Origin: a virus
Virus record (IMG/VR): IMGVR_UViG_3300037264_000146
Location: 1-39,282 of that record
Reading direction: 5' to 3' (one strand)
Length of the DNA stretch: 39,282 nt
Shown in pieces: positions 1 to 39,282 of this stretch. A model generated the notes under the pieces. That model saw only the letters and a list, made by a program, of their open reading frames with translations, had not been told where the DNA came from and did not search any database. The number at the start of each line of letters is the position of its first letter. Within the stretch, counting starts at the first letter, position 1. The position numbers and the translations under genes were made by a program.

Positions 1-1
1 A

Positions 2-151
2 AAGTTCATTTTGCTGATACAATGGGGGGGGGGGGGGCAAAGGTGTTCACTTTGTAAGTCAACTGATAGAAAACACCTAACCAAAAATAAATCTTTAATT
101 CGTTGTAATGACTGTGAACAGCAAGTTTTTGGAAATAAATTACGAAAGTAA
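2..151 (+). CDS. Partial small zinc-ribbon protein (5' end outside window)
   Basis: An open frame runs in from the window edge and stops at TAA 149-151. After a poly-G stretch it reads Q-R-C-S-L-C, then about 18 residues later C-N-D-C, giving a CxxC...CxxC zinc-ribbon pattern before the stop. No start codon is visible in the window, and a run of 14 G lies inside the frame, so the true frame left of base 38 is uncertain. An alternative frame opens with ATG at 22 but ends after about 20 codons. Small zinc-ribbon proteins are common in the rest of this operon, which supports the call. Function unknown. Confidence 0.35.
   Translation, partial: KFILLIQWGGGGQRCSLCKSTDRKHLTKNKSLIRCNDCEQQVFGNKLRK
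24..37. repeat. Homopolymer run of 14 G
   Basis: Fourteen consecutive G residues sit close to the left edge of an otherwise strongly A+T-rich sequence. No other G run of this length occurs in the window. It is most simply a sequencing or assembly artefact at a contig end, or a badly resolved shorter G tract. It makes the reading frame of the overlapping partial gene unreliable. Confidence 0.9.
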
Positions 152-192
152 AACAAAATGACTGATTGCTATTTCAATTATTTAGGAACAAA

Positions 193-1188
193 ATGGAAAT
201 AATCGAAAGAACTAACAAAATAAACTTCATAACAGATGCCACATTATTGACATCAATAATGAAATGTGGCAGATTCACTGATTTAAATATGAATAAATCA
301 TTACAATCAGTGAATGGTAAATCTAATTCATTAGAAGCTGGTAGTATTATACATAAATATTTGGAAGTATACTATAAATCTTCAACTACTGGAATTTCAA
401 AAGACCAAGCACATGGATTTGGTAAAACAGCAGCAGAATTGTACATACAAGGTTGTGCATTATGCACTAATTTCATACCATACCATACGCATACTAATTT
501 GGATGAACACTGTACCGAAGATTGCATACGCAAACCAAAGTGTGGTCATCAAATTAATGAATATCCTGGTGTAACTAATACCCCAGCAGAATCAGATGGA
601 TATATAATTGGATGGAAATATGTATTAGATACATGCGACCAGTATTTTGAACATTACAAATCAGATTTTTGGGTTACTCTGGAAACTGAGATTGTAAAAT
701 CTAAAATACTATACGAAGATGATGACATACGCATATTGTTTAAATCTAAACTAGACTGGATTGTGGATACAAATACTGGAATATATCCCTGCGACCATAA
801 AACCATGAAACAGAATAGAGACAGTGTAAGTCTCAATAATCAATTCATGGGTCAATGTTTAATTATGGATACACGGAATGTGTATATTAATAAGATAGGA
901 TTTCAAAAGACTCTAAAACCAGTTGATAAATTCAAACGCATTACTGTATCATATACAGCAGCTAGACTATACGAATGGCAATCTCAAATTCTACCATATT
1001 GGTGCAAAACAGCAGTAATGTATAATGAACAGGGTTATTATCCTCCTAACTTTAGTAACTGTGATGGTAAGTTTGGATTCTGTACATACAAGGAAGTATG
1101 TGAGTCTAATCCTGATATGCGTTCGGATGTGTTGAAGTTAAACTTTATTAAAACTGAGCAGTGGAATCCAACTAACGCGGATGAATAG
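193..1188 (+). CDS. PD-(D/E)XK nuclease, Cas4/RecB-like, probable Fe-S protein
   Basis: Probably a single-strand-directed DNA exonuclease acting in phage recombination or replication. With the start at ATG 193 (331 aa) a good AGGA site lies 5-6 nt upstream; a TTG at 166 in the same frame has no such support. The fold signature is visible: G-x-x-x-H at residues 50-54 (motif I), an E in VTLETE near 165, D188 in KLDWI, DHK at 201-203 (motif III, D-x-K) and Q217 in the helix after it. One cysteine near the N terminus (C25) and three near the C terminus (C290, C297, C303) match the four-cysteine [4Fe-4S] layout of Cas4 and AddB. A further cysteine-rich insertion (C88, C91, C107, C111, C117) could bind zinc. 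There are no cas1/cas2 genes, so this is a phage recombination nuclease rather than a CRISPR gene. It heads the early operon together with the Sak4-like ATPase. Confidence 0.85.
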   Translation: MEIIERTNKINFITDATLLTSIMKCGRFTDLNMNKSLQSVNGKSNSLEAGSIIHKYLEVYYKSSTTGISKDQAHGFGKTAAELYIQGCALCTNFIPYHTHTNLDEHCTEDCIRKPKCGHQINEYPGVTNTPAESDGYIIGWKYVLDTCDQYFEHYKSDFWVTLETEIVKSKILYEDDDIRILFKSKLDWIVDTNTGIYPCDHKTMKQNRDSVSLNNQFMGQCLIMDTRNVYINKIGFQKTLKPVDKFKRITVSYTAARLYEWQSQILPYWCKTAVMYNEQGYYPPNFSNCDGKFGFCTYKEVCESNPDMRSDVLKLNFIKTEQWNPTNADE

Positions 1189-1198
1189 AGGAAGATTA

Positions 1199-1399
1199 AT
1201 GGAATTATATGAAAATGGTAAATATATTGGAACTTTTCATAATATAGATGAAAATTATCAAGCATCTGTAATAGATACACATAATTTTATATGTAAACAT
1301 GTTAAAAAACATTTATGGGATTGGTCATGGAATAATTGGCAAGCACGTATAATATTAAATCATGCGTCTGAGCATATTTGGAATAGGTTATTTAAATGA
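1199..1399 (+). CDS. Hypothetical protein, 66 aa
   Basis: Small protein of unknown function. I take ATG 1199 because GAGGAAG lies just upstream; an ATG at 1181 in the same frame would overlap the nuclease gene by 8 nt and has a weaker site. The sequence starts MELYENGKYIGTF and is rich in aromatic residues and histidine, with several tryptophans (WDWSWNNW) in the second half. No signal peptide or membrane segment is seen. Its stop overlaps the next start (ATGA), so it is translated as part of the early operon. Confidence 0.65.
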   Translation: MELYENGKYIGTFHNIDENYQASVIDTHNFICKHVKKHLWDWSWNNWQARIILNHASEHIWNRLFK

Positions 1400-1578
1400 C
1401 AATAGTAATAACAACTAAAGAACCAAGAGCTGACTGGAATAATCTAAATGTAAAACGTGTTGTAAATCCAATAGAGTTTGAAATAAGTGAATATAGATTT
1501 TATGCTAATGGTCGTCATAATGATGATGTGTCTGAAATAAAAGCTGAAGATATAGTAAACATAGTTATTACATATTAA
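1396..1578 (+). CDS. Hypothetical protein, 60 aa
   Basis: Begins at an ATGA overlap with the preceding gene, which supports translational coupling. The protein is soluble, starts MTIVITTKEPRADW and alternates hydrophobic and polar residues as in small beta-sheet proteins (EFEISEYRFYANG). No recognised motif. Codon usage is A/T-ending like its neighbours. Function unknown. Confidence 0.65.
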   Translation: MTIVITTKEPRADWNNLNVKRVVNPIEFEISEYRFYANGRHNDDVSEIKAEDIVNIVITY

Positions 1579-1586
1579 ATATTAAA

Positions 1587-1883
1587 ATGACAAAAAAGAA
1601 AGTTAAATTACCAAATCACATTCACAAATTTAGGCGTGTGAATTTAACCCGTAATCCAGATAAAAAGGACTATATAGTCTTAAAATGTATGCAACCGGGA
1701 TGTGTTACATATATTCCAGTCGCATTAGGTGTAGGACAATTAGCTGAGTGTTGGATATGTGGTGACCCATTTGTAATTGATAAAAAAAGTGTAGGACACT
1801 CAAAACCTCATTGTATACATTGTATTAAACGTAAAGTTAAACCTATTGTGGAAAACCTTAGTGACTTAGTAAAGGATATATAA
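1587..1883 (+). CDS. Small zinc-binding protein with three cysteine pairs
   Basis: A 98-aa basic protein with six cysteines in three pairs: C34-x4-C39, C55-x2-C58 (CWICG) and C76-x2-C79 (CIHC), plus nearby histidines (H71, H75). This is enough for one or two zinc sites of treble-clef or ribbon type. The lysine-rich N terminus (MTKKKVKLP) suggests nucleic acid contact. It is followed by a second zinc-finger gene with a 1-nt TAATG overlap. I do not recognise the family; a DNA- or RNA-binding accessory role is inference from composition and context. Confidence 0.75.
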   Translation: MTKKKVKLPNHIHKFRRVNLTRNPDKKDYIVLKCMQPGCVTYIPVALGVGQLAECWICGDPFVIDKKSVGHSKPHCIHCIKRKVKPIVENLSDLVKDI

Positions 1884-2107
1884 TGAAACCAGAAAATGTT
1901 AAATGTCCTAAATGTAATGGACCTATGAGTTCACGTAAATCTAAATTTGGTGTATTCTGGGGTTATAATGATTATCCCAATTGTAAAGGAACCAGAGATT
2001 CTATGGGCTTAAGTAAGCAAGATAAAGAAGATAATCATCCTGATAGAGATTATGATGCGATAGATGATTTTCATCCGGGTAATCCCAGATTTTATGGAGA
2101 CAATTAA
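1883..2107 (+). CDS. Topoisomerase-type C4 zinc finger protein
   Basis: The first 37 residues match the C-terminal zinc finger repeat of bacterial topoisomerase I: CPKC at 8-11, a basic stretch (SSRKSKFG), then FWGY and YPNCKGTR with C34. The usual fourth cysteine (FWGC) is replaced by Y28, so the site has three cysteines here. The C-terminal half is acidic and low in hydrophobics (KEDNHPDRDYDAIDDFHPG) and is probably disordered. Known members bind single-stranded DNA; a role in replication or recombination is inferred from the early-operon position. The start overlaps the previous stop as TAATG. Confidence 0.75.
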   Translation: MKPENVKCPKCNGPMSSRKSKFGVFWGYNDYPNCKGTRDSMGLSKQDKEDNHPDRDYDAIDDFHPGNPRFYGDN

Positions 2108-2305
2108 ATGATAGCAATCATAACTGGATTATTTGGCATAATGATAGGTTATTTCTTCGGTCGTGCGAATACTATTAAATTATGCCGTCGTCTATATAAA
2201 ATGAATGTAGATATGGATATGATATTTATTGAATATGCCGAACGAGATATTATGTTTAATAAAAACATCAACGAATGTGAACATTCAATAAGAATGGTTA
2301 AATAA
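2108..2305 (+). CDS. Small membrane-anchored protein
   Basis: A 65-aa protein whose first 18 residues (MIAIITGLFGIMIGYFFG) form one transmembrane helix or uncleaved signal anchor, followed by a cytoplasm-type mixed-charge tail. The start directly follows the stop of the zinc-finger gene and the stop overlaps the next start. A second membrane protein follows immediately, so the two may act together at the inner membrane. Phage early membrane proteins are sometimes superinfection-exclusion or takeover factors, but nothing in the sequence proves that here. Confidence 0.7.
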   Translation: MIAIITGLFGIMIGYFFGRANTIKLCRRLYKMNVDMDMIFIEYAERDIMFNKNINECEHSIRMVK

Positions 2306-2517
2306 TGCCTATACAATGGGATGAACAAGTGGAATTAGATAAAGAAACAAGAAGACGTATGCGACAAAATGAAACTTTTAGTGATGGATTTTACATATAT
2401 TTATACTCGCCTAGTCGAGTCTTATTTATAGTTTTAATGATATTTATGTTAGGATTTATCGCTGGCAATATAGCACATGATGAATTATTCCACGCTATTG
2501 AACAGTCGGTAAGATAA
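2305..2517 (+). CDS. Small single-pass membrane protein
   Basis: A 70-aa protein with a charged N-terminal arm (residues 1-25, including ETRRRMR) and one strong hydrophobic segment at about 38-56 (VLFIVLMIFMLGFIAGN), then a short polar tail ending HDELFHAIEQSVR. The positive arm would stay in the cytoplasm. It starts at a TAATG overlap with the membrane protein before it. No recognised family. It lies among early genes and far from the lysis cassette, so a holin role is unlikely. Confidence 0.7.
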   Translation: MPIQWDEQVELDKETRRRMRQNETFSDGFYIYLYSPSRVLFIVLMIFMLGFIAGNIAHDELFHAIEQSVR

Positions 2518-2525
2518 TGGAGTAA

Positions 2526-2777
2526 ATGAAAGTGAACATCAAGGAAATCATCAGAAAAACAGTTAATTCTCATCAAGGTATCAAGTCTGTTGAATTAGTA
2601 TTAGAAGTTATGCAACAAGCCTCTGATATGAATATAACTATATATGAAGATGCCTTGATGGAATTAATTGAAGAAAGAGGAATTGTGGAAATTGAATATA
2701 CACTTCCACAAATGGATTATCGCGTGAAATCATTGTATCTTCCCAAAGATACAATTGTTGTAGTGTCGAAAGCATGA
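2526..2777 (+). CDS. Winged-helix-like phage protein
   Basis: An 83-aa protein with a predicted helix-rich first half (IKEIIRKTV, GIKSVELVLEVMQQ, YEDALMELIEERG) and a beta-hairpin second half (IVEIEYTLP, YRVKSLYLP), the order expected for a winged helix. Similar small proteins of the pattern 'ALxxLIxxGxIxEIEYxLP...KSxYLP' are, from memory, common beside phage recombination genes. The ribosome site is GGAG three bases before ATG, the same AATGGAGTAAATGAA sequence that precedes the next gene. DNA binding is inferred. Confidence 0.72.
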   Translation: MKVNIKEIIRKTVNSHQGIKSVELVLEVMQQASDMNITIYEDALMELIEERGIVEIEYTLPQMDYRVKSLYLPKDTIVVVSKA

Positions 2778-2821
2778 ATTAAAGAGTAAAGTTTTACAAA
2801 TGCTCTTAGAAAATGGAGTAA

Positions 2822-3676
2822 ATGAACCAAATGCCAAACATGAGTCAGAATAAATTTGATGCTCTCTATACGTTAATGAAGGGAGAATGGGGCACGCGCA
2901 AATCAACCTGTGCATTAAGCTATCCTGGCCCAATCTATTATTTTGATTGGGATAAAAAGATGAAAGCACTACATTTACCAATGCGTGCATGGGGTATTAA
3001 TGCTAGTAGTGTAGAATATGATAGTTATAATGATTGGAATACTCCACGTCAAAAATTAGAACAACTTCAAACTAACTGTAAATTTAAGACTATTGTAATT
3101 GATACAATTACTTCTGGAGCTGATTCAATAAACAGACAAACACTTAAAAATAAAGGAAAAGATGAGAAGGGTAAGCATATTGCAGGCATACCAGTAAATT
3201 CCATTGAAGATTTTAATGCAGAAGATTCCGCACTTAAAGAGTTAATTGCATTGACAAAGGATATTCATTTATACCATAAAGTTAATGTAATCTTAATTGC
3301 ACACGTTATTCAAAAGGAAGTTAAAGGCCCAAATAATACTACACATATGGCTAGACTATTAGTTACAGCCGGAAAGGGAATTGCCCAGAAAATTCCAGGT
3401 TATTGTGATGAAATTTATCACTTTAATGTAGAAACTGAGATGGATACATCTAAACCTCCAGTTTATACATTACGAACTACACATACAGGTGATGATTTTG
3501 CACGAACATCATTACCACTACCAAGTTTGATAGCATTTAAAGATGACCCATTATATCAAACATACATTAAGCCTGCTGTAGATAAGATGAATAATATGCA
3601 GCTTGAGGAACAAGCTCATAAAGTTTTAATATCTGACAAAATTCAAGCTCCAGTTACTATGGAGATAAAAAGCTGA
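2822..3676 (+). CDS. RecA-fold ATPase, Sak4-like recombination protein
   Basis: A 284-aa NTPase of the AAA_24/Sak4 type, which in phages promotes single-strand annealing with an SSB partner. The P-loop is GEWGTRKS at residues 21-28; the usual glycine before the lysine is R26, while K27 and S28 are kept. The beta-strand after it (IYYFDWD, 38-44) and the Walker B strand TIVIDT (90-95, D94) follow the family pattern. LNVILIAHV later is the strand that in RecA-like folds carries the polar sensor. Directly downstream is a probable ssDNA-binding protein, and a Cas4-like nuclease lies upstream, a typical phage recombination set. The start has GGAG three bases upstream; ATG at 2831 or 2840 cannot be excluded. 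Confidence 0.75.
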   Translation: MNQMPNMSQNKFDALYTLMKGEWGTRKSTCALSYPGPIYYFDWDKKMKALHLPMRAWGINASSVEYDSYNDWNTPRQKLEQLQTNCKFKTIVIDTITSGADSINRQTLKNKGKDEKGKHIAGIPVNSIEDFNAEDSALKELIALTKDIHLYHKVNVILIAHVIQKEVKGPNNTTHMARLLVTAGKGIAQKIPGYCDEIYHFNVETEMDTSKPPVYTLRTTHTGDDFARTSLPLPSLIAFKDDPLYQTYIKPAVDKMNNMQLEEQAHKVLISDKIQAPVTMEIKS

Positions 3677-3735
3677 ACTGTTAATAAAAACCGTAAACAA
3701 CGAACAAACAACAAACAAACGAAAGTGAGTATTAT

Positions 3736-4158
3736 ATGGGTGAATTAGACGGAACAGTATTTAGTCTCAGTAAGAAAGACGTAATGGGTGGAAAAGTGTA
3801 TCCACCTTCATGGTATCGTGTCCATATTGATGATGTTACCACGTCACCATCTAAAAATGTGGAAAAACCATCCACAAACATTACGTATAGTGGAACTATC
3901 CTGTTTGATGCAGATAGTGGAGATAAGGAATTTGCAGACCATCCTGCTACATGGCTGTTTAATTCCCGCGCACTTGGATTCACTAAAGGATTCTTAGTGT
4001 CATTAGGGGTTCCAGAAAGTGATATTACAGAAGATAAGCGGTTTGATTTTAAAGCTGCTATTGGAAAGGATATTGACATCTACATTGAGAATGATACATA
4101 TGAGGGTCGATTAGTTAATCGAATCAATCATAAGTATCGTGCAGTGCGTTCTGCTTAG
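3736..4158 (+). CDS. Probable ssDNA-binding protein (DUF669-like)
   Basis: A 140-aa protein with alternating beta strands (GTVFSLSK, WYRVHIDDV, NITYSGTILFDA), a helical part containing GFTKGFLVSLGVPESDI, and a closing section GKDIDIYIENDTYEGRLVNRIN. The pattern 'L..LG.....GK.v.v.v....Y.G...N.I' is what I know from the DUF669/SSB-like proteins that follow Sak4-type ATPases in phage genomes. Position immediately after the ATPase supports a partnership in annealing. It is preceded by an A/C-rich leader (3690-3720) and followed by the gene-free 4159-4534 stretch. SSB function is inference. Confidence 0.65.
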   Translation: MGELDGTVFSLSKKDVMGGKVYPPSWYRVHIDDVTTSPSKNVEKPSTNITYSGTILFDADSGDKEFADHPATWLFNSRALGFTKGFLVSLGVPESDITEDKRFDFKAAIGKDIDIYIENDTYEGRLVNRINHKYRAVRSA

Positions 4159-4164
4159 TATTTA

Positions 4165-4500
4165 AACAACTTTGGGACTCAATGGCTAAACCTATATGTC
4201 GGAGAGTAGCTGTGGAATATGCTGCATCATGAACAGCAGAGAGTGTTCAGAAACAAATGTATGGATAAAGTGGCCCATACCCCAAAGACATTTTAATGAT
4301 GAATAATCTACAATATATGTGGAAAAATTACTATAATTTCAGCATCTTAGTCCGGGGGGATATAATTGAGATGCAACTATTAATCCGGTGTGTTGCCGTA
4401 ATATAGTGAAATTATTCTCGCCACATGTGGCCGTAAACATATATTAGTAGATGCCCCCTCTATCTAGGTTAAAACCATAACCATATGATAGAGGGGGCCG
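4165..4500 (+). ncRNA. Candidate structured RNA in a 376-nt gene-free stretch
   Basis: The stretch 4159-4534 has no credible gene but holds at least three blocks of inverted repeats. Block 1: CTTTGGG (4170-4176) pairs with CCCAAAG (4281-4287), with ATGG (4182-4185)/CCAT (4275-4278) nested inside and an inner hairpin TGCTG/CAGCA (4220-4224/4234-4238). Block 2: ATAATTTC (4333-4340) pairs with GAAATTAT (4408-4415), enclosing GCATCT/AGATGC (4342-4347/4369-4374) and CGG/CCG (4386-4388/4396-4398), which makes a three-way junction. Then comes a 12-base palindrome (4420-4431) and a 12-bp stem (4453-4464/4487-4498). Strand is assigned from the flanking genes. Expression and function are unknown; no known RNA family is recognised. 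Confidence 0.45.
4453..4498 (+). terminator. 12-bp GC-rich hairpin, possible terminator or RNA 3' end
   Basis: GCCCCCTCTATC pairs perfectly with GATAGAGGGGGC across a 22-base loop that itself can form GGTT/AACC. It is the most stable hairpin in the early region. There is no T run after it (the next bases are CGTTAATC), so a classical intrinsic terminator is doubtful; it may instead cap the 3' end of the structured RNA or block exonucleases. The cold-shock-like gene starts 37 nt further on. Confidence 0.35.
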
Positions 4501-4534
4501 TTAATCTAAATTATTTAATAAGTGGAGTGAATTA

Positions 4535-4870
4535 ATGGGTATTTTTGAACAGATGCGTAAGTTAACTAAAGGCGAATCTATTGAATCTAATGATAATCAA
4601 AACGATAAAGCAGAAGTCGGAGATTTGATACAGGGAATTATTACAAATATTATTCATACAACCGATGAAAAAAAGGGTGGATATGGATTCATAGCATCTC
4701 CAGCATTACCATATGAACGTGTCTTCTTTCATTGGTCAGGATTAAGACAAGATACATTAAGATTTCCTGAATTGAAAAAGAAAATGCGTGTGGAGTTCAT
4801 ATTACAGTTTAGTGAACGTAGTGAACAATATGAAGGTGGATATAGGGCTGTTAAGATTAAAGTTCTATAA
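4535..4870 (+). CDS. Cold-shock-domain-like nucleic acid binding protein
   Basis: A 111-aa protein. Residues about 30-111 follow the cold-shock OB fold: GIITNII strand, RNP1-like GYGFI (49-53), RNP2-like RVFFHW (62-67) followed by SGL, then MRVEFILQF and a closing strand YRAVKIKVL. The first 28 residues are polar and look disordered. Cold-shock proteins bind single-stranded RNA or DNA and melt secondary structure. GGAG lies 9 nt upstream of ATG. It sits directly behind the structured non-coding stretch, which suggests, without proof, that it could bind that RNA. A second cold-shock-like gene is at 9518. Confidence 0.75.
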   Translation: MGIFEQMRKLTKGESIESNDNQNDKAEVGDLIQGIITNIIHTTDEKKGGYGFIASPALPYERVFFHWSGLRQDTLRFPELKKKMRVEFILQFSERSEQYEGGYRAVKIKVL

Positions 4871-4877
4871 AGTTAAT

Positions 4878-5156
4878 ATGACCCCAAAAGTATTAACATT
4901 TAAAGAGAAATATAATGAGCCTAATCTAACGTGGCAGCAAAAAGCTATCTTAATAGCATTATATCATACAGTTATGCATGAAAGATATTCAACGTGGACA
5001 TTACGTGACACTGCTATACATTTTGAAGTTAGTATAGGATTAGTAAGTGAAAATATTAAATTAGCTAAATATATAGATAATCTTAAATACGGAAAAAAAT
5101 TAATGAAATTAGATACTCGTGAAAAAGGATTGAAATATATTTATGGAAACTGGTAA
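4878..5156 (+). CDS. Helix-turn-helix protein, 92 aa
   Basis: Starts at ATG 4878, just after the stop of the cold-shock-like gene; an upstream in-frame ATG at 4788 lies inside that gene and is rejected. Helices are predicted across most of the length. The segment WTLRDTAIHFEVSIGLVSEN (40-59) has the spacing of a helix-turn-helix, with G54 in the turn region and LVSENI as the recognition helix. It may be a small regulator or a replication accessory protein; it lies just before the DNA polymerase gene. Family not recognised. Confidence 0.65.
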   Translation: MTPKVLTFKEKYNEPNLTWQQKAILIALYHTVMHERYSTWTLRDTAIHFEVSIGLVSENIKLAKYIDNLKYGKKLMKLDTREKGLKYIYGNW

Positions 5157-5179
5157 AATAGTACCGTAAGAAAATAAAT

Positions 5180-7669
5180 ATGAAATATATACCTGGATAT
5201 GGACCTTTGGGTCCAAAAATAATGATTATTGGTGCATCCCCATCTATTAAGGATGATGCATGTGGAAAACCATTTAGTGATTCAAGAGAATTAGATGAAT
5301 TACTACGTGATGCAGGTATTAGTAAAGCTAATACATGGTTAACTACTGTATCTAAATATTATGTTCCACCTAATATACGTGGCAAACGCATTCCTTTCTC
5401 TATTAGATGTAAAAATGCGGGAATAGATATAGCTCAACAAATAGATGAATTACAGAAAGAGATTAATGCCGTTCAACCTAATGTAATTCTAGGAATTGGT
5501 TTACCAGTATTATGGGCATTAACTGGTAAAACTTCTATTGAATCATATCGTGGCTCAATATTACAGGGTGCGGGGCGTAAATTAGTATGCACATATAACC
5601 CCTCTGGTTTATCATGGCAATCTGTAGAAACACCAGAATTCATGGGTTATTGGAATAAAGTTGTAATTCTATTTGATATTAAACGCGCCAAACAAGAATC
5701 AGATTATCCGGAAATTGAATTACCTAAGAGAATGTTACAGGTATGTAAATCTAGCTATGAATTAAGTGAGTTTAGACATAAATATAAATTACACAGAGCA
5801 GCGGGTGTAGATATCGAAGCTGGTGGACATTATTTACCGGTATGCATAGGATTCGCATTCACACCTAATCATGGTATGTCAGTTCCATTATGGAATAAAG
5901 ATGGAATATCTAATATCCCAGATTCTGATTTAACACAAATATGGTTACAATTATCTGAAATGCTTTGGCAGATTGAAGTAATAGGTCAGAATTTTAATTA
6001 TGATAGAGATAAAATACAAAGACTGGGTTTCATTATTCGTCACTTAAAAAGTGACATAATGATGAAAGCTCTAGCATTAGACCCTGAAATACCTAAATCT
6101 TTAGCATTTAATACAAGTATTAGAACAAGAGAACCATATTATAAAGATGAGGGAATGTATAAAGGGTCATATAATGATTTATTTATTGGAAATGCCAGAG
6201 ATGCTTGTGTTACTAAAGAAATTGATGAAGTTACAGAGGACGAGCTTAAATTTATAGGTCAAGATAAATACTATTATAATTTTCTAATGAAACTACCCGA
6301 ATTCTATTTAAGAATTGAACAGCAAGGATTCAGATTAGATAAAGTTAGAACTGAAGTCCTATTGCATAAATATATCAAATGGTCTGAAAGTATCAAATAT
6401 AAACTGTTTAAATTAACAGGTATACATCTTAATTACAATAGTCCTAAACAAGTAGCAGAGTTATTATTTGGTGCATATGGTTATGCAGACCGTGGTGGTG
6501 CAGGTGAAGAAGAACTTACAGCTTTATTAAATTTAACTGGTAAAAATGGAGTAAAGAATTCAGAACATAAACAAACTATCGAACTAATTATGGAAGGTCG
6601 TAGAGTTGAGAGAACTATTAGTAATGAAATTATGATTATGCCTGATTTTGACGGGCGCGTCCGAACTACATATTTTCCCTGTTTAGAAACTGGGCGTTCA
6701 AAAACTGGACAACAAGAACCCCCTATTAGACCAACTATTGAATTAAGAGATTTACAGAATAAAAAGAAGAATAAGTGTTTAGGTAGACCATTTCAGGTAA
6801 TGACAAAACATGGAGATATTGGAGAAGATGTTCGTTCACAGTATATTCCCGACGAATCAGATGACCCAGATGACCCGTACGTATTTGTACAAGCAGATAG
6901 TAGTCAGGCAGAAGCTAGAGTTATATTTAGATTAGCTAATGATGAACAAGCATTAGAGGATGTAGATACACATGATTACCATGCTCTTACTGCTTCTTGG
7001 TTTTTCGGGGGTACTGAATCTGATTATTCTAAGAAGGTGTTGGGTTATGAGCATCCAATTAGATTTGCAGGAAAAACTCTTAGACACGCTGGACATTTGG
7101 GAGCTGGGAAAAAGAGAGCAGCGATATCAGTTAATACCGACGCCAGAAAATTTAAAGTTAATATTACAATTACAGAAACTACGGCGGAACAAGCACTCCT
7201 TATATTCCACAGAAAACAACCAAATATAAAAGGTGTATTTCAACACGATATAATTAAACAATTAGAAAGAGATAGGACATTATATGCCCCGATACCTTAT
7301 GGCTTTGACGCACCGTTTGGTGGTAGACGTAGATTCTACGAACGATGGGGAGATGAATTATTTAGGCAGGCTTTCTCATACATACCTCAACGAAGTATCA
7401 GTGATAATACAAAAGGGGCTGGAATCAGAATTAAAGAACGAATTTCCAGAATTAAAATTGTCTGTGAAAGCCATGACGCCCTCTTATTTTGTATCAAAAC
7501 TTCAAAATTAAAAGAATGGGTTCCAATAATTAAACAAGAAATGGAAAGACCCATTGATTTTAGAACGTGTAATTTATCTAGACCAACATTAATAATACCT
7601 TGTGAAATCGAGATTGGTAATAACTATCAGGAATTTAGTAAATTTAAAGATTTTGTTGATGAATTATGA
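5180..7669 (+). CDS. DNA polymerase family A with N-terminal UDG-like domain
   Basis: Replicative polymerase, 829 aa. Residues about 1-165 look like a family 4 uracil-DNA glycosylase fold: GASPS at 18-22 with D26 and GKPF at 29-32, PNVILGIG at 100-107, and YNPS at 139-142 where active enzymes have HPS. Residues about 205-370 form a 3'-5' exonuclease: D211/E213 (VDIE), N271-D275 (NFNYD) and D341 (NARDA). The palm follows: RTTYFPCLETGR (495-506), motif A DSSQAEAR (573-580), motif B R628-x3-K632...H636...L640, motif C HDA (765-767). The O-helix tyrosine equivalent to E. coli Y766 appears to be L640. UDG-PolA fusions are, to my recollection, known in SPO1-like phages. The stop overlaps the next start (ATGA). 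Confidence 0.92.
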   Translation: MKYIPGYGPLGPKIMIIGASPSIKDDACGKPFSDSRELDELLRDAGISKANTWLTTVSKYYVPPNIRGKRIPFSIRCKNAGIDIAQQIDELQKEINAVQPNVILGIGLPVLWALTGKTSIESYRGSILQGAGRKLVCTYNPSGLSWQSVETPEFMGYWNKVVILFDIKRAKQESDYPEIELPKRMLQVCKSSYELSEFRHKYKLHRAAGVDIEAGGHYLPVCIGFAFTPNHGMSVPLWNKDGISNIPDSDLTQIWLQLSEMLWQIEVIGQNFNYDRDKIQRLGFIIRHLKSDIMMKALALDPEIPKSLAFNTSIRTREPYYKDEGMYKGSYNDLFIGNARDACVTKEIDEVTEDELKFIGQDKYYYNFLMKLPEFYLRIEQQGFRLDKVRTEVLLHKYIKWSESIKYKLFKLTGIHLNYNSPKQVAELLFGAYGYADRGGAGEEELTALLNLTGKNGVKNSEHKQTIELIMEGRRVERTISNEIMIMPDFDGRVRTTYFPCLETGRSKTGQQEPPIRPTIELRDLQNKKKNKCLGRPFQVMTKHGDIGEDVRSQYIPDESDDPDDPYVFVQADSSQAEARVIFRLANDEQALEDVDTHDYHALTASWFFGGTESDYSKKVLGYEHPIRFAGKTLRHAGHLGAGKKRAAISVNTDARKFKVNITITETTAEQALLIFHRKQPNIKGVFQHDIIKQLERDRTLYAPIPYGFDAPFGGRRRFYERWGDELFRQAFSYIPQRSISDNTKGAGIRIKERISRIKIVCESHDALLFCIKTSKLKEWVPIIKQEMERPIDFRTCNLSRPTLIIPCEIEIGNNYQEFSKFKDFVDEL

Positions 7670-7992
7670 TAAATGACTTCTGGCAAATCAAAAATGAAGG
7701 CGATAGAGAATTATACGTTAAAATTCGTAATTTAATAGATGATTGGTTTGAAGAAGCAATTAAAGCCCATAAAACTAAGGACCATAAAGCTCATGAATGT
7801 TTTAATAAAGAAATGGATATTAATACTAAAAAACTAAATTCTGTATTAAAAATTAAATCTACAGTTCAACAAATTGTTATATTAGATGAATTAATTGAAG
7901 ATATCGCAGATAATTTAGTTATAGCAATTCAAGAAGCTCTAATAGTATTTGAAGCAATTGAAAAATTAGAAGAATTAAGGCCTAAATCATGA
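7666..7992 (+). CDS. Hypothetical helical protein, 108 aa
   Basis: Begins at an ATGA overlap with the polymerase gene. The sequence is nearly all helix, charged, with many lysines and glutamates (DWFEEAIKAHKTKDHKAHECF, IVFEAIEKLEELRP) and heptad-like hydrophobic spacing, so a helical bundle or short coiled coil is likely. No catalytic motif. Tight coupling to the polymerase gene suggests a replication accessory role, which is inference only. Confidence 0.7.
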   Translation: MINDFWQIKNEGDRELYVKIRNLIDDWFEEAIKAHKTKDHKAHECFNKEMDINTKKLNSVLKIKSTVQQIVILDELIEDIADNLVIAIQEALIVFEAIEKLEELRPKS

Positions 7993-8171
7993 CTTTAATT
8001 AATAAAGATAGAACGTGGAAAACTATAATCTGTTTAAATCCAACCCATAGTACTGTTCAATTTGAAACAAATGAAATAGGTGGAATTAAATGTCCAATAT
8101 GTGAAGCTTTAATGATAACTATTGTTAAATCTGTTGTAATTATTGAAAATATTGTAAAATCTGAATCTTAA
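7989..8171 (+). CDS. Small zinc-ribbon protein, 60 aa
   Basis: Starts at an ATGA overlap with the gene before it. Candidate metal ligands are C15, H20, C35 and C38 (CLNPTH ... CPIC), the layout of a small zinc ribbon with two beta-hairpins. The C-terminal part is hydrophobic and beta-like (ITIVKSVVIIENIV). It is one of several tiny zinc proteins encoded by this phage. Function unknown. Confidence 0.7.
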   Translation: MTLINKDRTWKTIICLNPTHSTVQFETNEIGGIKCPICEALMITIVKSVVIIENIVKSES

Positions 8172-8204
8172 TTAATTTAAGACATAAGAATCCGTCGTAT
8201 TAAA

Positions 8205-9488
8205 ATGTCATGGGTTGATGAAGTCGTTGAAGTGCATAAAGAGTTTGAATCTCCTCTGAGCTTTTGGAAATGGAGTGCTTTAGCTGCAATTTCCGCAGTA
8301 TTAAAAGATAACGTATGGATGGATAGATATTTATACAAACTCTATCCTAATATTTATGTAATGTTCCATGCAGAATCAGGTTTAAAGAAAGGGCCACCTG
8401 TTAATTTCGCAGAAAAACTAGTCAAAGAAGTTAATAATACATCAATTATTAAAGGACGCAGTTCAATACAAGCTATTCTAAAAAATATGGGAACAGGTCA
8501 ATCATATCCCGGTGGAAGTATTAAAGCAGATTCTAATGTATTTATATGTAGTAGTGAACTATCGTCAAGTATAGTGGAAGACCCCGTAGCAGCTAAAATA
8601 TTAACCGATTTATATGATAGACATTATAATGAAGGAGAATGGAAATCTTTATTAAAACAAGAAGTATTCAGCCTAAAATCGCCTACTATAACTATGTTGG
8701 GAGCAACCAATGAAGCAATGTCAGAGGATTTTTTTACGAAGGCGGTTATTCAGGGAGGATATTTTGCACGTACATTTATTATTTACGAATCTAAACGAAA
8801 TAAACGTAACTCATTAACTGTAGCTCCATTAATTAAACCAGATGCTAAATTATTAGCAGTTTATTTAAAAGAAATAGCTAAACTCAAAGGAGAATTCCGT
8901 TCGCTTACATCGACACGCCAAGATGAATATTTTAATATTCTAAAAATAAAAAATGGTAGAGATATCTATTTTAGCGAAGCGGGATTAATATATGATAATT
9001 GGTATGATGTATTCCTCGATTTAGTTGATGCACAAGATATTAAAGATGAGACAGGTACTTTAAATAGATTTGGCGATTCAGTATTAAAAGTTGCTATGTT
9101 ATTAAGTTTAAGTGAACATTGTAAACTTGAAATAACAGCATCAGCTATGACTGAAGCTATAAGAATATGTGAGCAATTACTTGGAAATGTGCGTAAGACT
9201 ACAATGGGACGTTCAGGTTTATCGACTGCTTCGCACTTAAAGGGGTTAATCATAAATGAATTATTAATAGTAAGAGAGAATCATGCAATAACTAGAGCTA
9301 TGCTAAGTAAGAAATTTTATATGCATTATTCCGGAACTGAAGAATTAGACCAAATTATGCAGGCTTTTCATGCAAGTGGTATGATATTAACACAGAATCA
9401 AGGTGATACAGTAATCTATAAGATGCCGGATACACAGGTTATTCAACTTAAAGAATATTTAGCAGGAAAAGGAAATAAGAAACCATAA
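8205..9488 (+). CDS. DUF3987-like ATPase, probable replicative helicase/primase-associated
   Basis: A 427-aa P-loop type protein resembling the DUF3987/YfjI family, which occurs in phages as the C-terminal helicase part of primase-helicases or alone. Visible points: helical N terminus ending SPLSFWKWSALAAISAVL (16-33), a degenerate P-loop HAESGLKKGPPV (55-66), Walker B-like VFICSSEL with E118, a sensor-1-like GATNE (166-170), and an arginine finger candidate in GGYFARTFII (R189). A C-terminal winged-helix region (about 345-410) has MLSKKFYMHYSG. No primase catalytic domain is present, so the phage either uses a host primase or one not recognised here. It lies in the polymerase operon. Confidence 0.75.
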   Translation: MSWVDEVVEVHKEFESPLSFWKWSALAAISAVLKDNVWMDRYLYKLYPNIYVMFHAESGLKKGPPVNFAEKLVKEVNNTSIIKGRSSIQAILKNMGTGQSYPGGSIKADSNVFICSSELSSSIVEDPVAAKILTDLYDRHYNEGEWKSLLKQEVFSLKSPTITMLGATNEAMSEDFFTKAVIQGGYFARTFIIYESKRNKRNSLTVAPLIKPDAKLLAVYLKEIAKLKGEFRSLTSTRQDEYFNILKIKNGRDIYFSEAGLIYDNWYDVFLDLVDAQDIKDETGTLNRFGDSVLKVAMLLSLSEHCKLEITASAMTEAIRICEQLLGNVRKTTMGRSGLSTASHLKGLIINELLIVRENHAITRAMLSKKFYMHYSGTEELDQIMQAFHASGMILTQNQGDTVIYKMPDTQVIQLKEYLAGKGNKKP

Positions 9489-9517
9489 CATTAGACGAAA
9501 GAAGGGAAGAAATACTA

Positions 9518-9757
9518 ATGAAAGGTCACATACGAAATCTACCCCCAAATAAACCATTCGCATTTATTCGTTCAATAACAAATATGGATAACATCTTCTT
9601 GCACAGAAATGATTATTATGGAGATTGGACTCAGATGATTAAGCAGTTTGAAGTTGGTAAGATATATGTAGAGTTTGAATTAACAGAAGGTGCTAAAGGT
9701 CCACGAGCGAGTAAGTGCGCCCGAATTACTGAAACTGAATTTAATTTGAAGGATTAA
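9518..9757 (+). CDS. Second cold-shock-domain-like protein
   Basis: A compact 79-aa OB-fold protein: KGHIRNL strand, FAFI at 14-17 in place of GFGFI, NIFLHR at 25-30 as the RNP2-like strand, VGKIYVEFEL and a last strand KGPRASKCARI. This covers the whole cold-shock domain with no extra arm. A strong site (GGGAAGA) lies 7 nt before the ATG. The overall identity to the other cold-shock-like protein (4535-4870) looks low, so they are not a recent duplication. Single-stranded nucleic acid binding is expected. Confidence 0.75.
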   Translation: MKGHIRNLPPNKPFAFIRSITNMDNIFLHRNDYYGDWTQMIKQFEVGKIYVEFELTEGAKGPRASKCARITETEFNLKD

Positions 9758-9758
9758 T

Positions 9759-9962
9759 ATGGATATAGAATTAATAACTTTATTTAAATTCACATATATT
9801 CCATTTGAAAAGGGTTCAATTCGGTTTGTAGATGTATTTATTACAGCTAAAGACAGAAAAGAAGCAGAATTAATTGCACTAGAAAAGAATTATGAATTTT
9901 TTGACCAAAGCTGCACAGTTAATGTAGCTGAAGTTTTACAAGGATTTAGGGAAATAAAATGA
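9759..9962 (+). CDS. Hypothetical protein, 67 aa
   Basis: Small soluble protein in a tightly packed set; its stop overlaps the start of the DHH phosphoesterase (ATGA). The sequence shows beta strands (ELITLFKFTYIPF, IRFVDVFITAKD) followed by an amphipathic helix (RKEAELIALEKNYEFF) and a short tail. This beta-beta-alpha pattern resembles small DNA-mimic or regulatory folds but I do not recognise a family. Confidence 0.65.
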   Translation: MDIELITLFKFTYIPFEKGSIRFVDVFITAKDRKEAELIALEKNYEFFDQSCTVNVAEVLQGFREIK

Positions 9963-10930
9963 ATAAGACAATAGTAATTTATCATGGTGGATGTAGAGAT
10001 GGATTTTGTGCGGCTTGGGTTTATAATAAGTATTATAATTCACAAATAAATGAAGTTATTAAAAAACAGCCAGATAATGATAAAGGTAAATTTGGTTATT
10101 TTAATGGAGTAGAATATCACCCCGGCTTCTATGGCCAAGAACCTCCTGATGTTAAAGATAAAAATGTAATAATATTAGATTTTTGTTATCCTCTTGAAGT
10201 GATGAAACAAATAATTAAAAATTCTAATAGTGTGCATTGGATTGACCATCACAAAACTGCACAGCCATTTGTTGATTACCTTCGTAAATGTTCTGAACCA
10301 AATAATGATATAGGTGTAGAAGGTGCATTACAATTTAGTTTTGATAATAATCGTTCAGGCGCAGGTCTAACATGGGACTACTTTTTCCCATCTCAACCAA
10401 GACCTTGGATTGTTGATTATGTAGAAGATAGAGATTTGTGGGCTAAGAAATTACCATCATCTGATATAATCAATGCTTATATTTCAGTTTTAGAATTTGA
10501 TTTTAAAGTGTGGGATTTAATTGAAGAACATATGACTGTAGATACTGCTGAGAAAAATGGTATTATTGCTATTGCAAAGACAGAACAGTATGTTCGAGAG
10601 GTTTGTAAGAATGTTTATTTTGTTGATATTTTAAAATTTGAAAAATTAAGTGATAAATTTGGTGATGTTAAAGAACATTCGTGGTCTAAAATCCCAACAG
10701 TAAACATCTGCCAAGTGGATTGTTCTGAAGTATTAGCTCATCTACTTAAACTTTATCCACTATCTGCATTCTCTCTATATTGGTTTAAAAGAGCTGATGG
10801 TATGTATCAGTATGGATTACGTTCTATTGGCGATTTTGATGTATCTACTGTTGCTAAATTGTTTGGGGGTGGTGGACATAGGAATGCTGCTGGATTTCAG
10901 TTGAATTATTTATTGGAGGAGTTAAAATGA
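9959..10930 (+). CDS. DHH/DHHA1 phosphoesterase (NrnA-like)
   Basis: A 323-aa Mn-dependent phosphodiesterase of the DHH superfamily. Motif I is HGGCRDG (H9, D14), motif II is D74 in IILDFCYP, motif III is the DHH triad at 96-98 (IDHHKT), and motif IV is EDRD near 156-159 (YVEDRDLW). The DHHA1 substrate domain ends in GGGGHRNAAG at 303-312, the usual nucleotide-binding loop. Family members degrade short oligonucleotides (nanoRNA), pApA-type linear dinucleotides or cyclic dinucleotides. Here it could recycle nucleotides from degraded DNA/RNA or remove signalling nucleotides used in host defence; the latter is speculation. It overlaps neighbours on both sides by ATGA. Confidence 0.88.
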   Translation: MNKTIVIYHGGCRDGFCAAWVYNKYYNSQINEVIKKQPDNDKGKFGYFNGVEYHPGFYGQEPPDVKDKNVIILDFCYPLEVMKQIIKNSNSVHWIDHHKTAQPFVDYLRKCSEPNNDIGVEGALQFSFDNNRSGAGLTWDYFFPSQPRPWIVDYVEDRDLWAKKLPSSDIINAYISVLEFDFKVWDLIEEHMTVDTAEKNGIIAIAKTEQYVREVCKNVYFVDILKFEKLSDKFGDVKEHSWSKIPTVNICQVDCSEVLAHLLKLYPLSAFSLYWFKRADGMYQYGLRSIGDFDVSTVAKLFGGGGHRNAAGFQLNYLLEELK

Positions 10931-11148
10931 TGCAAGTAGTTCCAAGATATCAAGTTTATTGGGAATTAGATTGTGATAAACCAAATACAGGAGCTGTAAT
11001 TATTAATGCTAATAACATAAATGAAGCATTAAAATGGTTTAATAATCTCAATTTTGGATTAAGAAATATAACTCTCCTACAAATTAAACTAATAAATGAA
11101 AATCTTAAACAAGAAGGTTCTTTTCAGGAGAATATTAAAGAAAAATAA
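10927..11148 (+). CDS. Hypothetical protein, 73 aa
   Basis: Begins at an ATGA overlap with the phosphoesterase gene and has a strong GGAG site 6 nt upstream. The protein has two beta segments (YQVYWELD, GAVIINA) and a helix (INEALKWFNN), then a charged tail (KQEGSFQENIKEK). No known motif. It is the last gene before the tRNA. Confidence 0.65.
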   Translation: MMQVVPRYQVYWELDCDKPNTGAVIINANNINEALKWFNNLNFGLRNITLLQIKLINENLKQEGSFQENIKEK

Positions 11149-11156
11149 CATAGAAA

Positions 11157-11245
11157 CCGACGGTGGTGGAATTGGTATACACATGAGACTTAAAATCTCA
11201 CGACCTTTAAAAGTCATGCGCGTTCGATTCGCGCCCGTCGGACCA
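11157..11245 (+). tRNA. tRNA-Leu (anticodon UAA), CCA encoded
   Basis: A complete class II tRNA. Acceptor stem CCGACGG/CCGTCGG (11157-11163/11235-11241), D stem GTG/CAC, anticodon stem TGAGA/TCTCA (11184-11188/11196-11200) with loop CTTAAAA, so the anticodon is TAA at 11191-11193. The long variable arm pairs GAC/GTC, and the T arm GCGCG/CGCGC closes a TTCGATT loop. Discriminator A is followed by an encoded CCA. It reads UUA, which is a very frequent leucine codon in this A+T-rich genome, so it likely supplements the host pool during late expression. It lies between early genes in the same direction. Confidence 0.97.
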
Positions 11246-11271
11246 ATTTTGTGAGAAATGTGGGTAAATAA

Positions 11272-11454
11272 ATGATGACTAAAATTTGGCCAAAAGGTAA
11301 AACTAAAGGTGAAGATGCACTAGAATATCCAGATTGCTGGCCCCATATTGCATCAAGTCAAGATAAAACTATTATGATAAAGTCCTCTAAGGGGACTTTG
11401 GAAGCTGTATATACTATGTCCGCAATAGCGAGAATGGAGTTTAGGCCATCATGA
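11272..11454 (+). CDS. Hypothetical protein, 60 aa
   Basis: Small gene just after the tRNA, starting at ATG 11272 (a second ATG follows at 11275). The product starts MMTKIWPKGKTKGED and contains a short beta-rich stretch (KTIMIKSSKGTLEAVYTM). Its stop overlaps the next start by 4 nt. No recognised domain; codon use fits its neighbours. Confidence 0.6.
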   Translation: MMTKIWPKGKTKGEDALEYPDCWPHIASSQDKTIMIKSSKGTLEAVYTMSAIARMEFRPS

Positions 11455-11825
11455 ATAAATTAATAGTTTATCAAAGTGAAAATAGTACATTGGAAGTATC
11501 AGACGGATATCATACAATGACAGAATTATATGAACACCGCTATGCACTATTTTGTGCTTTAGTTAAAGTATATGATGGATATAAAACTCCACTCGGATGT
11601 AATGTGACATGTTATAAATCTAAATTACATCCTGATGGTACATCATTTTATGGATGGTTTATTGTCATGATGATTATACATAAATTAGATACAACAATAG
11701 AACAGATAAGTTACCACTTACCGATAGAATGGTGGGATAAATTTAATATTATGGCATTAAATAGAATGTTTGAATGGGATGGTCATACGTCATCAGACGT
11801 AATTGAGAGATTGTTAAAATTATGA
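11451..11825 (+). CDS. Conserved phage protein with C-terminal WDGHTSxDV motif
   Basis: A 124-aa protein with the sequence pattern SDGYHTMTELYEHRYALF near the N terminus, GTSFYGWFIVMM, ISYHLPIEWWD, and WDGHTSSDVIERLLKL at the C terminus. From memory this combination is shared by many phage hypothetical proteins, usually close to nucleotide-metabolism or recombination genes, but no function is established to my knowledge. The several H, D, W and Y residues in conserved positions suggest a binding or enzymatic site. It overlaps both neighbours by 4 nt. Confidence 0.75.
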   Translation: MNKLIVYQSENSTLEVSDGYHTMTELYEHRYALFCALVKVYDGYKTPLGCNVTCYKSKLHPDGTSFYGWFIVMMIIHKLDTTIEQISYHLPIEWWDKFNIMALNRMFEWDGHTSSDVIERLLKL

Positions 11826-12160
11826 AATATTATTTATGTGGTCCAATAGATACTACTGGTAAAAAAGAAGATAATATTTATAATATGGAATTGGCAACTC
11901 AATTTCTACGTAATGTTTCACGATTAAATATTATTAATCCAATCGAAGAAAATTCTACTCATTCAGATTGGGCATATACAGATTATTTACGGGCAGATAT
12001 TAAAAATATGATGGAATGTGGAGCTATCATACTATTAAAAGGATGGTGCCAATCTAGGGGTGCTAGAAATGAACTTAAAATAGCTTTAGAATTAGATATG
12101 CCAGTATTCTATTTTGATATAGAGACTGATAATAAATTAGTTGATATGAATTTTTATTGA
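11822..12160 (+). CDS. DUF4406 nucleoside deoxyribosyltransferase-like protein
   Basis: A 112-aa Rossmann-like protein. It shows YLCGPID at the N terminus (G7-P8, as in the nucleoside 2-deoxyribosyltransferase family), W50, DYLRADI (55-60) and the diagnostic IILLKGWCQSRGARNELKIA (69-88), where LKGW, S78, G80-A81 and E84 correspond to the DUF4406 motif 'LxGWexSxGAxxE'. E84 is the likely catalytic or nucleoside-binding glutamate. Related enzymes exchange or hydrolyse bases on deoxynucleosides, so a role in nucleotide salvage or modification is plausible. It is the last plus-strand gene before the convergent junction. Confidence 0.8.
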   Translation: MKYYLCGPIDTTGKKEDNIYNMELATQFLRNVSRLNIINPIEENSTHSDWAYTDYLRADIKNMMECGAIILLKGWCQSRGARNELKIALELDMPVFYFDIETDNKLVDMNFY

Positions 12161-12186
12161 ATCATTTTTTAGATGAAATTCCAATC

Positions 12187-15100
12187 TCAATTAAAAGACT
12201 GACGAGGTTTACGAGTTAATTCTATATCATCCTTAAGAATTTGGTCTACCAGTTTGGATGGTTTTAATCCAGAAGTTCGTGTTCCATTTGGTTTATTACT
12301 TGTAAAAACATTTCCTTCTCTTTTGGGGGTAACTTTTGACTTGACGCCCGTTCCGCTAAGAAAGTCTTCTGTAACAGCCGCTCTCCCCCTTGATTTTTGA
12401 TAGATATGTAATAATTCCTGAATCTCTGAACTGTATCTCCCAGACTTGTCTGTATAGAGGGCGAAAATCTGGTCTGCATGTTGGAAGGTTTTTTTTGGTC
12501 CAAACTTTTCATAAATAAGTCCTAATCTTTTAACGAAACCCATACCATGACCCATATCTAAGCCGCCATGATTTGCTACCTGTTCTAAATATGTCTGTAA
12601 ATATTTTCCAATACGGGGGTCATTTAGTTCTCCTACTGAGATTTTTCCAGAACTAGGGGGAATATCTATTCCAATATGAGCTACTTCATGTAATGCTGTA
12701 GTCATTGTTTCTAATGCAGCATCAACTGGATTTGATGTTTTAATATGTTCAAATGGATTTAATAAAATAGTCGATTTACCTGTTTGTGGATTAGGAATAT
12801 GAACTCCATTCATATTGGGGTCCAATACAATACCTACATTCTCTAATCGTTCACTCCATTCCTTTTGACCAAGAGATTTTAAAATATCATCAATAGCACC
12901 ATCAGCTACTCTCGATAAAACTTCAATAACTTTACTAGCCTGAAATATAGTTAATTCATCTGGCGTTAATCTAGCACCGGGGTCATAAAATACTGTTTTC
13001 CGAATAGTATTTTCGGTAGGATTCAATACATGCATTGCATTATATAATTCTGTTAATTTTTGTTTACGCCCCTGCTTTTCAGGATTAACTAATCGGTCAT
13101 TAATTACATTAGTAAGAGCTTCTTTAATATGTGTTTTAACTGATTCACGTTGAGTAGGAAATGGATATTTATCTGTTCCTTCCATAGCGGTAGGTTTAAT
13201 ATCAACTACTAAATCTGAAGGCATATTAGGAACTTCGTCCGAACCTAACCAATGATGGTCACTATATTGATACATACCATTGTTAAGAACATGTACATTA
13301 ATTGATGACCGAGGCTGTAATTTTTCAAATTCCTTAGGAATTGCAATAGTAACATCATTTCCATCAATATTAACAGTTCCAATTATTTTATCGGTTGATG
13401 ACTGTGTAAATCGCTTTGTCTTATGAATAGAACTATAATCAAATTTTCCAATAAGATTAGATTCAATTCCTCTTGAATGCTTTGCGATTTTCTGTAACAT
13501 ATCGTTAGCATCATAATTTTCTTGTCCAGGTTTAAATTTAGTTTGAATAGTGGTGCCTAAAGGCACAGTTTCATTAACAATTTCTGTTTGAATATCTACA
13601 TGCTCTGCGAATTCCTCAGGAGTTCCCTTTATTGTATATTTAACTCTTTTTCCACCTTCCATAGCAACAGTACTTACTTCAAAATGTTCTCCCCCCAACA
13701 TATAAGTAGCTTTACCAATACCTTTACCACCTGTAGCAGCACCTTCATTAACCTTACCAGAAGAATGTAAATCTGAGAATACTGTTTCTAATTGTTCTCG
13801 CGTTAACCCCGGACCATTATCTTTTACAAGAAATCCATCTGTAGAAATATCAACGTTTATTTGACCTTTATTTTTAATTGGTCTAACAGCATCAATAGCA
13901 TTCTGTAATGCTTCTCTAACCATAATTGCAGGTAATGGTTTAGAATAACCTGTAGTTAATTCTCCAGTTGCTTTGGTAACATTAACACCAATTTTAATAC
14001 CACCCTTTTCGGAACGAGCCATTAGTGGTTTATTTGGATTAGGAATTTCTTCCCCTGTTCGTAAATTAATGTAACTTCCATCCTTAGTAAGCATAATATC
14101 AGGATTAGACTTAAAAGGAAATTCTCCCTCAACTACTGAATTTTTATTAAAGAATTTAGAATTACGATTTAATTCAACATCAGGACCGAGAATCTGGTCT
14201 GTTAAAGACTCTGGAGATTCAGGAACAACATCCTTATCATCAATTTTAACAATTCTATTCCCCTCATCATTTAATAAATCGCCCGTTTTCAAATCTGTAA
14301 ATGTTCCATCTCTATTTGCCCTTACATTACGTTTACGTGTTTTCCCATCTACATCATTAATTGCTGATATTCTACGTGGTTTAATTGGAGGTTCTGGAAC
14401 TACTTGGTCTGCTATAGATGGTCCTAATTGTTTAGGTTCAACCTCATAAAATGAAGGTTCTTCTACGGGATTAACAACTTCTCCTTGTATGACAGGAATT
14501 TTATTTAATCCAAACTTACGCATTCTCTGTCCGCCACGTTCAATCATTCCACCAATTCCACGTTCAATAGTTCTAGCAATTCTAGGCTCCATTAATCTAG
14601 GAATTGTACCAGAAATAGGAGCATACTTTCGCATTACTCGTCCAGCTAATTCCACGGACGCACCAGTACCACGAATAGCAGATGGCGTACCTTTAGTTAT
14701 TCCAGCAGTAACTAATGGTTGTCCAGTAATCTGACCTAACATTCTACCAAATTCTTCAGGATGACTACCAGACTCCGCAGTAATATCTTTAATTCCTTCA
14801 TACATATTAGAGATACCAGAAGGAATAGATTTGATTCTATCAAGAATACGATTTCCAGGGATAGGAACAATATCTTTTGCTAAATTCCAGACTGATTCAA
14901 CTGCTCCTATAATAGATTCAGGAATATCAATAGTTGCACCTTTTAAATATCCCAGTGCTGCCTTTCCCCCAGTTTTAATAGCTTCACCTGAAGTTAAAGA
15001 ATTTCTAAATCCGCCCCAATATGTATCTGGGCCTTTATATGTATTCTTTTCGACCAATTGTGCAGCAGTATCAGGGTCATAACCCATTTCAACTAATTTA

Positions 15101-15456
15101 TTAACATCAGTTTCTTGACGTTGATTTCTATTAGGTTCACCTGTAATAGTACTATACCCACCTGCAAATTCATTAGGATGGCCGGGTTGTTTAAATTTTG
15201 AAGGCCAATGTCCAGATTCATTTGGTTCCGCACCTTCTTTAAATGCAGACCTATAATCATAAAATTGGCCTGATGGGTCCGGATTCAAATTATAATCTTT
15301 AGATTTCTGACTATACCAATTTCTAAATTTAGCTTCATCAGTAACATCATTTGAATCCGGAATAAAATCATCATCCTGTTCAAAATTATCATTATCCGGA
15401 ATAAAATCATCATCTTCAATCTGAATTTTAGGTCGTGTAAATTGTTGTTGAGCCAT
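12187..15456 (-). CDS. Large presumed virion protein with GHKL ATPase and HExxH zincin domains
   Basis: A 1089-aa protein, the last gene of the late unit. Residues 1-150 are acidic, with DDDFIPD twice (15-21 and 28-34). Residues 150-310 are helix-forming and glycine-rich. A GHKL/HSP90-type ATP-binding domain spans about 505-650: N box REALQNAID (514-522, with E515 and N519), DNGPGLT (546-552) and GGKGIGKAT (576-584). A zincin domain lies near 850-1000: ALHEVAHIGID (H923, E924, H927) and a possible third ligand H970 in GHGMGF. Motifs of the form DQIL..D.EL.R recur at 420-431 and 1071-1082, with a weaker copy at 350, and two DG..-L-TG motifs sit at 383-393 and 459-469. It may be ejected into the host with DNA, like polyvalent proteins; this is inference. 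Start ATG follows a short gap from the previous gene. Confidence 0.85.
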   Translation of the reverse strand: MAQQQFTRPKIQIEDDDFIPDNDNFEQDDDFIPDSNDVTDEAKFRNWYSQKSKDYNLNPDPSGQFYDYRSAFKEGAEPNESGHWPSKFKQPGHPNEFAGGYSTITGEPNRNQRQETDVNKLVEMGYDPDTAAQLVEKNTYKGPDTYWGGFRNSLTSGEAIKTGGKAALGYLKGATIDIPESIIGAVESVWNLAKDIVPIPGNRILDRIKSIPSGISNMYEGIKDITAESGSHPEEFGRMLGQITGQPLVTAGITKGTPSAIRGTGASVELAGRVMRKYAPISGTIPRLMEPRIARTIERGIGGMIERGGQRMRKFGLNKIPVIQGEVVNPVEEPSFYEVEPKQLGPSIADQVVPEPPIKPRRISAINDVDGKTRKRNVRANRDGTFTDLKTGDLLNDEGNRIVKIDDKDVVPESPESLTDQILGPDVELNRNSKFFNKNSVVEGEFPFKSNPDIMLTKDGSYINLRTGEEIPNPNKPLMARSEKGGIKIGVNVTKATGELTTGYSKPLPAIMVREALQNAIDAVRPIKNKGQINVDISTDGFLVKDNGPGLTREQLETVFSDLHSSGKVNEGAATGGKGIGKATYMLGGEHFEVSTVAMEGGKRVKYTIKGTPEEFAEHVDIQTEIVNETVPLGTTIQTKFKPGQENYDANDMLQKIAKHSRGIESNLIGKFDYSSIHKTKRFTQSSTDKIIGTVNIDGNDVTIAIPKEFEKLQPRSSINVHVLNNGMYQYSDHHWLGSDEVPNMPSDLVVDIKPTAMEGTDKYPFPTQRESVKTHIKEALTNVINDRLVNPEKQGRKQKLTELYNAMHVLNPTENTIRKTVFYDPGARLTPDELTIFQASKVIEVLSRVADGAIDDILKSLGQKEWSERLENVGIVLDPNMNGVHIPNPQTGKSTILLNPFEHIKTSNPVDAALETMTTALHEVAHIGIDIPPSSGKISVGELNDPRIGKYLQTYLEQVANHGGLDMGHGMGFVKRLGLIYEKFGPKKTFQHADQIFALYTDKSGRYSSEIQELLHIYQKSRGRAAVTEDFLSGTGVKSKVTPKREGNVFTSNKPNGTRTSGLKPSKLVDQILKDDIELTRKPRQSFN

Positions 15457-15458
15457 GA

Positions 15459-16595
15459 TTATTGAACCCGTTCATATTTAGTGGGGTCAAATTTACTAGC
15501 AGAAACAGTTCCAGTTTGTCCAGTTGCTATATTTCTAACTTGAATTCGTTCTTCAGAATTATTTCCAGAAGGTTCCATTAGAACTCGCCTTAATTTTTCT
15601 CTAATATCAGCAAGTTGTTGTCTAAAAGTTTCTTCATCTAAGCCAGTATTAAGCATAGACGCTGCTTTTTCTAGTACTGCTAATTCTTTAAGATTCATTT
15701 GACCAAATCCAGTTGCACCAGTTCTAGATTGAGCTTTCATTTCTCCAATTAAACCCAAAAGCTGTTCACTTGCTAATCTTTGAATTTTAAAACTACCCGA
15801 ATATCCCATAGTTGTGGGAATCCAGTTTCCAACACTAGATTTACCTACAGCTCTAGCAGCTTCTGGAGTTAACTGGTCATTAACATCTAATAATTCAGTC
15901 ATTCGGTCTAATGTATCTTCAGCCTTCTGTTTTATAACCCCTCGTTGAGTTTGTTTTAATTTATCAGCATCTATTTTAGCCTGCATATCCTTTCCAGACC
16001 CCATACGTGTAATTAATCCAGGTAATTCAATAGCTCTAGTTTCACCGGTAACTTCATTATGTCTGTAATTAACTTGTTTAGTAGGGTCATTAGGGTCAGT
16101 AACTGTTACAGTTTTCCAACCTCTAGCATCTGCATTCTGCTGAGCTATACGTCGTCTATCGGATGCAATATCAGCATTAGCCTTTGTAGTTGTTTCTGCA
16201 TTCCTCCGTCTATAGTAACTATCTAAAGCACGTTCATCATTAGAAGGAGATGCAGGTTCAATTCCTTCATTTAAAGGTTTCTTGTAACTTTCATAAATAC
16301 GTTCAGCATCTCTAGAACTACGAGCTAATATATCAGCTCCGGGGTTAGATTGACCAGTTACGCCCCCAAATTGTAAAGGTTCAGGTTGCATAGATGGTTG
16401 TTTATTAACTCCAGCATTAGCAACCTGTCGTAATCCACTCATAGGTTGCATTTGTTGTTCTTGTTGTCTTTGGGCATTGTATGCATCAATAATTTCATAC
16501 ATAGGGTCACGCCCACTTAAATCAATTCGAGCAGACCCTAAATCTGAATTAACAGGAAATTGATTACGCATTCTTAAATTAGATACAAATGACAT
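15459..16595 (-). CDS. Presumed internal virion/ejection protein, 378 aa
   Basis: A long hydrophilic protein, rich in Q, N, A and R in the first 150 residues (QRQQEQQMQ, RRRNAETTTKANADIASDRRR), then a helical C-terminal region with the stretch SRTGATGFGQMNLKELAVLE followed by an amphipathic helix (FRQQLADIREKLRRVLM). Helical blocks of this 'tGaTgFGqmnl.El..le.a' kind occur, as far as I know, in internal or DNA-ejection proteins of short-tailed phages. It sits directly before the GHKL/zincin gene and after another Q/N-rich protein. No enzymatic motif. Confidence 0.7.
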   Translation of the reverse strand: MSFVSNLRMRNQFPVNSDLGSARIDLSGRDPMYEIIDAYNAQRQQEQQMQPMSGLRQVANAGVNKQPSMQPEPLQFGGVTGQSNPGADILARSSRDAERIYESYKKPLNEGIEPASPSNDERALDSYYRRRNAETTTKANADIASDRRRIAQQNADARGWKTVTVTDPNDPTKQVNYRHNEVTGETRAIELPGLITRMGSGKDMQAKIDADKLKQTQRGVIKQKAEDTLDRMTELLDVNDQLTPEAARAVGKSSVGNWIPTTMGYSGSFKIQRLASEQLLGLIGEMKAQSRTGATGFGQMNLKELAVLEKAASMLNTGLDEETFRQQLADIREKLRRVLMEPSGNNSEERIQVRNIATGQTGTVSASKFDPTKYERVQ

Positions 16596-16610
16596 ATATT
16601 CTTTCAGAAC

Positions 16611-17558
16611 CTAATAAGCTCTAGCTTGAACGCCACCACGACCAGCATTATTCTGTTGAGCCTGATTCACAATATTCAAACCAATCCCCGCACGTTGATT
16701 TTTAATTTGATTAGCAGTTTGAACAGCTTGCATATTTTGTTGATTATTTTGTAATACTTGATTACCGAACATACTAGTTAATGCCGGAGTAGTTCCATAT
16801 AAACTCTGTTTACCTTGTAATGACGATAATTCTAATGCATCATTTTGATTATTTTGATTAGCATTAAATTCCTGTGTACGCTGCCCCATATTTGTATTAA
16901 ATTCATTAGCACGATTAGTTTCACCGGCATTCCATAAATCTACATCTCGTTGTGCATCTGTATTTCTCTGCGTAATTTGATTTATTAAATCATTTTCACG
17001 CCCCAATAATGGAGATAATTGATTATAACCAGCTAATTTACCAGATTGAATCATTTGTGCAACTTGTGCATTAATTTTAGTAGAAGCATCTCCTAATAAT
17101 GAACTTTGCTCTCTCGCCATTTTAGCATTAACAGCTCCTGCATTTGGAGAATAACCTCCTGATAAATTTTTCTGTCTATTTGCATCACGTTGAGCATTTG
17201 CATAAATTGCTCGTATAGGTGAAAGTCCACGCTCACGAATACTTGATACATCATCGTCCGAATATCCACCTGTAGTTGAAAAACCTTGTAAGTCTCCAAT
17301 TAATTTTCCTAAATCTTGAGAACGATTATAACCCTGTCCCTGAATAAATTGTCTAGTACTAGGTGTTATCGGATTAAATTGAATAGGATTATTTCCAGCT
17401 CCTGAACGCGCCCGTTCAGCTAATGAAGAATAACCCCCCATAATATCATCATAATCACCTGCTTGCTGTTCTACAGCTGCATCATATACAGAACGAATGG
17501 GACTACTTCCTCCGTATTGAGGTTGTGGACGTAAACCTATTTCTTTCGGGGTTGCCAT
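16611..17558 (-). CDS. Presumed internal virion protein, Q/N-rich, 315 aa
   Basis: Almost uncharged protein, very rich in glutamine, asparagine, glycine and serine, with a long helical stretch (about 120-280) containing many QN and NAN patterns such as NMGQRTQEFNANQNNQNDA. There is no signal peptide or membrane segment. Composition and position between the lysis genes and the other large internal proteins suggest a structural role inside the capsid or in DNA ejection. Family not recognised; the role is inferred from context. Confidence 0.65.
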   Translation of the reverse strand: MATPKEIGLRPQPQYGGSSPIRSVYDAAVEQQAGDYDDIMGGYSSLAERARSGAGNNPIQFNPITPSTRQFIQGQGYNRSQDLGKLIGDLQGFSTTGGYSDDDVSSIRERGLSPIRAIYANAQRDANRQKNLSGGYSPNAGAVNAKMAREQSSLLGDASTKINAQVAQMIQSGKLAGYNQLSPLLGRENDLINQITQRNTDAQRDVDLWNAGETNRANEFNTNMGQRTQEFNANQNNQNDALELSSLQGKQSLYGTTPALTSMFGNQVLQNNQQNMQAVQTANQIKNQRAGIGLNIVNQAQQNNAGRGGVQARAY

Positions 17559-17560
17559 AA

Positions 17561-17809
17561 TTATTTACCTACAAATATTACTTTCATTCCTACTGTATCA
17601 TCTCCATCCCAATCGTGTTCCCATATAGCAGCTATTTTTGTATTAATTTTATCAGTGTTACGAATATTAACAGCAGCTATTACTTTAGCTCCATTATTAT
17701 CCACAGTTCCAATTAATACATATTTAGAATCAAGAGGAATAGACTCAGAAGCTAATTCTTCTTTAACATATTTATTTAAATTTGCTAATATATTTATATT
17801 AGGTTCCAT
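17561..17809 (-). CDS. Hypothetical protein, 82 aa
   Basis: Small soluble protein with a helical start (MEPNINILANLNKYVKEEL) and a beta-rich rest (YVLIGTVDNNGAKVIAAVNI, GMKVIFVGK). Its start overlaps the end of the preceding gene by 11 nt and there is no strong ribosome site, so translational coupling is likely. No recognised domain. Confidence 0.65.
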   Translation of the reverse strand: MEPNINILANLNKYVKEELASESIPLDSKYVLIGTVDNNGAKVIAAVNIRNTDKINTKIAAIWEHDWDGDDTVGMKVIFVGK

Positions 17810-18443
17810 AATAATTATCTACTGGAATTCCAAGTGCTGCACATAATTCTGGTTTAATACGTTCTAACGCAGCTTGTTCTCCAAGAGGAATTCCCTCTGG
17901 ACCCATATAGCAATTATGGAAATAACGGCCAGCCCATATACTCACATCAAAGTCTGCTCCTTGAGGTCTACGAGCGTAATCATGTGCTAACATATTCTTT
18001 AATCGTTGAAATCCTTTTTCATCATATGGGACATATGGAACAGTCATATCATGTTCTCCGCCTTCGTCATTAGGTTTTTCCAACCAATCCGTATCTGTCT
18101 TATATGCATTTATTGTATCTTCACCAAAATTCTTAGCGGGGTCTGGATTAGTTCCACCTTCACTAACCCAAGGATGTGGTTGTTCAGCATTTGCAATACA
18201 ATCTACAGCATGGGTTAAATTATTTCCTAAATCATATGCGATTGCGTCATTCGCATGTCCATTATATTGAGTCTGACTAGGATTCTTCCGTAAATGACCA
18301 ACCTCAGCGAAACTATGTGCTTGACAAAATGGAACTAAAAGTTCCATATATTCACCACAACCTTCATTAGTTGCCATATCAAAATCATGAGCATTATCAT
18401 CAAAGAATTTATCACATAATTTTTTAAGCTGTGTAGGTATCAT
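17799..18443 (-). CDS. Conserved phage protein of unknown function, Cys/His-rich
   Basis: A 214-aa soluble protein. A conserved-looking core (VGHLRKNP at 48-55 and NGHANDAIAYD at 61-71, with C40 and H43 nearby) resembles a family I have seen near phage lysis and tail genes; I do not know an established function. The combination of C, H and D residues would fit a hydrolase, possibly a cell-wall enzyme, but this is not proven. The start overlaps the stop of the holin-like gene as TAATG, which places it in the lysis cluster. Confidence 0.7.
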   Translation of the reverse strand: MIPTQLKKLCDKFFDDNAHDFDMATNEGCGEYMELLVPFCQAHSFAEVGHLRKNPSQTQYNGHANDAIAYDLGNNLTHAVDCIANAEQPHPWVSEGGTNPDPAKNFGEDTINAYKTDTDWLEKPNDEGGEHDMTVPYVPYDEKGFQRLKNMLAHDYARRPQGADFDVSIWAGRYFHNCYMGPEGIPLGEQAALERIKPELCAALGIPVDNYYGT

Positions 18444-18724
18444 TATTTTATTCCATTCTTTCTTTCATATTCGTCTCTATCTAATCGTCTATGAAGTGCA
18501 TCTAATAAACTATTATTTGTTGAAGTACAAACTGTATTTTCTTTAATTATTCCTACTAACATTTCAGTTCTACCTTGTTCGACTTCATGATACCCTTTAA
18601 TTACTTCTGTATGTTCTGTTTGATTCTTATTATTAATATAAAATGCATATGCTGCTAATACTCCCCCAACTCCCATACTTGCGAGAAACTGCCAAAAATC
18701 AGGTGCAATAGGTATATTAGGCAT
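18443..18724 (-). CDS. Holin-like single-pass membrane protein
   Basis: With the ATG at 18724 the gene overlaps the endolysin stop as TAATG and has GGAG 6 nt upstream; an ATG at 18736 in frame is less favourable. The 93-aa product has one hydrophobic segment at about 12-30 (QFLASMGVGGVLAAYAFYI) after a short N terminus, then a charged helical tail (HEVEQGRTEML, RRLDRDEYERKNGIK). One-helix proteins next to an endolysin are typical of phage holins or spanin-like proteins. Placement immediately downstream of the M15 peptidase makes a lysis role likely. Confidence 0.75.
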   Translation of the reverse strand: MPNIPIAPDFWQFLASMGVGGVLAAYAFYINNKNQTEHTEVIKGYHEVEQGRTEMLVGIIKENTVCTSTNNSLLDALHRRLDRDEYERKNGIK

Positions 18725-19113
18725 TATCCTCTCCATGTAACAAGTTCAATTGAATCACGAATGTCACAATGAATAAATGTTGAATATTTACCTAATCCTC
18801 TAATTCCTAATTCTTTGTAATTAGATTTTAATGTATTATAAAAGTCTACTACTGTAATTCCCTTAGGTGGTTGTAAATCTAATGCTTTTCCTTCTAAATG
18901 TTGGGATTTAGATGCTCCCCCAATAGATTTATTATAAGCTACTGTGCGATAAGCTGAATTAATAATTATGGATGAATCCCAAATTGCACGAATACGTTCA
19001 AACATAACTACTAATTCTATGACACGTCCATCTAATTTAAATGATGATGGATATGCAGTTCCGTCTCTACAAGCTAATTCATCCCAAGTTATATGAAGTG
19101 ATTTACCTATCAT
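18724..19113 (-). CDS. Endolysin, M15-type peptidoglycan peptidase
   Basis: A 129-aa zinc D-Ala-D-Ala carboxypeptidase/L-Ala-D-Glu peptidase of the M15_3 family. Visible are SAYRTVAYNKSIGGASKSQH (53-72) with H72, then GKALDL with D79, and FIHCDIR with H115 and D117: the H/D/H zinc ligands in family order. The short length and lack of a cell-wall binding domain are normal for this family. No signal sequence, so it depends on the holin-like neighbour for release. Followed directly by the holin-like gene. Confidence 0.88.
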   Translation of the reverse strand: MIGKSLHITWDELACRDGTAYPSSFKLDGRVIELVVMFERIRAIWDSSIIINSAYRTVAYNKSIGGASKSQHLEGKALDLQPPKGITVVDFYNTLKSNYKELGIRGLGKYSTFIHCDIRDSIELVTWRG

Positions 19114-19442
19114 TTTACTGCTTCCATACCATCTACTTTGATGGTTAATCCAGCTCCAGACGCACCACCAACTAAGAAATCAGTTGATTCAAATCTATCT
19201 TGCATATAATAATCAACAGCAACATTAGCAGGAATAGATACATTGTAATATAACTCTGTTCCAGCAACATTACCAGCAGTAATGCCTTTATACAAACGAA
19301 ATGTTAATGCACCAGCAGTAGTATTAGCAATATGAATACGAGTTATAACACCATAAATATTAGCCGAAAATGGATTATAAATATTTGTAACATATGTTCC
19401 ATTTGCTAATGCTACTGGGCCAGCTAAACTTCTTATTGTCAT
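19110..19442 (-). CDS. Beta-rich structural protein, 110 aa
   Basis: A small protein of alternating beta strands rich in A, G, T and V (GTYVTNIYNPF, YGVITRIHIANTTAGALTFRLY, AVDYYMQDRF), like phage decoration or fibre-tip proteins. It lies between the collagen-like fibre and the endolysin and overlaps the endolysin start by 4 nt. A role in the tail fibre or capsid surface is inferred. No catalytic motif. Confidence 0.65.
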   Translation of the reverse strand: MTIRSLAGPVALANGTYVTNIYNPFSANIYGVITRIHIANTTAGALTFRLYKGITAGNVAGTELYYNVSIPANVAVDYYMQDRFESTDFLVGGASGAGLTIKVDGMEAVK

Positions 19443-19454
19443 GGGTTTTTCCTA

Positions 19455-20399
19455 TTATTGCTGCCAATACATTCCCCAACTACCTTCTTGAACTACAATG
19501 TCTGTATTAGCTGCTAATTCATTCGCAAATCTAACTGCAAATGTTCCATCAGCTGTGCATAAATAACGTCCTTCAACTATAACAACTAAATCTACACCAG
19601 CCGTAATAGTTGAAGTTAAAGTAGTCAAATCATCACGAGTTACAGAATGTTTATGTAACCAAGTTGAAACACCAACAGTTGCAGAATTAGCAACTGTCTG
19701 TAGTGTTGTAAAAAAGTTTAATGTTCCCGTTGGACAATTAACTGATGTTTTCCATCCAGTTCCTGTAGCCGCAGATTGCCATACAATATGAAATTTAAAT
19801 GAATAAGTAAAACCATTAAGAACAGGAAATGTTAAATCTGTAATATCTACAAAAACTCCAGCACCAGCGTTAATAGTTTGTGGAGCAGTTTTAGCTAATA
19901 ATACTAATGGCGCATTACTTCCTGTTGGGCCAGTTGGCCCCAAAGGGCCTGGAATTGACATTCCCATTAATCCATCTCGACCATTTAATCCCATCGGCCC
20001 TTGTGTTATTGGGCCTTGTGGCCCATCAATACCTTGAATTCCTTGAACACCTTGATTTCCCGGTATTGACATTCCTTGTAATCCATCTAATCCATTCATT
20101 CCCATTGGGCCTAAAGTAATTGGCCCTTGTGGGCCTGTATCTCCACTTGCTCCGGGTGGCCCAATACTTCCAGCCATTCCGGGTAATCCCATCATACCAG
20201 GAGGGCCAGATACACTACTAGACCCAGATATATTAGTTACATTTGAAGAATTATCAATATTATTAAATTCATCTATTAATTCTTTTGTTGCATCAATTAA
20301 TTGATTAATAACTTGGTATAAAGGACTATCCTTCTGAGATAATCCAGATGTTAAAAGCTGTGATTTTAGACGGTCAATCTTATTACTTTGAATAGCCAT
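19455..20399 (-). CDS. Collagen-like tail fibre protein
   Basis: A 314-aa protein in three parts: an N-terminal helix or coiled coil (1-55), a Gly-X-Y collagen-like triple-helix region at about 65-160 (GPPGMMGLPG, GPTGPTGS), and a beta-sandwich-like C-terminal domain (170-314) ending FAVRFANELAANTDIVVQEGSWGMYWQQ-type strands. Such trimers form phage tail or head fibres. The Gly-X-Y region is a near-perfect tandem repeat (see separate entry). It overlaps the preceding gene at TAATGG. Confidence 0.85.
   Translation of the reverse strand: MAIQSNKIDRLKSQLLTSGLSQKDSPLYQVINQLIDATKELIDEFNNIDNSSNVTNISGSSSVSGPPGMMGLPGMAGSIGPPGASGDTGPQGPITLGPMGMNGLDGLQGMSIPGNQGVQGIQGIDGPQGPITQGPMGLNGRDGLMGMSIPGPLGPTGPTGSNAPLVLLAKTAPQTINAGAGVFVDITDLTFPVLNGFTYSFKFHIVWQSAATGTGWKTSVNCPTGTLNFFTTLQTVANSATVGVSTWLHKHSVTRDDLTTLTSTITAGVDLVVIVEGRYLCTADGTFAVRFANELAANTDIVVQEGSWGMYWQQ
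19938..20135 (-). repeat. Two 87-bp near-identical units in the collagen-like region
   Basis: Residues 89-117 and 126-154 of the fibre protein are the same 29-residue unit with few differences; both begin GPQGPIT and end in GMSIPG plus a short tail. The repeat period is 111 bp (37 residues). The units are at 20049-20135 and 19938-20024. This is typical of fibre-gene expansion and contraction by recombination. Confidence 0.85.
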
Positions 20400-20689
20400 T
20401 ACAATGGATGACCAGTTGCAGATGGTTTAATATATACTACAATTCTATTAATAATGAAAGTTTCTTCAATCTCGGAAATCTTAAATTCAACTTGCATTCC
20501 TTGACTATTAAAATTAGCTAATACAAAGGGTAATTTAGGAGCAGTTTCAGTCATGGGAATTGGAAATAATTCACTTGAATCAACTTCATCAAAATTGAAT
20601 AAAGTAGTTCTTAAATTACCCACACCACGCACTCTGTATCTAACACCAACACAGTGATGAATTAATCCTTCATTTTCATTTTTAGCCAT
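20399..20689 (-). CDS. Hypothetical virion-region protein, 96 aa
   Basis: A soluble beta-rich protein (CVGVRYRVRGVGNLRTTLFNFD, VEFKISEIEETFIINRIVVYI) of about 11 kDa. It lies between a tail protein and the fibre gene and has ordinary A/T-ending codons. Its stop overlaps the start of the fibre gene. It may be a tail assembly or fibre attachment protein; there is no recognised domain, so this is by position only. Confidence 0.65.
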   Translation of the reverse strand: MAKNENEGLIHHCVGVRYRVRGVGNLRTTLFNFDEVDSSELFPIPMTETAPKLPFVLANFNSQGMQVEFKISEIEETFIINRIVVYIKPSATGHPL

Positions 20690-20691
20690 TA

Positions 20692-21795
20692 TTATTTACC
20701 AAAATAACCAGACTTACCAAATGGATTAGGTATTTTTACATCAATAGTTTCACCTGGTTCTAACTCAATATACAATGTATCGGATGTTTTATCAGGAACT
20801 AATTCATAAATTCCAGATGCTGATACAAATAATATTGTATATATCTGTCTTTCAACAGTTCCAGTAAATTGAGTTGAAGTTAATCGAACCCTTACTACTG
20901 TTGGTAAATTACCAACCCATGATGGCATTATAAATGTTATACGTCTTGCAGATACTACAGTCCATACAGGAACATTAACAGTAATGAATGTGCCGGGAAC
21001 AGTATAATCTGGAACTAAAATATCAACTTGAGTTACATCTTCAAAATCTACTGATTCTTGTGGTAATACTACATCTGCTGGTAATGGAGATGTTAATGTA
21101 ACAGTTGAACCTTCATTTATTGGTTCTGAAGGGTCTTGGGGAATACCCCAAACATATTGTTCCATCCATGTAACTTTAATTTCCCAATTCCGAATTTCCA
21201 ACCCAAAATCACAAGTTGAACTACCTCCTGCGGCAAATCCTGAACTAAATCCTGGATTAGTAGCAGTAATTAAAAATGATGGGTTTCCAAATGTTGCTTG
21301 TAAAGTTGCTACACTTATTGGAGCATCACTAAAATCATTAATAATATCTTCTTCCGAGCCTAATACAGCCTCAAACCATAAATGGTCAACTGAGTCTGTT
21401 CCAACAAAAGTTTCATCAGTATCATATAATTGATTACCAGAACATACGATTGTAAGTTTTAATGTAACACTACATGCTGGTGCAGGAGGGCCACCAATAG
21501 CATCAGCATTAACATTAATAACTCGTTCTATTCTTGTTCTAACTTCAGTAATAAGAGCACTTTCAGGAATTGGACGAGATAATGGAGTAAAATCTAAGTC
21601 AGCAGTTTTCTGATAAGTAAAAAATACACTAGTTCCACCCCCTATTGGATTTCCATCACTACCAACTCCATTCCATTGAAAACTACCAAAATTAGTATTA
21701 ATAAAATTATTAGAAGAATTAGTTGCAAAAGGCCCAGCCAAATAGCCCTGAACAATATTAGTTAAATCTAATTGATTAAATGTTCTTGATGGCAT
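20692..21795 (-). CDS. Tail protein, beta-rich, 367 aa
   Basis: A beta-rich protein with no charged linker, containing repeated short loops, a cysteine-bearing region (PAPACSVTLKLTIVC) and an Ig-like second half (about 225-330: VTLTSPLPADVVLPQESVDF, TVVRVRLTSTQFTG) that resembles an IPT/TIG or fibronectin-type domain. The end EPGETIDVKIPNPFGKSG is typical of a surface-exposed domain. Its position next to the large tail protein and fibre genes supports a tail or baseplate role. Function not established. Confidence 0.7.
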   Translation of the reverse strand: MPSRTFNQLDLTNIVQGYLAGPFATNSSNNFINTNFGSFQWNGVGSDGNPIGGGTSVFFTYQKTADLDFTPLSRPIPESALITEVRTRIERVINVNADAIGGPPAPACSVTLKLTIVCSGNQLYDTDETFVGTDSVDHLWFEAVLGSEEDIINDFSDAPISVATLQATFGNPSFLITATNPGFSSGFAAGGSSTCDFGLEIRNWEIKVTWMEQYVWGIPQDPSEPINEGSTVTLTSPLPADVVLPQESVDFEDVTQVDILVPDYTVPGTFITVNVPVWTVVSARRITFIMPSWVGNLPTVVRVRLTSTQFTGTVERQIYTILFVSASGIYELVPDKTSDTLYIELEPGETIDVKIPNPFGKSGYFGK

Positions 21796-23318
21796 TACAT
21801 TAACTCTGTAGTAATAGGAGAACCAATAATAATTGTATCAATATTCCAAATAGCAATTGTATTAACTTTCACCATAAATTGCCAGGGTTCCCATTTCAAA
21901 TTTTTGGGGTCCATTCCATTTGAATAATCACCTACCAGGAGTCTACCATCTGGAAGAATAACCATTAACCATTTTTGAATAGATGCATTAATTATTTGAA
22001 TTTCATTAAATAAATTTCTATCTTGATTAAACCATAAATCCTGAATCTTCCAACTTAATTCTGGTGTAATATACCTACCATTAAATACTGTAACTCCTGC
22101 AAATGTAGTTATAATTAAAAAATCAATACTACTAGCACCTGTATCTAATACTGTAGCTATTCCATGAACAGGACAACCTAATCCATTATCTACAATAGTC
22201 ATAGGCCATGATGCAGGTTCTTCACCATTATCAACATATGATACTGTCCTAGCTCTCTTTGTCACATACATTACATCACGCAACTCTTGATGATTAGTTA
22301 TTGGATTACCATCTAGAGGAACGATAATCAATCCATCAATTTCTGATATTGCTTCGGGTTCTCCAGGGGCTGAAATAAGGATTATACTTATATCATCAAA
22401 GGTTGTGGAAAGGCAGAGCCTATCATGGTAAAAACTAAGAGCTGCACCGGCTGGAATTGTAGCAAAATTATCAATTAAATGCGAGGCATCTGCTAATAAA
22501 TCTGCATCAAAAAAAGATACATTATTTAAAAATATCGTTGTATTATCATTAATTGTTGCACCCGGAATAAAGAAGAATTGATATCCCATATTATCGCCAT
22601 TATAACTTACAATCTTTTTAGTGGCAACAATATGTCTTTTAGTCCATTGTGCTCCAATTAATACAGGAACAGTTCCAAATGATACAGATAGATTCGCTAC
22701 TGTAGTAAAAGTATTAACTGCAAAGATTTCACTTAAAAATCCTGAATTCGATTCTCCAACTACTCCAAAGGAATGAAATCCGGGGTCTGTAAAACCAGCT
22801 GCACCATTAGCTATTGATAAAGTTCCAGCAGGTGTGGAACCAGCGGCCGCCCTAGCATTTGTTCCATCACCCGCATACACATATAACTTTTCATTCTGAA
22901 TACCTTTTTGAATACTAATTTGGCCTGTAGTAAATGTAGTAAATGGACTAATGTAGCCTCTCCCTGCATATGATACAAACGCGAAGTCTGTCATAGTTGG
23001 GACAGTTAATATTGGGCCATATACTAAACCTGAATTAATAAAATGATATATTTCACCTTCACCTGTATCATTTTCAGCTAGAATTATTAAAGTATTTGCT
23101 GTTTGAGTTGGATAATTATAAATACGTTTAATATTTAATAATGGGGCAACTACGTCTTGAGAAATTCCAATACCCGGACGAACAGTAATTGATTTACTGA
23201 TATGTCGTAAATTTTGAGACGAAGTAAAGTGGTCTAAAGGAACATCATCAGCATCTCCTCGCTGATAAAGTCCCTTAAAATCATCAATTACTATTGGTTC
23301 GTGTGAACGTAAACTCAT
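21795..23318 (-). CDS. Putative tail hub/nozzle-like protein, 507 aa
   Basis: A large beta-rich protein without membrane segments. The N terminus IVIDDFKGLYQRGDADDVPL followed by FTSSQNLR and ITVRPGIG is a pattern I associate with tail (knob or nozzle) proteins of short-tailed phages; later parts alternate strands with 'TIIIG', 'LLVGDYS' and WNIDT motifs as in a beta-propeller-like fold. It sits just downstream of the terminator at 23325-23378 and before other tail genes. The assignment rests on pattern and context rather than a decisive motif. Confidence 0.6.
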   Translation of the reverse strand: MSLRSHEPIVIDDFKGLYQRGDADDVPLDHFTSSQNLRHISKSITVRPGIGISQDVVAPLLNIKRIYNYPTQTANTLIILAENDTGEGEIYHFINSGLVYGPILTVPTMTDFAFVSYAGRGYISPFTTFTTGQISIQKGIQNEKLYVYAGDGTNARAAAGSTPAGTLSIANGAAGFTDPGFHSFGVVGESNSGFLSEIFAVNTFTTVANLSVSFGTVPVLIGAQWTKRHIVATKKIVSYNGDNMGYQFFFIPGATINDNTTIFLNNVSFFDADLLADASHLIDNFATIPAGAALSFYHDRLCLSTTFDDISIILISAPGEPEAISEIDGLIIVPLDGNPITNHQELRDVMYVTKRARTVSYVDNGEEPASWPMTIVDNGLGCPVHGIATVLDTGASSIDFLIITTFAGVTVFNGRYITPELSWKIQDLWFNQDRNLFNEIQIINASIQKWLMVILPDGRLLVGDYSNGMDPKNLKWEPWQFMVKVNTIAIWNIDTIIIGSPITTELM

Positions 23319-23324
23319 AATCTT

Positions 23325-23378
23325 TATTTTAAAAAGGGTGGGATAGCCGCCTGTGTCGTTTAAAGCTATCCCACCTTA
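23325..23378 (-). terminator. Strong intrinsic terminator after the beta-helix gene
   Basis: On the minus strand an 11-bp perfect stem GGTGGGATAGC/GCTATCCCACC (23365-23375 and 23337-23347) extends by two weaker pairs and is followed at once by C and TTTTT (23335-23331), the classic signature of Rho-independent termination. The loop is 17 nt. It lies between the beta-helix gene (23435-24361) and the large tail gene (21795-23318), so it probably lowers transcription into the tail, lysis and internal-protein genes rather than ending the unit. Confidence 0.85.
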
Positions 23379-23434
23379 TCCATTGCAATTTAAAGACTGT
23401 TAATTTTCCTCAAATAATCTATCCTCCTATTATA

Positions 23435-24361
23435 TTAAGCAGGAACAGTAACAACGTAAGCTGCAACATCAGTTACATAATTACGCCAAACATCAGTTGT
23501 GCCCGGCTTATAACCTTTAGCAATTGTTACATTTGCAGCTAAATCTGAGAATACATTATATAATACTCTATTTAAATCCCCCTGAGCAGCAACTGAAACA
23601 AGATTAACTTTGTTATTTGCATCATCCGCAGCCTGATTAATTGTATTTGATTCAAAGAGACCTTGACTTGAAGACATGGCAATCGCATTAGTATTTCGTA
23701 AGAATAGATTCCTTCTAACACGCCAACCTAATGGAACAGCAGCAGCAGTGTTTAATCCTAAGATTGCAGTTCCGGTTAATCCTTCAAATCTGCAATCATC
23801 AATAGTTACTCTGCTAGCTCCACCATTATCTTCAATACCAATTTGTGTAGTTCCACCATTAGCAGCGAAATAACATCCACTGAATCTAGCATGTGAAGCA
23901 TCAATTGTATCTACTGATGCTGAACGCGTTAATCTAACAGCGGCTGATGCATTAACAGGAGTAAATTCGATATTACTAAATTCCCATCCCTGTGCGCGTA
24001 ATTCAATTAATGGAGTAGTTGCTACAGGTGAAGTAGGAGCTAACCAACATGCTCCACCACCTGTAGGTGCTCCACCAGATGTAGACTGTCTAGGTTGATT
24101 TGCTGCACCAATAATACTAACATCATATACATCTAAAGGTGCAACAGCCTGTTCACGTAATACCCCACCTAAAATAATCACATCGCGTGAACGAAGATGA
24201 TTAAAGATTCCATTAGTTAAAGTGGTAAATGCACCTCGTGGCCCACCACCTTGAGGAAATAGAAAGAAAGTTCTACCAATAGAACCTAATCTATTTGAAC
24301 TAATAGCTAAATCGTGATTATCTTGCCTAAGTTGTTGCCAAAGTCCAGGTTGTGCTGACAT
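23435..24361 (-). CDS. Right-handed beta-helix protein (tailspike-like)
   Basis: A 308-aa protein with repeated short rungs typical of pectate-lyase-like parallel beta-helices: VIILGGVLREQAVAPLDVYD, FSNIEFTPVNA, ARFSGCYFAANGG, VTIDDCRFEGLTGTAILG, WRVRRNLFLRNTNAIAMS, GLFESNTINQ. Rungs of about 20-25 residues with N and G turns are visible from residue 60 to about 280. Helix proteins of this kind act as receptor-binding spikes, sometimes with glycan-cleaving activity; no catalytic residues can be chosen. It begins after GGAG 6-7 nt before ATG, and is followed by a terminator. Confidence 0.8.
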   Translation of the reverse strand: MSAQPGLWQQLRQDNHDLAISSNRLGSIGRTFFLFPQGGGPRGAFTTLTNGIFNHLRSRDVIILGGVLREQAVAPLDVYDVSIIGAANQPRQSTSGGAPTGGGACWLAPTSPVATTPLIELRAQGWEFSNIEFTPVNASAAVRLTRSASVDTIDASHARFSGCYFAANGGTTQIGIEDNGGASRVTIDDCRFEGLTGTAILGLNTAAAVPLGWRVRRNLFLRNTNAIAMSSSQGLFESNTINQAADDANNKVNLVSVAAQGDLNRVLYNVFSDLAANVTIAKGYKPGTTDVWRNYVTDVAAYVVTVPA

Positions 24362-24414
24362 TGTATACTCCAGTCTGACATTACCAAACCAGCATGAAAA
24401 TCCCCATGCCAGAG

Positions 24415-25122
24415 TTATCTTACCATGCTATTTCTAGATTTATATCCAGCTCTGAAAGGTAATCTACGTGTTTGTATCTTCTGCCTCCCTTTAGTTGTAA
24501 TTCCTAACGCTCTATCTAAACCATTCAATCCATCAGTTAATAAATCAGCAGCACGTTGTTCATCTTCTTCAATATCATTAGCTATTAACGATGCTACTCT
24601 ATTAGACAAATAACTAAATCCATTTGTAATATTTAATTGTGCAGTACTAACTGTTACAACTGCAAATAATGACTTTATATATTCTAATTTTAAATCATTA
24701 TCTGCGTTTGCAGCTAATAAACGAAGTTTCTGGTCTGCCCATTGATAATAATTAAAACTAGATATTTGAGTATTCAATGGTGGAAGATAATCTAACGGGC
24801 TTAACCGTGTAAATTGATTTAATCCCTCTGTAGATTGCCATACTACTTTAAGTTCGATTAAATCACTAGGAAGTATTCTTCCCGCAACACCTGTATAACC
24901 TATTTCTACAACTCCAACAGCAGCAGATGGAACATTAATTACAGCAGAAGTTTCATCTGTTACAGGAACATTATTAAGCTCAAATAACTCTTGAAGTTCT
25001 CGGAGAGCAATATTAAGAAAAGGAATTTGAATGGTATATGTATATATAGTTTTAGATACATCATTCAGTCTCGCGGCTGCTGCATCCATAACTTGTGCTG
25101 CTGTAAGGTCTGGAGATGCCAT
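24415..25122 (-). CDS. Head-tail adaptor-like protein
   Basis: A 235-aa protein with a helical N terminus (AAQVMDAAAARLND, FLNIALRELQELFELNNVP), a beta middle (VINVPSAAVGVVEIG, RILPSDLIELKVVWQ), and a helical C-terminal half (VASLIANDIEEDEQRAADLL) ending in a basic tail. The order and the FLN.ALREL.E.FE.N.VP pattern match what I know of gp4/gp11-like adaptors between portal and tail in short-tailed phages. Position between the capsid genes and the tail spike agrees. Confidence is moderate because no motif is decisive. Confidence 0.65.
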   Translation of the reverse strand: MASPDLTAAQVMDAAAARLNDVSKTIYTYTIQIPFLNIALRELQELFELNNVPVTDETSAVINVPSAAVGVVEIGYTGVAGRILPSDLIELKVVWQSTEGLNQFTRLSPLDYLPPLNTQISSFNYYQWADQKLRLLAANADNDLKLEYIKSLFAVVTVSTAQLNITNGFSYLSNRVASLIANDIEEDEQRAADLLTDGLNGLDRALGITTKGRQKIQTRRLPFRAGYKSRNSMVR

Positions 25123-25141
25123 TCTTTATTCCTAATCTTAA

Positions 25142-25843
25142 CTATGCAATTGCATTAGATGCAGATTCTTTAACACCAAGTTTTTTAAACAACTCAGCAT
25201 CAATAACTCTATTACAATGTCCACAGACAGGAAATGATGGATTACGTAAGTTTCCACATGCAACACATTTAATCATTTCTGCTGCGACTGTGGAACGCAT
25301 CCAATCTTTATCCTTAACTCCTAATTCAGCCGCTGCAAGTTTTTGAAGTTCATTAATAAACTTCGGATTACCATTAGATTGTGCCCAATCCTTATCTGCT
25401 AAATCAACTAAACGTCGATACCATTTAGTCTGTTTAGTAATAGAACTTAAGAATGCATCCTTGTACTTCTTTTGAATCTCATCTAAAACCCATTCACCTG
25501 GAATAAAGAATATGCCCGGTCCCGCATTTTTATCAACTTCTAACATTCCATTGCAATAATCAGTTACTATAGAGTTAGCTACTTGAACTGCATTGTTTGG
25601 AATTTCAATAGCAGGCATATCTTCGCCCATATCTCTAAACCAACTAGATGGTCCAACTATTACGATCGTAGGTTTAGTGATTGTACCTGCTGGAATCTTA
25701 AACACAGATGGAAAGATTGTAGGTTTAATCTCATGAAGTGCGCGAGGATAAACACTAACTATAGTAGCCTTATCATACTCATTTGGTTCAGAACGAATAA
25801 TTCTTTTATTATTAGGAGCGAAAATATGCTGTGGGCTTGCCAT
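25142..25843 (-). CDS. Capsid-region protein with C-terminal zinc ribbon
   Basis: A 233-aa protein with a beta-rich first half (VIVGPSSWFRDMG, GPGIFFIPGEWVLDEIQ), a helical middle (KDAFLSSITKQTKWYRRLVDLADKDW) and a zinc ribbon at C193-x2-C196...C207-x2-C210 (CVACGN...CGHC), then a short tail. The zinc module suggests nucleic-acid or protein contact inside the virion. It is between the adaptor-like and a hypothetical gene, so it probably belongs to the head-tail connector region. Function unknown. Confidence 0.7.
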   Translation of the reverse strand: MASPQHIFAPNNKRIIRSEPNEYDKATIVSVYPRALHEIKPTIFPSVFKIPAGTITKPTIVIVGPSSWFRDMGEDMPAIEIPNNAVQVANSIVTDYCNGMLEVDKNAGPGIFFIPGEWVLDEIQKKYKDAFLSSITKQTKWYRRLVDLADKDWAQSNGNPKFINELQKLAAAELGVKDKDWMRSTVAAEMIKCVACGNLRNPSFPVCGHCNRVIDAELFKKLGVKESASNAIA

Positions 25844-25848
25844 TTTGT

Positions 25849-26472
25849 TTAATCCTTTTGTTCGGAATTACCGAATTGTTTATTTGGAACTACAACACCT
25901 GAACCATAAGCTAATGCATCCGTCGTACGCGTTTCATTTCCATACAAATATCTATAAATCTCATCCACTCGTTTACGTTTTGCTTCAATACCACGTAAAT
26001 GAGCAGGCACATCTACATCATCTTCCACATATTTCCGAAGGGATTTTTGTCCCTTTGCTGCATAATAACAATCAATAACCCATTCTGTAAATGCCCAATT
26101 TGGGGGTAAATAGGTTTGATTTACTTTATGCATGTAAGGATGAATACACTCATAACTTAAATTCGCCCCAACCATTTGAGCCTCATTAGCCGTGGGAATA
26201 ACTTGTAATAATTCTAATAAATACAAATCATTTAAATAATCATATTTAGGAACTTCTCTAACTTCAGTTACTTCACGAATAAATAATCCTGATTCAGTAA
26301 AATCACGGTATGTTCCAAATTGCTTAGCAAATTGAGATGGACCCCATGCTATTCGCCACATTGGTAAACCTGATAGAGTATCAATTCCATACGCTTCTTT
26401 TAAACGTACATTATACATTTCACGAAGCTGTGCTTCAGGTTCTGAGCGTTCGTGAATAATTGTTGCTTCCAT
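25849..26472 (-). CDS. Hypothetical capsid-region protein, 207 aa
   Basis: A soluble, mostly helical protein with many aromatic residues in the central part (YECIHPYMHKVNQTYLPPNW) and a charged segment (KRKRVDEIYRYLYG). It ends with polar residues and has no signal or membrane segment. It follows the small decoration-like gene after a 60-nt spacer that contains a hairpin. No family recognised. Confidence 0.65.
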   Translation of the reverse strand: MEATIIHERSEPEAQLREMYNVRLKEAYGIDTLSGLPMWRIAWGPSQFAKQFGTYRDFTESGLFIREVTEVREVPKYDYLNDLYLLELLQVIPTANEAQMVGANLSYECIHPYMHKVNQTYLPPNWAFTEWVIDCYYAAKGQKSLRKYVEDDVDVPAHLRGIEAKRKRVDEIYRYLYGNETRTTDALAYGSGVVVPNKQFGNSEQKD

Positions 26473-26491
26473 CTCTATTTACCCTATTAAG

Positions 26492-26525
26492 TTGGGGGAG
26501 AGTAATTTTATATACCCTCCCCCAA
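26492..26525 (-). other. 9-bp hairpin in the 60-nt spacer after the capsid/decoration genes
   Basis: TTGGGGGAG (26492-26500) pairs with CTCCCCCAA (26517-26525) over a 16-base loop in the otherwise empty 26473-26532 spacer. On the minus strand it is followed by CTTAATAGGG, with no T run, so it is not a classical terminator. It could be an mRNA stabiliser, an RNase processing site or a weak pause site that raises capsid gene mRNA relative to downstream genes. The strand of action is inferred from the operon. Confidence 0.6.
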
Positions 26526-26532
26526 ATATTAA

Positions 26533-26859
26533 TTAAACAACCGCCTTTGGATACCACAATCCAGTACGTGGGTCAAAACATACATCAATCGGTCGGTCTA
26601 TGACTGAAGTATATTTAACTGCTATGCCACCTTTCGTAACTACACCAGTGTCTAATGCATCTGCATACGCAGATGTAAATACCAGCGTTAATTCACAATA
26701 TCCACTAACAGGTGGAACAATTGTGGTAATTTTAGTTGTACCAGTAACTCTGGTAAACTTAGTAGTAGGTGTAAGTGTTGCAGCACTTGCTAACGTAGTA
26801 GGAAGTGGTTGTGCCACACTTTGAACAGTACTAAATTGCTGGTGATTTAAGTCACTCAT
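26533..26859 (-). CDS. Small virion protein, possible capsid decoration, 108 aa
   Basis: A 108-aa soluble protein with a Ser/Thr/Ala-rich, probably flexible first third and strands such as FTRVTGTTKITTIVPPVSG, YCELTLVFTSAY and GIAVKYTSVIDRP, ending CFDPRTGLWYPKAVV. It resembles the small beta-sandwich proteins that coat phage heads or join them. It sits two genes after the major capsid gene, the usual place for decoration proteins. Role inferred. Confidence 0.65.
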   Translation of the reverse strand: MSDLNHQQFSTVQSVAQPLPTTLASAATLTPTTKFTRVTGTTKITTIVPPVSGYCELTLVFTSAYADALDTGVVTKGGIAVKYTSVIDRPIDVCFDPRTGLWYPKAVV

Positions 26860-26873
26860 TATAATCTCCAGAC

Positions 26874-27101
26874 TTAATTAGCAACTACAACCACGTAGTT
26901 ACCACCAGTAATAGTTGTAACTAGAGTTGCGGCGGCAGCAATGGACACGTTAGTAACTTTTCCATTATTGTCAATCAACTCCAACATATTATCAATATCA
27001 ACCTTAAATGACCTAAGGTTTGTGAATACTGCTGACGTTAATGCATTTCCAGGTCCAGCAGTTCCCGTTACAGTTACTTGAAGCGTCTTAACAGCAGGCA
27101 T
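26874..27101 (-). CDS. Small virion protein, 75 aa
   Basis: A 75-aa protein of alternating strands (TLQVTVTGTAG, LRSFKVDIDNMLELID, VSIAAAATLVTTITGGNYVVVVAN). It follows the major capsid gene after 12 nt and has similar codon use. It is probably a head decoration, cement or fibre-attachment protein. No recognised motif; role inferred from the gene order. Confidence 0.65.
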   Translation of the reverse strand: MPAVKTLQVTVTGTAGPGNALTSAVFTNLRSFKVDIDNMLELIDNNGKVTNVSIAAAATLVTTITGGNYVVVVAN

Positions 27102-27112
27102 TTGATAATCTC

Positions 27113-28360
27113 CTAATAACCAGTTGGAATTTGCAGATTATCAATATATGAACATGCAGCAGGATTATTCACAAAGAACTGCCCACCCCATACCATATAG
27201 AAGATTTCTGCGGTAGCTACACCACCACTTGGGCCACGGATTTCAAAAATATTACGTCCATCCGTTTTGTAGAATCCAATGGGTAATGTTTCACCACGTC
27301 CCCATACATCATCACTAATAAAATCAATCCTATCTTTCGGCCATGAATAGGATTCTGAAGTAGTTGCACCTGCCATTGTCATTTTATCATAAAACAGGTC
27401 TAAACTATCTGGTTTAGCTCCGTTTTTCTGAATAAATGTAATGCCCTGTCCAACATCTTCATATGCCTGTTTCTGTGCAGGATGTTGCCATGCTTTAGGA
27501 TTAAATGAATTCTTAATCCCTACTCGATTACCAATCTGATTAATAGCCAGTCTTGGTAGTGGTAAACTGAAAGCTGCGCCTCCAGCGTTTACACGATTTG
27601 CACGAATTTCAGGAGTATTAGCTCGACTAAAACCAAGCCAAGTTCCTGTAGATGCATTAGAATGATGATATGGAACACCATAAATACCGGGTAGACTTGC
27701 AGGTGAACTAATACCACTTGTAACTAACACATCCGTTGCTATCGCACCAGCTACGTTAGGTGTAACCTGAATCTGATTGTTATTTACATCTAAGAATGAA
27801 ATAACACCAGACCCACGTAGTGTAGCTAAGCTGGCAGAGAAGACTTGAACTGTTTGTCCATAACGCACAAGTCGTGCGCCAACAACATTATCCAAATCAT
27901 ATGTATCAAATCCAGCACCTACTGTTACGACATCAACGATACCAATCTGACCAGTTCCAGATTGCATCATCTGTGAATCTAACTGACGACGTAATTCATC
28001 AAGTGCGTCAGCCACAAATTCACGTACAGCGTTTTTAACTGATTTTTCTTTAGAATCAGTTGCCCATTGAGTAAGTTTAGTATATTCAGTATTCTGACTT
28101 ACAAATACAGACTGAACAACTGCCTTATCCCAAGTTGCACCACCACCACGTCCTAAATCTCCACCATTAGGGTCAAAGTATTGAAATGAACCCCCCGGAC
28201 GTAATTTAAGTGGAATACGCATCTGGCGATAACTAATTACCTGAACATTCTTCTTCTTAATGTTTGCATAGAACATGTCATCCCGTTCAAACAACGTCTT
28301 AACGTCGGGAAGAACTTTCTCTAGTTCTAATGCAACAACTTGCTGTTCTGCTGCTGCCAT
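27113..28360 (-). CDS. Major capsid protein
   Basis: A 415-aa protein in the normal place, between scaffold-like and decoration genes. The first third is helical and charged (VVALELEKVLPDVKTLFERDD), followed by an extended basic/aromatic region (SYRQMRIPLKLRPGGSFQYF) and a long helix (KNAVREFVADALDELRRQLD) that fits the spine helix of HK97-fold capsids. The C-terminal part has beta strands (IFEIRGPSGGVATAEIFYMVWG). The HK97-like fold is inferred from length, order and helical layout. No cleavable delta-domain is obvious. Confidence 0.85.
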   Translation of the reverse strand: MAAAEQQVVALELEKVLPDVKTLFERDDMFYANIKKKNVQVISYRQMRIPLKLRPGGSFQYFDPNGGDLGRGGGATWDKAVVQSVFVSQNTEYTKLTQWATDSKEKSVKNAVREFVADALDELRRQLDSQMMQSGTGQIGIVDVVTVGAGFDTYDLDNVVGARLVRYGQTVQVFSASLATLRGSGVISFLDVNNNQIQVTPNVAGAIATDVLVTSGISSPASLPGIYGVPYHHSNASTGTWLGFSRANTPEIRANRVNAGGAAFSLPLPRLAINQIGNRVGIKNSFNPKAWQHPAQKQAYEDVGQGITFIQKNGAKPDSLDLFYDKMTMAGATTSESYSWPKDRIDFISDDVWGRGETLPIGFYKTDGRNIFEIRGPSGGVATAEIFYMVWGGQFFVNNPAACSYIDNLQIPTGY

Positions 28361-28387
28361 AGTATTAACTCATTTCAACTTTATACA

Positions 28388-29704
28388 TTACCTTCTCATT
28401 AAGAAGTCTAACGAAGACTCATTAGGTAATGGCTTAGTTTTATCAATTCTCTTGGAGTCCCCCTGTGGAGATTGACGACGGGGATTTTCGTTTGTATTTT
28501 CAATAGGTTCGTCTTTAGACTTATCTTCCGTAGCTTTTTTACGCGAAATAGTACTACCCTTAAGAGCTTCTTTCTTAATTGCCACAATAACAGTTGGGAG
28601 TAAACTTCGCCTCTTAGATATATGAGCAGTTTCGATAGCTTGCATTGAATCACGATTATATTTAGCTTCTTTAGCCTTTTGCCACAATCTTGTAACAATT
28701 GACTGAAAACGTGTATCAGCTTTAACTAAAGAATCTAATTTTGATTGAACTTCCTTGATTGCATTCTTTTTAACGAATGGAGTCATTAAATTCGTTTTAT
28801 CAATATTTGCATCAATAACTGACGTAATACGATTATCAACGCCTGTCATTAACTCTGATTGACGTTCAGAATATTTAGTACGCTCAAAATCTTCTTTATC
28901 TTTTTCGAGCGAGGCTCTTTCAGAATTAGGTTCATCTGGTATTGCAAGTTTAGCTTTAGGCTTCCATTCAACATCACCAAACATAAATTGATATAATACA
29001 GTTGCACTGTCCTGTAAGTCCTTATTTTCAGATTTCTTACCAGCACGAACCATTGCTTCTACAATATCTTTAGTAATATTCCCTAATACATGATGGTATG
29101 CACGTTCATCTGCTTGTGCAAGATTGTCCATATATGTATCCGCAAGTTTCGCGAATGCATTAGGGTCATCTTTAAGAACTGCTTTAAATAATTCAACAGT
29201 CTTACCTTCTTTAAGGTCTTTTTCAAAGTTTTCTAATACTGTTACTGCATTTACAGCTTCCCGCGCATCTTGAATTGTTGGAAGTAACTTCGTATACTCT
29301 AATTCTCTATAATATGCAGTCTCTAAACTTGGGAAGTCTTTAAAAATTGTAGGAAACTTCGCAAGAATCTCACGCTTTTTAACTGGCGTTGTAAGTTCTA
29401 AATCTTCATCCTTAGGTTCTTTAAGTTCTTCCTCTAATTCCGCTAATTCGTCTTTTTCTGGTTCAATTTCTTTCGTTTCAACTTCTTTATCAGGGTCTTC
29501 AACTTCAGTTTCGACTTCTCTTTCAGGGTCATCATCTTCATCATCTTCATCTTTCAATTCTAAATTTAATTCTTTATCATCTTTAGAATTTAATACATCT
29601 AAAATTCCAGATTTAGATAAGGGTTCTTTTGGACCACCACTAATTCCAGAATCTTCGGGCATCATTAGAAAATTATTGTACGGGCGCATCTTGAACCATT
29701 CCAT
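28388..29704 (-). CDS. Scaffold-like protein
   Basis: A 438-aa highly charged protein with a very acidic segment (about 45-105: KDEDDEDDDPEREVETEVED and similar) and long helices (LEKDKEDFERTKYSERQSEL), and a basic C terminus (KRRSLLPTVIVAIKKEALKG, then RRQSPQGDSKR ... LDFLMRR). Length, helix content, acidic middle, basic tail and the position between portal and capsid genes are standard for phage scaffolding proteins. The start at 29704 overlaps the portal end by 32 nt; ATG 29689 or the pair at 29665/29662 are alternatives. Role is inferred from these features. Confidence 0.8.
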   Translation of the reverse strand: MEWFKMRPYNNFLMMPEDSGISGGPKEPLSKSGILDVLNSKDDKELNLELKDEDDEDDDPEREVETEVEDPDKEVETKEIEPEKDELAELEEELKEPKDEDLELTTPVKKREILAKFPTIFKDFPSLETAYYRELEYTKLLPTIQDAREAVNAVTVLENFEKDLKEGKTVELFKAVLKDDPNAFAKLADTYMDNLAQADERAYHHVLGNITKDIVEAMVRAGKKSENKDLQDSATVLYQFMFGDVEWKPKAKLAIPDEPNSERASLEKDKEDFERTKYSERQSELMTGVDNRITSVIDANIDKTNLMTPFVKKNAIKEVQSKLDSLVKADTRFQSIVTRLWQKAKEAKYNRDSMQAIETAHISKRRSLLPTVIVAIKKEALKGSTISRKKATEDKSKDEPIENTNENPRRQSPQGDSKRIDKTKPLPNESSLDFLMRR

Positions 29705-32099
29705 TCATGGGAGCCTCTTTATTATTTAATTTATTTGGCTTTTTCTGAGGCTCAGCTCCATTTTCCTCAGAATCAGCAGGTTCACCACTGCCCATATTCA
29801 ACACCATAAGATGTTGTTTAGCATGTAACAATACGTTCTTATATCCAGCTTCATTCTCTATCTTAGCTAATTGACCTGCTTCAGATACTGCCCATTTACG
29901 ACAAATTTCAAATTGGATAATATGACTATCCATTATTTCATCAACTTCAATAGATGGTACTTCAACAGGCATACCAGACAAAGGGTCTATTTCACCGGTC
30001 TGAATTGATTGAGATTCTAATAATGCTTGGATTTCAACATATTGTTTATCTCGGTCATCTTCACCAGTTACGTAGAAATCATTAATTCCAATAGCTTCAC
30101 GTAATACATCCAGATTCTCTGGCGATAAGAGCATTTGAATAATCTGAGGATTGGGTGACAATAAAAGCTGCATTACAACATCCTTCCGTTGACTCCATGT
30201 CATTGGAAGATTTTCATTAGCTTCTAGTTCCACCTTACCTATTTTACCAGATAATTCAGCACGTCTAATAATAGTATTAATAAATGAACCATCTTTACGA
30301 CGTTTAACATTTCTTTCATCAACTTGTATTAATTCGATATATAGAGGAATTGCTGCTCCAAATACATTTTTCCACCAAATTCCAAACATCTTCCAAATAT
30401 TTCCAAGTCTCTGAACAGCTTGATTTCTAGACATCGAATCCTGTGAAGCAGTTTCAGAATTCATTTCTCCATATAATGAAGGTAAAGCTCCACTTACCAA
30501 CTGCCCTAAAGATTGAATTTGTGCAGAGAATGGCATTACTTCACCACTCAATGTAGCTGTTTTAACTTCATAAATTCCGTCTTGAAGTTTTTTATTACCT
30601 GATAAAGTCTTAGTTGGAATTAAACTACCGGGTAATACTTCAGTCTGTCCATATGCATTAAGGTCTATAAACTGTGGGTCTACGAATGTTAATCCAACTC
30701 CGTGTTCAATAGTTTGTTTAGTTAACGATATTAAATCGTTTGTAATTTCTTGAATACTAACTAATAATGAACCAATAGGGTCATTTTGAATAAAATCCGC
30801 TAATGGATTGATAGTTAATTTCCATCTCTTATCAAGTTCAGATTCTTTTGCACATGCAAATTCATCATTTACATAAGTTACTGATATACCATTAGGATAT
30901 TTCTTACGCCATGCTTTTGCACGAGCTAATTCGAGTATATTGTATGCATCAGGCTTAATCCACATAGTTTTAACAGTTACATTATCTACGGGATAAGACC
31001 CTGTTCGATATTCTGTGGATAAACGTGCCCATTGTTCCCAATTATCATATCCCCTGCTTGCAGTTCCAGAAGATTTTTCACGTAAAGACTCATGTAAATC
31101 TGGATACTTTTGAATAGCCTGTGCATAATGACATTCATACACATAAAATAGATAGAATATTTCATCTTGAGAACGTGCATACAAAGGAATCTTAATATTT
31201 AATCCACCATATGAATTTAATTTAATTCTACCTTTTGGTTCATCTGTAGTTCCAACCCATATCTTTTTAATTTCATTCTGCCTACTCATTACTGGAGTCA
31301 TTAGTGTATTACAACTTGGACAAATATCTGTTGGTTGTTCAACCATAGGTTGACCCTGTTGTTGCATAGGGTCTAAACCAGACATATCCATTTCTTCAAT
31401 TGGAACTTCAGATTGTGATAATGATTGTTCCATTCCTTCCACAGGTATTTCCTGTTCCATTGATGCCTGTTTAGGTATTATAGGTTCTTCAGGAATTGAG
31501 GGAGAAACTACATTATCAATCTCAAATCCACAATTTGGACATGATATAATATCATGTGGTTCTATAGATTCATCATACTCATTAACTTCATATGTTCCAT
31601 ATTCTTTATTATAATCTGCATCTATATCAGCAGCTACAAATCCTTCACTCATATACACATATAATGAATGAACCCATAATAGAGTTACGTCATTATGTCT
31701 ATATATTAACTCTGCAATCTTGTCTCCAGCTTTAGCTGTTTCAATATCCTCTGATAATTCTGCATCATCTGGATAACACTTAACTGGAGGAACTGTTACT
31801 GATAAAGCTGCTATAATAGATTCAAGGTATGCTCGAAATACATTCACACGTTGGTCATAGTATGATTGGTCATTCCCATCACCATATGGTGACGCACCAT
31901 CAAAAACGCGCCAATCATGTGCAACCGAATCATACCAAGTATTCGCTATATTATTCCATAAGAATTTTAAACGCTTCCATTTGGATAAACATTGAATTCG
32001 AACATCTTGGTCTTCTTTCCATAGCTGTTCTGTAATTTCAGATAGCTCTGCCTTCTCAGCATCAGTTAATTTTAATTTAATCGCAGATTTATGTTTCAC
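29673..32099 (-). CDS. Portal protein with inserted zinc-ribbon-like segment
   Basis: An 808-aa portal of the size of short-tailed phages. The N terminus is helical with a basic/aromatic stretch (SKWKRLKFLWNN, then HDWRVFDG) and a Q/R-rich helix near 83-100. The middle holds a feature I do not expect in a portal: CPNC at 187-190 and CPSC at 260-263, with a 70-residue Q/E/M-rich linker (SMEQEIPVEGMEQSLSQSE) between the two cysteine pairs. The rest shows long helices (GEMNSETASQDSMSRNQAVQ, LGNIWKMFGIWWKNVF) as in portal stem and crown. The position after terminase and zincin genes and before the scaffold fits. Confidence 0.85.
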   Translation of the reverse strand: MKHKSAIKLKLTDAEKAELSEITEQLWKEDQDVRIQCLSKWKRLKFLWNNIANTWYDSVAHDWRVFDGASPYGDGNDQSYYDQRVNVFRAYLESIIAALSVTVPPVKCYPDDAELSEDIETAKAGDKIAELIYRHNDVTLLWVHSLYVYMSEGFVAADIDADYNKEYGTYEVNEYDESIEPHDIISCPNCGFEIDNVVSPSIPEEPIIPKQASMEQEIPVEGMEQSLSQSEVPIEEMDMSGLDPMQQQGQPMVEQPTDICPSCNTLMTPVMSRQNEIKKIWVGTTDEPKGRIKLNSYGGLNIKIPLYARSQDEIFYLFYVYECHYAQAIQKYPDLHESLREKSSGTASRGYDNWEQWARLSTEYRTGSYPVDNVTVKTMWIKPDAYNILELARAKAWRKKYPNGISVTYVNDEFACAKESELDKRWKLTINPLADFIQNDPIGSLLVSIQEITNDLISLTKQTIEHGVGLTFVDPQFIDLNAYGQTEVLPGSLIPTKTLSGNKKLQDGIYEVKTATLSGEVMPFSAQIQSLGQLVSGALPSLYGEMNSETASQDSMSRNQAVQRLGNIWKMFGIWWKNVFGAAIPLYIELIQVDERNVKRRKDGSFINTIIRRAELSGKIGKVELEANENLPMTWSQRKDVVMQLLLSPNPQIIQMLLSPENLDVLREAIGINDFYVTGEDDRDKQYVEIQALLESQSIQTGEIDPLSGMPVEVPSIEVDEIMDSHIIQFEICRKWAVSEAGQLAKIENEAGYKNVLLHAKQHLMVLNMGSGEPADSEENGAEPQKKPNKLNNKEAPMNGMVQDAPVQ

Positions 32100-32606
32100 T
32101 TATTTTCCAGAGTAAATTGAAGGAATAACTCGTCGCATTGATTCTTTATTTATAGCTTCATTTTCAATTTCATTTCGCATTTTAGGAGTTCCAAACTTTC
32201 CTTTTAAATATCCAAATATTCCTTGCCCCGCATGGACCATTTCATGATTTAATATATCATCTATATTTTGATTATCTCTAGATATTGCACCTTGATTTAA
32301 TCTTATTCCCCCAAAAGGGCCAGTCATTGCATATGCTCCTGCACCAGAAGTCATATATTTATCCCAAATTCCCATAGGTTTAATACTAGATACATTAGAT
32401 GCTAATTCAGGTTGTTCAGCTTGTCTACTTTCCCAACTACGCTGCAATTCAGGCCATTCTTGACCATATTGTTTAGATAATCCACCAAATAATTTACGCA
32501 ATATTCCAGGATTCTGCTGCTGTGGAGCAGGTGGACCCATTGTTCCAACAGGAGCAGGATTATTATTTTGTGCCGGTTTTCGATACGGCATCGGATATAG
32601 TGGCAT
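32100..32606 (-). CDS. Small HExxH metallopeptidase beside the portal
   Basis: A 168-aa protein with a P/Q-rich N-terminal half and the zinc motif ILNHEMVHAGQ (H121, E122, H125), followed 20-odd residues later by NEIENEA (E146, E148, E150), the expected third-ligand glutamate in gluzincin-like or DUF4157-like enzymes. No signal peptide. It lies between a zinc-finger coiled-coil gene and the portal. It may be a maturation protease acting in the head, a cell-wall-cleaving virion protein, or an inactive structural form. The start overlaps the previous gene by 44 nt; ATG 32591 is an alternative. Confidence 0.75.
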   Translation of the reverse strand: MPLYPMPYRKPAQNNNPAPVGTMGPPAPQQQNPGILRKLFGGLSKQYGQEWPELQRSWESRQAEQPELASNVSSIKPMGIWDKYMTSGAGAYAMTGPFGGIRLNQGAISRDNQNIDDILNHEMVHAGQGIFGYLKGKFGTPKMRNEIENEAINKESMRRVIPSIYSGK

Positions 32607-32997
32607 TCATCACTTCATTTTCTAATTCATCTATATTTATTGAAGCTGTATTAACTTCAGTGGTCTTATCAGGTAAGGCTGCATTTCTTAATGCTTCTGC
32701 ACGCGCTCGTGATTCAGACTCTAATTGTTGTCTAATTATACTAAATGGTATCGCTCCCCTATGTATAGGTCTCATTTGAACTTCAGGCGCGACTGGTGCC
32801 AAAGGCACAGGATTTACAATCTTTTCAGTTAATTTATTATTCTGTTCTTGTAATACAGCAATCTGTCTTTCAAAAGATTCACAAGCTCTACACCTTCGTG
32901 ATTCTAATTCAATGTGAAATTGTTCTTCACGTAAAATTGCACAATGCTCACAATGAGGATTAATCAATTCATGAAAAAATTTAATTATAGGATTCAT
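32563..32997 (-). CDS. Zinc-finger coiled-coil protein, 144 aa
   Basis: An N-terminal CxxC...CxxC finger (C16, C19, C36, C39: HCEHC ... CRAC) is followed by a coiled-coil helix (ESFERQIAVLQEQNNKLTEK, 40-59), a proline-rich linker (VPLAPVAPEV) and an RA-rich helix (QQLESESRARAEALRNAAL). Small proteins of this build lie next to the terminase in many short-tailed phages in my recollection, but their function is not established. Overlap of 4 nt with the terminase and 44 nt with the zincin gene suggests coordinated translation. It could assist packaging or assembly; this is inference. Confidence 0.75.
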   Translation of the reverse strand: MNPIIKFFHELINPHCEHCAILREEQFHIELESRRCRACESFERQIAVLQEQNNKLTEKIVNPVPLAPVAPEVQMRPIHRGAIPFSIIRQQLESESRARAEALRNAALPDKTTEVNTASINIDELENEVMNATISDAVSKTGTK

Positions 32998-34739
32998 CTG
33001 TGATACATCCTTATTCCGAGTTTATTATTTCCATTAGAATTACCACGATTAAACATACCTACAGTACTTAATTTATTAACACTATCCTGAGATTCAGCAT
33101 TACGATAAAATGCAGTCCAATTTCCTGTATATGCTAATCGCTCAGACATTTCATTTTGTTGCTGCATTTTCTTAAATTCATCTGCGGATTCATCAAAATA
33201 AATCTCAGCCGCATCTATTCCATATCGCTGTCCATCATATGCATCATCTCCATTAAACTCAGCTACATCTTCTGCCGGTTTATCATTTTTAGAATCTGCA
33301 TAAGTACATGCTTTAATAGATTCTACAGCCATTGGACAGCAATTATCACATTCATCGTGATTAATACGTTCGCATAAAAATATTTGATATTTAGGTAAAT
33401 TAGTTTCGGGCGCGGGTGGCACGAATGATTGTTGATAATCTCGATATGCTTGCTCTCCATTTAATCTATAGATTCTTAATGCAGTTTCTTCACTATACGA
33501 TATTCTCTCATGAATTGGGGGTAATCGTTTAGGAATCCACCGTAAATATTCGTGGAATAACATCTTTCCACTAACGCGACTACCAGGACTATTTAATGTT
33601 AATTCAACGGAAGTCCCTAATTCCCGTTCAATTTCAGTTTGAATAGTATGGTCTTGCCCTCTTTCCTGCCCCGCGGATTTACATACTTTAACTTTCTTAG
33701 GATGTTCTTTATTCAGGAGTTCTTTTACAATTGGACCCCATTCAGCTATTTTAGTTTCTACCCATTTTAATTCACGATATAAATATAATCTTCTACTTGG
33801 GGATACTGCAAAACAACCTACCCAGTTATTAGCTCTAAAACCCCAATCTATAATATAGAATTTAGGCCAATATTCTGGTATTTCAAAAGGAGTTACTATA
33901 TGTAATGCATGTTCCGGTTCATCAGGGTAGTGACGCTCACGAAATTCATCAAATACTTGTCCTAGATATGCTGACCAATCTCCAAATTTCTTCGCCTTAC
34001 GTTCAGCTTCCGGTCTACCATCAAGGGACTGAGAATATGTAGGGTCAATATGTGGATTATCAGCTAGAGTAGCATGAATATAAATTCTCTTATTATTTCC
34101 CTTACCTACAATAATCTTTCCACCTTCAGGACAGGGGTCTACGAATCTCTTTTTAACAAATGTATGTCCGATGCCGCCTGGCATACCCGCTGCGCGCGTG
34201 ATAGATGGTAATCCTGAATCCTTAGGAGAACGATTACGTTCAAATGTGATATATAAGTAGATGAATTTAGTTAATGAAGTTATTTCGTCAGGTGTGAATA
34301 GACTAATCTGCATTGAATCGTATTTATGCACATCATCTTCTGTTTCACAATGTCCTAAAAATATCTGTGCGCCCGCATTACCAGTCATTCCACCAGAACC
34401 ATACTGGTCTTCTCGTGGAAATGTCCAAATCATATCTGTCTTGTTAAATGTAGCTCCAAATTTACTGTATATTTCACGTGAACGTCCAAGAATTTCATTC
34501 TTTAATTCTGGAAAGGTTCTACGTAGAAATACTTGCTTGAAAAGCGGATTCTCGTGCCAACGATTAAGTATACCGTACACAAGTAATACGTCTGATTTGC
34601 CAGAACCCGCCCCACCACCATAGAATGCTTCTTTTACAGTCCATGGGACTGCTAAAAATTCAGCCTGTTTTGGATTAGGCTTCCAGCTATTACGTAACTT
34701 AGTTACGTTATCTACTTGATTAGGAATTAAAATTTCCAT
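32994..34739 (-). CDS. terL: Terminase large subunit
   Basis: A 581-aa packaging motor and nuclease. The ATPase has Walker A GGGAGSGKS (41-49) after a Q-motif-like NPKQAEFL (22-29), Walker B ISLFTPDE (145-152, D151/E152) and coupling elements. The RNase H-like nuclease begins IIDWGF with D298, followed by strands of the form 'LYLYRELKW', and the C-terminal DDAYDGQRYGIDA matches the standard terminase ending where the last catalytic acidic residues lie. Best identified late protein in the window. It heads the core head genes and overlaps the zinc-finger gene by ATGA. Confidence 0.95.
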   Translation of the reverse strand: MEILIPNQVDNVTKLRNSWKPNPKQAEFLAVPWTVKEAFYGGGAGSGKSDVLLVYGILNRWHENPLFKQVFLRRTFPELKNEILGRSREIYSKFGATFNKTDMIWTFPREDQYGSGGMTGNAGAQIFLGHCETEDDVHKYDSMQISLFTPDEITSLTKFIYLYITFERNRSPKDSGLPSITRAAGMPGGIGHTFVKKRFVDPCPEGGKIIVGKGNNKRIYIHATLADNPHIDPTYSQSLDGRPEAERKAKKFGDWSAYLGQVFDEFRERHYPDEPEHALHIVTPFEIPEYWPKFYIIDWGFRANNWVGCFAVSPSRRLYLYRELKWVETKIAEWGPIVKELLNKEHPKKVKVCKSAGQERGQDHTIQTEIERELGTSVELTLNSPGSRVSGKMLFHEYLRWIPKRLPPIHERISYSEETALRIYRLNGEQAYRDYQQSFVPPAPETNLPKYQIFLCERINHDECDNCCPMAVESIKACTYADSKNDKPAEDVAEFNGDDAYDGQRYGIDAAEIYFDESADEFKKMQQQNEMSERLAYTGNWTAFYRNAESQDSVNKLSTVGMFNRGNSNGNNKLGIRMYHR

Positions 34740-34743
34740 TTTA

Positions 34744-34938
34744 CTATGTTATATCAATTACTTTAGCTCTACAAATTACTGCATTATTATCTTGAAATAT
34801 TTTTAAAGTATTAGCCAATACTCCATCTCTATCTGCTACAATAATATAGTAAGAGTTATCAGATAATTTATTTAATGTAGGAAAATAATCAAGATTAGTT
34901 AATACTTCCATGATTTCGGCTGCTTTTGCTTTATTCAT
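34744..34938 (-). CDS. Hypothetical protein, 64 aa
   Basis: A small protein with a helical start (MNKAKAAEIMEVLTNLDYFP) and two beta strands (SYYIIVADRDGV, AVICRAKVIDIT). It lies just upstream of the terminase gene and overlaps the end of the beta-rich virion gene by a TAATG junction. No motif; it might be a packaging accessory protein or an unrelated small protein. Confidence 0.6.
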   Translation of the reverse strand: MNKAKAAEIMEVLTNLDYFPTLNKLSDNSYYIIVADRDGVLANTLKIFQDNNAVICRAKVIDIT

Positions 34939-35750
34939 TATGCACCAACATAATAACTAACATTAACACGATTTAATACAGCAGCGCCACCAGCGACCAT
35001 TGATACACTGGTTGCCGTATTAGCTACAAGTGATTTAAGAGGAGTAGTAGGAGAATAATTTAAATCTAATTGAGTTCCACCAGCTGCCATTAAATTTCCT
35101 ACTGACCATGCAGGATTTCCAGGAAGATTAGTAGAAGTATGAATTAATGTAGCTGTTCCAGCTAATGCTGCTGTTGCATTTCTCATTAATACAATCGAAG
35201 TAATATAATGATACATACCTACACCAGCAGCAGGTAATGTAGCAGTTGCAGCAGTATTTGCAGCGGCTGTAACAGTTATGTGTAATGTAGATGGAATGTG
35301 TCTATTATATGCAGTAGTTACTGCAATACTAGCTCTAGCAGCAACAGTTATATTACCTGAAGTATATGCAGATACTCGAATTCTAACCCTACGATATCCT
35401 GAACATTTAACAGTGTATTGTCCGTTAATTGTAGTGGCTACAACTACTTGTGCCAAATATTGTTCTGGAACTAAAATGACTGCACCCAAAAGTTGATTAA
35501 TTACGAATATTGGAAGCGCAAAGTAATTAGTTCCATCTAAAGTTGCTTCAACTAAAAATGTTAAAGCACCTGCTGCTGTTCTAACATCATAATTAACTGC
35601 ATCGGCACCATTTAAATCTATTAAGACTTCAGCATTTATTGCGCCTAGAACTGCTGTAATTGGACGTGCATCAGTTATTACTTCTCCTGTAACTGAGTCA
35701 GGATAACTAACTCGTATTTCATTTCCACGCGCATCATATAGTATTGCCAT
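34938..35750 (-). CDS. Beta-rich virion protein, 270 aa
   Basis: A protein with almost no charged helices, made of short strands rich in A, T, V and G (GAVILVPEQYLAQVVVATTI, VRIRVSAYTSGNITVAARAS, PLKSLVANTATSVSMVAGGA). It starts MAILYDARGNEIRVSYPDSV, a pattern seen in phage head or fibre proteins (as I recall). The gene sits in a block of similar proteins between the small-terminase-like gene and terL and uses TAATG junctions on both sides. A surface or fibre role is inferred. Confidence 0.65.
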   Translation of the reverse strand: MAILYDARGNEIRVSYPDSVTGEVITDARPITAVLGAINAEVLIDLNGADAVNYDVRTAAGALTFLVEATLDGTNYFALPIFVINQLLGAVILVPEQYLAQVVVATTINGQYTVKCSGYRRVRIRVSAYTSGNITVAARASIAVTTAYNRHIPSTLHITVTAAANTAATATLPAAGVGMYHYITSIVLMRNATAALAGTATLIHTSTNLPGNPAWSVGNLMAAGGTQLDLNYSPTTPLKSLVANTATSVSMVAGGAAVLNRVNVSYYVGA

Positions 35751-36160
35751 TAGGCTAACACCATATAATCAATACTTAAAGAACCAGCAAATGGAGTAAG
35801 AAAACTGAGAACAAAATCAACTGAACCGGCGTTTGCAATTGGTTGGATATTATATATATCCACAGCATCCCCACTTCCTACAACTGATGGAGCTAATCCT
35901 GAAAGCCAAGCATTAACTTTAGAAGTAGTTCCAATAGCTGCATTTACCACATTAATTTTAATTTCTCGTAATGCTGGAAATGGAATAGTTAATAATACTC
36001 TAGTTGCAGAACTGCCAGCACCACCAGCAATAGTTACATTAGCTACATCACCAACTACAGCAGCAGTTACACCGGCGCCAGTAAAATTAACAGTGCCTAC
36101 ATATCCTTGGAGGATGGTTTCGTCCTGAATACCTATTGCTATTGCAGGTTTAATTGGCAT
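35750..36160 (-). CDS. Beta-rich virion protein, 136 aa
   Basis: I choose ATG 36160, one base after the TAA of the preceding gene; the 16-residue longer form from 36205 would overlap that gene. Sequence MPIKPAIAIGIQDETILQG, a middle containing VNFTGAGVTAAVVGDVANVT and GGAGSS, and terminal strands (VDFVLSFLTPFAGSLSIDYM). The 'gaGVta..vGdvanVtI.GG.g' piece is frequent in phage fibre and baseplate decoration proteins as far as I know. Role inferred. Confidence 0.65.
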   Translation of the reverse strand: MPIKPAIAIGIQDETILQGYVGTVNFTGAGVTAAVVGDVANVTIAGGAGSSATRVLLTIPFPALREIKINVVNAAIGTTSKVNAWLSGLAPSVVGSGDAVDIYNIQPIANAGSVDFVLSFLTPFAGSLSIDYMVLA

Positions 36161-36161
36161 A

Positions 36162-37745
36162 TTACACCAAATATTCCTGAATTGATAATGAACTTGCTGC
36201 TGCACTAGCTATTGCATTAACAGCAGCTAAGTCAAAATCGTATTCATCCATCTCAAATGTATCACGAGGATATAGTGTTACTCCATTATCAAGAACGGCT
36301 GCCGAACCAAATCCTAATGAGATTCTAGCATTTGATAAATTTCTAAGTATTAATCCTTTACGGGTAGCTGCTGCTGCTACAGCTTGTGCAGATGCTACTC
36401 CTACTGATGCTACTGTAGGGGCTGATGGAGATAGGTCTGTTTTAGTATTAACTACTAATGGGGTTTCACGAAGTTCAACGTTGGTTAGTGGATTGCCAAC
36501 TACATGTGTTAATGAAGGAATTAAAGCAACAGTAGCACTACCACTAAAATAAGCTGTGCAGACTAAAAGTACTTCTGTCCCAGATAAACTTGGAGATATA
36601 GGAATAATATAAAAATCCCCAAACGTAGGATTTACTATTTGACTTATCCATTTATTTTGTTGTAAGTCAAACATACCCTTTCCGCCGGGTTCACCAAAAG
36701 TATATTGAAGTTCTAGTGTTCCAACCATAGAACCAGAAATACTGACCCCAACTGAATTATATCCAAATGGGGGTAAAACTCTTACAAATTCATTCAAAAC
36801 ATTTATTGCTATCGCAGAACCACCAGTATCATTAGCTGGCTTAACAGTTACTCCTAAATCAGTTCCAGGCAATCTATCCCAAGTAGCTCCATCATAAACC
36901 ATCCCAAAAGCAGCAACCCCCGGAACAGTGGGATTAGCAGTATTTTCCCGTAATAATTCAGCAGCAGGAAGTTCAGTATCTACAGTGCTTCCGCTAACAT
37001 CAACCTTATCCGTTGCAAATAATAAATTGCGTATATCTAAATCTGTTGCACTTACTACTACATCATTATTTGCACCTAAGTTTACTAATAATCCATCTAC
37101 TGAACTACCTCTAACTCTATCCCAACCAGTTCCATCAAACATCATTCCTACAGATAATATAGATGAAATATCACCAAAAAGCATATTATCTGCTACTATA
37201 GACTCTTGAATAGCGAAAGCTAGTGAATCATGAACTGTAAGAGTATCTCCTACTCCTAGAGGATATTTAATAGATTCACTTATTGAAGTAATACCAGTAA
37301 AAACCTCACTACCACTTGTAAATAAGGAACAAGTAGCTCTAAATACACTACCGCCTGTTACTGGAAAAGAAAATACTCCAACTCCCGTATTAAAACTACT
37401 TACCCAAGCACTAGAAGATATATTTAATCCACTACATACCACACCATTCAAAGAGAATGATATAGTTCCATTCCAACCTGTTGGAGTAAAGATAGCTAAT
37501 ATAGAATTATGTCCTTTAGGAACTGTAATCTCTACAAAATCATTTAGGGCATCTATTGTATCAATTGTAGTAGTTTCAGTTGGAATAGCATCAACTATAA
37601 TAGGAAGTTCATCAGTTGCTAATGTTACACTTACAGAGTCAACAGCTAAATTAGGGCCAATAGGCGCAACAATAGTAGCATCTACAGGAGCACCACCTCC
37701 ACCGATATCATCAACTAAAGTTACGCCGTCTTTTCTAACGCCCAT
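36162..37745 (-). CDS. Large beta-rich virion protein with repeated modules, 527 aa
   Basis: Two modules of similar sequence lie at about 67-155 and 317-410: one begins NDFVEITVPKGHNS and the other NEFVRVLPPFGYNS, each followed by beta strands and an 'LFTSGSEVFTG'/'YFSGSATVAL' ending. A 15-residue motif of the type VGMMFDGTGWDRVRG occurs at 199-213 and again as FGMVYDGATWDRLPG at 280-294. The C terminus (470-527) starts RKGLILRNLSNARISLGFG and ends SIQEYLV, a pattern seen in phage surface or fibre proteins. It may decorate the head or form fibre bases. Confidence 0.7.
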   Translation of the reverse strand: MGVRKDGVTLVDDIGGGGAPVDATIVAPIGPNLAVDSVSVTLATDELPIIVDAIPTETTTIDTIDALNDFVEITVPKGHNSILAIFTPTGWNGTISFSLNGVVCSGLNISSSAWVSSFNTGVGVFSFPVTGGSVFRATCSLFTSGSEVFTGITSISESIKYPLGVGDTLTVHDSLAFAIQESIVADNMLFGDISSILSVGMMFDGTGWDRVRGSSVDGLLVNLGANNDVVVSATDLDIRNLLFATDKVDVSGSTVDTELPAAELLRENTANPTVPGVAAFGMVYDGATWDRLPGTDLGVTVKPANDTGGSAIAINVLNEFVRVLPPFGYNSVGVSISGSMVGTLELQYTFGEPGGKGMFDLQQNKWISQIVNPTFGDFYIIPISPSLSGTEVLLVCTAYFSGSATVALIPSLTHVVGNPLTNVELRETPLVVNTKTDLSPSAPTVASVGVASAQAVAAAATRKGLILRNLSNARISLGFGSAAVLDNGVTLYPRDTFEMDEYDFDLAAVNAIASAAASSLSIQEYLV

Positions 37746-37775
37746 CTTCGTTTAATACATTAAATTAATTCAGAA

Positions 37776-37997
37776 TTAAGCAGTCTGTCGGACGCGTCCC
37801 TGAAATGACTGTGGAACTAATACATTAAGAGCTTCATCTAATTCATTACGAAGCTCACTTGCCTTATTTTGCACATCAACTAAATCATTTCCCGATTTAG
37901 TATATGCTTTTTCAGCATCTGCCTTAATCTTTATTTTAGATGTTATATCAGATGCAAGTTTAGTTAAATCGGCGCTTATTTCGGATATTTCTCTCAT
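37776..37997 (-). CDS. Short coiled-coil protein, 73 aa
   Basis: Heptad-like helix over nearly the full length (ISEISADLTKLASDITSKIK, VQNKASELRNELDEALNVLV), ending in a basic tail QGRVRQTA. It could be a trimeric or dimeric linker or a fibre chaperone. It lies between two beta-rich virion genes. No recognised family. Confidence 0.65.
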   Translation of the reverse strand: MREISEISADLTKLASDITSKIKIKADAEKAYTKSGNDLVDVQNKASELRNELDEALNVLVPQSFQGRVRQTA

Positions 37998-37999
37998 AA

Positions 38000-38344
38000 T
38001 TAACGTCCAATCACAAATACAGATACAGTTCCATCTACAACTAATGTACTAATACGCACACGCGCAAACATATCTATTCCAGATGCCTTAACAGTTTTTA
38101 CTACATTATCACCAAATACTACTGCACTGCCAATAGGCGCCCATGTTCCTGTAAATGTGCCCCAATCAGGATTAGATACATATGGAACTTCTTCACATTG
38201 AACTCCACCAGCACTACATCCGGCACTAAATACAATGTAGAATGTAAGTTCTTTAATGTTATTCAAATCAGTTGGAGTTAATGTATCACTAACTGCATTT
38301 AATGCTGTTAATGCGTTCATTATACGTCTAAATGGTAATGCCAT
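38000..38344 (-). CDS. Beta-rich virion protein, 114 aa
   Basis: Start ATG 38344 follows the TAA of the previous gene by one base and has AAGGAT upstream; the form beginning at 38365 would overlap that gene. The product begins MALPFRRIMNALTALNAVSD, has a cysteine pair region (CSAGGVQCEE) and strands such as VKTVKASGIDMFARVRISTL. It is the second gene of the late unit. Role unknown; a virion component is inferred from context. Confidence 0.65.
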   Translation of the reverse strand: MALPFRRIMNALTALNAVSDTLTPTDLNNIKELTFYIVFSAGCSAGGVQCEEVPYVSNPDWGTFTGTWAPIGSAVVFGDNVVKTVKASGIDMFARVRISTLVVDGTVSVFVIGR

Positions 38345-38345
38345 G

Positions 38346-38969
38346 TTAGTAATTATCCTTCGCAATTACAGTTTGGTATTTATTCTCTGTCTTAATTTCG
38401 GGCGCATACATAAAGAATTGGACAGGAGTTGCTACGCTCGTACTATCGATTGAAGGTTCCATATGCTTAACAACTTGAGACATATCTTTAGCAACTCCTG
38501 ATAGTTCACGCGCACTACATTTTTTCAATTTATCTTCATCTATCATACTAATTGCTAAACCTAATTTATTGATAGCACGTTTACTGATTTTAACTTTACG
38601 CTCAGTTAAGAATGAATCTATATCTGATTTATTAGATTCACTTAACGCTGAATTGTTTGGATTGGTATAACTAGAGACCGATGAATTACTAATTCCTAAA
38701 GATGATGCTAATTGTAGACCTGCTGGTCTACCTTCAAATGTAGCAGTATCTCCTATCAACTTTCGCAGGGACTGTGGTACATTAATATCACCTTCATTAC
38801 GCCCATGTTCATGATATTTCTTAATCAGCGTAGCTGAATTAGTAATCCCATTATCAGTTTCATCAGGAGACATATCTATTTCGGGCGTTCTATTAATATT
38901 TCTATTTAAAGAACTAGAATTAGATAATTCAGATTCAAAATCCTGATTACTTACAATTCCTAATCCCAT
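38346..38969 (-). CDS. HTH protein, possible small terminase subunit
   Basis: First gene of the late unit, 207 aa. After a polar N-terminal 65 residues it has a helix-turn-helix region around 79-101 (EGRPAGLQLASSLGISNSSV), in which GLQLASSLGIS fits helix 2/turn and NSSVSSY fits the recognition helix, then a helical C-terminal half (KISKRAINKLGLAISMI, LSGVAKDMSQVVKHM) suitable for oligomerisation. This layout resembles phage small terminases and HTH regulators; I cannot decide between them. Ribosome site AGGA is 7 nt before ATG. The promoter described nearby lies 80 nt upstream. Confidence 0.6.
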   Translation of the reverse strand: MGLGIVSNQDFESELSNSSSLNRNINRTPEIDMSPDETDNGITNSATLIKKYHEHGRNEGDINVPQSLRKLIGDTATFEGRPAGLQLASSLGISNSSVSSYTNPNNSALSESNKSDIDSFLTERKVKISKRAINKLGLAISMIDEDKLKKCSARELSGVAKDMSQVVKHMEPSIDSTSVATPVQFFMYAPEIKTENKYQTVIAKDNY

Positions 38970-39006
38970 ATTTTAATTTCCTAATGTTATATTCAACACT
39001 AAGATT

Positions 39007-39041
39007 ATCCGATGTTCAGTCAACCGGATGGACCTTCGGCC
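39007..39041 (-). promoter_or_regulatory. Two hairpins in the leader of the late transcript
   Basis: On the minus strand, right after the predicted transcription start (about 39042), GG-CC/GG-tCC (39030-39041) forms a small hairpin, followed by ATCCG-GTT-gactg-AAC-at-CGGAT (39007-39029), an 8-bp stem with a 2-base bulge. Two hairpins at the very 5' end would protect the long late mRNA from decay. Alternatively one could be a binding site for a regulator. The gene start is 38969. Confidence 0.6.
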
Positions 39042-39049
39042 TGAAAAGC

Positions 39050-39078
39050 ATCCTACTCGAAGCGCAACTGAAAGTCAA
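39050..39078 (-). promoter_or_regulatory. Sigma70-type promoter for the late minus-strand unit
   Basis: On the minus strand TTGACT (-35, 39073-39078) and TAGGAT (-10, 39050-39055) are separated by 17 bp, the optimal spacing; five of six and four of six bases match TTGACA and TATAAT. The start should be near 39042. It lies upstream of the first late gene in a region without genes and has A+T-rich DNA farther upstream that could act as an UP element. This indicates that a host-type RNA polymerase starts the late unit. Confidence 0.75.
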
Positions 39079-39084
39079 GTTTTC

Positions 39085-39128
39085 ATTTTAATCATATCTT
39101 ATATTAGTTAAAATAAATTTTAATCATA
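39085..39128. repeat. Two 12-bp direct repeats 32 bp apart upstream of the late promoter
   Basis: ATTTTAATCATA occurs at 39085-39096 and again at 39117-39128. The 32-bp spacing is about three helical turns, so the copies face the same side of DNA. They lie directly upstream of the -35 box of the late promoter in A+T-rich DNA that continues to 39210 and includes a T10 run (39156-39165). They could be activator sites, UP elements or part of a replication origin. The rest of 38970-39282 holds no gene apart from the items listed here. Confidence 0.6.
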
Positions 39129-39255
39129 ATATTAATATCATCAATTATAATTTGATTTTTTTTTTCTAAAAATTTTAATTACTTTAATTATTTAATAAAT
39201 ATAAAACATTCGATTGTAATCTCCGCAAGAATCGTGCCAAGTGTGGGTGTCATAA

Positions 39256-39280
39256 AGACGGGTATAGTCCTACCCTGTCT
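39256..39280. other. 9-bp hairpin at the right end of the window
   Basis: AGAC-GGGTA (39256-39264) pairs with TACCC-t-GTCT (39271-39280) with one bulged base and a 6-base loop (TAGTCC), two bases before the window end. It could be the beginning of an RNA element, a terminator for the plus-strand side, a packaging signal, or part of a small zinc-rich reading frame that would continue at position 1 if the ends are joined. Confidence 0.5.
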
Positions 39281-39282
39281 GT

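Follow-up and report, generated by a model that had tools for sequence, protein, structure and literature searches.

A conserved structured RNA of two modules between the ssb-like and cold-shock-domain genes of an uncultivated phage group

The window studied here is a virus record of 39,282 bases, analysed whole. Judging from gene content, its + strand genes (166 to 12160) are probably the early ones and its - strand genes the late ones, and the transcript considered below would likewise be early. Phages usually pack their genes end to end, and in the early block only two gaps exceed 60 nt. One of them, 11149-11271, holds a tRNA-Leu gene of the early operon with anticodon TAA (window 11157-11245). 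The other, 4159-4534, is the sole long gap of the early operon without a tRNA. It lies between an ssb-like gene that ends at 4158 (3736-4158, + strand, 140 aa; phrog_378 'single strand DNA binding protein', E = 1.8e-4, a weak match) and csd, the gene of a cold-shock-domain protein, that starts at 4535 (4535-4870, + strand; PF00313, 27.8 bits for a cut-off of 27). The ssb-like protein shows 38-52% identity across 18 relatives, in which its gene is syntenic. Further downstream, a DNA polymerase I-type gene with an N-terminal uracil-DNA-glycosylase domain is found at 5180-7669 on the + strand (PF00476, PF03167, phrog_17). A small protein encoded at 9518-9757 resembles a second cold-shock-type domain when read by eye (KGHIRNLPPNKPFAFIRSI). 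A preliminary description of this DNA had claimed a gene-free stretch in the early operon; its limits are exact, the gap measures exactly 376 nt, and no open frame of useful length is present in it. Hidden coding is ruled out by stops, which break all three forward frames.

Folded as RNA, the whole gap reaches -106.8 kcal/mol, and its dinucleotide shuffles reach -83.3; the z value is -4.1, and not one shuffle in 100 did as well. In four equally long coding segments of the operon, z lay between -1.0 and -2.5. The stems that had been listed in advance as denser than chance (a 7-bp stem closing a 118-nt domain, an 8-bp stem, a palindrome and a 12-bp GC-rich stem) are all there, and the z value of the region bears out that judgement; the largest helix, the 15-bp helix A described below, was absent from that list. 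We divide the gap into two modules, D1 (4166-4290) directly behind ssb and D2 (4305-4498) ahead of csd. The z value is -6.0 for D2 and -6.1 for its helix B, and only -1.3 for D1 alone, so that for D1 the comparative evidence is decisive. In searches of Rfam 15 with the window and its relatives, only tRNAs were found at or above the gathering score, and the best sub-threshold matches of D1 and D2 were at chance level, in agreement with the earlier statement that no known RNA class is recognised. Our results support a conserved structured RNA, a new family without Rfam match. The proposal of a novel structured RNA is upheld in this sense, but the gap holds two modules with separate histories and not one RNA.

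Relatives were collected by IMG/VR searches with the polymerase, whose UDG-PolA gene served as anchor, with Sak4 and with alignments. We obtained about 120 loci, some contigs being included twice; 80 of the 304 stretches matched by sak4 were taken in. They represent a single group of uncultivated phages whose genes are arranged as exo - sak4 - ssb - gap - csd - polymerase. Between ssb and csd, most relatives have two structures separated by a small, very acidic ORF, the first structure lying directly behind ssb. No close relative exists among the roughly 50,000 phage genomes deposited. Cultured phages showed no sequence similarity to the gap region, to the D1 of locus L119 or to the neighbouring Sak4 protein, and their polymerases are about 26-30% identical at best; the Sak4 alignment, searched against the GTDB genome collection, gave no bacterial match. 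The window SSB alone as query retrieved no relatives, and the SSB alignment is too diverged for scanning. Within the group the sequence similarity of the gap is nearly gone, and plain blastn of the gap region against the first relatives gave nothing useful, which makes the gap a good test of structure.

D2 (+ strand) consists of two helices, A then B, that are 0-2 nt apart. Helix B (4453-4498, + strand) is a 12-bp stem formed by GCCCCCTCTATC (4453-4464) and GATAGAGGGGGC (4487-4498), with an inner stem GGTTA/TAACC. In the relatives it has the form GTGAYA-GGGG...CCCC-G, a 12-bp stem and an inner hairpin, with the conserved unpaired letters CAAYAC/TTACG. The covariance model R1 gave 61 matches in 90 loci (802 kb), every one on the + strand and one per locus, and at most one match per whole contig in 18 records. 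Compensatory changes were observed in 14 of the 15 pairs. The covariation value is 0.770 versus 0.292 when shuffled and at most 0.213 in slid controls, and 199 doubly changed cells were counted against 46.6 in the shuffles. Counts from alignment A7, which was fitted to the model, lean towards it, whereas those from alignments A3 (helix B) and A4 (D1) do not. The helix B of the window is too diverged to be recovered by R1; we assign it to D2 by its place, its architecture and the match with locus L042 given below.

Past helix B, the relatives carry an invariant G followed by pyrimidines and a T run. A run of at least three T is present in 82% of loci versus 7% at random places, and the resulting U-tract is offset from the stem by about 2-3 nt. 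In the window we read GTTAATC at this point, with no U-tract, and unlike most relatives the window has no linker either.

Helix A (4306-4452, + strand) pairs ATCTACAATATATGT (4306-4320) with ACATATATTAGTAGAT (4437-4452) over 15 bp. Inside it the fold predicts an 8-bp helix ATAATTTC/GAAATTAT (4333-4340/4408-4415), further helices at 4342-4349/4367-4374, 4376-4380/4403-4407 and 4386-4389/4395-4398, and a hairpin at the palindrome GCCACATGTGGC (4420-4431), all on the + strand; L042 carries GCCTTGGTTGGC at the position of this palindrome. None of 100 shuffles of the window pairs as well. In 37 loci out of 45, the window being one of the 37, a helix A that stops at the linker preceding helix B outperforms 95% or more of the shuffles, all of them mononucleotide shuffles. 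Just ahead of helix B, the window and L042 match at the same place over 45 nt with 78% identity; the E-value (0.019) is modest, and it is the co-linearity that is the convincing part. A pattern scan of IMG/VR for D2 returned 8 contigs, all of this family and all at this place.

In the window, csd starts 36 nt past helix B. The distance from helix B to the next start codon has a median of 28 nt in the relatives (called in 44 of 51 loci), the next ORF being usually csd, and in 49 of 51 loci the acidic ORF ends 9-117 nt upstream of helix B. Such a spacing, with flanking genes for an SSB-like and a cold-shock-domain protein and with inner loops of helix B that are conserved in alignment A3, would suit a candidate site at which one of these two proteins represses the translation of its own or the neighbouring gene. 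There is a precedent in phage T4, where gp32 represses its own mRNA at a site ahead of gene 32. In L042 and L045, however, D2 precedes another small ORF and not csd, and we hold a protein site of this kind to be quite unlikely.

D1 (4166-4290, + strand) is supported by the covariance model R2 and by compensatory changes. Its helix P1 joins CTTTGGG (4170-4176) to CCCAAAG (4281-4287); these 7 bp close the 118-nt domain (4170-4287), and 6 of the 7 pairs show changes on both sides. P2 (4178-4204; 4178-4186 with 4198-4204) bears the loop CTAAACCTATAT, kept as CTAAACCTATAAC in relatives, and both-side changes in 8 of 8 pairs. P3 (4213-4249) would be made of TGGA/TTCA (4213-4216/4246-4249) and TGCTG/CAGCA (4220-4224/4234-4238), according to a reading of the alignments by eye, uncounted; the region holds the conserved GAGAGTG (4239-4245), and its shape is different in the minimum-energy structure obtained when the window is folded by itself. 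P4 (4259-4280), GTATGG/CCATAC with the loop ATAAAGTGGC, is the best-conserved part, its loop having the form ATAAANNNGY. P1 to P4 all lie on the + strand. The motifs common to the window and its relatives are CTAAACCTATAAC in the P2 loop, GAGAGTG, GAAATNAA and ATAAANNNGY in the P4 loop. Letters resembling a hammerhead ribozyme in D1 fail across the relatives when read by eye.

In a ten-sequence alignment that includes the window, 18 of the 22 D1 pairs show compensatory changes. In this alignment (A4), from which the structure itself was derived, 95.3% of cells are paired versus 72.2% when shuffled and 31-45% in slid controls, and 51 cells are doubly changed versus 13.8 in the shuffles. The model R2, built from 12 relatives with the window left out, matches D1 of the window at 57.6 bits (E = 7.8e-13, a rough value, as are all E-values of our home-made models R1 and R2), and nothing else credible was detected across the 39 kb. 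A scan of IMG/VR with a DNA pattern of the D1 core, blind to proteins, found 19 contigs. In 18 the match sits in the ssb-csd interval of this group; the last, L129, lacks these genes altogether. The compensatory changes that the preliminary description had proposed to look for in related phages are thus present, in D1 as well as in helix B of D2. The alignments describe D1 as a compact four-helix RNA with conserved loops. In L123 (2475-2636) and L127 (3704-3867), P3 is extended by a separately folded insert of about 40 nt.

G-U cells outnumber A-C cells by 59 to 2 in helix B, which marks it as a sense-strand RNA, and by 22 to 4 in D1. Inverted repeats placed between ssb and polymerase, in a replication gene cluster, could be thought to act at the level of DNA, for instance as a replication origin or a cruciform. 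This is highly improbable, since the G-U excess points to selection on the + strand RNA and not on a strand-symmetric DNA cruciform. An RNA primer for an origin would be compatible with the same excess. Among the roles proposed at the outset, namely regulatory RNA, origin or primer RNA and host-takeover RNA, the placement speaks for the first, acting in cis within the operon transcript, rather than for the latter two.

Behind ssb, most relatives have a D/E-rich ORF that is small, about 45-90 aa, and has a start of its own (for instance L003:759-1028 and L008:2472-2708); it has no Pfam match. The window has no acidic ORF in the gap and no D/E-rich early protein, so that D1 and D2 adjoin; as the ORF is present in most relatives, it was probably lost from the window rather than never present. 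The SSBs of this group end without the usual acidic tail, and the acidic ORF may therefore be a detached SSB tail or a DNA mimic. Recoding of ssb into this ORF through a structure was considered and dropped, the ORFs having their own start and a Shine-Dalgarno-like sequence.

D1 itself occurs in a minority of relatives only, and many others have a long hairpin there instead. In L005, L007, L080, L087, L095, L102, L100, L004 and L028, which lack D1, this hairpin occupies the first 80-120 nt behind ssb, and its loop can pair 6-21 nt past the stem (GACCTA/TAGGTC, GACCTTA/TAAGGTC, GACTTTG/CAAAGTC, GGGCCAT/ATGGCCC), the pairing being mostly followed by CA. It has the look of a pseudoknot with covariation and would be a second type of RNA at this place; only 7 cases individually passed the 5% control. 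A third type, in L024, L051, L052 and L116, is a long conserved stretch GTTGTGTGAATGCTTTG.GGGTTGCGGTAAACACGTAAAAT.ACGGAACCC without Rfam match. In L046 (5585-5667) and L061 (3226-3310), tRNA genes lie directly behind D1 and before the downstream genes, and in L014 a tRNA gene was read by eye near 4100, between ssb and the downstream genes.

The tRNA genes of L046 and L061 indicate that stable RNAs are probably made from this interval. Together with the conserved unpaired loops of D1, they would fit a trans-acting small RNA, D1 and/or D2 being freed by cutting of the operon transcript and directed to a host or phage target. We regard this as unlikely: in the relatives found, both modules are tied to the place between ssb and csd, the distance from D2 to the downstream start is fixed, and in many relatives other structures replace D1. 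The interchange of hairpin types behind ssb, and the long helices that flank the gene boundary, could also mean hairpins for RNase processing or stabilisation only, which would set the ends and half-lives of two mRNA segments. Processing or stabilisation by itself leaves the conserved unpaired letters and the U-tract unexplained, and we judge it very unlikely.

The reading that we prefer, held with about as much doubt as confidence, is that the gap is a cis-acting, two-module RNA of the polycistronic early transcript that uncouples ssb output from the replication genes. D1 would form the 3' end of the ssb segment and, directly behind ssb, would cap, protect or isolate this upstream segment. 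D2 would be the leader of the csd-polymerase segment, with helix B as a terminator-type hairpin and with helix A and the conserved inner loops of helix B as the control part. Most likely, transcription would be attenuated at helix B in a partial or regulated way, leading to more ssb than polymerase. A median of 28 nt between helix B and the next start leaves little room for a separate promoter, so any termination there should be incomplete or under regulation. An offset of the U-tract from the stem weakens an intrinsic terminator; the offset of about 3 nt in the relatives, and GTTAATC in place of a U-tract in the window, thus count against attenuation. In the window attenuation may be weak or lost and, its U-tract being lost, D2 may keep only a pausing, processing or stabilising role here. 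The absence of D1 from most relatives also counts against this reading. In addition, the conserved unpaired letters of the D1 P2 and P4 loops and of helix B suggest a binding partner, so that simple attenuation or protection would leave these conserved loops unexplained.

To our knowledge, few phage-borne cis RNA elements have been described. Here, a whole uncultivated lineage keeps an RNA locus between its ssb and polymerase genes, and the structures at this locus are kept by compensatory change or swapped for others. If the attenuator reading is true, the dose of SSB versus replisome would be set by RNA alone. There is a small chance that D1 represents a new RNA class, either catalytic or sensing a ligand or protein, and D2 a new RNA-encoded antiterminator/terminator pair; the D1 class would then be restricted to the border of ssb in a single large lineage of uncultivated phages, and the D2 pair would set the SSB-to-replisome ratio.

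Several known systems share single features with this locus. The L17 downstream element, a bacterial 3'-UTR RNA motif (PMC2864571), shares with it only the placement directly behind a gene, but the gene is another one and the motif is bacterial. The STAXI motif (PMC2864571) is made of tandem pseudoknots that lie close to DNA-handling genes, ssb among them. It is a tandem repeat, whereas D1 and D2 are single and without Rfam match, and only the placement near ssb is common; some relatives of the window phage may nevertheless have a pseudoknot behind ssb. As with T4 gp32, an SSB gene is bordered by structured RNA, but D1 sits behind ssb instead. With the cspA-type thermosensor, a 5'-UTR that refolds with temperature, D2 shares only its placement ahead of a cold-shock-domain gene.

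D2 resembles an intrinsic terminator or attenuator by the GC-rich 12-bp stem of helix B and the U-tract of most relatives. Unlike an intrinsic terminator, helix B has a conserved internal loop, a conserved GTGAYA linker and an adjoining helix A and occurs once per genome, inside an operon; its U-tract is offset and is missing from the window. Put-type antitermination works by way of the zinc-binding domain of RNA polymerase beta'. The put RNA of HK022 is a lambdoid antiterminator RNA whose two stem-loops act on the elongating polymerase (PMC9378689). Like put, D2 has two adjacent stem-loops on a phage transcript that is probably early, and a cis action on transcription is proposed for it. The put element is about 73 nt long, has a left and a right version (putL and putR) and occurs in two copies per genome near early promoters, whereas D2 is a single copy of about 100-200 nt, with a U-tract in most relatives and no more than one R1 match per contig. 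Because of this single copy and this U-tract we do not claim put membership for D2; HK022 putRNA can nevertheless be seen as the nearest system in style.
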